NCBI RefSeq assembly: GCF_900109545.1
Contig: NZ_FOAP01000003.1
Span: 62,001-126,000, forward strand
DNA from: Stigmatella aurantiaca
GTDB lineage: Bacteria > Myxococcota > Myxococcia > Myxococcales > Myxococcaceae
Direction: 5' to 3'
DNA: 64,000 nucleotides
The translations under genes and the position numbers were made by a program. The notes beneath the pieces are model-generated. The model worked only from the letters and a program-made list of their open reading frames with translations. It was not told the origin of the DNA and did no database searches. Positions 1-64,000 of the stretch are shown here, one piece after another (positions within the stretch are counted from its first letter, which is position 1; every line of letters starts with the position of its first letter).

Positions 1-858
1 ATAGGGCTGTCCCAGCCGCGTGCCCAGCCCGCCACCGAGGATGACCGCCTCCACGTCCAGCAGGTTCACCGCCGAGGCGATGCCGGCGCCCAGCATCCGC
101 AGGGCCCGGTCGATGAGCTTCACCGCCAGGGGGTCGCCCTTCTTCAGCGCCTTGAGCCACACGCCGCTGGTCAGCCGGTCCTTGCCCTCCTCCGCCATCG
201 TGTCGAACAGGCGCGTCTTCTCCCCGCGCTCCAGGGCCTTGCGCGCCTTGCGCTCCATCGCGCCGCGCCCGGCATACGCCTCCAGGCAGCCGCGCCGGCC
301 GCACGAGCACCGCGCCCCGCCGCGCCGCACCACCGTGTGGCCAATCTCCCCCGCCGCCCCCCGGCCCAGCCACCGCTGGCCGTCCAGGAGGATGCCGCCA
401 CCCACGCCCGTGCCCCACCACACCCCGAGCAGCGAGCGGTAGGCACGCCCCGCCCCCAGCCGGGCCTCGGCCGCCACCGCCACCTGCACGTCATTGCCCA
501 GGTACACCGGCACCTGGGTCCGCTTTGTGAGCGCCTCGGCGAGCGCATAGGGCCCGCTCCAGCCCGGCAGGTTTCCCGCCTGGAGCAGCGTGCCCGTGGC
601 GGCGTTCACCGCGCCCGGTGCCCCGACGCCCACGCCCGTGAGGGCCGAGGGCTCCAGCTCCAGGGGCTGCGTCACGTCCTGGAGCGCGGCGGCCAGCGCC
701 TCGACGATGGCGGGCGGCCCGCCTTCCTGCGGCGTGGCGCGGCGGGTCTGGCTCAGGACGGTGCCGTGCTCATCCAGCACCACGGCCTGGATTTTCGTCC
801 CCCCCAGGTCCAGCCCCCCGAGCAGCCGCTTCCGGTCTTCCTTGGGCCTGCGTGTCAT
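1..858 (-). CDS. ROK family sugar kinase (C-terminus beyond window edge)
   Basis: ROK proteins are cytosolic sugar kinases such as glucokinase, or sugar-responsive repressors. The 286 codons present begin MTRRPKEDRKRLLGGLDLGG and carry the ATP-binding LGGTK segment near residues 17-21, the GVGAPGAVN sugar-binding signature near 75, the GND segment with the catalytic Asp near 118, and the zinc-binding CSCGRRGCLE motif near 183-192. No DNA-binding domain precedes the kinase fold, so an enzyme is more likely than a repressor. The start is supported by GGAGG 5 bases upstream of ATG at 858. The reading frame is open to base 1, so the C-terminal part lies outside the window. It is transcribed divergently from the GNAT gene at 916. 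The sugar substrate cannot be told. Confidence 0.9.
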   Translation of the reverse strand, partial: MTRRPKEDRKRLLGGLDLGGTKIQAVVLDEHGTVLSQTRRATPQEGGPPAIVEALAAALQDVTQPLELEPSALTGVGVGAPGAVNAATGTLLQAGNLPGWSGPYALAEALTKRTQVPVYLGNDVQVAVAAEARLGAGRAYRSLLGVWWGTGVGGGILLDGQRWLGRGAAGEIGHTVVRRGGARCSCGRRGCLEAYAGRGAMERKARKALERGEKTRLFDTMAEEGKDRLTSGVWLKALKKGDPLAVKLIDRALRMLGAGIASAVNLLDVEAVILGGGLGTRLGQPY

Positions 859-915
859 CCGCGCCTCCAGCGCTTTCCCTCGCGTTCCAGCCGCGACTGC
901 GGGGAGTATCGCCGC

Positions 916-1740
916 ATGAGCGAATGGAGCTTCGTCGAGATCGCCCGAGTGTTCGAGCGCAAGCAGGGCACCGCCGCGGTGGAGCTGGCCCTGGAGTCCC
1001 GGGAGCTCGCCGACGGGTGGATGGCCTACGGCGGCCAGGGTTCCTATGTGAACAAGTCCTGTGGCTTCGGCTTCGACCAGCCCGTCACCGAGGCCCAGCT
1101 CGACGAGCTCGAGGCGTTCTTCGCCTCGCGCGGGGTGGAGCCCAAGGTCGAGCTGAGCCCCTTTGCCCCCCCGGCCCTGCTGGAGAGCCTGGGCCGGCGC
1201 GGCTTCGTCCTCCGGGAGTTCGTCAACGTGCTCTACCGGCCCCTGCGCCCCGGGGAGGACCTGCGCAAGCTCCCCCACGGGTGGCCGGAGGGCGTCCGCA
1301 TCGAGCAGGTGGACCCCACGGACGAGGCGGCGGTGCTCGAGTTCGTGGAGGTGTCCAGCAGCGGCTTCATGCCCGAGGGCGAGCCCCTGTCTCCGGTGTT
1401 CCTGGATCTGGGCATCAGGAGCGTGCGCCATCCGGGCACCACCGCGTACGTGGCCCGCGTCGGGAAGGAAGCCGCAGGGGCCGGGAGCTGCGAGTCGAGC
1501 GGCGGGCTCACGTCCCTGTTCGGCACCTCGGTAAAGCCCGCCTTCCGCCGCCGGGGCATCCAGCAGGCGCTGATCGCCGCGCGGCTGGCGCGGGGCCAGG
1601 AGCAGGGCAGCACCCTGGCCATCATCGCCTCGGGGCCGGGCATTCCCACCGAGCGAAACGCGACGCGGCTGGGCTTCGCCATGGCCTACTCGCGCGTGGC
1701 GCTGGCGAAGCCCGGACAGGGGCTCGTCCCCTCCCCCTGA
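916..1740 (+). CDS. GNAT family N-acetyltransferase
   Basis: A 274-residue protein with a C-terminal GNAT acetyl-CoA-binding region: VKPAFRRRGIQQALI near residues 206-220 fits motif A (Q/R-x-x-G-x-G/A), followed by a strand and the NATRLGF segment near 250 typical of motif B. The N-terminal half is a second, degenerate GNAT-like lobe, as in two-lobed acetyltransferases that act on small molecules. The open frame extends upstream to 337, but that part is antisense to the ROK gene, so ATG 916 was chosen as the first start after the divergent intergenic gap. The acceptor substrate is unknown. It lies 70 bases before the next gene, which has its own ribosome-binding site. Confidence 0.82.
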   Translation: MSEWSFVEIARVFERKQGTAAVELALESRELADGWMAYGGQGSYVNKSCGFGFDQPVTEAQLDELEAFFASRGVEPKVELSPFAPPALLESLGRRGFVLREFVNVLYRPLRPGEDLRKLPHGWPEGVRIEQVDPTDEAAVLEFVEVSSSGFMPEGEPLSPVFLDLGIRSVRHPGTTAYVARVGKEAAGAGSCESSGGLTSLFGTSVKPAFRRRGIQQALIAARLARGQEQGSTLAIIASGPGIPTERNATRLGFAMAYSRVALAKPGQGLVPSP

Positions 1741-1810
1741 GCCCCCCCGGAGATGTCAGACCGCCCCTGTACTGTGTGGCTTCTCAACGACACACGAAGG
1801 GGCAATTTTC

Positions 1811-2494
1811 ATGGCTGAATTCCGTGAGTCGCCGCGCGTTTCGGTGAACAAGCTGGGCGAGTACCTCACCGCGACGCCCTCGCGGCGCAAGCGCATCATC
1901 CACGACCAGAAGCACCCGTGTGACCCGCAGTACCTGCGGTACCCCGAGGCCGCGCAGGCCATCACCGACTTTCTGTGCGAGGGGCTCAACGGCGGGGTGC
2001 TGCGCGCCCACCAAGAGCGCTTCTTCACCACCGTGCCCGCCACGGACTTCGAGGCCCAGCGGCTGCAGCTGTGCAGCGAGGCGCTGGACCGGTTCGCGGC
2101 CCTGGTGCCCCAGCTGGAGCTGGACGGCATGGTGATGAGCGCCGTGGGCACCGAGCCGCCCGTGCTGGAGGTGGCCGGCGTCACCATCAACGTGCGGCCC
2201 GAGGTGGTGCTCCAGTGCCTGGACCGGCATGGCCAGCCCACCGTGGGGCTGCTCAAGCTCTACTTCTCCAAGTGGCACCCGCTGGACGAGCGCTCCGGGC
2301 AGTACGTTGCCACCCTGTTGCAGAGCTTCGCCGAGCAGCACCTGCGGGCGCTGGGGCCGGTGGACCCGCGGCGCATCCAGGTGGTGGACGTCTTCGCGGG
2401 CAACCTCTTCAGCGCCCCGCGGGCCACGCTCCGGCGGCTCCAGGACGTGGAGCGCGCATGTGAGGAGATCGGCGCGCTCTGGGCGGTGAACTAG
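1811..2494 (+). CDS. Conserved protein of unknown function
   Basis: A 227-residue soluble protein without signal peptide or membrane segment. It begins MAEFRESPRVSVNKLGEYL and has a basic TPSRRKRIIHDQKHP stretch near 25-39. The central part (GLLKLYFSKWHPLDE near 148-162, then VVDVFAGNLFSAPR near 195-208) has the strand/E-x-K-like layout of some nuclease-fold proteins, but no complete PD-(D/E)XK set can be read, so no function is claimed. Start ATG 1811 has AAGGGG eight bases upstream. I have the impression that similar single-copy proteins are widespread and poorly described; that is recollection, not a search. It stands alone between the GNAT gene and the ArsA pair. Confidence 0.8.
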   Translation: MAEFRESPRVSVNKLGEYLTATPSRRKRIIHDQKHPCDPQYLRYPEAAQAITDFLCEGLNGGVLRAHQERFFTTVPATDFEAQRLQLCSEALDRFAALVPQLELDGMVMSAVGTEPPVLEVAGVTINVRPEVVLQCLDRHGQPTVGLLKLYFSKWHPLDERSGQYVATLLQSFAEQHLRALGPVDPRRIQVVDVFAGNLFSAPRATLRRLQDVERACEEIGALWAVN

Positions 2495-2525
2495 GCGCAC
2501 GCCCCCCTCCCGCGCACACTCCGGT

Positions 2526-2553
2526 TCCTGGTGAACAATCCCCCGCACCAGGA
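2526..2553. terminator. Hairpin downstream of 2494, possible terminator
   Basis: TCCTGGTG at 2526-2533 pairs with CACCAGGA at 2546-2553 around a 12-base loop. There is no following T run, so it could be a factor-dependent end or an mRNA-stabilising hairpin rather than a classical terminator. Confidence 0.35.
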
Positions 2554-2674
2554 GCTGGCCGTGCGCGGGGGGGACAGGCATCCGTCCCTCCCCGTGACAA
2601 GATTTTGAGGGTGCGTGAGGCCACGCCCCGTCCTAGTCTGAGGGGCCGCACTCCTGCGGAGAGGATGGGGTCGG

Positions 2675-3619
2675 GTGCTGGAAGCGTTGTGGACCAAAAG
2701 GGCCTTGCTGGTCTCCGGGAAGGGAGGCGTGGGCAAGAGCACCCTCGCGGCCACCCTGGCCCGGGCGGCGGTGCGCGCGGGCCATACGGTGCTCTTGGCG
2801 GAAGTCACCCCCTCCATGGAGGGCCCGTCCGTGCTGGGCCCCCTGGTGGGCGCGAAGGGCCCGGGCACGGAGGTGACGCCGGTGGAGCCCGGCCTGTCCT
2901 TCCTGCGCATCTCCGCGGCCAGCGGCCACCGGCGCTTCCTGGAGGACGTGCTGCCCATGCGCCTCATGGCGGACGCGGCCCTGCGCTCGCGCGCCCTGCG
3001 CCGCTTCCTGGAGGCGGGCCCCTCGCTCCGGGAGCTGGGGCTCATGTACCAGATGTTGGATCTGGTGCGCCAAACGCGGCCGGACGGCCGTGCCCTCTAT
3101 CCGCTGTGCGTGATGGACCTGCCGGCCACCGGGCACGCGCTGGCCATGGCCTCGCTGCCGCGCGCCATCCTGTCGCTCCTGCCCGGCGGGCCCATTGGCC
3201 GCGCGGTGCGCGAGGGGCTCGAGTTCCTGCAGGATCCGGTGCGCACCGCGGTGCTGCTGGCCACGCTGCCCGAGCCCCTGCCGGTGAGCGAGGCGCTCCA
3301 GCTCGCCGGCGAGGTGCGCCGCCTGGGGATGCCCCTGGCCGCCGCGCTGCTCAACCGCATGCCCGCGAACCCCTTTCCCACCCCCGAGTCCCGGGCCGCC
3401 CTGGACAAGCTGCTCGCGGCCAGCGGCCCCCATGAGGGCTCGCGGGCCCTGTCGCGGCTGGCGGTGGCGGAGACCTCGCGGGCCCGGCTGGAGCAGGGCG
3501 TCGCCACGCCGCTGCTGTGCCTGCCGGACTTGCTCGCCTCGGGGCCCGCGCTGGTGGAGCAGCTCGCCGCGGCCCTCATCCCCTTGAATGCACGGCTGAG
3601 CCGGAAAGAGGCGCCATGA
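2675..3619 (+). CDS. ArsA/Get3-like ATPase, first of a coupled pair
   Basis: A 314-residue cytosolic ATPase of the ArsA/Get3 branch of SIMIBI NTPases. The deviant Walker A GKGGVGKST lies at residues 15-23, including the signature lysine K16 used in dimeric catalysis. CVMDLPATGHAL near 146-157 corresponds to the switch/D-x-P-T-G-H segment. It lacks the Cys residues of arsenite-binding ArsA, so a membrane-protein or other client role is more likely than arsenite pumping. Translation probably begins at GTG 2675 with GGAGAGG about ten bases upstream; an ATG ten bases earlier is out of frame. The stop overlaps the next start (ATGA), so the two are translationally coupled. The arrangement resembles paired ArsA-like ATPases of actinobacteria (BagA/BagB, Rv3679-Rv3680); equivalence is inference. 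Confidence 0.85.
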   Translation: MLEALWTKRALLVSGKGGVGKSTLAATLARAAVRAGHTVLLAEVTPSMEGPSVLGPLVGAKGPGTEVTPVEPGLSFLRISAASGHRRFLEDVLPMRLMADAALRSRALRRFLEAGPSLRELGLMYQMLDLVRQTRPDGRALYPLCVMDLPATGHALAMASLPRAILSLLPGGPIGRAVREGLEFLQDPVRTAVLLATLPEPLPVSEALQLAGEVRRLGMPLAAALLNRMPANPFPTPESRAALDKLLAASGPHEGSRALSRLAVAETSRARLEQGVATPLLCLPDLLASGPALVEQLAAALIPLNARLSRKEAP

Positions 3620-4731
3620 GCCTGAGTGCGGTGCTGCGGGACAAGCGCGTGCTCGTGCTGTGCGGGGCGGGCGGCGTGGGCAAGACGACGACGGCGGCGG
3701 CGCTGGGCGTGGCCGCCGCGCGGGCGGGGCGCAAGGTGCTGGTGCTGACGATTGATCCGGCGCGGCGGCTCGCGGAGGCCATGGGCCTGCCCGAGAGCGG
3801 CACGGAGCCCACCGCCGTGGCCCCGCACATCCTCCACGGGAGCAAGGCCGCGGGCCCAGGCCAGCTGGATGTGTGGATGCTGGATCCGGGCATCGTGTTC
3901 GAGCGCATGGTGCGGCGGCTGTCCCCCTCGCCGGAGGCGGTGCGCTCCATCCTGGAGCACCGCTTCTACGGCTTCCTGACGGAGCTGGTGGCCGGCATCC
4001 AGGAGTACGCGGCCGCCGAGGCGCTCGACCAGTACATCCACGAGGGCCAGCACGAGCTCATCGTCCTGGACACCCCGCCGAGCCGGCACGCGCTGGACTT
4101 CCTCGATGCGCCGGGGCGCCTGGCGCGCTTCCTGGATGACCGCATCGTGGCGCTCTTCGGGCCGCAGGAGGGCTCCGGCGGGGGCCTGTGGCGGCGGGCC
4201 ACGCGGCTCATCGGCAACGTGCTGGGCACCATCTTCGGCGAGACGTTCACGGCCGACCTGCGCTCCTTCATCGGCGCCACGAGCGGCCTGTTCGCCGGCA
4301 TCCGCCTGCGCTCGGACCGGCTGCGCGAGCGGCTGTCCTCGGCGGAGGCCACCTTCCTGCTCGTCACCTCGCCCGAGGCGGCGGCGCTGGAGGAGGTGCG
4401 CTACTTCCAGCAGACGCTCACCGAGCGGGGCCTGCCGTGTGCCGGGTACGTGCTCAACCGGAGCTGGGCGCGGGAGGAGACCCTGCCCACGCCCCAGGAC
4501 CTGCGGCGCCAGGTGCCCCCGGGGGACGCGGCGGCGAGCGCGGGCGTGGACGCGCTGGAGCAGCTCGCCCAGCGCGAGCGGACCCGGGCCCAGGAGCACC
4601 GGGAGCTGCTCACGCAGCTGGCGAAGAACCTGCCCAAGGGCTCCGTGGCGGTGGCCGCCCCCGAGGCCAGTGGAGAGCTGGAGAGCTTCGAGGGCCTGGC
4701 GCGGCTGGGCGAGTCGCTCGCGGCGGGGTGA
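3616..4731 (+). CDS. ArsA/Get3-like ATPase, second of a coupled pair
   Basis: A 371-residue partner of the upstream ATPase. Walker A reads GAGGVGKTTT at 17-26: the usual signature lysine is replaced by Ala18, which sets it apart from its partner. LVLTIDPARRLAEAMG near 41-56 is the Get3/ArsA switch I region and VLDTPPSRHALDFLDAP near 145-161 the switch II/DTAP segment. The segment RLIGNVLGTIFGETF near 194-208 is helical and amphipathic, like the client-binding part of Get3-type proteins. Start ATG 3616 overlaps the upstream TGA by four bases, so co-translation and a heterodimer are likely. One active and one altered lysine suggests asymmetric ATP hydrolysis. The client is unknown. Confidence 0.87.
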   Translation: MSLSAVLRDKRVLVLCGAGGVGKTTTAAALGVAAARAGRKVLVLTIDPARRLAEAMGLPESGTEPTAVAPHILHGSKAAGPGQLDVWMLDPGIVFERMVRRLSPSPEAVRSILEHRFYGFLTELVAGIQEYAAAEALDQYIHEGQHELIVLDTPPSRHALDFLDAPGRLARFLDDRIVALFGPQEGSGGGLWRRATRLIGNVLGTIFGETFTADLRSFIGATSGLFAGIRLRSDRLRERLSSAEATFLLVTSPEAAALEEVRYFQQTLTERGLPCAGYVLNRSWAREETLPTPQDLRRQVPPGDAAASAGVDALEQLAQRERTRAQEHRELLTQLAKNLPKGSVAVAAPEASGELESFEGLARLGESLAAG

Positions 4732-4930
4732 GCCCCCCCTGCGTTGACCTGTCACCAGAGGCGGTGTCCACCGGTGGGCTCCCTGGCGGGAGAGCCTGCA
4801 AGTGAGCCGACACTCACCGAGCAAGCTCCCGCCCCCCCCTTGGTACGTGTGGGCACAGGCGCCAGCCTTGGCGTGTCCGCGCCCGTGCGTTCGTGGCGCG
4901 GCCCACCCACGTCTCCGATTGGAGAGCACC

Positions 4931-6109
4931 ATGGCCGACAGACGCTTGGACAATGGCAGGGACGACGTTCGCGCGCAGCGCCCCAACCCCCAGGGCGGCG
5001 TGGGGGCCGTCGCCATTCACGACACGGAGGTCTCCTCCCGCTCCGCCGAGGCGGCCCCGCCGGGCTCTCGGGAGCGCTCCGAGTCCAGTGTCAGCGGCTA
5101 CGCGCCCGAGCGCGACGAGGAATACGCCCAGCGCCAGGGGCGCTTCCACCGCGCCGCCGCGATGCGCATGGCGCAGCCGCGCACCAGCACGCAAGGCCCG
5201 GGCAGCCCGCGGGAGCTGGGCTACGGCGGCCCCTCGGGCCCCTACGGGCAGGACGACCGGGATGACCGCTACGCCATCGGCAGGGGCCAGACGGCGCGGA
5301 TGGGCCAGCAGGACGTGCGCCACTCGCTGGAGCTGCGCCGCGAGCCGGGCGATGACAATTACCGCCCGTGGGACCGCGGCGGCTACGGTGGCGAGCAGGG
5401 GCGCCTGCGCGAGGACCACGGGGAATACGCGGGCACCCAGGGCCAACCCTACGGCGACTACAGCGTCCCAGCCCGCCAGGGCGTATCCGCCGGGCGCCGG
5501 GGCGCCCCCGTCGAGCAGGGGCAGTCCTCCGGCCGGTATGATCCGCTGCTGGGCATGGGGCATGCGAGCCCTGGCCAGCCCGGCATGGGCGTGAACGTGG
5601 GCCCCCGGGGCGCCGCTGCCCAGGGCACCCAGGAGACGGGCCGCCGCGGCTGGCAGCGCGAGCCGCTCACCGCGCGGGAAATCATGACGCGGGGGGTGAA
5701 GACGCTGCGCCGGGACAGCGCCCTGCGCGACGTGGCCCAGCTCATGAAGGACGAGGACTGCGGCGCCGTGCCCATCGTGAACGCGGAGGGCGCGCTGGTG
5801 GGCATCGTCACCGACCGGGACCTGGTCATCCGGGCCTTCACGGGCGGCAAGACGCCGGACCAGCTCCGCGCCAGCGACGTCATGACGGACGACGTGGAGT
5901 GCGTCCACCCGGACGAGGACCTCTTCAGCATCATCGAGCTGATGGGCAAGCGGCAGATCCGCCGCATCCCCGTGGTGGACCGGGAGGACCGCCTCATCGG
6001 CATCATCTCGCTGGGGGACATCGCCCAGCGTGCCGACTACGACGAGGAAGTGCAGGAGGCGCTGGAGCGCATCTCGTCCCGGCGCTCCTTCTGGAAGCGG
6101 CTGTTCTAG
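4931..6109 (+). CDS. CBS-pair protein with long disordered N-terminus
   Basis: 392 residues. The last 147 hold two CBS motifs (about 247-300 and 316-370; MTRGVKTL...IVTDRDLVIRAF and MTDDVECV...GIISLGDIA), a fold that binds adenine nucleotides. The first 245 residues are low-complexity and rich in Arg, Gly, Gln, Tyr and Asp (for example GGYGGEQGRLREDHGEYAG), with no predicted fold, giving an intrinsically disordered tail of a kind often seen in condensate-forming or RNA-associating proteins. Start ATG 4931 has GGAGAG five bases upstream; the open frame to 4802 lacks a better site. A CBS pair alone usually senses energy state; here the tail may scaffold. It is followed by a convergent small gene after ten bases. 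Confidence 0.85.
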   Translation: MADRRLDNGRDDVRAQRPNPQGGVGAVAIHDTEVSSRSAEAAPPGSRERSESSVSGYAPERDEEYAQRQGRFHRAAAMRMAQPRTSTQGPGSPRELGYGGPSGPYGQDDRDDRYAIGRGQTARMGQQDVRHSLELRREPGDDNYRPWDRGGYGGEQGRLREDHGEYAGTQGQPYGDYSVPARQGVSAGRRGAPVEQGQSSGRYDPLLGMGHASPGQPGMGVNVGPRGAAAQGTQETGRRGWQREPLTAREIMTRGVKTLRRDSALRDVAQLMKDEDCGAVPIVNAEGALVGIVTDRDLVIRAFTGGKTPDQLRASDVMTDDVECVHPDEDLFSIIELMGKRQIRRIPVVDREDRLIGIISLGDIAQRADYDEEVQEALERISSRRSFWKRLF

Positions 6110-6119
6110 CCCGCCGGGC

Positions 6120-6404
6120 TCACCCCTCGCGCTTCGCAGAAGCGACGCGCGGGGGGCGCACGGCCTCGAAGTCCGGGGCGATGCGGCGGCCCAGGATGCG
6201 GTAGCCCTCGCGCTCCTCGCCGCCTGCCAGCCAGATCAGCTCGCGCGGTAGCCGGAGCCGGACCGTCTTCACGATGTTCACGGGGGCCCAGGCGCGGTCC
6301 AGGTCCACCACGGGCAGGGACGACACGATGCGGCCCGCGAAAGGAGAGATGTTCGGGTGCTTCCAGCCGTGGGGGAGCAGCTTCTCGGTGCCCGTCATCA
6401 TCAT
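6120..6404 (-). CDS. Small protein of unknown function
   Basis: 94 residues beginning MMMTGTEKLLPHGWKH. No recognised domain, signal peptide or membrane segment; composition is mixed with several Trp and Pro. The start is well supported: GGAGGT at 6416-6411 lies six bases upstream of ATG 6404. The upstream gap of 190 bases carries a perfect inverted repeat at 6432-6456 that could be an operator. The gene is convergent with the CBS gene and downstream of thiD on the same strand but separated from it by a hairpin. Confidence 0.65.
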   Translation of the reverse strand: MMMTGTEKLLPHGWKHPNISPFAGRIVSSLPVVDLDRAWAPVNIVKTVRLRLPRELIWLAGGEEREGYRILGRRIAPDFEAVRPPRVASAKREG

Positions 6405-6431
6405 GGCGTCACCTCCGGACCTCCCGCCTGT

Positions 6432-6456
6432 AGCAATTGCAGGGCCAACAATTGCT
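6432..6456. promoter_or_regulatory. Inverted repeat upstream of 6404 gene, possible operator
   Basis: AGCAATTG (6432-6439) and CAATTGCT (6449-6456) form a perfect 8-base inverted repeat with a 9-base spacer. Each arm contains the self-palindrome CAATTG and the arm centres are 17 bases apart. It lies 28-52 bases upstream of the ATG at 6404 in an unusually AT-rich patch, a place suited to a dimeric regulator. Confidence 0.45.
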
Positions 6457-6577
6457 CACCATCCGACGCGCACGCTCCAAGGTTTCGCTGTCTTTTCGCG
6501 GCTTTAGCCGACCTCAAAACCACACAGTGCTATTCCGCTTTACACGAAACCACGGGTCTTTCTTGACCTGCTGACGC

Positions 6578-6595
6578 AAAAGGGGTGTCCCTTTT
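6578..6595 (-). terminator. Hairpin abutting the thiD stop codon
   Basis: AAAAGGG (6578-6584) and CCCTTTT (6589-6595) form a 7-base stem with loop GTGT. On the minus strand it directly follows the thiD TGA, ending in TTTT. Short but positioned as a terminator. Confidence 0.4.
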
Positions 6596-7419
6596 CACCC
6601 ACCCTTGGGCCCATCGCCGAGGGAGAAGAAGTGGCTGAAGGGGCCGTTGCCGTGGCCCAGGGCCAGCGGGTGACGCAGCGCGGCGGTGACATACGCCTTG
6701 GCGAGCCGCGTGGCCTCCAGGGCGGAGCGCCCGAGGGCCAGGTGCGCGGTGAGGGCCGCCGACAGCGTGCAGCCGGTGCCGTGGGTGTTGGGGGTCTCCA
6801 CGAAGCCCAGGCTCAGCGTCTCGAACTGCATGCCATCGAACCAGACGTCGGTGCCGCACAGGGGGCCGGGCATGCCGCCGCCCTTGATGAGGACCGACTG
6901 GGCGCCGAGCCGGTGGATGCGGCGCGCGGCCTCGCGCATGTCTTCCAGGGTGTGGAGCTCCACGCCCGCGAGGAGCTGCGCCTCGTGGCGGTTGGGGGTG
7001 ACGACGGTGGCCAGGGGCAAGAGCAGCTCGCGCAGGGCGCCGATGGCATGGTCGTCGATGAGCTGGGAGCCGGCGCGGGAGACCATGACGGGATCCACCA
7101 CGAGCGGGCGGAGCTTCAGGGCGCGCACCTGGTGGGCCACGGAGATGATGATCTGCTGATTGACGAGCATGCCCGTCTTGAGGGCGCCCACGCCGATGTC
7201 CGTGGCCACCGCTTCGACCTGGGCGGCGACGGCCATCGCGGGCATCACATCCACGCGGCTGACCCCTTGCGTGTTCTGCGCGGTGACGGCGGTCAGCGCG
7301 CTGGTGCCATGGACGCGGTGAAACGCGAAGGTGCGCAGGTCCGCCTGGATGCCCGCGCCGCCACCACTGTCCGAACCCGCGATGGTGAGGGCCGTTGCCA
7401 CCTTCCTGGGGGTTTCCAT
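6595..7419 (-). CDS. thiD: Hydroxymethylpyrimidine/phosphomethylpyrimidine kinase
   Basis: ThiD phosphorylates 4-amino-5-hydroxymethyl-2-methylpyrimidine twice to give the pyrimidine pyrophosphate for thiamin synthesis. The 274-residue protein has the ribokinase-like features expected: [16 protein letters not shown] near 12-27, [15 protein letters not shown] near 107-121, TPNRHEA near 142-148, LIKGGG near 177-182 and the anion-hole/catalytic GTGCTLSAA near 217-225. ATG 7419 was chosen because AGGAGG lies 11 bases upstream; a GTG at 7428 is only two bases from it. No other thiamin gene or THI-box riboswitch is visible next to it, so it is a lone salvage or biosynthetic gene here. Confidence 0.93.
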
Positions 7420-7606
7420 CCTCGTCACTTCCTCCTGGGCAGAAGGATATACGGGGACGGCCCACTGAAGTCTGGATCCTCAGGTGCGGGCGGACGGACG
7501 CAGGGGTATGGCTGGTGGGCCACGGGGCTTGCCCGCTCCCCTCTGAGGCAGGCGCTGGCCCTGAAGGTGCACAAGGGCGCTCCCGTCCTCTTTGAACGGA
7601 GCCCCC

Positions 7607-8152
7607 ATGCCGTCCTTCTCACTCGCCACGCTCGGCGGTGCGCCCCCGCTGTCCTTGCCCTCGGTGCGCCCGCTGGCCGTGGGCCTCGGGGGCACCGCCC
7701 TCTTCGGTTTCGCCCTGCGCACCGCCGTCAGCCATGAGGGCGCGAGCCTCACCCACCTCTCGTGGGCCTTCGCGCTTCCCGCCGTCACCCTGCTGTCCTG
7801 GGCGCTCTGCCTCCCGGCCCTCTACATCCTCTGGGCCACGCGCCATCCCCACGTCGGCGCCAGCCACTGCCTCCACGCCGCCCGGGACGCCGTTCACACC
7901 CTGGGGCTGTGCCTCGCCTCCACCACGCCCATCCTCTGGTTCTTCGCCGCCACCGCCCCCGAGTCGCGGATCAGCTCCGTCCTCGCGTTCCTCTTCACCG
8001 CCCTGGCCCTCTTCAGCTGCGTGCACGTGTTCGTTCAGTCCCTCCAGCGCCAGGGCGCTTCGCTCACCGGCTTCCCCCGGCTCGCCTTCCTCGGCCTTCA
8101 CGCCATCACCTTCGCCCAGTGCGCCCATGGCGCCGGGCTCTCCCTGTCCTGA
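7607..8152 (+). CDS. Membrane protein, first of three unknown coupled genes
   Basis: 181 residues with four hydrophobic segments, about residues 26-42, 53-76, 98-117 and 123-141, and a short polar C-terminus ending in a further hydrophobic stretch. Cys residues sit at membrane edges. Start ATG 7607 has ACGGAG five bases before it. The next gene begins nine bases after the stop with its own GAGG site that overlaps this end, so the three genes to 9608 form one operon. No family was recognised. The repeated theme (two membrane proteins plus a membrane-anchored coiled coil) suggests a membrane complex of unknown role. Confidence 0.72.
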   Translation: MPSFSLATLGGAPPLSLPSVRPLAVGLGGTALFGFALRTAVSHEGASLTHLSWAFALPAVTLLSWALCLPALYILWATRHPHVGASHCLHAARDAVHTLGLCLASTTPILWFFAATAPESRISSVLAFLFTALALFSCVHVFVQSLQRQGASLTGFPRLAFLGLHAITFAQCAHGAGLSLS

Positions 8153-8160
8153 GGCCCGCC

Positions 8161-8958
8161 ATGTCCTCCGTTACCCCTGCCCCTGCCCCCCTGTCTTCCC
8201 CGCTCGCCCTGGCCCCCACCGGCATGCTTCGCACCGCCGAGCTGCTGCTGCGCAATCCCTCCGCCCTGATTGCCCAGGTCCAGGCCGGAGGCCCCGAGCT
8301 GCGCGAGCTGCCCCTGCGCCTCGCCGTCTGTGCCCTCGCGGGCTTTGGCGCCTTTGGCTTCCTGCTGGGCTTCACCCGCTCGCCGCTGGCGGGCCTTGCC
8401 GCCGCGCCCAAGCTCATGCTCGTGGGGCTCGGCAGCCTCGCCGTGTGTCTTCCCGCCCTCCACGTCTATGGGCGTCTGCTGGGGGCACGCCTCAGCGCGC
8501 TCCAGGCCGTGTGCGAGGCGCTCGTGGCCCTGGGCACCACCGGCCTCACCCTGCTGGGCCTGTGCCCCGTGTGGCTCGTCTTCGCCAACACCGTGAACCA
8601 CCCGCCCACGGGCTACTTCCACGTCATGCTCGGCAGCCTCGTGTTCCTGGGCTTCGCGGCCCTGCGGGGCATCTGGGTGCTCGTGGAGGCCCTCCGCCTC
8701 CAGGGCCGCACCGTCCTGCACCTGCTCGCGTGGACCGCCCTCTACGGCATGGTCGGCATGCAGATGGCCTGGGTGGTCCGCCCCTTCGTCGGCACCCCCG
8801 GCAGCCCCACCGTGGCCTTCCGCCCCCTGGAGAGCAGCGCCTTCGATGCCGCCACCACCCTCCTGCGCTCCAACCTCGACTCCCTCGACGGCGGCCGCCC
8901 CGAGCCCGAGTCTCTGGAGTTCAGCACGGAGACCTCCCCGGCCCAGGAGTCCCTCTGA
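8161..8958 (+). CDS. Membrane protein, second of three unknown coupled genes
   Basis: 265 residues. An N-terminal cytosolic stretch with RTAELLLRNPSALIAQVQAG near 22-41 is followed by about five or six membrane segments between 54 and 212, then an acidic soluble tail (PEPESLEFSTETSPAQESL). This resembles in layout Yip1-like membrane proteins, but no signature confirms it. Start ATG 8161 has TGAGG six bases upstream. The stop overlaps the next start as TGATG, giving translational coupling. It probably works with the proteins on either side. Confidence 0.72.
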   Translation: MSSVTPAPAPLSSPLALAPTGMLRTAELLLRNPSALIAQVQAGGPELRELPLRLAVCALAGFGAFGFLLGFTRSPLAGLAAAPKLMLVGLGSLAVCLPALHVYGRLLGARLSALQAVCEALVALGTTGLTLLGLCPVWLVFANTVNHPPTGYFHVMLGSLVFLGFAALRGIWVLVEALRLQGRTVLHLLAWTALYGMVGMQMAWVVRPFVGTPGSPTVAFRPLESSAFDAATTLLRSNLDSLDGGRPEPESLEFSTETSPAQESL

Positions 8959-9608
8959 TGATCGCCCTGGTCACCCTGGGGGCCTACGCACTCGCGGGCA
9001 TCGCGGTGGCCACCCTCCTCGGGCGCACTGGACGCCCCGGCCTCGTGGGCATTGCCCGCCTGGGCCTCCAGGCGTGTCTCTGGCCCCTCTTTCTTCCCGT
9101 GTTGCTGCCCAGCGCGCCCGCGGCCGCCCCGGGCTGTGAGGGGGGCCGCATCGAGGCCGCCGAGGCCACGCTCCACGACGCGCTCCAGCGGCTCGGCCGC
9201 GAGCTGGGAGACCCGCTGACGCTGGAGACCCACCGGGTGCGCGTGCTGGGCACCACGCTGCGCGCCGCCGCCCAGCGGCTCGCCGAGCTGGACGCGGTGC
9301 TGGCCCTGCCCGCGCACGATGGCAAGGCCCTGGCCCGGGAGCTGGCCGCCCTGGAGGCCCACGCCGATGCCCAGCCCGTGGCCGACATCCTCCGCGAGCG
9401 CCTGGCCCACCTCGCGCGCCTGGAGGGCCTGCGCGCCCAGGCCCGGGCGGACCTGGAGCGGGCGCTGGCCCGTGCCGGGGAGCTGGCCACGCGCCTCACC
9501 CTGCTGCGGTACGAGGGCGCCACCGCCCATGCGGCCGGCCGCGCCCGCGAGCTCACCGACACCATCGATGAGCTGTGCCGCACCCTGGAGGAAGTCCGCG
9601 CCGCCTGA
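8958..9608 (+). CDS. Membrane-anchored coiled-coil protein, third of the operon
   Basis: 216 residues: two short N-terminal hydrophobic segments (about 1-20 and 27-50) and then a cytosolic or periplasmic region, 60-216, made almost entirely of Ala/Leu/Glu/Arg heptads (for example RLAELDAVLALPAH and ELTDTIDELCRTLEEV), a predicted coiled coil. Start ATG 8958 overlaps the upstream TGA. No family was recognised. The layout suits a scaffold or adaptor for the two upstream membrane proteins. The stop is one base from the convergent SnoaL-like gene. Confidence 0.7.
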   Translation: MIALVTLGAYALAGIAVATLLGRTGRPGLVGIARLGLQACLWPLFLPVLLPSAPAAAPGCEGGRIEAAEATLHDALQRLGRELGDPLTLETHRVRVLGTTLRAAAQRLAELDAVLALPAHDGKALARELAALEAHADAQPVADILRERLAHLARLEGLRAQARADLERALARAGELATRLTLLRYEGATAHAAGRARELTDTIDELCRTLEEVRAA

Positions 9609-9609
9609 G

Positions 9610-10029
9610 CTACGCGGGCGTCGTCGCGGGAGGCTCCGAGCGCGGCGCCACCCCGTCCGTGATTTCCCGCCCCAGCAGCTCCGGATCGAAGTAGGCGTAG
9701 AAGCGGCTGATGCGATCGCCATCCCACTCGATGATGGAGACGCCCTCGTAGTTCACCGCCTTGCCGTTGTGGGCCGTGCCGCTGGACTCCCACTCCAGCG
9801 CCACCCGGTCCCCGGATTCGATCATGTTCCGGAAGGTGGACTTCACCTGCTTGAGCGTGCCCTTGTAGTGGCTCCAGAACTCCCGCGCCCCCTCCTGGCC
9901 CGAGAACCGGTGCGAGGAGGCCGCGTTGCTCACCTGCGCATCCTCGGCGAAGAGCGAGACCAGCGTCTCCAGCTCTCCGTTCTCCTCCAGCTTCGCCAGT
10001 GCGTCCACGAACCGCTGCGCTCGATCCAT
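9610..10029 (-). CDS. SnoaL/NTF2-like domain protein
   Basis: 139 residues forming a single NTF2-like cone-shaped fold: a helix with FVDALAKLEENGELETLVSLFAEDAQV at the start (here only partly quoted by position, residues 7-33), then VALEWESSGTA near 77-87 and GVSIIEWDGDRISRFYAYFD near 95-114, the closing strand pair typical of SnoaL-like and steroid-isomerase-like proteins. Such proteins bind or isomerise small hydrophobic compounds, or simply act as binding domains. Start ATG 10029 has AGGAG eight bases upstream. No partner gene suggests the ligand. Confidence 0.82.
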   Translation of the reverse strand: MDRAQRFVDALAKLEENGELETLVSLFAEDAQVSNAASSHRFSGQEGAREFWSHYKGTLKQVKSTFRNMIESGDRVALEWESSGTAHNGKAVNYEGVSIIEWDGDRISRFYAYFDPELLGREITDGVAPRSEPPATTPA

Positions 10030-10207
10030 CGCTGTCGCTCCTTTGCAGCCTCAAGGGTGCGCATGTGGCTCACGCCCGGCCTCCCCCGCTGCTGGCCCCC
10101 CTCCCACCCAGCCAGGCAGGCAGCGCCTGGGCCCCCCAAAAGGCAAGGACCGCGGCCCCCTGCTCCGGGGCACGCGGTCCTCATGACTTCAGGGGCCTGT
10201 CTGCCGC

Positions 10208-11926
10208 TTACTGGCGGCCGATGGCGTCGAAGCGCTCCAGGCCGTACTTGTTGATCATCCCGATGAGCTTGCTCGAGTACTCAGGGTCCGTGGCGTAGCC
10301 GGCCTTGTGGATCTCCTTCGCGAAGCGCTCCGCGTCGCCCGTGTGCTTGAAGGCCTCGGCGTAGCGCTTGTTCTCACGCAGGAACTTGCCATGGTCCGCG
10401 AAGGACTCGGCCGGCGAGTTGTACTTGCGGAAGGGCGCGTCCACCGTCACCCACTTGCCGTTGAGGAACTCCTTCGTCGGCATGGTGACGCTGCCCGCGG
10501 GGCCCTTGCCCTTGATGCCGAAGAAGTTGTTGCCCTTCGTCGACAGGCCCGACTTGCCCCAGCCGCTCTCCAGCGCCGCCTGCGCCAGCGTCACCGAGGC
10601 GGGCACGCCCGTCTCACGCTGGCTCTTGATGGCGTCGGCCGCCATCTTGTCCATGAACGCGTTGCCCGTCTTGGGCAGCGGGCCCGTCACGCCGCCGGTG
10701 CTCGGGGTGCCGGTGCTGGGCGTGCCGGTGCTCGGCGTGCCACCCGTGGCGCCGCCGATCGTCGCGCCGAGCTTCTCGAAGGCCGCGCGCGTCTTGGGGC
10801 CGTACTCGCCGATGGCCTCCACGCCGTGGTCCTTCTGGAACTTCTTGAGCGCCGCCTCGGTCTTCGGGCCGAAGGTGCCGGGGCCCGTGGCCACCTGCGC
10901 CTGCGTCATGTAGCCCGTCTTCACGAGCGCGTCCTGGAGCTGCTGCACGCCCTGGCCCGTGGAGCCGCGCTTCAGGTGCCCGCTGGGCAGCGTCGTGCCC
11001 TTCAGCGAGCCGTTGCCGGCCGCGGGGGTGGTGGGGGTGGTGGGGGCCGTGGTGCCGCCGGTGCTCGGGGTCTGGCCGCCCGCGGGGGGCTGGGCCACGG
11101 TGCCCGGGCGCGGGGGGTTGCCGCCCGAGAACGTGCGCAGCTGGCCGGTCGTCTTGTAGCCCTGGGGGCCGCCCTTGAGCGTGTTGCCTTCCTGGCTCAG
11201 GGTGATCTGCTTGCCGGTGGCCGGATCATTCGCGTAGTAGACGGGCTTGCCGTTCTCCTGGCCGCGGCCGGTGATGGCGATCCAGTGGTCGGTGCCGTTG
11301 GCGCCGCCGTTGCTGCCGGCCTTGTAGTCCACGCCGACCACCACCGGGCGGCCCGCGTCCACCTGCTTGTTGATGGTGTCCAGGTTCCACGCCGCGCTGC
11401 TGGCGTGCAGGCCACCCATCTGGGCCGCCTTGTCCCAGTTCAGGCCGTTGCCGGAGTAGCCGCCGTTCTTGTCCAGCCACGCGTCCATCTGGCCGGGGTT
11501 GATGGTCTTCCCGGAGATCTTGCTGACCGCCATGGCGGTGGCCGTCATGGCGCAGCCGGCGGCGCCCACGCTGGAGCTCTTGCCCAGGGTGCGGCCGCCC
11601 CACTCGGCGTCGCCCTGCTTGAACATGGGCGTGCCATCGCGCGACGTGGGGAACTCACGGCCGTTGCTGTCCCGGACAGGACCGGCGGCGGTGGTGTTGG
11701 CCGCGGGGGTGGTGTTGGCCGCGCGGGAGGGCTGGGCCGCAGGGGTGGCCTCGAAGCTGTCCGGGATGACGAGCTTCTGGCCGGCCTTGATCTGATTCGG
11801 GTTCGAGATGCCGTTCTTCTGCGCCAGCGCGGTGGCGGTGGTCCCAAAGCGCTCCGCCAGCTTGTTGAGGGTGTCACCGCTGCGAACGGAATAGGTGCTC
11901 GGCTTCACAGAAGACGTGGTGGTCAA
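10208..11926 (-). CDS. LysM / C39-like / PG-binding / glucosaminidase cell-wall hydrolase
   Basis: A modular protein of about 572 residues. In order: LysM (YSVRSGDTLNKLAERFG near 12-28), a C39-like papain-fold domain with Cys in GAAGCAMTATAMA near 122-134 and His in DHWIAITG near 215-222, a Thr/Pro linker, a PG-binding-1 domain (VQQLQDALVKTGYM near 326-339), a second linker with three GTPST repeats, and a FlgJ-like glucosaminidase domain (SVTLAQAALESGWGKSGLS near 450-468, with the catalytic Glu). No signal peptide is visible despite the cell-wall targets, so export must be unusual or by lysis. The start is uncertain: TTG 11926 has AGAGG seven bases upstream and sits just before LysM; a second TTG at 11974 would add 16 residues. 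Confidence 0.87.
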   Translation of the reverse strand: MTTTSSVKPSTYSVRSGDTLNKLAERFGTTATALAQKNGISNPNQIKAGQKLVIPDSFEATPAAQPSRAANTTPAANTTAAGPVRDSNGREFPTSRDGTPMFKQGDAEWGGRTLGKSSSVGAAGCAMTATAMAVSKISGKTINPGQMDAWLDKNGGYSGNGLNWDKAAQMGGLHASSAAWNLDTINKQVDAGRPVVVGVDYKAGSNGGANGTDHWIAITGRGQENGKPVYYANDPATGKQITLSQEGNTLKGGPQGYKTTGQLRTFSGGNPPRPGTVAQPPAGGQTPSTGGTTAPTTPTTPAAGNGSLKGTTLPSGHLKRGSTGQGVQQLQDALVKTGYMTQAQVATGPGTFGPKTEAALKKFQKDHGVEAIGEYGPKTRAAFEKLGATIGGATGGTPSTGTPSTGTPSTGGVTGPLPKTGNAFMDKMAADAIKSQRETGVPASVTLAQAALESGWGKSGLSTKGNNFFGIKGKGPAGSVTMPTKEFLNGKWVTVDAPFRKYNSPAESFADHGKFLRENKRYAEAFKHTGDAERFAKEIHKAGYATDPEYSSKLIGMINKYGLERFDAIGRQ

Positions 11927-12042
11927 AGAGAGGCCCTCTTTAAAAAAGTGAATCGCTCCCTGATTGTCGTTCAAAGCGCCTTTTGGTTGCGCCCCCCCCG
12001 GCGGATCATTCCCACTTGGCCGCCCAAACGCGGGTTTTCCTC

Positions 12043-12071
12043 GGTTTAGAGGGGTTAAACACCTCTAAACC
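12043..12071. promoter_or_regulatory. Ten-base dyad between divergent hydrolase and polymerase genes
   Basis: GGTTTAGAGG (12043-12052) and CCTCTAAACC (12062-12071) are perfect inverted arms around GGTTAAACA, which itself repeats the GGTTTA theme. The site lies in the 242-base divergent gap, about 115 bases from the hydrolase start and 98 from the polymerase GTG. It may be an operator or a hairpin in a 5' leader; the following TGTGTTTTC is only weakly terminator-like. Confidence 0.4.
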
Positions 12072-12168
12072 CCTGTGTTTTCGGCGACATGGGCGTCCAT
12101 CCGCCTACAGGGCCGCACGTTTCCGGAGACGTTGCGAGGCCGCGAGGCTCCCGGCTAAGGACGGCCCG

Positions 12169-14556
12169 GTGACGCCCACCTTTGAGGATGAGTGGCTCTG
12201 GGGTTGGGACCCGACCCCCGGCATCGTCTCGGTGTGGGCGGAGCCCGATGGCCGCGTCACCGTGTGGCGGCGGCTGCCCGGGACGGGCGCGCTGGTGCGC
12301 GAAGAGGTGCGGTTCCGCCCCTGGCTGCTCCTGTCCTCATTAGAAGACCTGTCCCACCTGGGCCCTCGGCTGCGTCCCGAGGCCGAGGGGCCCGCCCCCG
12401 TCTCCTATCAGGAGTTGGAGGGGCCCGGGGCGCTCCGCTACCTGGTGCATGCGGAGGATGGGCGAATGCTGGCGTCGGCCGTGCTCCAGGGCGCCTCGCG
12501 CCGCCTGGGCCGCCCCATGGGGCACGTGCGGGAGCTGCCCGAGGACACCGTGCTCTCGCTGCCCCCGGAGGAGCAGTACCTCACCGCCTCCGGGCGTACG
12601 TACTTCCGGGGCCTCGGCTTCGATGCGCTGCACCGCTTGCAGTTCGATCTCGAGACGACCGGGCTCGACCCGCAGCAGGACCGGATCTTCCTCGTGGCCG
12701 TGAGAACCCCCGAGGGCCAGGCCGAGACGCTTGAGGCCCAGGGCCCAGGTGATGCGGCCGAGGCCGAGCTCCTTCAGCGGCTCGCCGCCCGCATCCGCGC
12801 GTGTGATCCCGACGTCATCGAGAACCACAACCTGCACGGCTTCGATCTGCCCTTCCTCGCCCACCGCGCCCGGCGGCTCGGCGTCCCGCTCGCGCTGGGA
12901 CGGGATGGAGCCCCCGGACTGCGGCAGCGCCCCGCCTCCCGGGGTGCCTCCCTGGGACGGGGGCCCGCGGGGCGCGCCCAGGATCCGATGCGCCGCATGC
13001 GCTACACGATGCCGGGCCGCGAGCTCATCGACACGATGGACGCCGTGCTCCGGCACGACTTCTCCGCGCGCGACTTGCCCGGCCATGGGCTCAAGGCCGT
13101 CGCCCGGCACTTCGGCCTCTCGGGCCCCGAGCGCGAGCTCATTCCCGGCCCCCGCGTCCACGAGGTGTTCCTCCAGGACCCCGAGCGCGTGCGGCGCTAT
13201 GCCCGCGAGGACGTGTCGGAGGCCGCGGGCCTGGCGCGCCTGCTCGGGGGCGCGGCCTTCGCCCTGGCCCGCATGGCCCCGCGCCGCTACGAGCGCCTCG
13301 CGGACGCGGGCCCCGCCACCGGCGTGATTGATCCGCTGCTCGTGCGCGCCTACCTCCGCTCGGGCGCCGCGCTCCCCGCCCACGCGCCCGGAGATGGCAC
13401 CCCGCACAGCGGCGCGGCCCTCCACCTGTTCGCCACGGGCGTGGCCCATCGGGTGGTGAAGGCCGACGTCGCGAGCATGTACCCGTCCCTGATGCGCCAG
13501 TACCGGATCCGCCCCCAGCGGGACCGGCTGGGCGTGCTGCTCGCGCTGGTGGACCGGCTCGTGGAGCAGCGGCTGGCCGCCAAGGCCCAGGGCCAGGCCG
13601 CCGCCCCCGGCTCCCCCGAGCGCCACACGCACGAGGCGCTCTCCGCCGCGATGAAGATCCTCGTCAACTCGGCCTATGGCTACCTGGGCGCCGCCGGGCT
13701 CACCCGCTTCTCGGACGTCCATGCCGCCAACGACGTGACGAGCCACGGCCGGGAGGTGCTGGGACTGCTGTGCCGCGAGCTGGCCCGGCGCGGCGTCACG
13801 CTCCTGGAGGCCGACACGGATGGGGTGTACTTCGCCGTGCCCGAGGGCTGGCGCGAGGCCGACGAGCGCCGGGTGGTCGCCGAGGTCGCCGCGCTGCTGC
13901 CGCCCCTCGTGAAGCTCTCCTTCGATGGGCGCTATGCCGCCATGCTCTCGCACGAGCCGAAGAACTACGCGCTCCAGACGTATGACGGCTCGCTGCTGCT
14001 CCGGGGCGTGGCGTTCCGCTCCAGCCGGGCGGAGCCCTTCGGCGAGGAGTTCCTGCGCCGGGCCCTGCGCTGCCTGCTGGCCGGAGACCTCGCCGGGGTG
14101 AGGAACGTCTTCGTCGAGACCGTGACGGCGCTGCGCCGGCGGGCGCTGCCCACCCAGGCTGTCACCGCGCGGGTCCGGCTGACGAAGGACGCCCCGCAGT
14201 ACCTCGCCCTCCGCGAGCGCCGGCGGGAGCTTCCTTATGAGGCCGTGCTGGCCAGCGGGCGGACCGAGTGGACGCCCGGCGAGCACGTCCGCGTCTACCG
14301 CGCATCGGGCGGGCGCGCGGGGCTGCTGCCGGACGCGGAGACGGGCGCGGGCAGCGATCCCCGGGACTACGACGCCGAATACTACGTCCGGCAGCTGCGC
14401 GAGACGTTCGCGGCCCGGCTCGTCCGGGCGCTCACCCCCGAGGACTTCGCGGCGGTGTTCGCCGACCCCGGGCAGCTCTCCCTCTTCGCGCCGCGGCTGG
14501 ACCAGGCCCGGCCCATCCTCACGGTGCTGTTTGATCCGGCCACCCTGCCCTCCTGA
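12169..14556 (+). CDS. Family B DNA polymerase (Pol II-like)
   Basis: 795 residues with a complete proofreading exonuclease and polymerase. Exo I is FDLETTGLD near 157-165, Exo II NHNLHGFDLPF near 215-225, Exo III YARED near 339-343; polymerase motif A is KADVASMYPSLM near 430-441, motif B KILVNSAYGYLG near 494-505, and motif C EADTDGVYF near 544-552. Two departures from E. coli Pol II are visible: a Gly/Arg-rich insert between Exo II and Exo III (about 245-275) and a shortened segment between motifs A and B. Start GTG 12169 has AAGGA about eight bases upstream. Such enzymes act in repair and translesion synthesis; no replicase partner or phage gene lies nearby. Confidence 0.92.
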   Translation: MTPTFEDEWLWGWDPTPGIVSVWAEPDGRVTVWRRLPGTGALVREEVRFRPWLLLSSLEDLSHLGPRLRPEAEGPAPVSYQELEGPGALRYLVHAEDGRMLASAVLQGASRRLGRPMGHVRELPEDTVLSLPPEEQYLTASGRTYFRGLGFDALHRLQFDLETTGLDPQQDRIFLVAVRTPEGQAETLEAQGPGDAAEAELLQRLAARIRACDPDVIENHNLHGFDLPFLAHRARRLGVPLALGRDGAPGLRQRPASRGASLGRGPAGRAQDPMRRMRYTMPGRELIDTMDAVLRHDFSARDLPGHGLKAVARHFGLSGPERELIPGPRVHEVFLQDPERVRRYAREDVSEAAGLARLLGGAAFALARMAPRRYERLADAGPATGVIDPLLVRAYLRSGAALPAHAPGDGTPHSGAALHLFATGVAHRVVKADVASMYPSLMRQYRIRPQRDRLGVLLALVDRLVEQRLAAKAQGQAAAPGSPERHTHEALSAAMKILVNSAYGYLGAAGLTRFSDVHAANDVTSHGREVLGLLCRELARRGVTLLEADTDGVYFAVPEGWREADERRVVAEVAALLPPLVKLSFDGRYAAMLSHEPKNYALQTYDGSLLLRGVAFRSSRAEPFGEEFLRRALRCLLAGDLAGVRNVFVETVTALRRRALPTQAVTARVRLTKDAPQYLALRERRRELPYEAVLASGRTEWTPGEHVRVYRASGGRAGLLPDAETGAGSDPRDYDAEYYVRQLRETFAARLVRALTPEDFAAVFADPGQLSLFAPRLDQARPILTVLFDPATLPS

Positions 14557-14568
14557 GGGCCCGCCCGC

Positions 14569-17500
14569 TCAACCGGCGTGCGGCCCCGCCTCCCGGTCCC
14601 GCGCCGCCAGCCGGGCCACGGACTCCACCAGCGCGTCCGACTCCAGCGGCTTGGCCATGTGGACCTGGAAGCCCGCCCGGTAGGCCCGCCGCGCGTCCTC
14701 CGCCCCCGCGTACGCCGTCAGCGCGATGGCCGGCAGCCACTGGTCCTTCGCCTCCGCCCACGCCCGCATCCGCTTGAGCAGGGCATGGCCGTCCTCGCCC
14801 GGCAGGCCGATGTCCGACACCACCACGTCCGGCAAGTCCGCCTCCAGGCTCTCCATCGCCTCCCGGGCGTTGGCCACCGCGCGCACCTGGGCGCCCCGGT
14901 CCCTCAGCAGCAGGGAGATGAGCTCGCGTGCGTCCTCCGCGTCCTCCACCAGCAGCACGCGCACCCCGTCCAGCCGCACCTGGGGCACCCCGCCCTCCGC
15001 GGCGGAGGCCGCGCGCTCCGGCTCGGGCAGCAGGGCCGGCACCGGCAGGCGCACCGTGAAGGTGGAGCCATGGCCCAGCCCCGCGCTCTCCGCCTCCACC
15101 TCGCCCCGGTGCAGCTCCACCAGGTGCCGCACGATGGCCAGCCCCAGCCCCAGCCCGCCGTGCTCCCGCGTGCTGCTGCCGTCCGCCTGCCAGAAGCGCT
15201 CGAAGAGGTGCGGCAGCGCCTCCACCCGGATGCCCTGGCCCGAGTCCTTGATCCACACCCGCCACTCGGCGTTGTCCCGGTCCACCCGCACCTCCACCCG
15301 CCCGCCGGCCGGGGTGAACTTCACCGCGTTCACCAGCAGGTTCCAGAACACCTGCTGCAACCGCCCCGGGTCTCCCGTCACCATCCCCCCGCCCCCCACC
15401 GCCTCCAGCACCAGCACCACGCCCTTCTGCTCCGCCCGGGGACGCACCACCTCCACCGCCGCCTGCACCACGCCGGCCAGGTCCACCGCGCGCTGGTGCA
15501 GCGTCAGCTTGCCCGTGAGGATGCGCGACACGTCCAGCACGTCCTCGATGAGCTGCGCCAGCGAGCGCGCGTTGCGCTCGATGACATCCAGCCCCTTCTC
15601 CTGGATGGCCGCGTCACCGCGGCGCGTGCGCAGCATCTGCGTCCAGCCCAGCACCGCCGTCAGCGGCGTGCGCAGCTCGTGGCTCATCACCGCCAGGAAC
15701 TCGTCCTTCGCGCGGTTGGCCGCCTGGGACTCCGCCATCAGCCGCGCGTTCTCGATGGCCACCGAGGCCATGCGCGCCAGCTGCACCAGGATGGCCTCGT
15801 CCTCGGCGGTGAAGTCCCCCTCGTGCCGGTCCGACAGCTGGATGAGCCCCAGGTTGCTGCCGCTGCTGCCCACCAGCGGCACCGCGAGCCACCCGCGCGG
15901 GGGCGGGTGCTCCGCCTCGGACTTGCCGATGCTCCGCCACGCCGGGTGCGCCTCCAGCTCCGGCTGCGCCATGCGCAGGGGCCGGTTCGTCCGGCACACC
16001 TGCGCCGAGAAGCCCCAGCCGTCCGCCCGCGGCGAGTACCCCCGGTACTGCGAGTACTTCTCCGACAGCGACACCGCGCTGATGGACTGCGCCCCGTCCT
16101 CGCCCGTCGTCAGGCTGGTGACGGACTGGTGCGCGCCGATGAGCTCTCGCGCCTGCTCGGTGATGACCAGGAGCACCGCGTCCAGCGAGGCCGCCTGGCC
16201 AATGGCCAGCGACGCCGCCGCCAGCCCCTGGAGCTGCGCCCGGTGCCGCTGCTCGCGCGACAGCAGCCGCGCCCGCTCCACCTCGTCCTCGCGCTGGCGC
16301 GTAATGTCGCGGTGGATGCCCACCCACTCGCGCACCGTGCCGTCCAGCTCCAGCACCGGCACCGCGCGCATCTGCATGTGGCGGTACATCCCGTCCTGCC
16401 GCCGCAGCCGCACCTCGTTCTGGAAGAGCGTGCCCGCCTTCACCGCGTCGCGCCAGGCCTGCCGCGTGGCCTGCCGGTCCTCCGGGTGCACCGCATCCAG
16501 CCAGCCCCAGCCCAGCAGCGCCTCGCGCGACTGGCCCGTGAAGGCCCGCCAGCCCGGCTGATCCGAGTCGAACCCGCCCTGGGGCGGCATGTCCCAGATG
16601 ATCTCCGAGGTGGCGGTGAGGAACGCGCGGAAGCGCTCCTCGCTGCGCGCCATGTCCCGCAGCAGCTCCTCCACCGTGCGCCGCGCCAGCACCTGGTCCG
16701 TCACGTCGAAGGCGAACGTGGCGATGCCCTCCACCCGCCCGTCCGAGTCGCGCAGCGGCTGGTGGACGAAGTCGAAGAAGGCCTCGGAGGGCACGTCCGA
16801 CTTGGGCCCCAGCCGCACCGGGAACTCCTTGCTGATGAAGGGCTCCCCCGTCTCGTACACCCGGTCCATCGCCTCGAAGACGCCCTGGCCCTCCAGCACG
16901 GGCACGGCCTCGCGCGCGGACATGCCCGTCAGGTCCTTGCCCCCCAGGAGCTGCCGGTAGCGCGGGTTGCACAGCACGTAGCGGTGCCCCGAGCCGCGCG
17001 TGACGGACACCACCGCCGGGGCGCACATCACCAGCTCCTCCAGCCGCGCCCGCTGCGTCTCGCCCTCCGCCAGCAGCCGCGCCCGGTCGAGCGCCAGCGC
17101 GCTGTGCCGGGCCAGGGCCAGCAGGAACTCCCGCTCCTCCGCCGTGAAGGCGTGCGGCTCGGGGTAGCACAGCGTCAACACCCCCAGCACCCGCCCCTCC
17201 ACCGCCAGCGGCAGGCTCGCCAGCGCGTGCGCCACCGCGCTGCCCGCGAGCGTCTTCGCCAGCCCGGGGTAGCGCGCCCCCAGCGCCTCGGGAGACTCCA
17301 CCCACTCCGCCTCGCCCTGGAACGCCACCGACATGGGCAGCGGCGCGTCCAGCGGCAGCACCTGGTACTCCCGCAGGACGTGGGAGGGCGCACCCTGGCA
17401 GGCCGCCACGCGCAGGGTGCGCAGCGTCTCGGTGGGCACGCCCACCATGGCCAGCGTCGCGCCCACCGCCGCCATGGCGCTCGCCACCGTCTGCTGCGTC

Positions 17501-18054
17501 ACCTCCTCCGGTGAGCGCGCGGCGGACAGGCGCGCGGTGAACTCCTGCAGGCGCGTGAGCCGGTGCGCGGCCTGCTCGGCCCGCTCGGACGCGGCGCGCT
17601 CGGCGGCCACCAGCCGGCTCCGCTCCAGCTCCGCCTCGTGCAGCGGCGAGACGTCCCGGATGAAGACCACCAGCCCCCCGGCCTGCGGAACGAGCCGCGC
17701 CTCGAACCACGCGCCAAAGGGCGCGAAGGAGCCCGTGTGCGTGCTGCGCTCGCCGCTGGCCTGGGCCGCGCGCAGGGCCGCCCCCAAGGGGGCCTCCGAC
17801 AGGTCCGGCAGCTCCGCCCACAGGTTGCGCCCGGCCAGCGCCTCCCGGGTGCGGCCGATGATGCCCTCGGCCACCGTGTTGAGGGCGCGGATGCGCCAGT
17901 CGGAATCCAGCACGAGCACCGCATCGGGGAGGCTCTCCAGGAGGAACTCCCATCCCATTGAGCCCACCAGGGGGGGCGTTGCGCTTGATGGGTCCATGAC
18001 GGTGGATTCAAGAGAATTCATGCGGTTGCGGGAAGATCTACCAGAGTCGTCCAT
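14569..18054 (-). CDS. Multi-sensor hybrid histidine kinase with C-terminal receiver
   Basis: 1161 residues, no membrane segment, so a cytosolic sensor. Domains in order: PAS (about 33-145), short coiled coil, GAF (180-330), PAS (335-465), PAS/PAC (475-600, with a WGWLDAVHPEDR signature), GAF (615-780), HisKA with SHELRTPLTAVLGW near 800, HATPase with FWNLLVNAVKFTPAGG and GGLGLGLAIVRHL, and a receiver (about 1035-1150) with LLVEDAEDARE, phospho-acceptor in VVVSDIGLPGEDG and Lys in MAKPLES. It should autophosphorylate and pass phosphate to its own receiver, then to an unlinked partner. The start is uncertain: ATG 18054, 18021 and 17997 all lack a clear ribosome-binding site. It converges on the polymerase gene, with 12 bases between. 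Confidence 0.92.
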   Translation of the reverse strand: MDDSGRSSRNRMNSLESTVMDPSSATPPLVGSMGWEFLLESLPDAVLVLDSDWRIRALNTVAEGIIGRTREALAGRNLWAELPDLSEAPLGAALRAAQASGERSTHTGSFAPFGAWFEARLVPQAGGLVVFIRDVSPLHEAELERSRLVAAERAASERAEQAAHRLTRLQEFTARLSAARSPEEVTQQTVASAMAAVGATLAMVGVPTETLRTLRVAACQGAPSHVLREYQVLPLDAPLPMSVAFQGEAEWVESPEALGARYPGLAKTLAGSAVAHALASLPLAVEGRVLGVLTLCYPEPHAFTAEEREFLLALARHSALALDRARLLAEGETQRARLEELVMCAPAVVSVTRGSGHRYVLCNPRYRQLLGGKDLTGMSAREAVPVLEGQGVFEAMDRVYETGEPFISKEFPVRLGPKSDVPSEAFFDFVHQPLRDSDGRVEGIATFAFDVTDQVLARRTVEELLRDMARSEERFRAFLTATSEIIWDMPPQGGFDSDQPGWRAFTGQSREALLGWGWLDAVHPEDRQATRQAWRDAVKAGTLFQNEVRLRRQDGMYRHMQMRAVPVLELDGTVREWVGIHRDITRQREDEVERARLLSREQRHRAQLQGLAAASLAIGQAASLDAVLLVITEQARELIGAHQSVTSLTTGEDGAQSISAVSLSEKYSQYRGYSPRADGWGFSAQVCRTNRPLRMAQPELEAHPAWRSIGKSEAEHPPPRGWLAVPLVGSSGSNLGLIQLSDRHEGDFTAEDEAILVQLARMASVAIENARLMAESQAANRAKDEFLAVMSHELRTPLTAVLGWTQMLRTRRGDAAIQEKGLDVIERNARSLAQLIEDVLDVSRILTGKLTLHQRAVDLAGVVQAAVEVVRPRAEQKGVVLVLEAVGGGGMVTGDPGRLQQVFWNLLVNAVKFTPAGGRVEVRVDRDNAEWRVWIKDSGQGIRVEALPHLFERFWQADGSSTREHGGLGLGLAIVRHLVELHRGEVEAESAGLGHGSTFTVRLPVPALLPEPERAASAAEGGVPQVRLDGVRVLLVEDAEDARELISLLLRDRGAQVRAVANAREAMESLEADLPDVVVSDIGLPGEDGHALLKRMRAWAEAKDQWLPAIALTAYAGAEDARRAYRAGFQVHMAKPLESDALVESVARLAARDREAGPHAG

Positions 18055-18189
18055 GTGCGCACGGGTACGCGCCCTGCCAACCGTTCACGGCCAGAAGACA
18101 ATCCTCCCAAAGAGGCGGGGAGCATGGCCGTTTTCCAGCGGCGCCCCCCGGAAAGCCGCTCACTGGCGAGCGTTCGGCCTCCGCGCTGC

Positions 18190-19164
18190 TCAGCGCTGGG
18201 GCGCGAGCAGCCGCTCCTTCAGGGCCTGTCCCTCGCGCGTGTCCCGCAGGTTCACCAGCGTCTGGACGTAATACGTGAGCGCCCACAGGTTCTCTTCCGG
18301 GAGGGCGCCCTTCCACGTCGGCATGGCCGCCCCGCCCACCCCCGCGGCGATGACGCGGTAGAGATCCTCCCGCTGCCGCGCGGGCGTGTACTCCGCGCCC
18401 TCCACCTCTTCTTCCAGCGGCCACACCGTGCGCAGCCGGTGCACGAGGAAGTCCGGCGGCAGCACCTTCGCCGTCTGCGTGGGCTCGCCCTGGGCGTTCA
18501 CCGCCACCGCGTAGTCCGACTCTCGCGCCAGGGCCGTGTACGGATCCGCCTTGCTCAGGTCCACCTTGCGGCCCGTCACCCGCTCCGTCAGTGCCTCCAG
18601 CTCGGGCTTCGGCAGGTAGGCGATGTGGCAGCCCGAGCACCCCGCGTGGCCCGCGCTCGCCACGTGGTACACCGCCTGGCCCCGCGCCACCGCCTCCGGC
18701 TCGCGCCCCTTCCACGGGTCCTCGGAGAGGGCCAGCGGCTGCCCGGGGGCCTCCTGGCGCCAGCGGGGGCTGAACGTCTTCAGGTACTGCACCACGGCCT
18801 CCACGTCCGCCTCGGGCACGTCCCACGGCAGCATGGGCGTGCCGTGCAGCCCGCGCCGCACCGTGCGCTTCAGCGCCGCGTCCGTGGGCAGCTCGCCCGC
18901 CGCCACGCCTCCGAACTTGAACAGCCCCTGCCAGAAGTTGCGCGGCGGAGGACGCATGCCCGAGGCCGAGGGCCCCTGCCCATCCCCGCGCTCGCCGTGG
19001 CAGGACATGCAGTACTGCATGTAGACCGAGTGGCCGCGCTCCAGCGCGGCCACGCTGACCGTGCGCCCGTCTCCCAGCGCCAGGGGCTCGAACTTCGGCG
19101 CCTGCGGCTTGCACCCCATCGCCATCACCCAGCCGCCGAGGGCCAGGGCACGCCACGCGTTCAT
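18190..19164 (-). CDS. Di-haem cytochrome c lipoprotein
   Basis: 324 residues. A lipoprotein signal ends at Cys18 (MAMGC), placing it on the outer face of the membrane. Two c-type haem sites are present, CMSCH at 52-56 and CSGCH at 176-180, with later Met residues (GTPMLPW near 111 and AAMPTWKG near 280) as probable axial ligands. The arrangement fits an electron donor to a terminal oxidase. The start ATG 19164 overlaps the TGA of the upstream subunit III gene by four bases, so the pair is co-translated. The longer open frame upstream is antisense-like sequence within that gene. The gene probably cooperates with the oxidase genes at 32.7-35.4 kb. Confidence 0.88.
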   Translation of the reverse strand: MNAWRALALGGWVMAMGCKPQAPKFEPLALGDGRTVSVAALERGHSVYMQYCMSCHGERGDGQGPSASGMRPPPRNFWQGLFKFGGVAAGELPTDAALKRTVRRGLHGTPMLPWDVPEADVEAVVQYLKTFSPRWRQEAPGQPLALSEDPWKGREPEAVARGQAVYHVASAGHAGCSGCHIAYLPKPELEALTERVTGRKVDLSKADPYTALARESDYAVAVNAQGEPTQTAKVLPPDFLVHRLRTVWPLEEEVEGAEYTPARQREDLYRVIAAGVGGAAMPTWKGALPEENLWALTYYVQTLVNLRDTREGQALKERLLAPQR

Positions 19165-19697
19165 GTCAGGTACACCGCCCCGAGGACCATCGCCCCCGTC
19201 ACCGCCAGGAAATCGCCATAGAGCGCCCAGGGCTTCAGCGCGGCCCCGCGCCGGAGTCCCCATAACGCGAGCCCTGCCACCCCCGGCAGCACATGGGCCG
19301 CGTGCAGCGCGCCCAGGCCGTGGACCGCCGAGGCATACGCGCCGCCTTCCGGCAGCCGCAGCCCCGCGCGCCACAGGGTGCTCAGAACGAAGCCCTGCAC
19401 CGCGAGGAACCCCACCTGGGCCACCAGCGCCCCCACCACGTATCCGCGCGCGGGCGCATGGCGTGCGCCCTGGTGGAGCAGGAGCGCCGCCCCTGCCAGC
19501 AACACGATGCCCAGCACGGGAAGGATCCGGGGCAGCGGCGGCAGGCCGGCAGGAGGCCAGGATTCACGCAGCCGCAGGAAGCCCACCGCGAACACCAGCG
19601 CCGCGAAGAACATCCCCCACGCCAGCAGGCCCACCGTCACCCCGAACACGGGGGTGGCCGCATCCGCCGGATCGCTCTCTGGGGAAAGGGAGGGCAT
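19161..19697 (-). CDS. Cytochrome c oxidase subunit III-like membrane protein
   Basis: 178 residues with five hydrophobic segments (about 18-38, 52-72, 82-104, 123-143 and 157-177) and the subunit III-like features VFAVGFLRLRESWPP, a membrane turn ALLLHQGARHAPARG and GLGALHAAHVLPGVAGLAL near 122-140, where His pairs line the membrane surface. This is the short, five-helix form. ATG 19697 begins MPSLSPESDPAD; the open frame continues upstream but without a better start. It is coupled to the cytochrome c gene (ATGA overlap). Subunits I and II are 13 kb away on the same strand, which is unusual. Confidence 0.8.
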   Translation of the reverse strand: MPSLSPESDPADAATPVFGVTVGLLAWGMFFAALVFAVGFLRLRESWPPAGLPPLPRILPVLGIVLLAGAALLLHQGARHAPARGYVVGALVAQVGFLAVQGFVLSTLWRAGLRLPEGGAYASAVHGLGALHAAHVLPGVAGLALWGLRRGAALKPWALYGDFLAVTGAMVLGAVYLT

Positions 19698-19907
19698 CGG
19701 GCCGGACCATACCCCTATTCCGCGAAGACCCGCTCGCCCCACGGCATCCACTCCTGGACTCCAGGGCAGTCCTCCGCAAGACACCCCCGCGCGGGGCGTG
19801 TTCACTCTTCCGCCTCTGCCCTCCGGGACATCGTTCGCCGCTGGCAAGGGGTCTATAGGGCGCGGGGCATCGTGCCGAGCGCGGTGTCACTCGATGGGGG
19901 GAAGCTC

Positions 19908-21806
19908 ATGAGAATCGGTTCGTTGAACCCGTGGGAGCCGCTCGTCCGGGCGTCCCAGATGATGGGTGTGCTCTTGTTCACCGCAGGGTGGAGCGGTCCG
20001 CTGCGGCCCCCCTCGGACCGGGTGCCGCACCCCCAGTTGGTGGAGCAGTCCCGGCGGATGAATGCCCTGTATGACACGCAGCGCCTCCAGCACGGCGGTC
20101 GGCGCAGCATCGACCTGGATCTCTCCGACGATGCGCAGCACGCCTTCGTCCTGGACCGGCTCCAGGCCTCGGGCAAGACCGCACGGAACGCTCCCGGACT
20201 TTTCCACAAGTTGTCCCAGTTCCGTGCGCACGCCCTCCGCCGCGCCCGGCAGGCCACCCCCGCCGTCACCGTCACGAACGGCTCCTCCTGGTGCGACCAC
20301 TCCCTGATCGTGAAGCCCCCGGCCGCGTCCAACACCGGCGCCTCCCTCACGTATGAGCCCTATGTCCGGGTGAGCTGCCAGGGCGGCGCCGCCTACGTCT
20401 ATGCCGATCTGCTCGTCCACGACATCAACCGCGAGGACACCGAGGGCCGCGTGGTGGCGTCCCAGGCGGGCGAGGAGTACGGCGGCGGCACCGGCTTCAC
20501 CGGCGTGGGCACCGTGGCCTCCGTGGACGTGGCCCCGGGCCGGCTGCTGCGCCTGGAGTCCCTCTCCCTCGCCATGGATGAGGCCACGGGCCGGGCGTTC
20601 ATCTCCTATGCGGTGGAGAAGACGTCCCTCGCCCTGAAGGAGGTGGGGGGGGTCACCCTCCTCCACCCCCGAGAGACTGTCCCGAACAACACGCGGGCCG
20701 ACATCTGGATGTGCCAGCTTCGCGGAGGCTCGGACTGTGACTACGCGGTGGCCGGCTACGACCAGGGCCTCCTCCAGGCCTCCCCGCCCGTTCCCCAGGG
20801 CGTCGCCGCCTCCCGCACCGAGGCCCCTGGCGAGCTGAACCCCGGCGACCTCTGGGCGTTCTCCCGCCCCTTCGAGGCCACCCGGCCCTATGTGCCCCTG
20901 CGCGTGGAGATCCAGGCAGGCAGCCTGAACGGCCAGCCGTGCGCCGTGGACCACTACACCCATGCCCAGGTGCGGCTCCACGCCCCCACGGGCGAGGCGT
21001 GCGTGAGCGCAGGGGATCTCACCCGGCTGCTGCCCGTGGGCCAGCACACCGCCGTGTTCAACCACCTGGCGGATGTCTCCTACAACCTCCAGGGCCAGCG
21101 CGCCCCGGAGTGCTCCACGTCCCGCCTCCTCCAACAGCCGGTCCACCTCACCTTCACCCTCGCGGGCATGGCCCGGTGCACGCAGCCCGATGGCGCCCAC
21201 ACCCTCGAGCCGTTCTACCGCTCGCAGGCCATCGATGCGCGGTCCACCACCGCCCAGCGGCTCCTCTTCCAGAACAGCTGCATGGCCGAGGGCACCCGCA
21301 TCCAGCTCGCCAACGGCCGGGTGCTTCCCGTGGAGCAGGTCGAGACCGGCGACAAGGTCCTCGCCAACCGGATGGGGCTGATTCTCACCGTCACCGACGT
21401 GATTCGCGGCAACGAGACCCAGGACTTCGTGCAGTTGCAGGACAACGCGGGCCACTCCGTCACCCTGACGCAGCTGCACCCGGTCCTCAAAGCCGACGGC
21501 AGGGTGGTGGCGGCCCGGGCCCTGAAGGTCCGTGACCAGGTGCTCACCGACAAGGGCGCCGCGATGCTCAAGTCGGTGAAGCGCGTGCCGGTCCACGGCA
21601 AGCGGGTGTTCAACCTCGCCCTGGGAACCCCCTACGAGCTGCGCGAGGTGGGGGCCCAGGAGCGCACCCTGTTCGCCAGCGGCTTCGTCGTGGGGGACAA
21701 GTCCATGCAGGAGCTGCTGCTGCTGCCGCCCCTGAAGCCCACCGACGTCATGTCCCGGCTGCCCAAGGTCCTGCACGAGGACTTCGCGAACGCGAAGGAG
21801 CCGTAG
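19908..21806 (+). CDS. Secreted protein with C-terminal Hint (Hedgehog/intein) domain
   Basis: 632 residues. An N-terminal hydrophobic stretch (about 14-30) looks like a signal peptide. Residues 40-450 are an unrecognised ectodomain, Cys-containing, with several beta-rich segments. A Hint domain begins at Cys458 (CMAEGTRIQLANGRVLPVEQ), the nucleophile position, continues with GDKVLANR and the block-F-like LTQLHPVL near 521-528, and closes with VFNLALG and LFASGFVVGD. The terminal His-Asn usual in splicing domains is replaced by Gly-Asp, and 35 more residues follow. Hint domains cleave or rearrange peptide bonds by a thioester step. Start ATG 19908 has GGGGGAAG just upstream. Not an intein in a housekeeping host; perhaps a self-processing surface or toxin-delivery protein. 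Confidence 0.78.
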   Translation: MRIGSLNPWEPLVRASQMMGVLLFTAGWSGPLRPPSDRVPHPQLVEQSRRMNALYDTQRLQHGGRRSIDLDLSDDAQHAFVLDRLQASGKTARNAPGLFHKLSQFRAHALRRARQATPAVTVTNGSSWCDHSLIVKPPAASNTGASLTYEPYVRVSCQGGAAYVYADLLVHDINREDTEGRVVASQAGEEYGGGTGFTGVGTVASVDVAPGRLLRLESLSLAMDEATGRAFISYAVEKTSLALKEVGGVTLLHPRETVPNNTRADIWMCQLRGGSDCDYAVAGYDQGLLQASPPVPQGVAASRTEAPGELNPGDLWAFSRPFEATRPYVPLRVEIQAGSLNGQPCAVDHYTHAQVRLHAPTGEACVSAGDLTRLLPVGQHTAVFNHLADVSYNLQGQRAPECSTSRLLQQPVHLTFTLAGMARCTQPDGAHTLEPFYRSQAIDARSTTAQRLLFQNSCMAEGTRIQLANGRVLPVEQVETGDKVLANRMGLILTVTDVIRGNETQDFVQLQDNAGHSVTLTQLHPVLKADGRVVAARALKVRDQVLTDKGAAMLKSVKRVPVHGKRVFNLALGTPYELREVGAQERTLFASGFVVGDKSMQELLLLPPLKPTDVMSRLPKVLHEDFANAKEP

Positions 21807-21838
21807 CCGTCGCCCTGGGGCCGGGGCCATCCCCGGCT

Positions 21839-22981
21839 TCAGGGAAGGGGCGGGCCCTCGGACGGGAGCGCACTGGCGGGCGGGGTCCAGGCCCAGATGG
21901 TGCCGTCCCGGCGCACCGCCAGCGCGTGGTCGATTCCCTCCGCCACCGTCACCACCTGGTCCAGGCCCGGCACCGGGTGCCGGGCCTCCTCCCCGCCATC
22001 CTCCCAGGTCCAGACGGTGCCGTTGGCGCGCACCGCCAGCGCGTGGAGCCCCCCGCTGGCCACGGACACCACCCGGCCCAGCCCGGGCACGGGCACCGGC
22101 CGGGGGCCCGCGCCCACCGTCCACACGGAGCCATCCGCGCGCACCACCCGGGACAGCCACAGCCCCGCGTCCACCGCCACCGCCTCGCTCAGGCCCGGCA
22201 CCCGCTCCGGCACGGAGGGCTGCCCGGTGGCGCCCTGACGGCCCGGATTGCCCTGGCGGGAGGCGTCGTACCCCCACACCCAGACGGTGCCGTCCGCGCG
22301 CACCGCCAGCGAGTGCAGCCCGCCGGCCGCCACCGCCACCACGTCCCGCAGGCCCTGCACGCGCACCGGCGTGGCGCGGTGGCTCAGCGTGCCATCGCCG
22401 AGCTGGCCAAACGCGTTGGAGCCCCAGGCCCACACGGTGCCGTCCGCGCGCACCGCCAGCGAGTGGGCGGAGCCCGCGGCCACGGCCACCGCGCCCCCCA
22501 GCTCCCGCACCCGCACCGGCGTGGCACGCGAGGTGAGCGAGCCATCCCCCAGCCGCCCCTGCTGGTTGTTGCCCCAGGCCCACACGGTGCCGTCCGTGCG
22601 CACCGCCAGCGAGTGCAGCCCGCCGGCCGCCACCGCCACCACCCCGCTCAGCCCCGGCACCCGCCTGGGCTCGGCGTGGGGACGGTGGGTGCCATCGCCG
22701 AGCTGGCCGTCCGCGTTGCCGCCCCAGGCCCACACCGTCGTGTCCTCCAGCACCGCCAGCGCGTGGGTGTAGCCCGCGGCCACCGCCACCCCGCCGCGCA
22801 GCCCGGGCACCTGCACGGGCACGAGCCCTGAATTCACGGGCGGCGCTTCCCGCCCTACCGCCCCCTGGGCCGCGCTCCACGCCTCTGGGTCAGGGGGGGG
22901 GCCGGAGGGCGGACCGCAGCTGGCCGCCACCCCCATGCCCAGACAGACGCCCAGCATCCCGCCCCGTACACGGCTTGTCAT
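21839..22981 (-). CDS. RCC1-repeat lipoprotein
   Basis: 380 residues. The signal peptide ends in VAASC, a lipobox, so it is a surface or periplasmic lipoprotein. From about residue 55 there are six to seven RCC1-type repeats of about 45-50 residues, each with the pattern GLHSLAVRADGTVWAWG-x-N-x-x-GQLGDGT, forming a beta-propeller. The repeat at residues 245-330 is shorter and more diverged. RCC1 propellers mediate protein contacts; secreted versions are numerous in myxobacteria. Start ATG 22981 has GGGAG seven bases upstream; the longer open frame starts earlier without such a site. It converges on the Hint gene. Confidence 0.88.
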   Translation of the reverse strand: MTSRVRGGMLGVCLGMGVAASCGPPSGPPPDPEAWSAAQGAVGREAPPVNSGLVPVQVPGLRGGVAVAAGYTHALAVLEDTTVWAWGGNADGQLGDGTHRPHAEPRRVPGLSGVVAVAAGGLHSLAVRTDGTVWAWGNNQQGRLGDGSLTSRATPVRVRELGGAVAVAAGSAHSLAVRADGTVWAWGSNAFGQLGDGTLSHRATPVRVQGLRDVVAVAAGGLHSLAVRADGTVWVWGYDASRQGNPGRQGATGQPSVPERVPGLSEAVAVDAGLWLSRVVRADGSVWTVGAGPRPVPVPGLGRVVSVASGGLHALAVRANGTVWTWEDGGEEARHPVPGLDQVVTVAEGIDHALAVRRDGTIWAWTPPASALPSEGPPLP

Positions 22982-23130
22982 GCCCCGTCTCCCGTGGCTC
23001 ACGCGCGGAGAGCCTCCCGTTCCATCTACCCGCATCTTCTGGGCGGAAGAACTGTCCCGGGGGGAGAGCCCCGGTAAGGCATTGGACGCCTGTCGGCTTC
23101 GGCTAGAGTCCCGCCCGCGAAAGGGGCCCT

Positions 23131-23784
23131 GTGCTCACCATCTTTGATTGTGACGGCGTGTTGATCGACTCGGAGATCCTCGCCGCGGGCGTCCATGCCG
23201 ACTTGCTGACGGAGATGGGGATGGCCATCACCCTGGAGGAGGTCATCACCCGCTTCACCGGCCTCACCCACGAGCACATCGTCCACCTCGTCGCCCAGCA
23301 GCTCGGCCGTCCCCTGCCCGAGGACTACCGGCAGCGCGCGCTCACGGAGCTCGACCGCCGGATGGAGGCCGTGAAGCCCATTCCGGGCGTCCAGGACATG
23401 CTGGATCAGCTCACCGGCCCGCGCTGCGTCTGCTCGAACTCGGGCAGCGCGCGGCTCCAGCTCAGCCTGACGGCCACCGGGCTCTGGGAGCGCCTCGCCC
23501 CGCACATCTTCTCCGCCCCCGAGGTGGGCCGCTCCAAGCCCGCGCCGGACGTCTTCCTGCACGCGGCGAAGGTGTTCGGCGTCAGCCCCGCGAAGACCCT
23601 CGTCGTCGAGGACTCCGCGCACGGCGTGTCCGGGGCGGTCGCGGCCGGCATGCGGGTGATTGGCTTCACCGGTGGGGGGCACACCTGGCCCGGCCATGCC
23701 GAGACCCTGAAGCAGGCGGGCGCCGTCCAGGTGTTCTCCCGCCTGCCGGACGTGGCCGAGGCCCTGCGAACCCTCCACGCCTGA
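23131..23784 (+). CDS. HAD superfamily phosphatase (phosphoglycolate phosphatase / phosphoglucomutase-like)
   Basis: 217 residues with all HAD motifs: FDCDGVLIDSE near 5-15 (nucleophile Asp6, acid Asp8), CSNSGSARL near 108-116 (motif II Ser), SKPAPDVF near 134-141 (motif III Lys) and VVEDSAHGVSGAVAAG near 154-169 (motif IV). The C1 cap inserted after motif I is alpha-helical, as in the beta-phosphoglucomutase and phosphoglycolate phosphatase group. GTG 23131 has AAGGGG upstream. The substrate cannot be assigned from sequence. It converges with the kinase gene at 23797. Confidence 0.88.
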   Translation: MLTIFDCDGVLIDSEILAAGVHADLLTEMGMAITLEEVITRFTGLTHEHIVHLVAQQLGRPLPEDYRQRALTELDRRMEAVKPIPGVQDMLDQLTGPRCVCSNSGSARLQLSLTATGLWERLAPHIFSAPEVGRSKPAPDVFLHAAKVFGVSPAKTLVVEDSAHGVSGAVAAGMRVIGFTGGGHTWPGHAETLKQAGAVQVFSRLPDVAEALRTLHA

Positions 23785-23796
23785 CGGCCCGGCCGC

Positions 23797-26787
23797 TCAC
23801 CGCGCCTGGCGGGGCAGCAGGACCGTGAAGGTGGCCCCGCCGCCGGGCGTGTCCGTCACCTCGATGCGGCCCCCGTGCGCCTCCACCACCTGGCGCGACA
23901 CCCACAGCCCGAGCCCGAAGCCCCCGAAGCGGCGCACGGAGACGGCCCGCTCGAAGCGCCCGAAGATGCGCTCGCGGTCCTCCGGCTTCACGCCCATGCC
24001 GTGGTCCACCACCCCGAGCCGCAGCTGCGCGCCCACCTCGCCGAGCTGCACCTCCACCGGCTTGCCCGCGCCGTACTTGGCCGCGTTGGACAGCAGGTGG
24101 CGCACGAGCTGCTCCAGGCGCACCGGATCCACCTCCGCGAACAGCTGCGCCCGGGCCTCGAACGTGACGGTGCAGCCCGCCTGCAGGAGCTCCTCCTGGC
24201 TCTGCGCGAGGCAGTCCGCCACCAGCGCCATCACATCCGTGCGCTCGCGGTGGAGCTGGAGCCGTCCGGAGGCCACCTGGGACACATCCAGCAGCGACTC
24301 CACCAGCGCGCCCATGCGCTGGGCCTGCCTGCGGGCGCTCGCGAACCGCTCCGCGGCCTTCGCACGCAGGGCCCCCGGCAGCATCCGCTCCAGCATCTCC
24401 AGGTGCAGATTCAGTCCCGTGAGCGGCGTCTTCAGCTCGTGGCTCGCCACGGAGAGGAAGTCGTCCCGGGCCTGCACCGCTTCCTTCAGCGCCAGCTCGC
24501 GGCCCCACTGGAGCGCGGCCTCGGCGCGCATCCGGGACATGGTGAGCTGGGTCTGCACCCGCGCCAGCAGCTCCCGGCCGCTGAAGGGCTTGACGAGGTA
24601 GTCATCCGCGCCCGCCTCCAGCCCCTCCACGCTGGCCTCCTCTCCCGCCCGCGCCGACAGCAGGATGAGCGGCGTGGCGCGCAGCCCCGGGTCCTCCCGG
24701 ACGGCCCGCAGGAGCCCGAAGCCGCCGAGCCTCGGCATCATCACGTCGCTCACCACCACGTCCGGCGCGCGCCGGCGCATGGCCTCCAGCGCCCCCTGCC
24801 CGTCCCCGGCCGTCTCCACCTCGAAGTGGGGCGACAGCACGCTGGTGAGGTACGCGCGCAGGTCCGCGTTGTCGTCCACGATGAGGACCCGGCCCCCGGG
24901 CGCCGCCAGCCCCCGCGCCCCCGCCACCCGCGGGGCTGCCTCGGGCAGGGACGGCGAGGCGGCCTCGGGCACGTGAGGAATCCAGCTCTCCACCTCCTGC
25001 ACGGAGCTGTCGCGCAGGAAGGCATTGCCCTCCCCCGGGGTGGCCTCGTGCGAGAGCCGGTCCGCGGGCAGGTGGCCGGGGCCTCGTGGCAGGCGCACCG
25101 AGAACTCGCTGCCCTCGCCGGGGCGGCTCCACACGCCCACCTCGCCGCCGTGCAGCTTCACCAGCTCCTGCACCAGGGACAGGCCGATGCCGCTGCCCTC
25201 GAAGCTGCGGCCCTGCGCGCCCTCCACCCGGTAGAAGCGCTGGAACAGGCGCGGCAGCGCCTCCGGGGGCATGCCCGTCCCGGTGTCCCGGACGCGAAGC
25301 ACGACCGCCTCGCCCTCCCGCCGCAGGCTCACCGTGAGGCCGCCCTCGAAGGTGAACTTGAAGGCATTGGACAGCAGGTTGAAGACGATGCGCTCCCACG
25401 CCTCGCGGTCCACCCAGACAGGCTCGCCCAGCGGCGGGCAGTCCAGGGACAGCGTGAGGCCCGCCCGGCGCGCGGCGGACTCGAAGTGCCCCACCAGCTC
25501 CAGGGTGAGCCGCGAGAGGTCCACCGCGTGGAAGCGGACCTGCGCGCGCCCCGCCTCGAACCGGGTGAACTCGAGCAGCTGGTTGACGAGCTTCAGCAGC
25601 CGGACGGCGCCCCGCTGCACGAGCGCCACCCGCTGGTGCTGGGCGCCGGGCAGCGGCTCGCGCGTGTCCGAGAGGGCATCCTCCAGCGGCCCCAGCATCA
25701 GCGTCAGCGGCGTGCGCAGCTCGTGGCTCACGTTGGAGAAGAACTGCGTCTTCTGCCGGTCGAGCTCGGCGAGCTGCGCGGCGCGCTGGGTCTTCTCCTC
25801 CAGCGAGCGGGTGCTCTCGATGCTCGTGGCGAGCTGCCGGGCGAGCAGTTGCAGGAAGCTCCGGGTGTCTGCGTTCAGCGCGATGCGGGGGTTGAGCCCG
25901 ACGACGAGCACCAGGCGGGCCTCTTCCTCGGCCGCGCCGGAGAGCGGCAGCACCAGCGCCTGGACCGGGGCCTCGCTGGAGGACCCGCCCGGCACGTGCT
26001 CCACGAGCTGCTCTTGCCGGGAGCGCGCCACCTCCGCGAGCGGCCACGCACCGCCCGCCTCCAGGCCGTCTCCGGTGGGCGCCTGCGCGAGCCCCGTGCG
26101 GAAGAGGAGCTGGGCGCGCTCGCCCCGCAGCGCGTACAGGAGGCTGAAGGGAAGGTCCGCCGAGGACTGGGCCAGCACCGCCTCCGACGCGCGGAGGACG
26201 GCCTCCACCGTCTCACAGAGCGCCGAGCGCAGGGACAGCTCGCGCAGGAGCGCCAGCCGCCGCGCGCCGAGCACCTGCGCCGTCGTGTCGGTCACGATGA
26301 CGAAGACGCCGCCCACGCCGGTGCTCTCCTCCCGCGTGGGGATGTAGGAGAACGTGAAGTAACAGTCCTCGAGGAACCCGAAGCGCACCAGCGGAACGAG
26401 GAGGTTCTCGTTGTGGACGGGCTCGCCAGTGTCGAGCACCCGCTCCAGCAGCGGGCCCAGGAGCGGCCAGCTCTCCTGGAACACGATCTTGAAGCTCACC
26501 CCGAGCCCATCCGGGTGCTTGTGGCCCAGCATGAACCGAGCGCTGTCGTTGTAGAGCACCACCAGCTCACGGCCCCAGTAGATGAGCGCGGGCTCGGGCG
26601 AGGCGAGCATCACGCTCACCGCCGTGCGCAGCGACTGGGGCCATTGCGTGACCGGGCCTAGCAGCGTGGCCAGCCAGTCCTTGGCCCGCATGCGCCCGGC
26701 CATCTCGCTGGGGCCTGGGAAGATCGCCTCGAGCCCATGGCCGCCCGGACCGGGCGGAGGTTCCGGAGGGCTCATCGTCCGTGGCAT
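23797..26787 (-). CDS. Kinase-receiver-kinase hybrid sensor
   Basis: 996 residues, cytosolic. N-terminal PAS (about 50-165, with YNDSARFMLGHKHPDGLG), GAF (175-330), first HisKA with SHELRTPLTLMLGPLED near 362 and HATPase with FNLLSNAFKFTFEGG, a receiver (about 635-755) with LIVDDNADLRAYL, phospho-acceptor in VVVSDVMMPR and YLVKPFSG, then a second HisKA with SHELKTPLTGLNLHLEML near 790 and a second HATPase with HLLSNAAKYGAGKP and GGFGLGLWVSRQVVE. Two kinase cores around one receiver imply an internal relay or control of the second kinase by the receiver. Start ATG 26787 lacks a strong ribosome-binding site; the second ATG at 26775 is possible. No output regulator lies next to it. Confidence 0.92.
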   Translation of the reverse strand: MPRTMSPPEPPPGPGGHGLEAIFPGPSEMAGRMRAKDWLATLLGPVTQWPQSLRTAVSVMLASPEPALIYWGRELVVLYNDSARFMLGHKHPDGLGVSFKIVFQESWPLLGPLLERVLDTGEPVHNENLLVPLVRFGFLEDCYFTFSYIPTREESTGVGGVFVIVTDTTAQVLGARRLALLRELSLRSALCETVEAVLRASEAVLAQSSADLPFSLLYALRGERAQLLFRTGLAQAPTGDGLEAGGAWPLAEVARSRQEQLVEHVPGGSSSEAPVQALVLPLSGAAEEEARLVLVVGLNPRIALNADTRSFLQLLARQLATSIESTRSLEEKTQRAAQLAELDRQKTQFFSNVSHELRTPLTLMLGPLEDALSDTREPLPGAQHQRVALVQRGAVRLLKLVNQLLEFTRFEAGRAQVRFHAVDLSRLTLELVGHFESAARRAGLTLSLDCPPLGEPVWVDREAWERIVFNLLSNAFKFTFEGGLTVSLRREGEAVVLRVRDTGTGMPPEALPRLFQRFYRVEGAQGRSFEGSGIGLSLVQELVKLHGGEVGVWSRPGEGSEFSVRLPRGPGHLPADRLSHEATPGEGNAFLRDSSVQEVESWIPHVPEAASPSLPEAAPRVAGARGLAAPGGRVLIVDDNADLRAYLTSVLSPHFEVETAGDGQGALEAMRRRAPDVVVSDVMMPRLGGFGLLRAVREDPGLRATPLILLSARAGEEASVEGLEAGADDYLVKPFSGRELLARVQTQLTMSRMRAEAALQWGRELALKEAVQARDDFLSVASHELKTPLTGLNLHLEMLERMLPGALRAKAAERFASARRQAQRMGALVESLLDVSQVASGRLQLHRERTDVMALVADCLAQSQEELLQAGCTVTFEARAQLFAEVDPVRLEQLVRHLLSNAAKYGAGKPVEVQLGEVGAQLRLGVVDHGMGVKPEDRERIFGRFERAVSVRRFGGFGLGLWVSRQVVEAHGGRIEVTDTPGGGATFTVLLPRQAR

Positions 26788-26942
26788 CCGGAAGGATTCA
26801 GCGTCGAGAAGATCATCACGAAGAGGGTTCCCCCATGGTCCCCTGCCTCGGGGCCGACGCGAAGCGGCCTGGGTGCATTCCCCACCTGACTGTGTCAGCG
26901 TCCGGACACAAAGCGCCCCAGGCGCGTCCCCGGAGAAGCGCG

Positions 26943-27356
26943 ATGAGCATGTCCTTGTGGAGTCTGCTGGGGTTCGCCGCGTGGACCCTGCTGCTGGTCC
27001 TCGGCGTCGTCTCGTACCGCTCGGCCCTGGTGCTGAGCGGGAAGCGCCGGGCCAACGCCTGGGGCCGCCACCTGCCCTTCCAGGATCCGGACCTCCTGCT
27101 GCGCCTGGCGCACGCCCACGCGAACTGCCTGGAGAACCTGCCCCTGCTGGCCGCCGTCGTCCTCGTCGCGGGGCTGACCGGCAAGCTGGCGCTCATTGAT
27201 CCTCTGGCGGGCCCCTACCTGGCGCTGCGCATCGGCCAGACCCTCGTCCACCTGGTGGGCACCTCCCACTGGCTCGTCTTCCTGCGCTTCTCCTTCTTCC
27301 TGCCCCAGTTGCTGCTCCTCGTCTGGATGATGGGGCGCCTGGCGGGAGTCCTCTGA
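26943..27356 (+). CDS. MAPEG family membrane protein
   Basis: 137 residues with four transmembrane helices (about 5-25, 50-70, 72-92 and 108-132). The MAPEG signature region reads RLAHAHANCLENLPLLAAVVL near 51-71, shown here by its E-N-x-P-x-x-x-A core, followed by LRIGQTLVHLVGTSH near 93-107. Members conjugate glutathione or isomerise prostaglandins in eukaryotes; bacterial members are mostly of unknown substrate. Start ATG 26943 has GGAGAAG four bases upstream. It is divergent from the hybrid kinase and precedes the SRPBCC operon, which has its own promoter. Confidence 0.85.
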   Translation: MSMSLWSLLGFAAWTLLLVLGVVSYRSALVLSGKRRANAWGRHLPFQDPDLLLRLAHAHANCLENLPLLAAVVLVAGLTGKLALIDPLAGPYLALRIGQTLVHLVGTSHWLVFLRFSFFLPQLLLLVWMMGRLAGVL

Positions 27357-27370
27357 CGGCCCTTGCGAAT

Positions 27371-27430
27371 GGCAACCGGGAGGTTGCACTTCTCGCCGCG
27401 CCTTCCTAATGTGCAACCTGGAGGTTGCAC
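27371..27430 (+). promoter_or_regulatory. Two GCAACC-N4-GGTTGC operators of the SRPBCC-arsR operon
   Basis: The first operator is GCAACC-ggga-GGTTGC at 27372-27387. The second is a perfect 20-base palindrome GTGCAACC-tgga-GGTTGCAC at 27411-27430 that ends at the base before the ATG. Their centres are 41 bases apart, close to four helical turns, so two dimers would sit on one face of the DNA. They cover both ends of the promoter at 27384-27412 and the ribosome-binding site. The ArsR protein encoded at 27873 is the natural candidate repressor. Confidence 0.75.
27384..27412 (+). promoter_or_regulatory. Sigma-70-type promoter of the SRPBCC-arsR operon
   Basis: TTGCAC (27384-27389), a 17-base spacer, then TAATGT (27407-27412). 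Transcription would begin near 27419, giving a leader of about 12 bases that holds GGAGG at 27420-27424. Both boxes overlap the operators. Confidence 0.65.
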
Positions 27431-27892
27431 ATGTCCACGAGTACCGATCGCATCGAGAAGAGGATCCTGCTGCGTGCACCGCGCGCCCGCGTCTGGCGGG
27501 CGATCTCGGACGCGGGGGAGTTTGGCACCTGGTTCGGGCTGAAGCTGGAGGGCACGTTCGCGCCCGGAGCGCACATCAAGGGTAAGATCCTGCACCCGGA
27601 CTACGCGCACCTGCCATTCGAGATCCTCATCGACCGCGTGGAGCCCGAGCGGCTGCTGTCCTGGCGCGCCCCCCCGCACCCCGAGGCGCAGGGCATGTCC
27701 TCTCCCGAGGTGCCCACGACGCAGGTGGTGTTCACGCTCGAGGACGCGCCGGGCGGGACGCTGCTCACGGTGGTGGAGTCCGGCTTCGATGCGATTCCGC
27801 TGCCGCGCCGGGCGGAGCTCTACCGGGGCAACGAGGAGGGCTGGACGATTCAACTGGGGAACATCGAGCGGCATGTCAGCACGGCGGCCTAG
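27431..27892 (+). CDS. SRPBCC (AHSA1-like) domain protein
   Basis: 153 residues forming a START/Bet v 1-like fold of the AHSA1 (activator of Hsp90 ATPase C-terminal) type: IEKRILLRAPRARVWRAISD near 8-27 is the opening strand and helix, EFGTWFGLKLEG the next turn, and GWTIQLGNIERHV the closing helix. Such proteins bind hydrophobic ligands; when paired with ArsR regulators they are thought to take part in stress or ligand response, but ligands are rarely known. ATG 27431 has GGAGG seven bases upstream. The downstream arsR starts inside this gene (20-base overlap), a tight two-gene operon under the operators at 27371-27430. Confidence 0.87.
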   Translation: MSTSTDRIEKRILLRAPRARVWRAISDAGEFGTWFGLKLEGTFAPGAHIKGKILHPDYAHLPFEILIDRVEPERLLSWRAPPHPEAQGMSSPEVPTTQVVFTLEDAPGGTLLTVVESGFDAIPLPRRAELYRGNEEGWTIQLGNIERHVSTAA

Positions 27893-28229
27893 CGCAGGAG
27901 CTCTGGCGGGCGGGCTGAAGCACGCCGCGCCCCTGTTCGCCGCGCTCGGGGACGAGACGCGGCTGTGGATGGTGGCGCGGTTGAGCACCGAGGGGCCCTT
28001 GTCCATCGCGCGCCTCACCGACGGCGCGGGCGTCACCCGTCAGGCCATCACCAAGCACCTGCACGTGCTCTCCGAGGCGGGCATGGTGCGAAGCCTCCGA
28101 CAGGGCCGCGAGAGCCTGTGGGAGTTCGAGCCGGGCCAGCTCGACGAGGCACGCCGCTGCCTGGCGCGCATCTCCCAGCAGTGGGACGAGTCGCTCGGGC
28201 GGCTGAAGCAGCTCGTGGAAAAGTCCTGA
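27873..28229 (+). CDS. ArsR family transcriptional regulator
   Basis: 118 residues with a winged helix-turn-helix: FAALGDETRLWMVARL near 22-37, SIARLTDGAGVTRQAITKHLHVL (recognition helix, about 44-66), and wing GMVRSLRQGRESLWEF near 70-85. It lacks the metal-binding Cys of ArsR/SmtB sensors, so it is of the non-metal subgroup commonly coupled to SRPBCC proteins. It probably represses its own operon at the two palindromes upstream of 27431. ATG 27873 overlaps the preceding gene by 20 bases. Confidence 0.88.
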   Translation: MSARRPSAGALAGGLKHAAPLFAALGDETRLWMVARLSTEGPLSIARLTDGAGVTRQAITKHLHVLSEAGMVRSLRQGRESLWEFEPGQLDEARRCLARISQQWDESLGRLKQLVEKS

Positions 28230-28519
28230 CCCCCCTCTGCGGGCGCGCATCACCTCCCTGGGCAGAAGGCCTTGCTCGGAGGGCGGGCAGGCCAACCCGT
28301 CAGCCATTCGAACCGGTACTTCTGTCCAAGCACCTCGGAGGACAACCAAGCTGACGAGCCCTTCATGCAATGGCGCTCATCAGCCAGCCAGGAGCCGGGG
28401 GCCCTATCACTTCAAGAAACAAGACAACGCATTGGGGGAGAGACACGACAATTTGAAACCGGCTCATGAAGCTTGCCCCGGCACCTGCTGAAACAGTTCT
28501 CTCCTTGAAAGAGCATTCC

Positions 28520-30121
28520 ATGCCCATCCAGAAGACTCCCGGCCGCACGACTCCTACAGCGCCAGCGAAGGCTCCCGCTCCGGCACCTGTCCAGCGTCTG
28601 ACGAAGAGTGCTTCTGGAGCCGCCACCAGCAAAGCAGCTACCGCCCCTTTGGGCCACAGCATGAAGGACTCCTTCGAAGCATCGCCGCAGGCAAAGGGCG
28701 CGCCCCTTCGGGCTGCCCGCGGAGCCACGCACGCGAGCAATCCGGCCTCGACAGCACGTCCCGTGAATGCCAAGGCCGCTTTTCAATCCTCAAAAAAGGT
28801 GGCCGAGGACCGGCGCGAAATCGAGTCTGGCAACAAACTGATGGACGCCTATGGACGGTTGCATGACGCCTCGACCCCAATCCATCAGATTCCCGCGTAC
28901 CAGCCCGCAAATGGGGTTCCGTTCGCCGTCGACAATCCTCGCATCTACGTCAACGGCGTGTTCACGGATGCCGCCACGCAGCGGCTCACCGCGCAACGGC
29001 TTGCGAATGCCTCCGGCGAGGCGACGGTCGCCTTCCGCAACGCGACGGAGCCTGGACTCGCAGACATCTCTGAAGCCCTCAGGAGCAAGCGAGGATTTTC
29101 CACCGAAGTCTCCCAATCGCTGGCGAAGGTTCTATTCGCGCGGCTCAAGGATGGAAAGCCGGTCACCGTCGAGGCCCACAGTCAGGGAGCCATCATCGCG
29201 AGTGAGGCGCAGATCGAAGTCAAGAAGATGCTGATTGCTTCCGGGATGCCCACTCCCCGGGTCGAGCAGGCCATGCACAATCTCACGATCATCACCCATG
29301 GGGGTGCTTCACAGACATACATGGATGGCTCGAAGTACACTCACAACCTGCACGAGGCCGATGCCGTCGCCAACCTCACAGGACTCGGCACGAGCGATGC
29401 TCCCTTCTGGTACAAGTTCCTGACCCATCCCGGAAAGGACGCGCAGATCCATTGGTCTCCGCCACCCGGCAGCGATGCCCATGGGATTAACGGTTACCTG
29501 AAAACCTCTTACGGACCGCATCAGGAGCCAGTCCTTCCCAATTTGATGGACCGTTTCAGCGCTGGATTCTCACCTCCGTCCTCCCTGGGAAACTCATTTG
29601 GTTTCGGTCCATTTGGCACGCGAGCGGGAGCGTTCAGTGCCCATGGTGGTACCGGAATTGGAACGCTGGGGACAGGCAACTTCCACTCTTTTGGACTGGG
29701 GAGTTGGTCCTCCTTGGGTGCGCTCGCGCAGGGCCACGCGTTCCAAAGCGATCTCGGGACTTCTCCCGCCGTGGGTTCGCCCTTTGGGCTCAGCGGCTGG
29801 GTGACGCCTTCTTCGTTCCGCCCCGACATCCCCATGTACCGCAACAGCTTCGGGACGATGCCTGGCAGCCCCTTCACCTTCGCAGGCCTGGCTGGCTCCA
29901 GAGGAACCAGCCCAGGCCTAGGAACGATCGGAGGCAGTCCTCTCTCCCACTTCAATCTACAGGGCTTCGTAGGCTCGGCTGGCGGTACAGGCTCAGGGCA
30001 TTCCATGGGCTCTGTTCCCATAGGGACCGCAGGAGGGATTGGCACCATCGGTATTTCAGGCCTTGCGGCGACCGGGAGCTTTGGCGATTTCGGCGCATCG
30101 CTGCTCAGTGGCGGCGATTGA
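28520..30121 (+). CDS. Serine-hydrolase-like protein with Gly/Ser/Phe-rich tail
   Basis: 533 residues, no signal peptide. Residues 1-100 are a Pro/Ala/Ser/Thr-rich, probably disordered leader. Residues 125-330 look like an alpha/beta-hydrolase: IYVNGVFTDAATQRLTAQRL near 138-157, and PVTVEAHSQGAIIASEAQIEV near 215-235, where AHSQGA is a nucleophile elbow; TIITHGGASQTY near 255-266 and the later Asp/His region may complete the site. Residues 345-533 are a Gly/Ser/Phe/Thr tail with repeated SFG, GTG and IGTIG. GC content is visibly lower than in neighbours, suggesting recent transfer. ATG 28520 has AAAGAG seven bases upstream; ATG 28466 is an alternative adding 18 residues. An exported lipase-like effector is possible. 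Confidence 0.72.
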   Translation: MPIQKTPGRTTPTAPAKAPAPAPVQRLTKSASGAATSKAATAPLGHSMKDSFEASPQAKGAPLRAARGATHASNPASTARPVNAKAAFQSSKKVAEDRREIESGNKLMDAYGRLHDASTPIHQIPAYQPANGVPFAVDNPRIYVNGVFTDAATQRLTAQRLANASGEATVAFRNATEPGLADISEALRSKRGFSTEVSQSLAKVLFARLKDGKPVTVEAHSQGAIIASEAQIEVKKMLIASGMPTPRVEQAMHNLTIITHGGASQTYMDGSKYTHNLHEADAVANLTGLGTSDAPFWYKFLTHPGKDAQIHWSPPPGSDAHGINGYLKTSYGPHQEPVLPNLMDRFSAGFSPPSSLGNSFGFGPFGTRAGAFSAHGGTGIGTLGTGNFHSFGLGSWSSLGALAQGHAFQSDLGTSPAVGSPFGLSGWVTPSSFRPDIPMYRNSFGTMPGSPFTFAGLAGSRGTSPGLGTIGGSPLSHFNLQGFVGSAGGTGSGHSMGSVPIGTAGGIGTIGISGLAATGSFGDFGASLLSGGD

Positions 30122-30139
30122 ACCGTCCCCCTTGGAGCT

Positions 30140-31120
30140 GCTTTCCTCGGGTCACCTCCGGAGCAGCGCCTTACGGCAGCCACTCGCCGTTGAAGCACAG
30201 ATGGCGCGAAGAGCCAGCGCCCCCCGGAGTCCCCCATCTCTTGCGCCATGAGGTCATCCCACGCCTGCGTCGCGGCGTTCGTCTGCGCGCTGGTGTCCGT
30301 CAGGCCGTGGTGGCCCATGTACACCGGGTCCCTCCGGTTCGGGGCCGCCAGGAGCCGCAGCCCCAGGCCGCCCTTGGCCACCGGCCGGTGGATGGCGGCC
30401 ATGGCGGACAGCCCCGCGAAGCAGGCCGAGGCAGGGCGCCCAGCCGCCAGGGCGAGCGCGCGGCACTCGGGGCTGAACTCCGCCCGGTAGAGCGTGGCGA
30501 GCCGCTCGGTGACTACGGGGTCCGGGTCCCCCACGCTCCCCTGGGTGTAAGCAGGGTCGTTCCAGTTCAGCGGCATCCAGCCCGCATTGGAGATAATCCA
30601 CAGGCGCTGGGCCGCGCGGGCCTACGGCATGGCGCGCGCGAGCTGATCCGCGTTGTTCTGGGCGCCCTGCCCTCCAGCCGACTGCCCCGTCCAGATGACC
30701 TTCACCTCCGGGTCCCGGTCATCCAGGCCATAGTCGCGGCGGAGGATCTCCAGCATGGCCCGGGCGTTCAGGCGGCCGTTGAAGTACAGCTTCCGGTTGC
30801 CATCCACGAACTGCGGCGTGGGGTTTGTGCCCGTCCAGAGGCCGCTCAAGCAGTAGTGGCCCGAGGCCTGGTTGGCGTTGGCGAAGGTGGGGTTCTCGGC
30901 GGGGTCGCGCGAGAGGATGCCCAAGCCGCTCAGCGGGGTGGCGTTCAGCGTCCGGTCCAGCGGCAGGCCCTTGCTGGTGAGCAGCGGCCCCGGTCCGCGC
31001 ACGCGTTGGTGACACCGTCACACTAGCCGCCGCCCTGGGTGTTGATGATCCACACCTTGCTGCCCGTGGGCGAGGGGCTGAACTTGAACGCGAACTCCGA
31101 AGTTCGAGTCATAGGTCATG
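30140..31120 (-). pseudogene. Decayed pectin-acetylesterase-like esterase
   Basis: On the minus strand a pectinacetylesterase-type hydrolase can be read in pieces: GSKVWIINTQGGG, then a TAG, then CDGVTNACADRG; a change of frame; LLTSKGLPLDRTLNATPLSG through VKVIWTGQSAGGQGAQNNAD, containing the GxSAGG nucleophile elbow; a TAG at 30622-30624; and then, in the same frame, QRLWIISNAGWMPLNWNDPAY to WDDLMAQEMGDSGGRWLFAP. The first TAG falls where homologues have an aromatic residue after GGG (TGG or TAC to TAG). At least one further frame change lies near 31095 before SEFAFKF. With two nonsense codons and two frameshifts it cannot make the full enzyme. Its left end merges with the 3' end of the convergent gene at 30121. 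Confidence 0.75.
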
Positions 31121-31131
31121 GCCGCATCCGG

Positions 31132-31617
31132 TCAGAGGGCAAGGGGAACCAGGACCAGCGCGCCAGCGCCGCCCGTCGTGAGGACAAAGGCCACTCCGGC
31201 GATGCTGACGACCGTTCCTAGCGCCACTTCGGCCTTGTGCTTCTCAAGCCATTCCATCGCGTCGTCGATGCGAGAGAACTCCAGCGCCTCCGCCTTCGTC
31301 TCGTTGTCCTTCTCGCAGTCCAAGTATCGCTGGCGGCACTGCTTCGTACATTACTCGTGAAACCACCCGTCGCGCTTCGTGTATGGTCACGGCAGGGTCT
31401 TGGTATTCCAACACGCATCGAAGCACTGGACATGCTCTTCATCACAGTCCCGTAAACCGGAGCCGCCCACTCCAAGAGACGTTCCGACGCCCTCCGTGCT
31501 CTCGGCGATGACGTAGCTCCTGCGCTCGGGCCTCGGGTTGTGGGCACACCCAGCGCCAACGAGCACCACGGCGCTCACCAGCACCCGCCATCTCCTCATG
31601 AAGGGCACTTCCGCCAT
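31132..31617 (-). pseudogene. Lipoprotein gene broken by two in-frame stops
   Basis: ATG 31617 has GGAGG seven bases upstream and starts a lipoprotein signal ending VLVGAGC. The frame continues through DCDEEHVQCFDACWNTKTLP, a TGA (31387-31389), PYTKRDGWFHE, a TAA (about 31357-31359), CTKQCRQRYLDCEKDNETKA, EWLEKHKAEVALGTVVSIAG and a C-terminal hydrophobic segment to TGA 31132. All segments are in one frame; only the two nonsense codons interrupt it. The paired Cys pattern on both sides of the stops fits one Cys-rich extracellular domain, so the protein was once continuous. TGG to TGA and TAC/TAT to TAA are the simplest explanations. It lies beside another decayed gene. Confidence 0.75.
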
Positions 31618-31706
31618 CGCCCGTCCTCCAGTGCTCATCAGCATAAACCCCGGCGCACCTGTGGGTGCCCGGGGCTGAGTCCATCTTGAGTGGAGGAGGG
31701 GTGCTC

Positions 31707-32513
31707 TCAGTAACCGACGTAGCTGCCGCCGTTGTTGAGCGCCTGCACGCCCGGCACGTTGGACACCGAGCCGTAGCGGTCCACCGCGTAGCGCACCGCC
31801 GCGATGATGTTGTCCACCGGGTTGCGGATGTCGTCATGGCCCGGCAGCTTGTGCGCGTCGAACGTCGGCTGAATGGTCTGCATCAGGCCGATGGACGGCG
31901 TGCCGTTCTTGGCGTTGTCGTCCCACTCGTTGATGGCGTTCGGGTTGCCGCTGGACTCGCGCTGGATGATGGTCGCGATGTCCTGCGCGTTCATCTTGTC
32001 GGCAGGAATACCGGCCGCGGACAGCGCCTTCTGCGCCTCGGCGATCCATTCGCCCACCTGGCCCTGGGGCGCCTCGCCCACCGGCGCCGAGCCACCGGCC
32101 GCCTGCGCGCCGCCCGCGCCGCCGCCCGCACCGGCCGGGCCACCCACGCCGCCGCCCGCACCGCCCGCGCTACCGCCGCCGCAGCCGCCGCCCGCCACAC
32201 CGGGGGCGCCCGCGGCCGCATCGAGTCCGCCGCCCAGCGCGTCACCGCCGCCGATCTCCGGCGACTGGAGCAGCTCGGTCAGCTGCTGCACCGCCGACAG
32301 CAGCTCCTTCATGCCCTCCATGAGCTGGTCGATCGCGGGGCCCTTCCCTCCGAAGCTGTCCTTCAGCAGGTCGCCCATGGGGTTCGCACCCTGCTTCGCC
32401 GTGCACCCGCCGCTCTGGATGGAGGGCGCGGACACCGCCGCCGGGGCCAACGCCGTGTCGCTCTGGAGGGAGCGGAAGGACTGGGAGGGGCTGGACAGGG
32501 GGGAGATGGCCAC
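31707..32513 (-). CDS. Lytic transglycosylase (SLT-type)
   Basis: 268 residues. Residues 1-90 are a polar and helical leader, 90-145 an extreme Gly/Ala linker, and 150-268 a soluble-lytic-transglycosylase fold with the catalytic Glu in IIQRESSGNPNAINEWD near 180-196, SIGLMQTIQPTFDAH near 204-218 and AVRYAVDRYGSVSNVPG near 237-253. These enzymes cut the glycan strand of peptidoglycan. No signal peptide is visible, as for the hydrolase at 10208. GTG 32513 has AGGAG eight bases upstream. The short linker-plus-SLT layout is like tail-associated or exported murein hydrolases, but no secretion genes lie nearby. Confidence 0.85.
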   Translation of the reverse strand: MAISPLSSPSQSFRSLQSDTALAPAAVSAPSIQSGGCTAKQGANPMGDLLKDSFGGKGPAIDQLMEGMKELLSAVQQLTELLQSPEIGGGDALGGGLDAAAGAPGVAGGGCGGGSAGGAGGGVGGPAGAGGGAGGAQAAGGSAPVGEAPQGQVGEWIAEAQKALSAAGIPADKMNAQDIATIIQRESSGNPNAINEWDDNAKNGTPSIGLMQTIQPTFDAHKLPGHDDIRNPVDNIIAAVRYAVDRYGSVSNVPGVQALNNGGSYVGY

Positions 32514-32675
32514 GGTGAGTGCTCCTGGGGGTGAAGTGAGGTGCGGTAACGATTGGACCTACAGCATGCGACGTGCCAAGACCTCGCACCACCCTGTGCG
32601 CCTGCCAATTACTTGATTTCTCTCAAAGTGATGGCGGCCCTGAGCAGACTCCCGGGGCGCAGAGGGGCTCCCCCT

Positions 32676-32725
32676 GGTGACTCCCGGCTGATGACTCCCG
32701 TCATCAGTGGTGACTGGAGTCACCA
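32676..32725. repeat. Cluster of GGTGAC/GTCACC-type palindromes at the coxA 3' end
   Basis: TGATGAC-tccc-GTCATCA (32689-32706) and the perfect TGGTGACTGGAGTCACCA (32708-32725) lie head to tail, with a further GGTGAC at 32676. They encode the last codons and stop of the oxidase subunit I gene and can form hairpins in either transcript. A related palindrome occurs at 41656. Function may be termination or a dispersed intergenic repeat. Confidence 0.55.
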
Positions 32726-34389
32726 GGAATGGTGGCGCTCTCCGCCTGCCCCACCCAGTCCCGCGGCCCCAGGCCCGGCTGGGACAGCTCGTGCGGCCCC
32801 CGGAGCACCACCGGCACCTGGGGATAGTTGTCCTCGGGTGGCGGGCTCGGCGCGCACGTCCACTCCAGCGTCCCCACGTTCCACGGGTTCTGGGCCGCGG
32901 CACGCCCCCAGCGCAGGCTCCACACCAGGTTCACCACGAACAGCCCCTGCACGAGCCCCAGCGCGAGCGCCGCCCCGCTCGTCCACTGGTTCAAGCCCAG
33001 GAGCGGCTTCAGGAAGGTGTACTGGTAGGGGTCATACAGCCGCCGTAGCTGCCCCGCGTACCCCGCCGCGAGCTGGCCGCCGAACACGCAGAGGAACAGC
33101 ACCGTGCTCGCCACCCCGTGGGCCTTCGCCAGCCCCTCGTGGCACATCCGTCCGAACATCTTCGGAAACCAGAAGTACAGCCCCGCGAACGCCGCCAGGA
33201 AGCTCGCCGCCCCCATCGTCAGGTGGAAGTGCCCCACCACCCAGAGCGTCGCGTGCAGTGGAATGTCCGTGGCCACCGCGCCCAGCGTCAGCCCGGAGAT
33301 GCCGCCCAGCCCGAACACCCCCATGGCCCCGAGCCCCGCCAGCATCGGCGCCGTCAGCCGCACGCTGCCCCGCCACAGCGTCATCAGCCAGTTGAGGAAC
33401 ATCACCGCCGAGGGCAGCGAGATGGCCAGCGTCAGCGCCATGAAGGCCCGGCCCAGCAGCGGCGACAGGCCGCTGGTGAAGAGGTGGTGCGCATACACCG
33501 TCCCGGACAGTGCCGTCACCGCGCCCATCGCCACCACCGTGCCCCGGTAGCCGTGCGCCGGCTTGCGGCTGAAGAAGGACACCAGGTCCCCGATGAGCCC
33601 CCAGCCCGGCAGGATGAGGATGTAGACCTCCGGGTGGCCGAACATCCAGAACAGGTGCTGGTACAGCAGCGGATCTCCACCCGCGCCCGCCGTCACCTGG
33701 AAGAAGCGCGTGTCCGCCAGCCGGTCCAGGAGCAGCATCCCCGTCGCCGCCGCCAGCACCGGCAGGAACAGCAGGTTCAGCACCGAGGTGTAGAACAGCC
33801 CCCACACCGTGAGCGGCAGCCGCCCCCACGTCATCCCCGGCGCCCGGCACCGCACCACCGTCACCAGCAGGTTCAGCGCGCCCAGGAACGAGGACACCGC
33901 CGCGCCCAGCACCCCCACCATCACCAGCGTCTGCCCCACGCCCGGGGTGAAGGCCGCCGTGGACAGCGGCGGATAGGACGTCCACCCGGCCTCCGCCGTC
34001 CCCAGCCGCACCCCGAACGAGGCCAGCACCAGCGCCCCGCCCCCGGCGAACACCCAGAAGCCCACCGCCGACAGCCGGGGGAAGGCCATGCGCCGCGCCC
34101 CCACCGCCAGCGGCACCACGAAGGTGCCCAGCGCGCCGATGAGCAGCGGGGTGATGGCGAAGAACACCATCAGCAGCCCGTGCATCGTGAAGAGGCGGGT
34201 GTACAGCGGCGGCGTGAGCGCCCCGCCCGACTCCGGCAGCGCCCAGCCCAGCCCGGGCACGGGCCTGCCCGGAAAGGCCCACTGCCAGCGGATGAGCAGG
34301 GCCAAGAGCCCCCCCACCGCCAGGAAGCCCAGGGCCGCCCAGAGAAACCACCGGGCCACCACCTTGTGGTCCCTCGGCAGCCACGTCAC
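32704..34389 (-). CDS. coxA: Cytochrome c oxidase subunit I
   Basis: 561 residues with 12 or more membrane helices. The catalytic core of a haem-copper oxidase: low-spin haem His in TMHGLLMVFF near 66, the CuB His-Tyr pair in HPEVYILILPGWG near 245-257, the CuB His-His in VYAHHLFTSG near 295-304, and haem ligands in GHFHLTMG near 383-390. The HPEVY tyrosine marks an A-type enzyme. The C-terminal 40 residues are soluble. GTG 34389 overlaps the TGA of the subunit II gene, so translation is coupled. Electrons should come through subunit II and a cytochrome c such as 18190-19164. The longer upstream frame is antisense-like. Confidence 0.95.
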   Translation of the reverse strand: MTWLPRDHKVVARWFLWAALGFLAVGGLLALLIRWQWAFPGRPVPGLGWALPESGGALTPPLYTRLFTMHGLLMVFFAITPLLIGALGTFVVPLAVGARRMAFPRLSAVGFWVFAGGGALVLASFGVRLGTAEAGWTSYPPLSTAAFTPGVGQTLVMVGVLGAAVSSFLGALNLLVTVVRCRAPGMTWGRLPLTVWGLFYTSVLNLLFLPVLAAATGMLLLDRLADTRFFQVTAGAGGDPLLYQHLFWMFGHPEVYILILPGWGLIGDLVSFFSRKPAHGYRGTVVAMGAVTALSGTVYAHHLFTSGLSPLLGRAFMALTLAISLPSAVMFLNWLMTLWRGSVRLTAPMLAGLGAMGVFGLGGISGLTLGAVATDIPLHATLWVVGHFHLTMGAASFLAAFAGLYFWFPKMFGRMCHEGLAKAHGVASTVLFLCVFGGQLAAGYAGQLRRLYDPYQYTFLKPLLGLNQWTSGAALALGLVQGLFVVNLVWSLRWGRAAAQNPWNVGTLEWTCAPSPPPEDNYPQVPVVLRGPHELSQPGLGPRDWVGQAESATIPGDSSHH

Positions 34390-35150
34390 GGCGCGTCCCG
34401 CCACGCCCAGCCCCAGTGCGCCGCCGTGTCCGCCGCGTCGTATGCCTGGGCCGCCTGGCGGCTCGCCTCGCGCAGCCAGGCCGCGTAGCCGCGGGGGGAG
34501 AGCACCGTCAGCTCGCCGCGCATCTTGTAGTGGCTCGTGCCGCAGTGCTGGTAGCACGCCACCTCCCACACGCCCTCGCGCGCCGCCTGGAACCACGTCT
34601 GGTTCACCCGCCCCGGCACCGCGTCCAGCTTCACCCGGAAGTTCGGCAGCGCGAAGCCGTGCACCACGTCCGAGGAGACGAGCTGCACCCAGACCGGCAC
34701 GCCCACCGGCACCCGCACGTCGTTCCACGTCACCACGTCATCCGCCGTGCCGAAGCGGCCGTCCTCGCCCGCGTACCGCGCCTCCCAGGCCCACTGGTGC
34801 GCGTTCAGCTCCAGCCGCACCGTGTCCGGGTGGTTCACCGGCGTGCTGAAGTTCCACAGCACCTCGTCCAGGTAGCCCAGCGAGCGCACGAACAGGGTGC
34901 CGTCCACCACGCCCACCGCCACCACCGCCAGCCCCATCACCCAGAGCCGGCTGCGCCGTGTGCCCCCGTCCACCGCCGTGGGCGGCGCTCGGCGGAAGCG
35001 CCCCACCGCCAGCACCAGCCACCCCAGCATCACCGCCGCCAGCACCGCCTCCAGGAGGTGGCTGGAGGCCATCAGCGCATCGATGCGGTGGCCGTGGGCG
35101 CTCGCGTTCTCGGGCAGCGCCAGCGTGCGCGCCTGCGCCCCGGGCGTCAC
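34386..35150 (-). CDS. coxB: Cytochrome c oxidase subunit II (CuA)
   Basis: 254 residues: two N-terminal membrane helices (about 30-50 and 68-88) and a periplasmic cupredoxin domain. The CuA site is complete: His in SSDVVHGFALPNF near 160 and C-Y-Q-H-C-x3-H-x2-M in the segment ACYQHCGTSHYKM near 196-208. The usual Glu between the cysteines is Gln here; that ligand binds through its backbone carbonyl, so function should be kept. No haem motif follows, so this is not a caa3-type fused subunit. GTG 35150 has GAGG five bases upstream and overlaps the preceding TGA. Confidence 0.95.
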   Translation of the reverse strand: MTPGAQARTLALPENASAHGHRIDALMASSHLLEAVLAAVMLGWLVLAVGRFRRAPPTAVDGGTRRSRLWVMGLAVVAVGVVDGTLFVRSLGYLDEVLWNFSTPVNHPDTVRLELNAHQWAWEARYAGEDGRFGTADDVVTWNDVRVPVGVPVWVQLVSSDVVHGFALPNFRVKLDAVPGRVNQTWFQAAREGVWEVACYQHCGTSHYKMRGELTVLSPRGYAAWLREASRQAAQAYDAADTAAHWGWAWRDAP

Positions 35151-35389
35151 GGCTTCCTCGCCGCGTCACCTCGCGCCGTCCGCCAGGCCACCCACGCCCC
35201 CACCGCCACCAGCAGGAACGGCGTCAGCAGCATGGCCCCCATCAGGAGCGCTGAAGTCCCGGTGTTCCCAGGGGCCCGCGCCACGCACGAGGGGCACGCC
35301 CACACCTCCCACCCGGCCCCCAGCCCCAAGGCGGCGCTCAGCACGGGGGCACGCGGGGCGCGGCGGAGCTGGCCAGGGGGAATGGGCAC
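35147..35389 (-). CDS. Small membrane protein at the head of the cox operon
   Basis: 80 residues. A hydrophobic stretch near 14-28, a CPSC pair near 32-35 and a strong membrane helix near 45-68 (LLMGAMLLTPFLLVAVGAWV) before a basic C-terminus. It is translationally coupled to subunit II through a GTGA overlap, so it probably belongs to oxidase assembly or is a small structural subunit. The CxxC could bind copper or form a disulfide, but no family was recognised. The GTG 35389 start has no clear ribosome-binding site. Confidence 0.68.
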   Translation of the reverse strand: MPIPPGQLRRAPRAPVLSAALGLGAGWEVWACPSCVARAPGNTGTSALLMGAMLLTPFLLVAVGAWVAWRTARGDAARKP

Positions 35390-35545
35390 GCGGCGCCTGC
35401 GTTAACACGCCCGCCTTCGGTGCCTCAAGCCAGGGGAGGCTCCCCCGCCTGGCCGCTTTTTCCGGCCCCCTGCGGCATCTCACCGCCTTGTGCCCCGGGG
35501 AGACATCCGTTAGCTGTCCTCCCCGTCCTCTGCCCGCCGCCCGCC

Positions 35546-36196
35546 ATGTCCGCCCAGCCCTCCGCCCTCGCCTCCTCCCCGCCGCGCCTCTCCCGCCACC
35601 CTGCCTTCTGGGCCGCCCTCACCGTGCTGGTGGCGGGCCTGGCCGTGCTGGCCGTGGGGCTGATGAGCCCCGCCTCCGAGCCCCTGCCCAAGCTGGGCGC
35701 GCTGCCGGACTTCACCTTCACGCGCGAGAACGGCACCCCGTGGGGCCTCACGCAGCTGCGCGGCCGCCCCTTTGTCGCCAACTTCATCTTCACCCGCTGC
35801 CCCACCATCTGCCCCGCCTTCACCCGCCGCATGGCGCACGTGCAGAAGCAGACCGAGGCGGCCGGGCCCGCGCTCCAGCTCGTCTCCTTCTCGGTGGACC
35901 CCACCTATGACACCCCCGAGCGCCTGGCCGAGTACGCCCAGAAGCATGGCGCCAACCCCGCCCGCTGGAGCTTCCTCACCGGCGACTACGCCAAGCTGAA
36001 GGACACCGTCGTCCAGGGCTTCAAGATTTCCATGGGCCGGGAGACCCTGGACGAGGCCGACGTGATGGGCATCTTCCACGGCAACCACTTCGTCCTCGTG
36101 GATGCCGCCGGGGAGATCCGCGGCTACTACGACAGCAGCGACGACGAGGCCTTCGCCCGGATGCTCAAGGACCTGGACCGCCTCGCGGCCCCCTGA
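35546..36196 (+). CDS. SCO1/SenC-type copper chaperone
   Basis: 216 residues with an N-terminal membrane anchor (about 20-42) and a periplasmic thioredoxin-like domain. The copper-binding CPTIC lies near 87-91 (within FIFTRCPTICPAF) and the third ligand His in GIFHGNHFVLVD near 175-186. SCO proteins deliver copper to the CuA centre of oxidase subunit II. It is divergent from the cox operon at 35389, which fits that role. ATG 35546 was chosen because the upstream part of the open frame lies in the divergent promoter region. Confidence 0.92.
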   Translation: MSAQPSALASSPPRLSRHPAFWAALTVLVAGLAVLAVGLMSPASEPLPKLGALPDFTFTRENGTPWGLTQLRGRPFVANFIFTRCPTICPAFTRRMAHVQKQTEAAGPALQLVSFSVDPTYDTPERLAEYAQKHGANPARWSFLTGDYAKLKDTVVQGFKISMGRETLDEADVMGIFHGNHFVLVDAAGEIRGYYDSSDDEAFARMLKDLDRLAAP

Positions 36197-36332
36197 GCAG
36201 GCCCGGCCCCCCTCCCGCGAGCGGAAGAAGGCCGCCACCCGAGGGTGGACAGCCTCCGGCGAAGCGGGCACGGTGCCGGGCCCGTGCCGCGTGCGTCCTG
36301 GCACGGACGTTTCCCTCGACCTGGAGGATTCC

Positions 36333-38369
<2,037 letters not shown>

Positions 38370-38376
38370 CGGGCGG

Positions 38377-39540
38377 TCAGTTCATCTGCGAGGAGACGAT
38401 GGGGTCCTCCTCGCCGGATACCCAGGGCAGCTCCGGCCACCAGCGCTCCAGCGGGGGCGGCGCCTCCGGCTCGAGGCTCTGGCCAGGCCGGGGCACGAGC
38501 ACCACCGTGTCCTGGACGGTGCGGGCCGCCGAGAGCACGCGCTCGATGGGCTCGGTCCACCCATGCAGCGCCAGGGTGAACAGCCCCCAGTGCACCGGCA
38601 ACAGCGCGCGCCCCCGGAGCATCTGGTGGGCGAGCACCGCCTGCTCGGGCCCGATGTGCCAGTCGGGCCACGCGTGGTGGTACTGGCCCACTTCGATCAT
38701 CGTCAAATCGAAGGGCCCCAGCCGCTCGCCGATGTCCTTCATGGCCGGGAACAGCCCCGTGTCCCCCGAGAAGAACACCCGGTGCTTCGGCCCGAGCAGC
38801 GCATAGCCCGCCCACAGCGTCGCGTCCTTGTCGATTCCCGTCCGCCCCGAGGCATGGCGCGCGGGGGTACACACAACGTCGAGCGCGCCCACCCGCGTCT
38901 GCTCCCACCAGTCCAGCTCGGTGATGCGCTCCGGCGGCACGCCCCAGTAGACGAGGTGCGCCCCGACGCCCAGCGGCACGATGAACCGGGTGTCCCAGTC
39001 CTTCATCGCCCGGAGCGTCCCGTAGTCCAGGTGGTCGTAGTGGTCGTGGGAGATGACGACGGCGTCAATGGACGGCAGGTCCTCCAGCGCCACGGGAGGG
39101 GCGTACCAGCGCCGGGGCCCCACCCATGTCAGCGGCGAGGCGCGCTCGCTCCACACCGGATCCGTGAGCACCCGGTGGCCATCCACCTCCACCAGCACCG
39201 AGGAGTGGCCGAGCCACGTGACGCGCAGGCCCGAGGCGGGCGGTGTCTCGAAGCGCTCCCGGCCTGGCACCACCACCGGCTCCAGGGGCCGCGAGGGGCT
39301 CACGTCGGGGCTGGAGCGGAACATGCCCTTCACCGAGCCCGCGAGGTCCCACACGATGGGCTGCGGGTTCACGAAGTGGCCATCCTTCCACTGCGGGGAG
39401 CGCTCCATGCGCGCCCGCCGCTCGCCGCTCGCCGCCTGGCCCATGGGCTCCCAGGCACTGGCGGCGATGCCCGCCAACCCCAGGGCCCCCACCACGCCCA
39501 ACCCCAGGAGGGCCCGCTTGATGCCTCTGCGCCACGTCAT
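38377..39540 (-). CDS. Metallo-beta-lactamase-fold hydrolase, NAPE-PLD-like
   Basis: 387 residues. An N-terminal membrane helix (about 9-29) is followed by a metallo-hydrolase domain: GLRVTWLGHSSVLVEVDG near 104-121, the metal motif SHDHYDHLD near 164-172, PARHASGR near 221, and VFFSGDTGLFP near 247-257, PVHWG near 310. The length and the LGHSS and PVHWG motifs fit the N-acylphosphatidylethanolamine phospholipase D group, known to hydrolyse phospholipids. ATG 39540. It is divergent from the TetR gene at 39626 with a shared operator in the 85-base gap, so the regulator probably controls it. Confidence 0.88.
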   Translation of the reverse strand: MTWRRGIKRALLGLGVVGALGLAGIAASAWEPMGQAASGERRARMERSPQWKDGHFVNPQPIVWDLAGSVKGMFRSSPDVSPSRPLEPVVVPGRERFETPPASGLRVTWLGHSSVLVEVDGHRVLTDPVWSERASPLTWVGPRRWYAPPVALEDLPSIDAVVISHDHYDHLDYGTLRAMKDWDTRFIVPLGVGAHLVYWGVPPERITELDWWEQTRVGALDVVCTPARHASGRTGIDKDATLWAGYALLGPKHRVFFSGDTGLFPAMKDIGERLGPFDLTMIEVGQYHHAWPDWHIGPEQAVLAHQMLRGRALLPVHWGLFTLALHGWTEPIERVLSAARTVQDTVVLVPRPGQSLEPEAPPPLERWWPELPWVSGEEDPIVSSQMN

Positions 39541-39590
39541 GGTTCATCTCCGCGCGCTGAGCAGGACTTCCGGGCGCCGTGCCGCACAAG

Positions 39591-39616
39591 TTGACGTTTA
39601 GGGTATTTTTTGTCAA
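39591..39616. promoter_or_regulatory. TTGAC inverted repeat in the hydrolase-tetR divergent gap
   Basis: TTGAC at 39591-39595 and GTCAA at 39612-39616 face each other across a 16-base AT-rich spacer. Each arm can serve as a -35-like box for one of the two divergent genes, so one regulator bound here could affect both. The nearest candidate is the TetR protein encoded ten bases downstream. Confidence 0.5.
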
Positions 39617-39625
39617 TTTGTTCGG

Positions 39626-40165
39626 ATGGCGGATTCGAGCGGTGAAGCGCGGGACGCACTGCGCCGGAAGGCCATCCTGGAGGCCGCCCGGGGCTGCTTT
39701 CTCCAGTTCGGCTACGCGAAGACGTCGCTCGACGACATCGCCCAGCGGGCGAACCTCTCGCGCACGCTCATCTACAAGAAGTTCAAGAACAAGGAGGACA
39801 TCTTCTCCGGGCTGCTCGACTTCATGTTCGAGGAGCGCTACCCCCGGGCCGATCAGGTGCTGGCCGGGCCCGGGAGCCGGCGCGACAAGCTGCTCCAGGT
39901 GTACGAGCTGCTGTACGTGGAGCCCTGGGGCGAGCTGGCCGGCACGCCGATGGTGGCCGAGTTCTACGAGGTGTGCTCCCGGCTGTTTCCCGAGGTGGAC
40001 TCGAAGCACGAGCGGCTGCGGCTCAAGTACACGCAGGCCCTCCTGGAGCCCAAGGAGATCGCCGAGCTGTTCATGCTCGCCGCCGATGGGCTGCTCTCCG
40101 ACTTGCCCCCGGTCCGCACCTTGCGCCGGCGGCTCCAGCTGCTCGCCGAGCGCTTCCTGCCGTGA
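39626..40165 (+). CDS. TetR family transcriptional regulator
   Basis: 179 residues. The N-terminal helix-turn-helix is typical: RKAILEAARGCFLQFGYAKT near 14-33 and SLDDIAQRANLSRTLIYKKFKNKEDIF near 34-60, whose recognition helix is LSRTLIYKKF. The C-terminal ligand-binding part (70-179) is not assignable. It starts ten bases after an inverted repeat in the divergent gap and probably represses itself and the phospholipase-like gene opposite. ATG 39626 has only a weak ribosome-binding site, so a nearly leaderless transcript is possible. Confidence 0.9.
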   Translation: MADSSGEARDALRRKAILEAARGCFLQFGYAKTSLDDIAQRANLSRTLIYKKFKNKEDIFSGLLDFMFEERYPRADQVLAGPGSRRDKLLQVYELLYVEPWGELAGTPMVAEFYEVCSRLFPEVDSKHERLRLKYTQALLEPKEIAELFMLAADGLLSDLPPVRTLRRRLQLLAERFLP

Positions 40166-40233
40166 GCCGGTGACACGCCCGCAGGGCCCCGGTGTTTCCT
40201 GCCCATCCGCAAGAGACACCTGGAGGCATTCGC

Positions 40234-41643
40234 ATGAAGCGCTCTCGTTCCCTGGTGGGTCTGCTCAGTGCCTTCGCATGGGGTGGACTCTCCGGTTGCA
40301 CTTCCTCCGGGCAGCCCGAGCCGGAGCTCACGTCACAGGCGCAGGCCGTCAGCGGCAAGCATCTCTTCCAGGAGGCCCTGCCGGGCACCAACGGACGCTC
40401 GTGCGCCACGTGCCACGTGATGGACGAGGACACGGCGCTGCGGCCCCAGAACGTGGCGGCACGCCTGGCCCTCAATCCCGAGGATCCGCTGTTCCACCGC
40501 ATCGACTCGGATGACCCTGCCGCCCCGGTTCCCACGTACGAGCACCTCAAGAAGGGGCTGGTGCGCGTGGTCCTGCCGCTGCCCGCCAACATGGACGTCA
40601 TCGATGTCCAGGGCCAGGTCATCACCCCGCCGGACCGGCGGATCTCCGTGTGGCGGGGCGTGCCCAGCATCGCGGACACCGCCCTCACCGGGCCCTACCT
40701 CTCCGACGGCCGCGCCACCACCCTGCAAGCCCAGGCTCACGCGGCCCTCCGCGACCACAGCCAGGGCGGGGACGTGGGGCCGCACGTGCTCGACCGGATC
40801 GCGGACTTCGAGCGCGGCGTGTTCACGTCCGGGCGCGCGCGGTTCGTGGCGGCGCTGGCCGGGCAGGGCGTTCCCCTGGCCCAGATTCCCGTTCCCGAGG
40901 ACTTCATGGCGCTCACCCCGCAGGAGCAGCGCGGCCGGGACGTGTATGCGGTGGCGTGCAGCGCCTGCCACGGGGGCGCCACCACCACGCACATCACCCG
41001 CCCGGAGGTTCACGCCTTCTTCTTCTCGTCGCTCCAGCCCGATGGCAACGTCCGCTACACCCCAGTCCCCGGCCAGGGGCCCGTCCGGGTGCAAGTGCCT
41101 CATCCCAATGACGGGTTCCTTCCCGTGGGGTTCAGCTTCTTCTCGTACATGGGCCAGCTCGGCCTGTTCCCCACGTACAACGCCTCCGTCGCGCTGCCGC
41201 GCTACCGCTTCCGCTTCTACACGGACGGCATGCGCCAGCACCCCGTCACCGAGCTGCCCCCCTTGCCGGTGACGGCCAGCGGAGAGCCGCTGGATCTGAA
41301 CCCCGCCCTGGACGCGAACGGCGCGCCCATCGCCGGCCCCAGCCTCGCGCCGCAGTGGTTCACGACGGATCCGGGGCGCGCCCTCATCACCGGAGACCCC
41401 CTGGACTTCGAGAGCTTCGACATGCCCTCGCTCCGGGGCATCGCCCGCACCGCCCCGTACTTCCACGACAACAGCTTCGAGACGCTGGAGCAGGTGGTGG
41501 ACGTCTACAGCCAGTTCACCCTGCCCCTCAATCCCACGATAAACCTGCCCCCGGTCCACCCGCCCCAAGCCCCGGGCGCTCCTCCCGAAGCGCTCAGCCC
41601 CACCCAGAAGGCGGATCTGCTCTCCTTCCTCCAGCGGCTCTGA
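40234..41643 (+). CDS. Di-haem cytochrome c lipoprotein (MauG/peroxidase-like)
   Basis: 469 residues. A lipoprotein signal ends at LSGC22, followed by a short polar linker. Two haem c sites are present: CATCH at 57-61 and CSACH near 247. The MSPSLRGIARTAPYFHD-like segment DMPSLRGIARTAPYFHDNSF near 394-413 is a hallmark of di-haem peroxidases and MauG proteins (conserved R-x-x-x-Y-x-H). The bacterial cytochrome c peroxidase family reduces peroxide or oxidises protein residues. ATG 40234 has TGGAGG seven bases upstream. No partner donor gene is adjacent; it stands alone downstream of tetR. Confidence 0.88.
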   Translation: MKRSRSLVGLLSAFAWGGLSGCTSSGQPEPELTSQAQAVSGKHLFQEALPGTNGRSCATCHVMDEDTALRPQNVAARLALNPEDPLFHRIDSDDPAAPVPTYEHLKKGLVRVVLPLPANMDVIDVQGQVITPPDRRISVWRGVPSIADTALTGPYLSDGRATTLQAQAHAALRDHSQGGDVGPHVLDRIADFERGVFTSGRARFVAALAGQGVPLAQIPVPEDFMALTPQEQRGRDVYAVACSACHGGATTTHITRPEVHAFFFSSLQPDGNVRYTPVPGQGPVRVQVPHPNDGFLPVGFSFFSYMGQLGLFPTYNASVALPRYRFRFYTDGMRQHPVTELPPLPVTASGEPLDLNPALDANGAPIAGPSLAPQWFTTDPGRALITGDPLDFESFDMPSLRGIARTAPYFHDNSFETLEQVVDVYSQFTLPLNPTINLPPVHPPQAPGAPPEALSPTQKADLLSFLQRL

Positions 41644-41655
41644 GCCGCGCCCCCT

Positions 41656-41671
41656 GGTGACCTCCGTCACC
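41656..41671. repeat. GGTGAC-CTCC-GTCACC palindrome downstream of 41643
   Basis: A perfect six-base palindrome with a four-base centre, twelve bases after the stop of the cytochrome gene. It is the same design as the cluster at 32676-32725, in the same context (after a gene stop), which supports a terminator or dispersed-repeat role. Confidence 0.5.
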
Positions 41672-41834
41672 ACCGAAGGCGCCAGTCATCAGGGGCGCGG
41701 GAGGCTCGCGGCGGTGGGCCTCGCGCAAGGGCTTGGTTTCACAGCGTTCCGCGAAGAAACCGCCGGGTGTGCCGCATGGCACGGAAGGCGCAATAGGCCT
41801 CCTGCACGGACTGCTGCTGATTTCGAGGCCCCCC

Positions 41835-42383
41835 ATGCCCCGCCTGAACTTCTCCCCCAAGCTGACCCCTTCCTTCTCTCCCCCCCGGACGAACCCCCAG
41901 GTCCAGCCCCGGGTTCCCCAGAGCCCCGCGCCGACCACCCCTCGCAGCCCGGGGCGGGACACCTTCGACACCCGCTCGCCGCGCACCAGCCCTTCGCCCG
42001 CGGACAACGATGGGTGGGAGACCGTCGGCCCGAAGAAGCCCACGGGCCCCAAGACCTTTGATCCGGACCGCCGGTTCAACCAGAACCTCACGCAGATCGA
42101 CAACAAGCTGTCCTCGGCCGCCGGGGGCAAGGGGGACATGTACGGCACCGTGACGGTCCCGAAGAACGACCTGGCCCGGATTCACAGCGACCTGCGCGAG
42201 CGGTACCACGGGAAGCCCGTGCCGGGGTACCCCAACGAGCGCTACTACGTGACCAACCAGAGCTTTGGCCGGAAGGCGGGCGGCTTCAACGTCACCTCCC
42301 ACGAGTACAACAAGAACGGCGTGGACCTGTCGCGGCAGGATGGGCGCTCCTCCCGGTTCAACATCCACATCCTCCCCCCGTAA
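41835..42383 (+). CDS. Proline-rich protein of unknown function
   Basis: 182 residues. The first 75 are rich in Pro, Ser, Thr and Arg (SPKLTPSFSPPRTNPQVQPR) and probably disordered; residues 85-182 form a compact polar domain with aromatic residues (RYHGKPVPGYPNERYYVTNQ near 137-156, HEYNKNGVDLSRQDGRSSRF near 165-179). No signal peptide or known domain. ATG 41835 begins MPRLNFSPKLTP; the open frame extends upstream without a ribosome-binding site. The disordered leader with a small C-terminal domain resembles exported toxin-like proteins in layout only. Confidence 0.65.
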   Translation: MPRLNFSPKLTPSFSPPRTNPQVQPRVPQSPAPTTPRSPGRDTFDTRSPRTSPSPADNDGWETVGPKKPTGPKTFDPDRRFNQNLTQIDNKLSSAAGGKGDMYGTVTVPKNDLARIHSDLRERYHGKPVPGYPNERYYVTNQSFGRKAGGFNVTSHEYNKNGVDLSRQDGRSSRFNIHILPP

Positions 42384-42481
42384 GCGCGCCTGCCACGAGG
42401 GCCCATGTGTCCATTTCTCGCCAGACGCCCGGCGCGCGCTAGCATGGGCGCGCTGCACCTTTTTTTCCTGGAGTCTTCGAC

Positions 42482-42889
42482 ATGAAGAAGTTGGCCTCGA
42501 TGTTCGCGGTGGCGTGCCTGGTGTTGGCGGGTTGTGGCGGCAATGACAATGAAGATCTGTGCGACGACCTGAGCGACAGCGGCAAGGATCTCTACGAGAA
42601 GAGCAAGGCCTGCTCCGACGGCGAGCCCTACGAGGAGCCCACGGACGCCGATCGTGAGCAGTGCGAGGAGGCCGTCAAGTCCTGTTCGGACAGCGAGAAG
42701 GACAAGATCAGGGACTTCGGCGACTGCCTCTCGAAGCTGCCGACCTGCACCCCCGCCACCGCGGAATCGTTCTCCTCCTCCCTCCTCGGCTGCTTCCTCA
42801 CCCACCTGTCCGGGATCAGCGAGGAGTGCGGTGGGTCCATCAGCGACGAGAACGTGCGCGAGGCCTACCGCCTCAGCCGCACCCGCTAA
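42482..42889 (+). CDS. Cys-rich lipoprotein
   Basis: 135 residues. MKKLASMFAVACLVLAGC is a clear lipoprotein signal, Cys18 being the lipidated residue. The mature part is acidic with ten Cys residues (for example DLCDDLSDSG, KACSDGEPYEE, CTPATAES, EECGGS), suggesting several disulfides in an exported helical domain. Small Cys-rich lipoproteins of this type are common in myxobacteria and mostly uncharacterised. It ends at a strong terminator and has no partner in the same direction. Confidence 0.82.
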   Translation: MKKLASMFAVACLVLAGCGGNDNEDLCDDLSDSGKDLYEKSKACSDGEPYEEPTDADREQCEEAVKSCSDSEKDKIRDFGDCLSKLPTCTPATAESFSSSLLGCFLTHLSGISEECGGSISDENVREAYRLSRTR

Positions 42890-42912
42890 GCCCCTCCGCA
42901 CCCGTGGTCTGA

Positions 42913-42946
42913 GACCCCAGCACCTTCCGGTGGCTGGGGTCTTTTC
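42913..42946 (+). terminator. Rho-independent terminator of the 42482 lipoprotein gene
   Basis: GACCCCAGC (42913-42921) pairs with GCTGGGGTC (42933-42941), with further ACC/GGT pairing in the loop, and is followed by TTTTCTTTC. It separates the lipoprotein gene from the convergent gene ending at 42959. Confidence 0.85.
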
Positions 42947-42958
42947 TTTCCGGCGGGC

Positions 42959-45900
42959 TTATCCGCGCAGCTTCCGGCCGAACGCTTCCAGCCGCTCGCG
43001 CGCCCGCTGCAGTTTCTCGCGGGGCAGCGAGAACACCGCGCGCACCCGCTCGGGGTCTCCACACCACGCCCCGCCGTTGAGCACCACGTGCGTGTGCGCG
43101 TACACCACCGCCGGGAGGTTCTCCCGCGTCAGCCGCACGCCGTCCACCTCCCGCCCCAGCCAGGACGTCATCCGGGGCGCGAGGAAGAGCCCGCCCGCCT
43201 GCACCGTCTCCTCCTCGCCCTCGCGGGGCAGCACCTCCGCCAGCAGCGCCCGCTTCTCGGCCAAGTCCCTGCGCATGTGCGCGAGGAACTCCCGCAGTGC
43301 CTGGTGACGCTCCGGGTAGAGCAGCTTGCCCTCCGGCCCCCGCGCATACGCCGCATAGAGCCGCGAGGCCGCCCGCGCCGTGGCCAGGTGCATCACCCCG
43401 GGCGCGCTCTGCCGCACCGCCTCCGTCAGCGCTCTGTCCCTCGCCGCCATCCACCCCACGCGCAGCCCGCCGGCGGCGAACTCCTTGGACAGGCCGCCGA
43501 GCACCACCGTCCGCGCCCCGATGCCCGGCACCGTCGCCTCCAGCCCCACCGGCCCGTGCGCCGTCTCCGCCGCCGGGTGGCTCAGGTTCACCAGCCCGAA
43601 GATTTCGTCCGACACCAGCCAGCAACGCTGCTCCACCACGTAGGTGGCCAGCGCCACCAGCTCCTCGTGCGACAGGTAGCTGCCCCCGGGGTTCGCCGGC
43701 TGGGAGATGACCACCACGTCCGGGGCGCTCGTCCCCCGGCGCTCGGACAGCGCGCTCAAGGGCGCCACGTCCAGCGCCGCGCCCACCGACGCCCACGTGG
43801 GGGGCAGCACGCCGTAGCAGGGGCTCGCCAGGAAGACGCGCGGCGCGCGCCCCAGCAGCCGGCGCAGCGCCACCCCCACGTGGTGCATCAGCGGCCACAC
43901 GCCGGGCGCCAGGGTGATGTCCCCGGGCTCGTAGCGCACCCCGCGCGTCTCCAGCAGGAAGGCCGCCACGGCCTCCGCCAGCCCATGCTGCGCGCCCGCG
44001 TCCCTCGGCGCCGCGCAGGCCGCCACCAGCCCCTCCATCAGCGGCGCGGGCAGCGGGGACTCGTTCTCCCCGTAGTCCAGGCGGATCAGCTCCGGGTCCT
44101 CCTCGCGGAACACCCGGGGCGCGAAGGCGGGAAAGTCCGCGAGCCGCGCGATGCGCCGGGAGCGCGGGGGGGGCACCGCGGGCTCCCCGCGCGCCGGGGG
44201 CGGCGGCGGCTCGGTGAAGGCGATGCGGAAGGAGAGCAGCTCCGCGAAGGTGCGCTCGTAGAACCACTGCACCAGCGTGCTGATGCGCGAGTACGTCACC
44301 TCCGCGGCCACCTCCAGCGCGGCCCGCAGGGGCGCGGGCACCGGCAAGAGCAGCGTCAGCTCCCAGTCCGGGAAGACGGCGTTCTTGATGAGCCCGTACA
44401 GCACCACCAGGTGCGAGGGGTGCGGCTCCCGGGCGAGGAACTCGAAGAGCGTGCGGGGCTCCACCTCGGCGGTGATGTTGAAGAAGGCGCTCTCGTCGAG
44501 CACCACGAGGATGCCGCGCCGCTCCGCCTCCTCCAGGATGCCGCGCAGCTCGGCCATGTTCGTCCGCTCGCCCGGCTCCACCGCCAGCAGCACCACCTTC
44601 ACGTCGAAGGCGCCGAGCAGCTGGCGAATCTCCCCCAGCGAGTTGTGTGTGACGGTGACGCGCACCCCCGCCTTCTCCAGCACCGGCGCGTACACGGCGT
44701 GCAGGTTGTGGGACACCAGCACCCCGTCCCCCTCGTCACAGGTGGACAGGAGCAGCGAGTACACGGCCTGCTCGCGCTCGGGCGCGACGAAGAGCTCCTC
44801 CTCCGACAGCCGCAAGTCGAAGAAGCGCCCCAGGTAGCGCGCCACGAGCTGGCGCAGGGTGCCGTCCCCGGCCTCGTGCGCATAGGGCAACAGGGGCGTG
44901 TGGGCCAGGCGCTCGGCGAGCGCCGCCACGAAGCCAAGCTGCTCCGGCGGGGCGTTCGCCAGGTCCAGCTCCTCCTGCAACCGGGAGGCGCCCAGCCCGC
45001 GCAGGGCCGCGCGCAGCGCCAGCGTCTCGCGGGGCAGCGCGAGCCGCGCCTCCCACACCGCCACCTCGTGCCAGATGGGGTGGCCCGCCGACAGCCACCC
45101 CAGCGCGGTGGAGGCCCGGAGCGGCTCGGGGCTGTGGGCCTCCATGAAGAACTCGAACTCGCTGCGCGTGCGCTGCTCCAGCGCCACCAGCGGGCGGATG
45201 TCCGTGTCCGCCGCCTGCATCACCCGCCGGGCCACGCGCACCCGCGTGGTGAAGCCCCGCCGGGTGAACATGCGCTCGATGATGGCGCGCCCCGGGCGCC
45301 CCGCGAGGTTGAGCAGCAGCCGCCCCTCCAGCGCCAGGCGCTCGGGGACTTCATCCAGGAGCCGCGCGTTGAGCCCCAGGCCGAAGTGGTCCTCGTAGAC
45401 GTTCTGGATGGCGCAGTAGTTGGACAAGTCATACAGGGCCTGCTCATCGGCCTGGGACACCTCCGCGGGCAGCCCCTCGCCGCGCAGCACCTGGGGAATG
45501 CACCCCACCACGAAGTCCCACGGCTGCGTGGCGGGCACCTGGCGCAGCAGGTCGCTCTCCCCGAAGGACAGCCGCGCCACCAGCGCCTCGTCCCCGTTGA
45601 GCCAGGCGTTGCACCACGCCAGGGGGGCCGCATGCGGGTTGAGGTCCACCCCCAGCACGTGCGCCAGCCGGGTGAAGCGGGCCAGGGCCAGGCAGATCCA
45701 CCCCGAGCCCGAGCCCACCTCCACGAGCCGCTTTCCCGCGTACTCGTCCAGGGGCACCTTGAGCAGCCCCTCCAGGAAGGTGTGCGCCCAGGCCTCGGGG
45801 GCGAAGATGGAGGGCAAGAGGAGCAGCTCCAGCCGCTCCTGCGAGGAGCCCACCGCCACCACCACCGAGGTGAGCCGCAGCGGCGCCCCCTCGGGCTTGC

Positions 45901-46030
45901 CCCGGGACAGCTCCGCCAGCGCCCTCAGCTCGGCGAGCGCCTGGGGGCGGTGCTCGGGCGCGGCGAGCCGTCCGGACAGGGCGCGCAGTTGCTGGAAGGC
46001 TTCCCGGGGAGACTCAGGGTAGGTGGCCAT
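42959..46030 (-). CDS. Plant-type methionine S-methyltransferase-like fusion (methyltransferase + aminotransferase-like)
   Basis: 1023 residues. Residues 50-290 are a class I methyltransferase: motif I VEVGSGSGWICLAL at 103-116, GVDLNPHA near 127, and the GCIPQVL at 176-182. Then come segments that match plant methionine S-methyltransferase as I remember it: LSNYCAIQNVYEDHFGLGL at 202-220, AGRPG at 243-247, QAADTDI at 272-278 and FEFFME near 295. Two aminotransferase-like domains follow: a degenerate one (about 370-610, LDESAFF, YGLIKNAVFPDWEL) and one with full PLP motifs (about 645-1020: QPANPGGSYLS, VSDEIFG, GGLSKEFAAGGLRVGW with Lys849). The plant enzyme makes S-methylmethionine from methionine and AdoMet. 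ATG 46030; single gene, no operon partner. Confidence 0.85.
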   Translation of the reverse strand: MATYPESPREAFQQLRALSGRLAAPEHRPQALAELRALAELSRGKPEGAPLRLTSVVVAVGSSQERLELLLLPSIFAPEAWAHTFLEGLLKVPLDEYAGKRLVEVGSGSGWICLALARFTRLAHVLGVDLNPHAAPLAWCNAWLNGDEALVARLSFGESDLLRQVPATQPWDFVVGCIPQVLRGEGLPAEVSQADEQALYDLSNYCAIQNVYEDHFGLGLNARLLDEVPERLALEGRLLLNLAGRPGRAIIERMFTRRGFTTRVRVARRVMQAADTDIRPLVALEQRTRSEFEFFMEAHSPEPLRASTALGWLSAGHPIWHEVAVWEARLALPRETLALRAALRGLGASRLQEELDLANAPPEQLGFVAALAERLAHTPLLPYAHEAGDGTLRQLVARYLGRFFDLRLSEEELFVAPEREQAVYSLLLSTCDEGDGVLVSHNLHAVYAPVLEKAGVRVTVTHNSLGEIRQLLGAFDVKVVLLAVEPGERTNMAELRGILEEAERRGILVVLDESAFFNITAEVEPRTLFEFLAREPHPSHLVVLYGLIKNAVFPDWELTLLLPVPAPLRAALEVAAEVTYSRISTLVQWFYERTFAELLSFRIAFTEPPPPPARGEPAVPPPRSRRIARLADFPAFAPRVFREEDPELIRLDYGENESPLPAPLMEGLVAACAAPRDAGAQHGLAEAVAAFLLETRGVRYEPGDITLAPGVWPLMHHVGVALRRLLGRAPRVFLASPCYGVLPPTWASVGAALDVAPLSALSERRGTSAPDVVVISQPANPGGSYLSHEELVALATYVVEQRCWLVSDEIFGLVNLSHPAAETAHGPVGLEATVPGIGARTVVLGGLSKEFAAGGLRVGWMAARDRALTEAVRQSAPGVMHLATARAASRLYAAYARGPEGKLLYPERHQALREFLAHMRRDLAEKRALLAEVLPREGEEETVQAGGLFLAPRMTSWLGREVDGVRLTRENLPAVVYAHTHVVLNGGAWCGDPERVRAVFSLPREKLQRARERLEAFGRKLRG

Positions 46031-46077
46031 GGTGGGGCCGGGAGTCTAGGGGGGCCTTGGGCGCCCCAAAAGGCGAA

Positions 46078-46104
46078 GGGCCCGTCCCTCATCGGGACAG
46101 GCCC
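46078..46104 (-). terminator. Hairpin downstream of the 46145 gene
   Basis: GGGCCCGTCCC (46078-46088) pairs with GGGACAGGCCC (46094-46104), one mismatch, loop of five bases. On the minus strand it is followed by TTCGCCTTTTGG, a weak U-rich end. It separates the 46145 gene from the methyltransferase gene start at 46030. Confidence 0.5.
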
Positions 46105-46144
46105 TCGCTGTGTGAACCATCGCGCCTTTACGGGGCGCGAAGCA

Positions 46145-46594
46145 CTAGAAGATGTGCTGCGCGTGGGCGCTGGCGATCGTGTTGGCGAAGTTCTGCTGCG
46201 CCAGGGGGTTGGCCAGCGCGCCCACCTGGTCCGCCACGCCCTTGATGGTGCTGGCGAAGTCGGCGATCTTGCTCACCGTGGGCAGCGCCTTGCTGAGCAG
46301 GCCGATGCCGGCGTTCACCGGGCCGGACAGGAACGAGGCGGCGTTGTCGATGAGGCCCTCGGCCAGGGGCTTGAGGAACTTGCCCAGACCGAACGGGAGC
46401 TTGTCCAGGAACCCGCCCGCGAGATCCTTGATGGGCTGGGTCAGGGCGCCCAGGCCCTTGCTGGCGAAGTTGAGGACCTGCGAACCGATGTTCACGACGC
46501 CCTTGGCGACCTCGGCGACCTTGCCGGCCACGTTGCCAACCGTCTCCGCGACCTTGCCGACAGCCTTGCCAACTGCCTTGACGACTCCGCCCAT
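46145..46594 (-). CDS. Small Ala/Gly/Val-rich helical protein
   Basis: 149 residues without Cys or Trp, rich in Ala, Gly, Val, Lys and Leu. It begins with an amphipathic repeat, MGGVVKAVGKAVGKVAETVG, in which V-x-K-x-x-x-x-V spacing recurs, then LNFASKGLGALTQPIKDLAG and further amphipathic helices. This resembles membrane-active or phasin-like helices. No signal peptide and no known family. The upstream gap of 110 bases holds an AT-rich stretch but no clear ribosome-binding site at ATG 46594. The next gene upstream on the same strand is also small and unknown. Confidence 0.65.
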   Translation of the reverse strand: MGGVVKAVGKAVGKVAETVGNVAGKVAEVAKGVVNIGSQVLNFASKGLGALTQPIKDLAGGFLDKLPFGLGKFLKPLAEGLIDNAASFLSGPVNAGIGLLSKALPTVSKIADFASTIKGVADQVGALANPLAQQNFANTIASAHAQHIF

Positions 46595-46704
46595 GACTGG
46601 ACTCGCTTTCGAACTCTTGAAGGGTTTTTTGGAAGGGGTGAAGCTTTGATTGAATTGTCGGGGGGCCTGAATAAAGGTTTCCTCCCGGTTTCACTTTCCT
46701 GATC

Positions 46705-47133
46705 CTAACCCTTCGAGCTGTTCTTCTTGATTTGCTCCAGCAGCGCGGGGTCCGTCTTGAGGCCCGTGGGGTTGGCCGCATCGCCCGTCAGCGAGGGCCC
46801 CTTCGCGGTGCGCGCGTCGGAGAACTCCGACTTCTCGAACTCCTCGTTCACCCCCAGCTCGCCCTTGGCGGCCTTGGTGAGCAGCTTCGCCACGTCCTCG
46901 TTGGTGGGCGTCTGGAAGCCCTTGGCGTGGAGCTCCTCGTCGCTCACCACGGCGATCATCGGCTCCTTGTCCTTGTCCTGGGCGTACTCGAGCACCAGCT
47001 CCACGTACGCCTCCAGCTCCATGCCCACCGACTTGGCGATGCGCTTGGTGTCGGCGTCCTTGAGCAGCTCGGCGCGGACCACTTCGATGGGCCGCTTGAG
47101 ACCACGCTTGGGGCGGGGGGCGTCCTGGGACAT
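46705..47133 (-). CDS. Small charged protein of unknown function
   Basis: 142 residues, soluble, highly charged with Lys, Glu and Asp. The first part (KRGLKRPIEVVRAELLKDAD) and the centre (IAKSVGMELEAYVELVLEYA near 32-51) look helical; the C-terminus after 100 is polar and disordered. No known family. ATG 47133 has GGAG upstream in the divergent gap. It is divergent from the CmpB-like membrane protein at 47280 and lies upstream of the 46145 gene, with which it may be co-transcribed. Confidence 0.65.
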   Translation of the reverse strand: MSQDAPRPKRGLKRPIEVVRAELLKDADTKRIAKSVGMELEAYVELVLEYAQDKDKEPMIAVVSDEELHAKGFQTPTNEDVAKLLTKAAKGELGVNEEFEKSEFSDARTAKGPSLTGDAANPTGLKTDPALLEQIKKNSSKG

Positions 47134-47165
47134 GACAGAGGGCTCCGGGCAAGTGTGAAGAAGTG

Positions 47166-47194
47166 TTGACAGTCTGCCCGGGTTTTCTTTTTAA
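47166..47194 (+). promoter_or_regulatory. Promoter-like element upstream of 47280
   Basis: A perfect TTGACA (47166-47171), a 17-base spacer and TTTTAA (47189-47194). Transcription would begin near 47201, some 80 bases before the ATG at 47280. CCCGGG occurs once inside the spacer and once at 47212-47217. Confidence 0.5.
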
Positions 47195-47279
47195 GAGCAA
47201 GTTTCCTCCCGGGTGGACCTTGCCGTACCCACACAGGGAAACCATTTTGCCTCTCAGCTTCGGCGTGGGGAGGCCAGGG

Positions 47280-47846
47280 ATGATCGGACGGGGAAGCAGA
47301 AGCGAGACGCCGCCAGGGGCTGGAGGGCAGCCACTGGGCCCCGTGGCCCGCTTCATCGTCTACGGCCTGGTGGGCTGGTGCATCGAGTGCCTCTTCACCT
47401 CGCTGGTGGACCTGGCCACGGGCGCGGGAGACCTCCGGCTCCGGGGCTACTCCTACCTGTGGATGCACCCCATCTGGGGCGTGGGCCTGCTGCTGGGCGA
47501 GCAGTTCGTGGGGGTGATGAAGCGCGCCGGGCTGAGCCGCCTGCTGCGCGCCACCCTGGGCATGCTCCTGTGCTTCGCGGTGGAGTACTCCACCGGCGCG
47601 GTGCTCCTCGCCGTGGTGGGCCTCTGCCCCTGGGACTACTCCGCCTCGTGGGCCAGCGTGCACGGGCTGATTCGCCTCGACTACGCCCCGTACTGGTTCT
47701 TGTGTGCGTGGATGTGTGAGTTCCTGTTCACCCTGGTGAGCCGGGTTCACGTGTGGGCCCCCGTGGCCCCGGCGGCGGCCGAGCCTCCGGCGGCCCTGGA
47801 GGCCCCCGCATCATTATATGCGGGCGTGGGTGCGGGCCGCGGTTAG
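47280..47846 (+). CDS. CmpB-like membrane protein (putative type IV ABC permease family)
   Basis: 188 residues with about four membrane helices. The family pattern of small bacterial CmpB-like proteins is readable: an entry helix VYGLVGWCIECLFTSLV near 27-43, RGYSYLWMHPIWGVGLLLGE near 54-73, EYSTGAVLL near 101-109, CPWDYSAS near 115-122 and YWFLCAWMCEFLF near 140-152. The biochemical role of this family is not established and the permease label is only a database name. ATG 47280 has GGGAGG upstream. The gene overlaps the convergent methyltransferase stop by four bases. Confidence 0.75.
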   Translation: MIGRGSRSETPPGAGGQPLGPVARFIVYGLVGWCIECLFTSLVDLATGAGDLRLRGYSYLWMHPIWGVGLLLGEQFVGVMKRAGLSRLLRATLGMLLCFAVEYSTGAVLLAVVGLCPWDYSASWASVHGLIRLDYAPYWFLCAWMCEFLFTLVSRVHVWAPVAPAAAEPPAALEAPASLYAGVGAGRG

Positions 47847-48658
47847 CCCGGGCGGGGCACCCCACCCGGAGGCTGCCAGCGCAGGTAGCCACGCTCCCAC
47901 AGCCACGGCTCGGGGCTGACGCCCGGACAGGTGTGGGCCAGCCGCTGGGCGCCCTGGAGAAAGCCCGCCTCGGGGGTGCTTGCCCCGTGGGCCCGGGCCT
48001 CGGTCCACGCCGCCGTCCAGGCCTCGAAGAACGCGTGCAGGGCCGAGCCCCGCGCCAGGCGCCGGCGCCAGTCCACCGGCAGCCAGTCCCGGAAGAGCAG
48101 CGGCGCGAAGCCCTGGTGGAAGTCCGTGTGGAAGAGCAGCGCCTCGCGGTGCAGCCCCCCGGCCTCCCGCCGCAGCAGGTACGCCACGGTGATGCCCCCC
48201 GGCCCATCCGTGCTGCCCTCCACCAAGAGCCCCCCGGGCAGCAGCGCCTCGCCCAGCTCCGCGTGCGCCGCCGCGGCCTCCTCGGGCCGGTACTGGCGCA
48301 GGATGTTCATCGCCCGCACGAGCCGGACCGGCTGCCCCGCCTCGCGCGCCCAGCCGAAGCCCCCGTGCCGGAAGTGGGTGTGCGCCGCCGCGTGGGGGGC
48401 CGCCGCCGCCGCCCGCCCCGCATCCGCCTCCACGCCGATGACGCGCAGCCGGGGGTTCAACGCCCGGAACGCCTCGGCGCTCTCCAGCGTCGTCCATGGG
48501 TGCTCGCCGAAGCCCACGTCCAGGAAGGCGGCCTCGTCCCACGGTCCGTCCTGCCGTTCCAGCAGTGGACGCTCGGCGTGCACGAGGTACGCATCCAGCG
48601 CCCGCAGCCGGGAGCGGGACGTGCGGCCACGCGTCCGGCGCTCGGGAGCCTCGCTCAC
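47843..48658 (-). CDS. SAM-dependent methyltransferase-like protein
   Basis: 271 residues. [20 protein letters not shown] near 43-62 is a Rossmann motif I (D-V-G-x-G), and [20 protein letters not shown] near 71-90 holds the acidic ribose-binding residue. [18 protein letters not shown] and [17 protein letters not shown] near 140-160 continue the fold. The substrate is unknown. GTG 48658 overlaps the TGA of the macrodomain gene by four bases, so the two are co-translated; perhaps both act on nucleotides or ADP-ribosylated molecules, but this is speculation. Confidence 0.8.
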
Positions 48659-49188
48659 CCGGGCACGCCTCCCCGGGCTCCCGGCACGTCCGCCAGGGCT
48701 TGCCGGTACACCTCCAGGTCCGCCGGGCTGAAGAGCACCACCGTCACCTTCTCCACCGCGGGCAGCCGCGCGAGCGCCGCGTGAATCTCCCGCAGCGCGA
48801 TGCGTGAGGCCTGCGCGAGGGGGTACCCGTAGATGCCCGTGGAGATGGAGGGAACGGCCACCGTGCGCAGCCCGTGCGCCTCCACCAGCGCGAAGACGCT
48901 CTGGTAGCAGCGCGCCAGCAGTTCCGGCTCGCCCCGCTCCCCGCCCTGCCAGCGCGGCCCCACCGTGTGGAGGACGTGGCGCGCGGGCAGCCGGTAGCCC
49001 CGGGTGATGCGCGCCTCGCCCGTGGGGCACCCCCCCAGCGTGCGGCACTCCTGCAGCAACTCCGGCCCCGCCGCGCGGTGGATGGCGCCATCCACGCCCC
49101 CGCCGCCCAGCAGCGAGCTGTTCGCCGCGTTGACAATGGCGTCCGCCGCCACCGCCGTGATGTCTCCAAGCCAAAGCTCCAGCCGCAT
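48655..49188 (-). CDS. Macrodomain protein, O-acetyl-ADP-ribose deacetylase type
   Basis: 177 residues forming a single macrodomain: [20 protein letters not shown] near 6-25, [15 protein letters not shown] near 27-41 (ADP-ribose loop), LHTVGPRW near 77-84 and [12 protein letters not shown] near 111-122 (phosphate loop). These enzymes remove ADP-ribose from O-acetyl-ADP-ribose or from proteins. ATG 49188 was chosen: AGAGGAG lies eight bases upstream, whereas the GTG nine bases earlier touches it. It is divergent from the H1-like gene and coupled to the methyltransferase-like gene. Confidence 0.92.
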
Positions 49189-49293
49189 GGCCTCCACTCC
49201 TCTGAGGAGGATCCGCCCCTCCCCCGCTTCCCACTCACCGCTTCATGACTACCTTTGGCAACAAACCGAGATTTCTCTCAAGTGAGGACAGTC

Positions 49294-49752
49294 ATGGCAA
49301 CGCTCAGGCGGAACCTGGTGGAGAAGGTCAAGAAGGCCGCGGCCAAGGTGAGCACGCGGGGCGCGGAAGTGGCGACCAAGGCCGGCACCCGGGGTGCCCG
49401 CGCCATCGTGGAGACCACCGTGGCCGCCGTGAAGACGGTGGACACGCTTCAGAAGAAGCTGGGCCGTGGCAAGGCCGCCGCGTCCAAGCAGACCGCCACG
49501 CCCAAGGCCGCCGCGCCGGTGGTGAACACCCCGCCGGCCAGCGACGCGCCCGTGGCCAAGCAGTCCAAGCGCAGCGCCGCCCCGGCCAACCTCCCCGAGG
49601 CGCCGGCCGCGGTGATGGGCCGCGACGCGGGCCGCAAGACGATGCCGGCCGCCTCCGCCAAGCGCACCAAGCCCTCCAAGGCGGCGGCCAAGGAGGCCAA
49701 GCCGGCCTTCAAGGCCAAGCGCGGGCAGAAGCACCTGCACACCGGCCGCTAG
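49294..49752 (+). CDS. Histone H1-like Lys/Ala-rich protein
   Basis: 152 residues with a very basic Lys/Ala/Pro composition. The first 60 form helices (MATLRRNLVEKVKKAAAKVS, ARAIVETTVAAVKTVDTLQK), then come Ala/Pro/Lys stretches (AASKQTATPKAAAP, PSKAAAKEAKPAFKAKRGQK) like the C-terminal tail of histone H1. Such proteins bind DNA without sequence preference, as nucleoid proteins. ATG 49294 has GAGGA five bases upstream. The gene stands alone between divergent and co-directional genes. It may also act as an antisense-like linker for condensates. Confidence 0.8.
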   Translation: MATLRRNLVEKVKKAAAKVSTRGAEVATKAGTRGARAIVETTVAAVKTVDTLQKKLGRGKAAASKQTATPKAAAPVVNTPPASDAPVAKQSKRSAAPANLPEAPAAVMGRDAGRKTMPAASAKRTKPSKAAAKEAKPAFKAKRGQKHLHTGR

Positions 49753-49899
49753 GCCGTCCGCGCCGGGGCCCACCGCTCACGCGGAGCCCTGGCGCGCCGC
49801 GCGCATTGCTCATCCCGGCGCGCTGGACTAGCACGTCTCCCGGCCCGGACGGGCGGTGGCCTTCCGCCCCGCCGATGCTCCGGCCGCCGGGAGCCCTCC

Positions 49900-50307
49900 A
49901 TGTCCCAAGCCGGTGGTGAGACGCTGCGCCCCATCCTGTTCGTGCGCGAGCTGCACTTCGAGCAGATCCTCCACTGGAACCAGGCCCGCAAGGAGGTGCT
50001 CACCGCGGACATCCTGCCGCAGACGGGCTACATCCTCCCCGGCAAGGCCGCAGGCTTCCTGTACCGCACGGACAGCTCCGTGGCCTGGATTGAGAACCTC
50101 GTGGCCGCCCCGGAGCTGAGCCGCGAGGAGCGCAGCGTGGCCATCGACGCCATCGTGAAGGCGGTGAGCGACGAGGCCCGCAGGCTCGGCTTCAAGATGC
50201 TGCTGGGCTACACCGTGCTCGACGCGGTGGTGAAGCGCGCCGAGCGCCTGGGCTTCGCCCACGTGGAGGGCAACTTCCAGCTCGTGGCCCTCCAGCTCCA
50301 ATCCTGA
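49900..50307 (+). CDS. Short GNAT-like acetyltransferase
   Basis: 135 residues. IENLVAAPELSREERSVAIDAIVKAV near 64-89 and the following EARRLGFKMLLGYTVLDAVVKRAERLGFAHVEG (by position 92-124) have the GNAT layout of acetyl-CoA-binding motif and a helix-plus-strand ending in LGF. It is shorter than most members and the P-loop-like Q/R-x-x-G-x-G/A is weak, so catalytic function is uncertain. ATG 49900. It converges on the 50326 gene. Confidence 0.65.
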   Translation: MSQAGGETLRPILFVRELHFEQILHWNQARKEVLTADILPQTGYILPGKAAGFLYRTDSSVAWIENLVAAPELSREERSVAIDAIVKAVSDEARRLGFKMLLGYTVLDAVVKRAERLGFAHVEGNFQLVALQLQS

Positions 50308-50325
50308 GGCCCCCGAAGGGCCTCC

Positions 50326-50916
50326 CTACCGGCGGCCCGTCTTGCGCGCCGAGGGCTTCGCGCCCTGCGCCTTGCGCTGCTGGGGCGTGAGCCGCGTCAC
50401 CGTGCCGGGCGCGCGGTTCATCGCCGCCTGCAAATCCCGCTCGGCCGCCGCGCGCGTCTCCGCCTCCTTCGCCGCGCGCAGCTCCGCCAGCCGGGCCCAG
50501 CGCTCCTTCAGCGTCTCGCGCAGCCCGGGCTGGGCCAGGTTCACCTGCGCCTGGTGCAGCCGGTAGTGCAAGTCATCGCGCAGCACCCCGCGCTCCAGCG
50601 CTGCCTCCGCCGAGCCCAGGATGGCGACCACCAGCTTGGGCCGCTCCTCCTGCGTCTGCAGACACCGCAGGATGGCGCCCTGGGCCTCCCGGCCCAGCTT
50701 GGACACATCCGGAATGAACACCACGCCCTTGGGGCGTTGCAGCGCCGGGGCCAGCTCCGCCGCCTGGCGGACCTCCACCAGCGCGCCCTCGTGCTCGAAG
50801 TGGTACGCCGCCTCCTGCGCCCAGGAACGCCGCTCCTCCTCCGTTCCCCCGTAGAGCAGCAGTGACGCGCGGTTGGAGACCAACTCCTCTTCGCCATACC
50901 CGCGGGGATTCAACAC
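50326..50916 (-). CDS. NtrC-like AAA fragment without Walker A
   Basis: 196 residues. The middle (KGVVFIPDVSKLGREAQGAI near 63-82, RCLQTQEERPKLVV near 83-96, RGVLRDDLHYRLHQAQVNL near 108-126) corresponds to the part of sigma-54 activators from Walker B to the arginine region, in which the usual text is LFLDEI and FREDLYYRL. There is no Walker A and no GAFTGA loop, so ATP hydrolysis and sigma-54 contact are unlikely. A basic C-terminus follows (APGTVTRLTPQQRK). It may be a regulator or adaptor derived from an activator. GTG 50916 has AAGGAAGG six bases upstream. Confidence 0.7.
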   Translation of the reverse strand: MLNPRGYGEEELVSNRASLLLYGGTEEERRSWAQEAAYHFEHEGALVEVRQAAELAPALQRPKGVVFIPDVSKLGREAQGAILRCLQTQEERPKLVVAILGSAEAALERGVLRDDLHYRLHQAQVNLAQPGLRETLKERWARLAELRAAKEAETRAAAERDLQAAMNRAPGTVTRLTPQQRKAQGAKPSARKTGRR

Positions 50917-51060
50917 GGCAGACCTTCCTTCCCTGTAAGTCAGGTACCCCCCAGTCTAACGCCCCGGTGGGTTGTCCGTCGAACGGGGCCTGGCCCCGCG
51001 GGGCCGATTTTCCGGCCCGGGACCCTCCAGACTGAACGGGCGTTCAGGGAGACCTGGGAC

Positions 51061-51456
51061 TCAGGGCGAATGGCCATCGTGAATGGTGTGGTCCTGCTCC
51101 GCCCCAGAGCCGCCGCGCTGCCCGTCCGCGCCGAAGGTGGCCAGGAACACCTGCCGGCCGTTGTACAGGAACACGTAAGGGCGCCCCCAGGGGTCCAACG
51201 GCAGCTCCGGGAGGAACTCGGGCACCAGGAAGTCGAGCGGGCCCTCCTCGGGCAGCGTGCCGTGGGCGGCCAGGTACTTCTCCGCCGCGGCCTTCAGCAC
51301 CGCGAAGTCCGCGTGGACGAGCGCGTACGAGGGGTCCTCCTTCCCCCGCAGGGCCAGGGTGGTGGGCACGGCGACCGCGCACAGCACCAGGGCAATCACG
51401 AGGAGCAGCCGCGCCGGGCGGGGGCTGGGAGCAAGCTGCGCGGGGGTCTCGGTCAT
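51061..51456 (-). CDS. GspG/pseudopilin-like C-terminal domain with membrane anchor
   Basis: 131 residues. A single N-terminal membrane helix (about 18-36) is followed by a periplasmic domain with the T2SS major pseudopilin signature: FLPELPLDPWGRPYVFLYNG near 81-100 and VFLATFGADGQRGGSGAEQD near 103-122, which in GspG forms a calcium site. The prepilin peptidase signal (G before F-x-x-x-E) is absent, so it is unlikely to be processed as a pilin. ATG 51456 has TGAGG just upstream and lies four bases after the cyclase stop, so it is co-transcribed with the cyclase. No other secretion gene is nearby. Confidence 0.75.
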   Translation of the reverse strand: MTETPAQLAPSPRPARLLLVIALVLCAVAVPTTLALRGKEDPSYALVHADFAVLKAAAEKYLAAHGTLPEEGPLDFLVPEFLPELPLDPWGRPYVFLYNGRQVFLATFGADGQRGGSGAEQDHTIHDGHSP

Positions 51457-51460
51457 GGCC

Positions 51461-52927
51461 TCACAACACGCGGTAGAGCGGCACGGGCTGCTGTTTGCCC
51501 TTGAGCCGCACCGGGGGCAAGTCCTCGAAGGGCATCTCCCGGTTGGAGACGAGCGCCCGCGTGCGCTCGCCCGCGAGGATTTCCCCCGGGCCCGCGAGCG
51601 CGCACAGGCGCGCGGCCACGTTCACCGCATCGCCAATGCACGTGTACTCGGTGCGCATGGAGCCGCCGATGTTGCCGGCCACCGCCAGCCCCGAGTTGAT
51701 GCCGATGCCCAGCTCCAGCACCAGCGGCCGGCCCAGGCGCTCGTTGGCGGCCCACTCGGCCTGGGCCGCCTGGCGCAGCTCCACCATGGCCGACATCATC
51801 ATCTTCGCGGCCTGGAGCGCCCGGAGCGCATCGTCCGTGCGGTGCACGGGCGCGCCCCACACCGCCATCAGCCCATCGCCGAGGAACTTGTCCAGCGTGC
51901 CGCCGCAGGTGAGCACCGCGTCGGAGAGCCGGCCCAGCACCTGGTTGAGCACGCCCACCACCTGCTCAGGAGGGAGGCTCTCGGCCAGGCCCGTGAAGTT
52001 GCGGATGTCCGCGAAGAGCACCGTCACCTCGCGCTTCTCGCCGGTGAGCACCACGGTGTCCGGGCTCTTGAGGATCTCCTCCACCACCGCGTCCGAGGTG
52101 TAGCGCGCGAACAGCTTGCGCATGCGCTCCGTCTCGCTCGTGCGGCGCATGACGCTTTCAATCCGCGCGGACAGCTCCGCCATGGAGGCCGACTTGTTCA
52201 CGTAGTCGTCGGCCCCGGCGCGCAGGCCCTTCACGCGCTCGGCCTCGCTGTCGTTGGCGGTGAGGATGATGACGGGCACCTGCCGGGAGGGGCTCTCCTT
52301 GAGCCGCCAGCACAGCTCCAGCCCGTCGATGCCCGGCATGTCCAGGTCCGACAGGACGATGGCCGGCTGCACCTTGCCCACCTGCTCCAGCGCCTCGTAC
52401 GGGTCCTGGAAGCACATCACCTCGTAGCCCAGGCTCAGCGCCTCCAGCCCCTCCTTCACGAAGTCACACGCGAGCGGACTGTCATCCACCACCATCACCC
52501 GGTGGTGGCCCTGGAGCACCTGGCGGGGGGCCTCCTGGCGGCCGGAGATGCGGCCCTGGAGGCTCAGCGCCTCGTAGATTTGCCGGTAGGTGCAGTGGCC
52601 CATCTCCACCAGGATTTCGCCCAGCTTGCGCCCATCCTTGCGCTGGAAGGCGAGCGCCTCCTCGAGCTGGCCCAGGGAGATGTACTTGAGGCCCACCAGG
52701 AGCTCGCCCAGGGGCGGGTGCGCGGGGCCCTTCTCGTTGTTGAGCCCCAGCGCCTCGCTCAGCGCGTCGTGGAGCTGCGCCCGGGTGACGTAGCCCAGGG
52801 AGATGAGCGCCTCGCCCACGCGCTGGCCCGTGCGGGGCTGGAGCGCAAGCGCCTCCTGCACCTGGCTGGGCGTGACGATGCCAAGCTTGAGCAGAAGGTC
52901 GCCGAAGAGGGGGCTGGAGGAGCTCAT
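51461..52927 (-). CDS. Receiver-containing adenylate/guanylate cyclase
   Basis: 488 residues. N-terminal MshEN-like helical repeats (about 8-110: [40 protein letters not shown]), of a kind known to bind c-di-GMP in other proteins. A receiver (about 140-260) has [13 protein letters not shown], phospho-acceptor in [11 protein letters not shown] and Lys in YVNKSAS. A class III cyclase domain (about 290-480) has [13 protein letters not shown] with the metal Asp, [16 protein letters not shown] and [10 protein letters not shown]. Probably makes cAMP in response to phosphorylation. ATG 52927 is nearest the first domain; ATG 52951 is also possible, both without clear ribosome-binding sites. It precedes the pseudopilin-like gene. 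Confidence 0.87.
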
Positions 52928-53116
52928 CGAGAGGGCTGAAGCGTACCCCATCGGGCCCACGCGGGGTGAGCCGAGAGTGAAGGCCTGCCCGGCAGGCCCC
53001 TTGAGGAGGCCCCGGGGGGCCCTGGATTCCCGGGCTTCGGGGCCCGATCCCACCCCCCAGGTGGGACGGCCGCCGGGGAACCCTCCACCGGCGGCCGTGC
53101 CAGAAACCGCTGGGGC

Positions 53117-56100
53117 CTACGCCCGGCGGCGGCGGAAGCCGAGCGCCGCGAGCAGCGCCAGGCCCATCACCGCCAGGGAGGCCGGCGAGCTCCCCGCCGA
53201 CGCACAGCCGATGCCGTCGCCGAGGAAGTTCAGGTCATCGCCCTGCGGGGGCTCCTCGCCCGAGCCGGTGACGGTCCAGGTCCAGGTGGCAGGGGAGCCG
53301 TCCACGTTGCCGGCCGCATCCCGGGCCCGCACCTCGAGGACGTGGCCGCCCTCGGCCAGCCCCGGGAAGGTGACGGGGTTGGTGCAGGGCACGAAGTCCC
53401 CGCCGTCCAGGCTGCACTCGTACGTCACGCCCTCCTCGTTGGAGGAGAAGGTGAACGTGGCGTCCGTGCTCGGGGTGGAGCCCTCGGGCCCGGAGACGAT
53501 CTCCGTCTCCGGCGCGGCCGTGTCCACGGTGAAGGAGACCGGGGTGGAGGGGGCGCTGACGTTGCCCGTGGTGTCCGTGGCGGTGACGATGACGGTGTGG
53601 GGGCCATCGGCCAGCGGCGCAGGGGGCGTGAACGTCCAGTTGCCCGCGGCGTCCACGGGAGCGGTGCCCACCGGCGTGCCGTCGATGATGACCGTCACGG
53701 TGGTGCCCGGCTCCGCGGTGCCGGAGATGACGGGCGTGGGGTCATTGGTCGCCGAGCCGTTGGTGGGGCTCGTGACTTCCGGCGTCCCGGGCAGGCTCTC
53801 ATCGATGATGAAATCGACAGGCTGGGACGCGGGTCCCGTGTTGCCCGCCGGATCGGTGGCCGTGGCGGTGACGGTGTGCGGACCCTCGGGCAGCGGCGTG
53901 GGGGGCGTGAAGGTCCAGTTGCCGCTGGCGTCCACGGGGGCGGTGCCCACGGGCGTACCGTCGATGATGACCGTCACGGTGGTGCCCGGCTCGGCGGTGC
54001 CCGTGATGGTGGGCGTCGAGTCCCCGGTGCTGGACCCATCCGCCGGCGAGGTGATGACCGGCGCGGCGGGGGCCGTGGCGTCCACGGTGAAGGTGTTGGT
54101 GTTGGAGGCGGGGCTGGCGTTGCCGACCGCGTCGATGGACACGGCGCTCACGGCGTAGGTGCCATCGGCCAGCGGCGCGGTGGGCGTGTAGTTCCAGTTG
54201 CCGCTCGCATCCACGGGGATGCTGTTGGCGAACTCGGTGCCATCCAGAGAGAGCGTCACCGTGGTGCCCGGCTCGGCGGTGCCCGAGAAGGTGGGCGTGT
54301 TGTCGTTGGTGACCGAGCCGTTCGCGGGCGTCACCACCACGGGCGCCCCCGGCGGATCCGCGTCCACGGTGAAGGTGTTGGTGTTGGAGGCAGGGCTGGT
54401 GTTGCCCGCGGCATCCACGGCCGTGGCGCTCACCGTGTGCGGGCCGGAGGACAGCCCCGCGGTGGGCGTGAAGGTCCAGTTGCCGCTGGCATCCGCGGTG
54501 GTGGTGCCCACGGACGTGCCATCCACGATGACGTTGACGGTGCTGCCCGGCTCGGCGGTGCCCGAGAAGGTGGGCGTGTTGTCACTGGTGGTCGAGCCAT
54601 TGGCGGGCGTCACCACCACGGGCGCGGCCGGCGCGGTGGCATCCACGGTGAAGGTGTTGGTGTTGGAGGCAGGGCTGGTGTTGCCCGCGGCATCCACGGC
54701 CGTGGCGCTCACCGTGTGCGGGCCCTCGGCCAGCGGCGTGGTGGGCGTGAGGCTCCAGTTGCCGCTCGCATCCGCCGTGGCAGTGCCCACGGAGGTGCCA
54801 TCCACGATGACGGTGACGGTGCTGCCGGGCTCCGCCGTGCCGCTGTACGTGGGCGTGGTGTCGTTGATGAGCGAGCCATTGGCGGGCGTCGTCACCACGG
54901 GCGCGGCCGGCGCGGCGGTGTCCACGGTGAAGACATTGGTGTTGGAGGCGGGGCTGGTGTTGCCCGCGTTGTCCGTGGCCGTGGCGCTCACCGAGTACTG
55001 CCCATCCGGCAACGGCGTGGTGGGCGTGAGGGTCCAGTTGCCGCTGCCATTCGTGAGGGCGGTGCCCACGGAGGTGCCATTCACGATGACATTGACGGTG
55101 GTGCCCGGCTCGGCCGTGCCGCTGTAGGTCGGCGTGTTGTCGCTGGTGGTCGAGAAGTTCGCGGGAGTCACCACCACGGGCGCGACCGGCTCGGTGGTGT
55201 CCACGATGAAGGTGTTGGTGTTGGAGGCGGGGCTGGTGTTGCCCGCGGCGTCCGTGGCCGTGGCGCTCACCGTGTGCGGCCCGTCCAGCAGCGGCACGGT
55301 GGGCGTGAAGCTCCAGTTGCCGCTGGCATTCGCGGTAGCGGTGCCCACCGGAACGCCATCCACGATGACGTTGACGGTGCTGCCCTGCTCCGCCGTGCCA
55401 CTGTATGTAGGCGTGTTGTCGTTGATGACCGCGTTGTTGGCGGGCGTCGTCACCACGGGCGCGGCCGGCGCGGCGGTGTCCACAGTGAAATTATTGGTGT
55501 TGGACGGAGGGCTGACATTGCCCGCGGCATCCGAGGCCGTGGCGCGCACCGTGTGCGGCCCATCCGGCAGCGGCGTGGTGGGCGTGAAGGTCCAGTTGCC
55601 GCTGGCGTCCGCGACGGCGGTGCCCGCGGACGTGCCGTCCACGATGATGGCGACGGTGCTGCCGGGCTCCGCCGTGCCACTGTACGTGGGCGTGCTGTCG
55701 TTGGTGGCCGAGCCATTGGCAGGCGTTGTCACCACAGGCGCGGCCGGGGGAACGCTGTCCACGGTGAAGGTGTTGGTGTTGCTCGAATTGCCATACACCA
55801 CCTGATCCGGGAGGAAGGCCACGGCATAGACGGTGTGAGGTCCCTGACCCAGCGACGTGCCGGGCGAAGCGGTCCAGGCGCCCGCGGCCGTCGGCGTCAC
55901 CAGGGCGACCTGAACGCTATCCACGAATACGGCCACCTGGGTGCCCGCGGGGAAAGGCGTCGGAAGCGTGCCGGTATACGTGGGCGTGGCGTTATTCGTC
56001 AGCGAGCCGTTGGCCGGCGTCACCACCACGGGGGTGGGCGGAAGCGCCGTCGGGTAGGAGCCCGTGACCCGGACCGTCGAGCCGATGGTGCCGGCCGTCG

Positions 56101-57418
56101 CACCATAGGCTTGCGGCACATCCGGGTTGGGCTGACCGCCGGGATTGGAGCCATTGGCCGCCGTGGCCGAGGGAAGACAGGAGGTCCCCGCCCGCTGGTA
56201 GTAGATCCGGCCACCACCGCCGCCACCGCCAGGACCCACCGCAAGACCCGTTGTTCCACCAGTGCCACCCGTGGATTGCCAACCGCCACACGGAGGCACA
56301 GTTGCCGCCGTCGTGGTGAACCGCAGGTAGGCGCTGCCTCCGGCACCGCCACCCCCTGCCGCATCCATTTCACTGCTGGGCGCCACGGCCAATCCGTTGG
56401 CCGTCACGGTGCCCGGTCCGGTCATCTGCGTGGCCCGGATGAAGAGGATGCCGCCGCCCTCACCGCCCGGCCGGCTGGTGCCGTCCACGGAGTGCCCCGC
56501 CCCACCGCCGCCGCCCATCATCAGGCGGTCGGCCAATGACAGCGTCAGCGCCAGGCCTCCCAGGCCGCCCACGGGCCGGTTGCCGCTGTCCTCCGTCCCG
56601 AACTCATCCAGGTAGCTGTTGCCGCCCTGGCCGCCGGCGCCCGCGTTGCCACCGCCGCCACCGCCGGACTTCAAGCACACGCCGCCACCGCCACCATTGG
56701 CCACTTGGCCGCGGCCCGTCTGCAACGGCCCGTAACGCGTGAAGGCGATGCCTTCGCCCTTCTGGGCTCCTGCCGGGGGCGCCTCGTCCAAGCCCGTGCA
56801 GCCCGTGGTGCCACTGATGTCCACCACGGGTTTGCCGCCCCGGAAGCCCTTGCCCGAGACGGTGATGCCGCCCAGGTTCGTCACTGCGCCCGTGGCCAGG
56901 AAGGCCAGCACGCCACCGGTGCTCCCGTTCCACTCCGCCGCGGTGAGCGAACGGCCCGTTGGGATGCTCACCGTGGTGTACTCGGGCACCCAGATGACCT
57001 GGGTGACGTTCGCGGCGTACGAGTGGATGAGCGGTGCCGTCAGCGTCAGCGTCGTGCCAGACACCGAAGCCAGGCGCGCGAACTCCCAGCGGCCCACCGG
57101 GTTGTTGCTGAGATCAATCGGCCCCGTCCCGCCTGAGGGCGGCTCGGGGACGATGCCCGTCATCTGGATGACCATCACCAGCTGGTCTGCGGCGAAGCCT
57201 GTGGCATCGCCCACCGTGAGCGTCGTGTCGCCCGGCGCGCGTGGCACCGTCACCTGGGCATAGCGGTTGATGACCTGATTGAGCGCCGTGGCGGTGAAAG
57301 CCCCGTCCCGCCCGGTGCCCAGCAAGACATTGTCAGGAGCGGCCAGCACGGGCAGCGCGCAGGCCAGAAGCGCCAGGAGCGCAGTGCGCAAGGAGTTCTT
57401 CAAGAAGGCTGATTTCAT
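53117..57418 (-). CDS. Giant Ig-repeat surface protein with MYXO-CTERM tag
   Basis: 1433 residues. Signal peptide MKSAFLKNSLRTALLALLAC to about residue 26. Residues 30-450 are Gly-rich with a beta-helix-like pattern (long stretches of GGGGG near 225-260 and 310-380). Nine Ig-like repeats follow, the first divergent and eight closely similar, each about 93 residues with the pattern P-V-V-T-P-A-N-G-S-x-x-D-N-T-P-T-Y-S-G-T and a GNTSPASNTNTF end. A last domain (about 1300-1395) differs. The C-terminus has an invariant Gly-Cys, a hydrophobic helix and an RRRR tail: the MYXO-CTERM sorting signal used to anchor surface lipoproteins. The operon starts with the TSP3 gene at 59356; the 57418 ATG has GGGAG seven bases upstream. 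Cell-surface adhesion or motility is likely. Confidence 0.92.
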   Translation of the reverse strand: MKSAFLKNSLRTALLALLACALPVLAAPDNVLLGTGRDGAFTATALNQVINRYAQVTVPRAPGDTTLTVGDATGFAADQLVMVIQMTGIVPEPPSGGTGPIDLSNNPVGRWEFARLASVSGTTLTLTAPLIHSYAANVTQVIWVPEYTTVSIPTGRSLTAAEWNGSTGGVLAFLATGAVTNLGGITVSGKGFRGGKPVVDISGTTGCTGLDEAPPAGAQKGEGIAFTRYGPLQTGRGQVANGGGGGVCLKSGGGGGGNAGAGGQGGNSYLDEFGTEDSGNRPVGGLGGLALTLSLADRLMMGGGGGAGHSVDGTSRPGGEGGGILFIRATQMTGPGTVTANGLAVAPSSEMDAAGGGGAGGSAYLRFTTTAATVPPCGGWQSTGGTGGTTGLAVGPGGGGGGGRIYYQRAGTSCLPSATAANGSNPGGQPNPDVPQAYGATAGTIGSTVRVTGSYPTALPPTPVVVTPANGSLTNNATPTYTGTLPTPFPAGTQVAVFVDSVQVALVTPTAAGAWTASPGTSLGQGPHTVYAVAFLPDQVVYGNSSNTNTFTVDSVPPAAPVVTTPANGSATNDSTPTYSGTAEPGSTVAIIVDGTSAGTAVADASGNWTFTPTTPLPDGPHTVRATASDAAGNVSPPSNTNNFTVDTAAPAAPVVTTPANNAVINDNTPTYSGTAEQGSTVNVIVDGVPVGTATANASGNWSFTPTVPLLDGPHTVSATATDAAGNTSPASNTNTFIVDTTEPVAPVVVTPANFSTTSDNTPTYSGTAEPGTTVNVIVNGTSVGTALTNGSGNWTLTPTTPLPDGQYSVSATATDNAGNTSPASNTNVFTVDTAAPAAPVVTTPANGSLINDTTPTYSGTAEPGSTVTVIVDGTSVGTATADASGNWSLTPTTPLAEGPHTVSATAVDAAGNTSPASNTNTFTVDATAPAAPVVVTPANGSTTSDNTPTFSGTAEPGSTVNVIVDGTSVGTTTADASGNWTFTPTAGLSSGPHTVSATAVDAAGNTSPASNTNTFTVDADPPGAPVVVTPANGSVTNDNTPTFSGTAEPGTTVTLSLDGTEFANSIPVDASGNWNYTPTAPLADGTYAVSAVSIDAVGNASPASNTNTFTVDATAPAAPVITSPADGSSTGDSTPTITGTAEPGTTVTVIIDGTPVGTAPVDASGNWTFTPPTPLPEGPHTVTATATDPAGNTGPASQPVDFIIDESLPGTPEVTSPTNGSATNDPTPVISGTAEPGTTVTVIIDGTPVGTAPVDAAGNWTFTPPAPLADGPHTVIVTATDTTGNVSAPSTPVSFTVDTAAPETEIVSGPEGSTPSTDATFTFSSNEEGVTYECSLDGGDFVPCTNPVTFPGLAEGGHVLEVRARDAAGNVDGSPATWTWTVTGSGEEPPQGDDLNFLGDGIGCASAGSSPASLAVMGLALLAALGFRRRRA
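53530..55765 (-). repeat. Eight tandem Ig-coding repeats of about 279 bases
   Basis: Within the adhesin, eight near-identical units of about 279 bases run from about 53530 to 55765, with a divergent ninth unit to about 56040. Bases are highly similar between units (for example GTGAAGGTGTTGGTGTTGG recurs), so slippage or unequal recombination could change the copy number. Confidence 0.85.
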
Positions 57419-57436
57419 GTGTGTCGTCTCCCGCGA

Positions 57437-59356
57437 TTACTGCTGCGCGCCCTCGCGGGTCGTGGTGAGGAATTCGACGCGGCGGTTGGTGGCCCGCCCC
57501 TTCGAAGTGGTGTTGGGGGCGATGGGCCGCTCCTGCCCATAGCCCTTCGCCTCCAGACGCTGCGGCGCCACGCCCTTCCGGGCGAGGTAGTCCTTCACCG
57601 CCTCGGCCCGGTGCTGGGACAGCCGGAGGTTCGCCTCGGGCTTGCCCACGTTGTCCGTGTGGCCCTCGATGGTGATGTTCTCCATCTCCGGGTGCTCCTT
57701 CAGCAGCTTGGCCACCTGATCCAGCAGCTTGTAGCTGCGGCGCTGGATCGTCGCCTTGCCGCTGTCGAAGTAGACCGTGTCCTTGATGTCGATGCGGTCC
57801 TGGCGGATGGCCACCAGCTGCTTCTGCTTGGCGGGACAGCCCTGGTTGTCCGCCGGGCCCGCCTCGCTCGGGCAATTGTCCAAGTGGTCGGCCACCGTGT
57901 CGTTGTCCGTGTCCTTCGCCGGGCAGCCCTTCAGCTCCTTCAGGCCCGCCTCGCTCGGGCAGGAATCCTGCGCATCCAACACACCGTCCCCATCCGTGTC
58001 CTTGACAGGGCAACCCTTACGGTTGGCGGGACCCGCCTCCGTGGGGCACGCGTCCTGCGAGTCCTGCAGCCCATCCCGGTCCGTGTCCGGGCAACCCTGG
58101 AACGCCGCCAGGCCCGCCTCCGACGGACACTGATCCGCCGCATCCGGAATGCCATCCTTGTCGGTGTCCGGGCAGCCCTCGTGCACGGCCTCGCCCGCCA
58201 CCGAGGGGCACGCATCGCGCACATCCAGGATGCCGTCCCCGTCGGAATCCACCTCGCGCACGGGGCAGCCCTGCGCCTCACCCGTGCCGCCCTCCGTGGG
58301 GCACGCATCCTGCCGGTTCTTCACCCCGTCGCCGTCGTCATCCAGGTCCGGGCACTGCGAGGGCGTGTGCTTGCCCCCCGCCACGCACGCCGCCGGGGCG
58401 CCGCTGCCCACCGCCAGGCCGACCAGGCCGCGGAAGGTGGGCGTGCCCGGAGACTCTCCAAACCCCACCCCGCCCAGCGCATAGGCCTCGAAGTGGCCGC
58501 CCAGCGGCAGCCGCACACCAGCCAGCGCCTCGATGTTGGCCCCCTCGCGCCGGAAGGGAATCATGCCAATGACATCCACTTCGCCGCGCAGCCCCTCGTC
58601 CGTGGTGGCCAGCACCGCGCCCAGGCGGACCGCATCGCCCACCTCGTCGCGCACATCGGCGTCATCACTGAACAGGGTGCGAGGCCGCAGCAGCGCCCCC
58701 GCGTCGAGCGCGGCGCGCAGGAAGCCGAAGCGGCGGCCCACCATCACGCTCGGGGTGGCCCGCAGCGAGGGCTCGCGCGCCAGCGAGTCGGCGTTGCCCA
58801 GCGGCAGCCCCACGTTCACGCCCACCGCCAGGTCCAGCGGGTCGCCATGGTGCTGCGACAGCACGCCCAACCGCAGGCCCACCAGCGGGGTGCCCAGCGC
58901 CAGTCCCTCCTCGGGACGGCCCACGCCGCGCGCGGTTAGGTCCTCTCCGCGCTGCATCAGCAGCACGGGCACCTGCAGCTGCACTTCCAACATGTCCGAC
59001 AGGCCATACGCGCCCGCCAGGTGGCCCGTCACCCGGTGCTGCACCACGGGCCCCACGCGCTCGTCGCCCTCGAAGAGCACGAGCGGATCATTCTCGTAGT
59101 GGCCCGTGAGGGAGAACCGGTAGCCCCCGTCCCGCAGCAGCTCGCCGGTGCCCAGAATCAGCGAGCCCGCGCCGCTGGGATTCAGCGACAGCCGCTCAAG
59201 TTCAATCTCGGGAAGTCCCGCGGGCTGAGCCAGCGCGGTGGCGCTCAGCAGCGGCAGGAGACAACCCGCCAGCGCCGGCAGGCGGCCGAGGCCGCCCCAG
59301 CGCACACGGCGGCCGGGAGCCCGCAACGGGCCCGTGGAGAGCGAAGCATCAATCAT
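57437..59356 (-). CDS. TSP3-repeat OmpA-family outer-membrane protein, copy A
   Basis: 639 residues. A signal peptide (LPALAGCLLPLLSATALAQ near 27-45) precedes a beta-rich porin-like N-terminal part (50-340; GNLILGTGELL, YGLSDMLEVQLQVPV, VGVNVGLPLG). Residues 345-505 hold seven thrombospondin type 3 repeats with DxDxDG calcium sites (DLDDDGDGVKN, DTDGDGVLDAQDSCP and so on). The OmpA domain (about 520-630) has FDSGKATIQ, ITIEGHTDN and GRATNRRVEF for peptidoglycan binding. It spans the periplasm and anchors the outer membrane. ATG 59356; 18 bases from the adhesin start, so one operon. Closely similar to the next gene. Confidence 0.93.
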   Translation of the reverse strand: MIDASLSTGPLRAPGRRVRWGGLGRLPALAGCLLPLLSATALAQPAGLPEIELERLSLNPSGAGSLILGTGELLRDGGYRFSLTGHYENDPLVLFEGDERVGPVVQHRVTGHLAGAYGLSDMLEVQLQVPVLLMQRGEDLTARGVGRPEEGLALGTPLVGLRLGVLSQHHGDPLDLAVGVNVGLPLGNADSLAREPSLRATPSVMVGRRFGFLRAALDAGALLRPRTLFSDDADVRDEVGDAVRLGAVLATTDEGLRGEVDVIGMIPFRREGANIEALAGVRLPLGGHFEAYALGGVGFGESPGTPTFRGLVGLAVGSGAPAACVAGGKHTPSQCPDLDDDGDGVKNRQDACPTEGGTGEAQGCPVREVDSDGDGILDVRDACPSVAGEAVHEGCPDTDKDGIPDAADQCPSEAGLAAFQGCPDTDRDGLQDSQDACPTEAGPANRKGCPVKDTDGDGVLDAQDSCPSEAGLKELKGCPAKDTDNDTVADHLDNCPSEAGPADNQGCPAKQKQLVAIRQDRIDIKDTVYFDSGKATIQRRSYKLLDQVAKLLKEHPEMENITIEGHTDNVGKPEANLRLSQHRAEAVKDYLARKGVAPQRLEAKGYGQERPIAPNTTSKGRATNRRVEFLTTTREGAQQ

Positions 59357-59591
59357 GTCGTGGTTCTTCCTGCTGAAGAGAAGAGGCGGGGGGGCCCTGG
59401 GTACCCGAAGGCAAGGCGGCACATCGGTCTGGAATCGGCATGCGCTGCGTCACCCGCCCCCAAAGGGTTTCGGCGGCCGCGAGCAGACCCGGGGCCGCTC
59501 CGGGTGTCTAGGAAAAATTCTACATCCACAGAATGCCTACCCTGCCCGCCTGGGGAGGTAACCCAGGGGCAAGCCCTCTTTAATATAAACA

Positions 59592-59635
59592 AAGGCCGAG
59601 GTCGCTTGCCCGGCGGGGCAGCGGACCTCGGCCTT
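59592..59635 (-). terminator. Strong terminator downstream of the 59669 gene
   Basis: AAGGCCGAGGTC (59592-59603) and GACCTCGGCCTT (59624-59635) form a perfect 12-base stem, with TTTGTTTATATTAAA following on the minus strand. The 312-base gap 59357-59668 holds this terminator and, beyond it toward 59356, the likely promoter region of the copy A operon; no other gene is visible there. Confidence 0.88.
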
Positions 59636-59668
59636 CTTATCGCTCAAGACACCCTGGCTACGCCGGGC

Positions 59669-61582
59669 TTACGGCACCTGCGGCTGCTGCTCCGGGGTGG
59701 CTTCAGCAGGCTCGGCGTTCGCGTAGCGGGTGATGAAGTCCACGCGGCGGTTGGCGGTGCGGCCCGCGGAGGTGGTGTTCGGCTGCACCGGGCGGTCCGG
59801 ACCGAAGCCCTGGGTCTCCAGGCGCTCGGTGGCCACGCCCTTCTTGACGAGGTAGTCGCGCACGGTGTCCGCGCGCTGCTTGGACAGGGTGCGGTTGAAG
59901 TCGGCCGCGCCGCTGTTGTCCGTGTGGCCCTCGATGAGCACGGAGACGATTTCAGGGTGCTCGTTCAGCAGCTTGGCCATCTGGTCGAGCAGCGCGTTGG
60001 AGCGGGCCTGGATGGTCGCCTTGCCGCTGTCGAAGTAGACGGCTTCCTTGATTTCGATGCGGTCCTGCCGGATGGCCACGAGCTGCTTCTGCTTGGCGGG
60101 GCAGCCCTGGTTGTCCACCGGGCCCGCCTCGTTGGGGCAGTTGTCCAGGTGGTCGGCCAGCGTGTCATTGTCCGCGTCCTTGGCCGGGCAGCCCTTCAGC
60201 TCGGGCAGGCCCGCCTCGCTGGGGCAGGAATCCTGCTCATCCAGCACGCCGTCGTTGTCCGCGTCCTTGGTGGGGCAGCCCTGGCGCTCGGCGGGGCCGG
60301 CTTCGGTCGGGCAGCGGTCGGCCGAGTCCTCGATGCCGTCCCCGTCCTTGTCCGGGCAGCCCTGGTTCGCGGCGGGGCCCGCGGCGGCCGGGCACTTGTC
60401 CTCGGCGTCCTGCACGCCGTCGCTGTCCCGATCCGGGCAGCCCTGGGCGGAGGCCGTACCGGCCACCTGCGGGCACTTGTCGGCCGCGTCCTCGACGCCA
60501 TCCTTGTCGGCATCCGCGAGCGGGCACCCCTTGGTGTCCACCTTCCCGCCCTCGGTGGGGCAGGAGTCGTCGCGGTTCTTCACGTTGTCGCCGTCGTCAT
60601 CCAGGTCCGGGCACTGCGCGGGCGCGTGCTTGCCACCGGCCACGCAGCGCGCGGGCATGCCGCCGTAGGCCGCGCCGAGGATGACGCGGAAGTCCGGGGT
60701 GCCCAGCGTGCCGCCGAAGCCCATGCCGCCCATGGCGAACACCTCGACGTCGTTGGTCATGGGGCTGCGCACACCCGCCAGCGCCTCGGCGGACAGCGAC
60801 TCGGTGCCGAAGGGGATGTTCAAGAGCAGGTTGCCCTCGTAGCGCACGCCCTCGCCCACGGTGGCCACGGAGGTGCCCAGGCGCAGCGTGTTGTACGCCT
60901 CGCTGCTCTCCCCCGCGCCGATGGTGACGCGCGGGCGCAGCGCGGCGCCGAGCTCGAAGCCGGTGCGGAACCCCTCGCTCTCGCGGCCCACCATGATGCG
61001 GGGAATGGCGCGCAGCCCGCTCTCGCGCGCCAGCGCCTTGTCGCTGCCCAGCGGCAGGCCCATGCTCACGCCGGCCGCCAGGTCCACCGGAATGGTCTCG
61101 GACTGGGAGAGCACGCCAATGTTGAAGGTGGCCAGCGGGGTGCCCAGCTTCAGGCCGCCCTCGGGCGTGCCAAAGGGCGTGTTGGCCAGGTTGCCCTGCT
61201 CATTGCTGAGGATGACGGGCACCTGCAACCCGACTTCCAGGTTGCCCCCCAGGCCGTAGGCAGCCAGCAGGTGCGCGGTGGTGCGGTGGGTAATCAGCGG
61301 CACCTCGCGGAAGCCATTCTCCCCGTTCACATCCGCGATGGACGGCGTGAGGGGCCGGTTCTCGTAGTGGCCAATGAGGGCGAAGCGGAAGCGCTCGCCG
61401 GGCAGCAACTGGCCGGTGCCCAGCACCAGGGAGCCCGCGCCACTGGGATTGAACTCGAGGCGCTCCACCTCGAACTCCGGCAAACCGGCGGGCTGGGCCA
61501 GCGCGGAGGTGCTCAACGCCAGCGCGGAGAGAAGGCTCAACCGCATCAACGGTCGGGTGGGCAAGAAAGTGGGTTGGTTCAT
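59669..61582 (-). CDS. TSP3-repeat OmpA-family outer-membrane protein, copy B
   Basis: 637 residues with the same order as copy A: signal peptide (MRLSLLSALALSTSALAQ near 12-29), beta-rich N-terminal part with PAGLPEFEVERLEFNPSGAG matching copy A at PAGLPEIELERLSLNPSGAG, TSP3 repeats (about 335-500; DLDDDGDNVKN, DADKDGVEDAAD, DKDGDGIEDSAD), and an OmpA domain with FDSGKATIQARS, VLIEGHTDNSG and GRTANRRVDF. The two are tandem duplicates that diverged mainly in the N-terminal part. ATG 61582 begins MNQPTFLPTRPL; ATG 61594 and 61549 are alternatives. It ends at the strong terminator, so the two copies are separate transcripts. Confidence 0.93.
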   Translation of the reverse strand: MNQPTFLPTRPLMRLSLLSALALSTSALAQPAGLPEFEVERLEFNPSGAGSLVLGTGQLLPGERFRFALIGHYENRPLTPSIADVNGENGFREVPLITHRTTAHLLAAYGLGGNLEVGLQVPVILSNEQGNLANTPFGTPEGGLKLGTPLATFNIGVLSQSETIPVDLAAGVSMGLPLGSDKALARESGLRAIPRIMVGRESEGFRTGFELGAALRPRVTIGAGESSEAYNTLRLGTSVATVGEGVRYEGNLLLNIPFGTESLSAEALAGVRSPMTNDVEVFAMGGMGFGGTLGTPDFRVILGAAYGGMPARCVAGGKHAPAQCPDLDDDGDNVKNRDDSCPTEGGKVDTKGCPLADADKDGVEDAADKCPQVAGTASAQGCPDRDSDGVQDAEDKCPAAAGPAANQGCPDKDGDGIEDSADRCPTEAGPAERQGCPTKDADNDGVLDEQDSCPSEAGLPELKGCPAKDADNDTLADHLDNCPNEAGPVDNQGCPAKQKQLVAIRQDRIEIKEAVYFDSGKATIQARSNALLDQMAKLLNEHPEIVSVLIEGHTDNSGAADFNRTLSKQRADTVRDYLVKKGVATERLETQGFGPDRPVQPNTTSAGRTANRRVDFITRYANAEPAEATPEQQPQVP

Positions 61583-61792
61583 ACAGTCATCCATGGAGAC
61601 AGTGGCGTCGGCGCTGGAGGACAGTCCTCGGAGCTCCAAGGGACCGGCCGCCCCCTGGCTCATTATCAGCGCGCGCACACAAGTCGAGGTTTCACCTCCC
61701 TGTAAAGAGAAAAACCCTGGGTCTGGCCTCCCGGCACAGCCCTCGCGCGCGAGCCCTGCTCCGCTCCGCGACGACACGCTGCGGCATCCGGC

Positions 61793-62548
61793 TCAGCGTG
61801 TGTCCGCGGGCGCGCCCAGTACTTCCTGGAAGTCCAGGGGATCCATGAAACCAGCCATGAGCAGCGGCGGGCAGGACGTGCTGGGCTTGGGCATCAGGGC
61901 GCACTGGCGCCCGGCGAGCGCCTGCGGCACGTGGGAGATGCGGCTCAACCGGCTGAGATACCGCGTCCACTCCTCCGGGGTGAGGGCGCGCGCGGGCGAG
62001 TCCTGGGGGCTGGCTTTGACGGGGGCGCGCCGGGCGGCGGCGGCCACGCGCTCGGTGTATTGGGCCAGCGCCTCCTGGCGCCGGGCCCCGTGGCGCGCGG
62101 ACGCCTCGAGCACGGAAAAGAGGGCCATCCACTCGCCCCGGCTCCAGCCCTCCGCGAAGAAGCCGCGCCAGGCATACTGGGCCTGGAGACACTCACGCTC
62201 GGCGCTGCCATACGAGGTGCCCATGGAGCGGGCCCCAGCGTGTAAATGAATCCACCGCGCATCCTCCAGCGTGGCACAGGCCTCGCGGGCCCAGCGCTGG
62301 AAGTCGGCCTGCAAGCCCATCAACGCCTCGAACGCGCCGGCATCCTTCTTCTTGAGCGGGCGCAGCACCTTGTCGAGCTCGCGGTTCATCGCGCGCTCGA
62401 GACACGCCACCCGCTCGGCCTGCTGGGCCTTGAACTCCGCGTTGGAGGCCGCCTCCCCCTTGGGCAGCGGACACGCCTGCTGAGCCCACGCCGTGACGGC
62501 CGGTGGCGGGGCGGCGAGCACGGCCAGAACCACGGCGAGCGGGAACAT
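61793..62548 (-). CDS. LprI-like Cys-patterned exported protein
   Basis: 251 residues with a signal peptide (MFPLAVVLAVLAAPPPAVTA). The mature N-terminal 100 residues have the Cys/Trp spacing of LprI-type lysozyme-inhibitor-like domains: ACPLPKGEA, ACLERAMNRELDKVLRPL, LQADFQRWAREACATLED and GTSYGSAERECLQAQYAW, with four Cys likely in two disulfides. The remainder (150-251) is Arg/Ala-rich with no known family. The assignment rests on pattern only. It precedes the TSP3 copy B gene on the same strand with a 210-base gap. Confidence 0.65.
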   Translation of the reverse strand: MFPLAVVLAVLAAPPPAVTAWAQQACPLPKGEAASNAEFKAQQAERVACLERAMNRELDKVLRPLKKKDAGAFEALMGLQADFQRWAREACATLEDARWIHLHAGARSMGTSYGSAERECLQAQYAWRGFFAEGWSRGEWMALFSVLEASARHGARRQEALAQYTERVAAAARRAPVKASPQDSPARALTPEEWTRYLSRLSRISHVPQALAGRQCALMPKPSTSCPPLLMAGFMDPLDFQEVLGAPADTR

Positions 62549-62610
62549 GCCCTGGGTCTACCAAAGCCCCCACCCCGGGCCGAGCCCCGCCGCCGCGCAA
62601 CGCTCGCCAC

Positions 62611-62784
62611 TCAACGCGGCGCGTGGGGCGGAAAGACGACGGGCTTGCCGGGCCCTGGCGCATCATCGGGCAAGTGGCCGATGTGTCCGGGGGTGGGCAC
62701 GGGCCGGTCGCCGGCCTGGCGCTGGGGGCCGCCCTCGTCCTCGGGCAGGGCGGGCTCTTGCTTCGGTCTGTCGTGTTCGGCCAT
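62611..62784 (-). CDS. Tiny hydrophilic Pro/Gly/Asp-rich protein
   Basis: 57 residues starting MAEHDRPKQEPALPEDEGG and ending KPVVFPPHAPR, rich in Pro, Gly, Asp and Glu, with no helix or signal. It is too short for the usual ORF cut-off. ATG 62784 has GAGG nine bases upstream and the frame ends at TGA 62611. Codon usage (third-base G/C) is as in neighbours. Its role is unknown; the proline-rich composition suggests a disordered peptide. Confidence 0.45.
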   Translation of the reverse strand: MAEHDRPKQEPALPEDEGGPQRQAGDRPVPTPGHIGHLPDDAPGPGKPVVFPPHAPR

Positions 62785-62878
62785 GGCGGTGTCCCTCTTC
62801 AGACAGCGGTCCAGGCCTCCAACCTAGGGCGCGGCGCCCGCCCGGGCAGGACGCGGGCGGGGCTCGCCCCGGGGGCAC

Positions 62879-63754
62879 CTAGGCAGGAGAGCGGCGCACG
62901 GGGGGCGGCGCCAGCTCGGTGCGCACGTCCCACAGCTCCGGGAAGAAACGGATGTCCAAGGCCTTGCGCAGGAAGTTCACCCCGGAGGAGCCCCCCGTGC
63001 CCTGCTTGAACCCGATGATGCGCATCACTGTCATCATGTGACGGTAACGCCAGAGCTGAAACCGCTCCTCGGTGTCCACCAACTTCTCGCACATCTCGTA
63101 TGCGTCCCAGTAACGCTCGGTGTTCTCGTAGATGCGGCGGAACACCTCCATCACCTCGGGGCTCTTCTCATACGGCTCGCGCCAGTCGCGCTGCGAGCGG
63201 TCCTGCGGCACCGGGTGCCCCATGCGCGCCAGGTGACGCAAAAACTCGTCATACAGGCTGGGGGACTCCAGCAGCCGCTCCAGCTCGGCGTGCTGCGCCG
63301 GCACGTGCACGAAGGGCTTGAGCGTCTTCACGTCCTTCATCCCCAGGAGCATCTCCAGCGCGTGATACTGGAAGCTCTGGAAGCCCGAGGCGTGGCCCAG
63401 CGCGGCGCGGAACTCCAGGTACTCGTTGGGGGTGAGCGTCTCCAGCACGCTCCACTGCTCGAAGAGCATCCGTTGGATCTGCCCCACGCGCGCGAAAATC
63501 TTGAACGAGGGCTCCAGCTTGTCCGCCTGGACATACCGGATGCACGCCGTCAGCTCGTGGATGAGCAGCTTCATCCACAGCTCGCTCGTCTGATGCTGGA
63601 CGATGAACAACATCTCATCGTGATGGGGGGGTTGGGAACGGGGGACCTGCGCGGCCAATAGCCGGTCCAGCTGCAGGTACTGACCATAGGTGGTGTGGCC
63701 GGCCAGCTCCGTGACGATTCCTGGCTCCATCTCGCGCTTGTTCATGGGTGGCAT
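62879..63754 (-). CDS. kynA: Tryptophan 2,3-dioxygenase
   Basis: 291 residues, the haem enzyme that opens the indole ring of tryptophan to N-formylkynurenine at the start of the kynurenine pathway. The family features are present: YGQYLQLDRLLAAQ near 23-36, VQHQTSELWMKLLIHEL near 52-68 with the substrate-binding His, ALGHASGFQSFQYHALEMLLG near 117-137 (by key residues SGFQS and Y), and WRYRHMMTVMRIIGFKQGTG near 235-254 with the haem-ligand His, followed by GGSSGV. ATG 63754; ATG 63745 is an alternative. No other kynurenine gene is visible nearby. Confidence 0.95.
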   Translation of the reverse strand: MPPMNKREMEPGIVTELAGHTTYGQYLQLDRLLAAQVPRSQPPHHDEMLFIVQHQTSELWMKLLIHELTACIRYVQADKLEPSFKIFARVGQIQRMLFEQWSVLETLTPNEYLEFRAALGHASGFQSFQYHALEMLLGMKDVKTLKPFVHVPAQHAELERLLESPSLYDEFLRHLARMGHPVPQDRSQRDWREPYEKSPEVMEVFRRIYENTERYWDAYEMCEKLVDTEERFQLWRYRHMMTVMRIIGFKQGTGGSSGVNFLRKALDIRFFPELWDVRTELAPPPVRRSPA

Positions 63755-63933
63755 TCATGCTTCGCCACGCCGCTGGGCGCAATGGGAGGGGTGACGCGGC
63801 CGCGCCAGGAGAGACAGGGCCGCGCTCCCCAGAGAGCTTCCTTCCGGAACACCTTCTCGGACGGCGAGAGGGTTTGTCCACGGAATGGAGCGCTCAAAGA
63901 CTGCTCATGTGTTCAGCACTGCGGAAGCCTGCT

Positions 63934-64000
63934 TTACGACGCGCCACCATTCTGGGCGGCCTCGGCGAGCGCCTTGGCGGCGGCGCGGCCACGCGGCAGC
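63934..64000 (-). CDS. Possible C-terminal end of a gene entering from the right
   Basis: On the minus strand a frame open to the window edge ends at TAA 63934. It reads LPRGRAAAKALAEAAQNGGAS, an Ala-rich helix with normal codon bias. Only about 22 residues are visible, so no family can be named and it may be chance. Confidence 0.35.
   Translation of the reverse strand, partial: LPRGRAAAKALAEAAQNGGAS

Follow-up and report, generated by a model that had tools for sequence, protein, structure and literature searches.

The window, the 64,000-nucleotide stretch of Stigmatella aurantiaca DNA analysed here, contains a gene for an SRPBCC protein followed by a gene for an ArsR-family repressor, and the short region in front of this pair carries two palindromes of the pattern GCAACC-N4-GGTTGC. 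The locus thus raises the question of what these palindromes do and which protein reads them. Comparison of sequences leads us to favour, at a probability of roughly 0.86, the reading that the palindromes control an SRPBCC-ArsR operon that represses itself, with an ArsR dimer predicted at each palindrome. The SRPBCC gene (AHSA1, PF08327; 27431-27892, plus strand, stop codon included) encodes 153 amino acids, and its stop is overlapped by the start of the ArsR gene (27873-28229, plus strand; 118 amino acids), whose recognition helix reads TRQAITKH. The first operator, O1 (GCAACC-GGGA-GGTTGC, 27372-27387), has half-sites that pair at 6/6 positions around GGGA, and the -35 element TTGCAC (27384-27389, plus strand) overlaps it within its right half. 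The -10 element TAATGT (27407-27412, plus strand) abuts the second operator, O2 (GCAACC-TGGA-GGTTGC, 27413-27428), from whose centre and right half the Shine-Dalgarno sequence GGAGG (27420-27424, plus strand) is built. O1 is assigned on its sequence and its retention in orthologues, O2 on its sequence and conservation. The initial annotation had described both sites, with centres 41 bases apart, and a TTGCAC-17-TAATGT promoter between them. Both sites proved exact, 41 bp apart from start to start, and the hexamers and their 17-base gap are as described. It had also called O2 a perfect 20-base palindrome that covers the ribosome-binding site and ends at the ATG. The Shine-Dalgarno sequence is indeed covered, but O2 forms the middle of a longer inverted repeat of 24 nt (27409-27432) in which 11/11 bases pair and the central GG does not, so that the palindrome is not strictly perfect, and this repeat extends two bases into the ATG (27431-27433) of the SRPBCC gene.

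These palindromes are kept where the ArsR is kept. In an ArsR search of 96 genomes of the bacterial family, all of the 12 best matches (at least 53% identity; L003-L014) were preceded by two sites within one mismatch, at a spacing of 41 bp in nine, 44 bp in two and 46 bp in one; the next 18 loci (at most 39% identity; L015-L032) yielded a site in 0/18. Absence of the palindromes at orthologous loci had been named beforehand as the finding that would speak against autoregulation; their presence in 12/12 orthologues strongly supports, by comparison, a model of autoregulation through two operators. The search of other myxobacteria that had been proposed gave a similar picture. The double site occurred in 22/195 Myxococcota genomes (0/195 with the reversed pattern as control), the SRPBCC gene starting directly behind it in 22/22 and ArsR following in 21; at the one exception (L230), the contig runs on for just 166 bases. 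Spacings were 41 bp in 11 genomes, 42 bp in three, 40, 44 and 45 bp in two each, and 38 and 46 bp in one each. Since the double site is missing from 173/195 Myxococcota genomes, the module appears to be patchy. A two-mismatch pattern search of 59 relatives matched 32 of them, and was used only for finding loci because it gives many chance matches and the reversed control also matches.

We then extended the double-pattern scan to 84,980 named genomes, tolerating GCAACT in the first site since three relatives have it, and obtained at least 120 stretches. Among the matches listed, an SRPBCC gene lies directly downstream in 102 of 120 stretches (99 identified by script, and L115, L131 and L148 by eye), ArsR itself in three (L087, L160, L168) and other actinobacterial genes in seven (L111, L132, L142, L147, L158, L165, L176). 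ArsR is present on the stretch in 90/99 of the listed SRPBCC loci found by script, and in the remaining nine the stored stretch stops at or just past the SRPBCC gene. The listed matches come from actinobacteria, alpha-, beta- and gammaproteobacteria, acidobacteria, myxobacteria, gemmatimonads, a planctomycete and Eremiobacterota, according to record titles, some of which belong to metagenome bins and may be mislabelled. At the level of sequence, then, the double site before the same two genes occurs across phyla, and the finding reaches further than the initial annotation had proposed. No general partner gene was found 3' of ArsR among 61 candidates from the 90 listed loci, DNA ligase occurring in five and an MFS gene in three. 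Several additional single sites are located within reading frames and appear to be fortuitous.

The listed loci also allowed the geometry of the region to be compared. At the window locus, 41 bp corresponds to 3.9 turns, so the earlier claim that the two operators lie on one helix face holds there; as a rule for the family, it does not. O1-O2 spacing in the 99 listed SRPBCC loci covers the range 31-59 and peaks at 33-34, 41-42 and 44-46. Only 42/99 keep the two operators on the same side of the helix to within 60 degrees (10.5 bp per turn), where about one third would be expected by chance. A helical phase lock was rejected accordingly, and the helix-face argument should be replaced by one of promoter overlap. 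TTGCAC and TAATGT each match the E. coli sigma-70 consensus at 3/6 positions, and a consensus promoter scan of the control region found no promoter. The distance from O1 to the -10 element varies less. TANNNT occurs 19-21 nt past the end of O1 in 37/74 listed loci with a spacing of 40-50 (22/29 at 40-42, 9/35 at 43-46 and 6/10 at 47-50), whereas the other 23 offsets combined account for two in these spacing classes; at spacings of 31-34, it was found at this offset in 0/18 listed loci. Since the O1-to--10 offset is comparatively constant, the right half of O1 would provide the TTGC of a -35 element that a 17-base gap separates from the -10, while O2 slides. The promoter assignment of the initial annotation is thus supported by the conserved arrangement, and the transcription start would lie at about 27419-27420, inside O2. 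GGAGG occurs in O2 in 51/99 listed loci and in O1 in 0/99, and a start codon follows 2-6 nt past O2 in 50/51 of those with GGAGG in O2. By spacing, the listed loci with GGAGG in O2 amount to 50/64 at 40-46, 1/13 at 47-59 and 0/22 at 31-39 (Fisher 2.7e-6 for 40-46 against 47-59, with relatedness ignored).

The overlap of O2 with the ribosome-binding site raises an alternative, namely that O2 acts mainly as an RNA hairpin hiding the Shine-Dalgarno sequence and the AUG, rather than chiefly as a target for protein binding. In read-through RNA, O2 would indeed form a 10-bp stem that encloses the Shine-Dalgarno sequence and reaches the AUG (-15.4 kcal/mol for 27407-27434), and a gene for a MAPEG-family membrane protein (26943-27356) on the same strand ends just 15 bp before O1. 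However, RNA from the start predicted above would begin inside the palindrome and could not form the stem, and 48/99 listed loci have no GGAGG in O2. Moreover, O1 is equally conserved but is not at a ribosome-binding site, and the site accompanies the recognition helix of ArsR (see below). Because of these last two observations, a hairpin is very improbable as the main role of O2, although it may form as a by-product or an insulator. The MAPEG gene was also considered as a member of the system and set aside; among the stretches compared, it is present only in the window genome and its near relative G038.

If the sites are bound by protein, the encoded ArsR is the obvious candidate. It scores above cut-off with HTH_20 and with the NCBIfam model HTH_metalloreg, and just below it with HTH_5 (21.2 vs 22 bits); together with a predicted fold that matches 2oqg and CzrA, this places it among winged helix-turn-helix proteins of the ArsR type. 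In the predicted model (mean pLDDT 88), R56-H62 lie on a helix spanning residues 56-68, and strands 72-77 and 80-85 form a hairpin that turns at G78-R79. Alignment of 41 members showed A24, R30, R56, Q57, K61, H62, G78, R79, E80 and W104 to be invariant. No cysteine was invariant among the same 41 members, the best column in the 108 site-linked ArsRs contained Cys in 33, and the CmtR model scored far below its cut-off (28 vs 150 bits). Judged by cysteine ligands and sensor models, the protein therefore does not belong to the metal-sensing class of ArsR, SmtB, CmtR and CzrA. The closest solved structure by sequence is PDB 2oqg, an ArsR-like protein from Rhodococcus sp. RHA1 (profile E 1.8e-30), which is also closest by fold to the predicted model (Z 15.1, 2.0 A over 106 residues) and agrees with the window ArsR at the RQ, KH, GRE and W residues in the alignment; no paper on its function or DNA site was found in the open-licence literature. 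The arrangement typical of ArsR/SmtB repressors, an inverted-repeat operator overlapping the repressor's own promoter, is present here as far as sequence and conservation can tell.

Four of the invariant residues, R56, Q57, K61 and H62, belong to a helix motif that accompanies the sites. We found [ST]RQ[AGS]xxKH in 107/108 site-linked ArsRs, with L148 as the exception; these comprise 96 proteins from the listed scan matches and 12 from the family search and represent 107 distinct sequences, L014 and L123 being apparently one record. Conversely, ArsRs without the helix had a site within one mismatch in 0/73 cases. These 73 were drawn from the family search (18), paralogues in site-holding genomes (11), the family of the Rhizobium genome G137 (25) and six actinobacterial genomes, G120-G125 (19), and an SRPBCC match lies on the same stretch in 61 of them (13/18, 10/11, 25/25 and 13/19, respectively). 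Two samples contained helix-bearing ArsRs as well. In the G137 family, where 61 genomes were searched, 46 matched and 30 loci were examined (one per genome), 5/5 helix-bearing ArsRs picked by protein had a site, four of them having two and L270 one. In G120-G125, chosen as site holders, 30 loci were examined and 7/11 helix-bearing ArsRs had a site; the other four (L303, L304, L305, L309) have both helix and SRPBCC, with no site even at two mismatches. The near-miss helices TRQSATQH and TRAAVKKH were likewise without a site. Within the samples examined, the RQxxxKH helix thus looks necessary for the site but not sufficient, and as a sufficient predictor it was rejected on the 4/11 failures in the six actinobacteria. 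Something besides the helix must therefore matter, be it further residues or an altered operator. The association of helix and site is also confounded by shared ancestry.

The same four loci give some room to a further alternative, that the sites are those of a different regulator whose place in front of the SRPBCC-ArsR pair is coincidental, since these loci show that helix and site are separable. We regard this as very improbable in view of the 0/73 helix-less ArsRs with a site and of the three listed matches in which ArsR itself lies directly behind the sites. The four exceptions do, nevertheless, slightly lower our confidence in the autoregulation model. That the palindromes arose by chance, or are a mobile REP-like repeat with no regulatory role, we consider negligible in probability: although eight of the 120 listed stretches appear repeat-like by eye (L074, L083, L091, L095, L102, L110, L114, L118), the protein beside the L074 site resembling a REP-associated transposase on inspection, exact copies of GCAACC-N4-GGTTGC in the whole 9,365,767-base genome number exactly two, O1 and O2, against a chance expectation of about one single copy per genome and about 4e-6 pairs 31-61 bp apart (G+C assumed to be 68-72%), and their position before the same two genes is kept across phyla. 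The reversed-pattern control gave 0 copies in the 9,365,767-base genome. A search of the same genome with the 18-base pattern at two mismatches found three further sites against four control matches, i.e., no excess, so a wider regulon was rejected there; with two exact sites and no excess of near-matches, the operon is the only evident target in its own genome. As a separate observation, GCAACC-N4-GGTTGC occurs in apparent repeat families of other phyla (L074, L083, L091, L095, L110, L114), which makes it a trap for pattern searches.

In actinobacteria, some double sites lie away from the ArsR gene. MFS transporters identified by Pfam lie behind the double site in L132 (1762-3238) and L147 (7443-8000), and a further MFS gene follows a 25-bp double site in L213 (819-2111). 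The double site of L158 is flanked by genes for an SDR and a RibD_C protein, and that of L111 by genes for a VOC protein and a methyltransferase. By eye only, L142 and L165 resemble the MFS protein of L132, and L176 the SDR of L158. These stretches occur in the six genomes G120-G125, L111 and L165 sharing a strain name. Elsewhere in each of these genomes is a helix-bearing ArsR that adjoins SRPBCC and has one or more sites of its own, counted at up to one mismatch (L302; L298; L297; L301 and L314; L299; L300). The distant double palindromes are therefore predicted, from sequence, to mark a regulon of MFS, SDR, RibD_C and VOC genes. Since MFS genes are found both under double sites and directly after ArsR in 3/61 operon ends, export of an organic compound is suggested, and we suspect that the system serves defence against small organic molecules rather than metals.

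Autorepression by ArsR would, in our model, proceed as follows. An ArsR dimer would bind each of O1 and O2, covering the -35 element with the former, and the transcription start together with the DNA encoding the Shine-Dalgarno sequence with the latter. Because the operators overlap these elements, binding would keep RNA polymerase off the promoter. A signal, probably a small organic molecule rather than a metal, would free ArsR so that both genes are made, and newly made ArsR would then shut the promoter again. Binding, repression, the position of the start, the signal and the role of SRPBCC are all predictions of this model, and repression may be tight or cooperative. A broader proposal, which we put forward tentatively and think rather unlikely to hold in full, is that the RQxxxKH helix reads the double palindrome as an operator code shared across phyla, that this code serves a module for small-molecule defence, and that read-through hides the Shine-Dalgarno sequence and so insulates the operon. 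SRPBCC would handle a lipophilic toxicant, ArsR would sense either the toxicant or its complex with SRPBCC, and the same code would in actinobacteria also switch on MFS exporters and modifying enzymes. Transcripts from the operon's own promoter alone would expose the Shine-Dalgarno sequence, read-through transcripts folding it away. Insulation would fit the rarity of the Shine-Dalgarno sequence in O2 where the promoter would lie wholly upstream of O2 (1/13 listed loci at spacings of 47-59 vs 50/64 at 40-46).

The ArsR-COG3832 gene pair was surveyed in 2009 by Makarova, Wolf and Koonin. That survey counts the pair, which is widespread and lacks metal-binding motifs, among modules that resemble toxin-antitoxin systems, and considers antibiotic resistance its most plausible role (PMC2701414). 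With an ArsR that has no metal motif and an AHSA1 partner, the window pair is the same gene pair, AHSA1 being equated with COG3832 through the available parts of the survey, which give no operator or regulatory code (PMC2701414). The ArsR group described here would be one subset of it, marked by RQxxxKH. The nearest described regulator is Rv2034 of Mycobacterium tuberculosis, an ArsR-family autorepressor in an operon with the polyketide_cyc2 gene Rv2035; according to the available parts of the report, its operator CCGTAAGT-N4-ACTTACGG is a footprinted palindrome near the start codon, with four bases between arms of eight, and its DNA binding was uninhibited by zinc and four other metals (PMC3338718). 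As far as that partial account goes, Rv2034 is like the window ArsR in adjoining a gene of the SRPBCC fold (the window frames overlap), and its site shares the 8-4-8 plan of arm, gap and arm with O2, GTGCAACC-TGGA-GGTTGCAC. On the same partial account, however, the sequences differ (CCGTAAGT-N4-ACTTACGG in a single palindrome, GTGCAACC-N4-GGTTGCAC in O2 of two sites), ArsR comes first in the Rv2034 operon while SRPBCC comes first in the window, and Rv2034 has further targets (dosR, phoP) whereas none is evident in the window genome. The window operators are thus GCAACC-N4-GGTTGC and not of the Rv2034 sequence type; in three mycobacterial genomes, a search for the latter gave two two-mismatch matches, and no ArsR or SRPBCC was found beside them. 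CmtR, an ArsR-SmtB repressor, uses multiple operators cooperatively for autorepression, to judge by the title of a study. CmtR is a cadmium sensor, whereas the window ArsR group has no conserved cysteine.

By analogy with Rv2034, an ArsR that represses its own operon would be regulation of an already known kind. New, on the sequences compared, are the code of the operator, the breadth of its distribution, and the dual use of operator halves as -35 element and Shine-Dalgarno sequence. No description of a GCAACC-N4-GGTTGC operator was found in the open-licence literature, which was covered mostly by titles and abstract openings, nor in the available parts of PMC3338718, PMC2701414, PMC8509827 and PMC2577659, and the accessible part of a study of Brucella ArsR6 autoregulation yielded no protected sequence. 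The ArsR-SRPBCC pair is a widespread two-gene module of unsettled function, going by the available parts of the survey (PMC2701414), and Rv2034 was the only related regulator found in the open-licence literature, so far as its texts were accessible, with a footprinted site given in the text. A site that is recognisable across distant phyla, together with its accompanying helix, helps to predict which ArsR controls what. The operator also offers a cheap reporter for an inducer search, and the MFS exporters under the same sites point to defence against organic compounds, not metals.

Some minor observations were made at other loci and near the operon. One stretch (L226, genome G007) has a single GCAACC-N4-GGTTGC at 1560-1575 and an ArsR of helix TRQAVTKH; its SRPBCC-like match is weak (E 1e-4), and inspection by eye shows minus-strand frames close by that resemble hydrolases and transporters. 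In the window, just downstream of the operon, a frame of 551 amino acids (28466-30121) contains the nucleophile-elbow motif AHSQG and has a tail rich in Gly and Ser. On the minus strand at 29521-31002, two adjoining frames look by eye as if a single hydrolase gene were divided between them, and one of the two ends in a GQSAGGQG-like nucleophile elbow.
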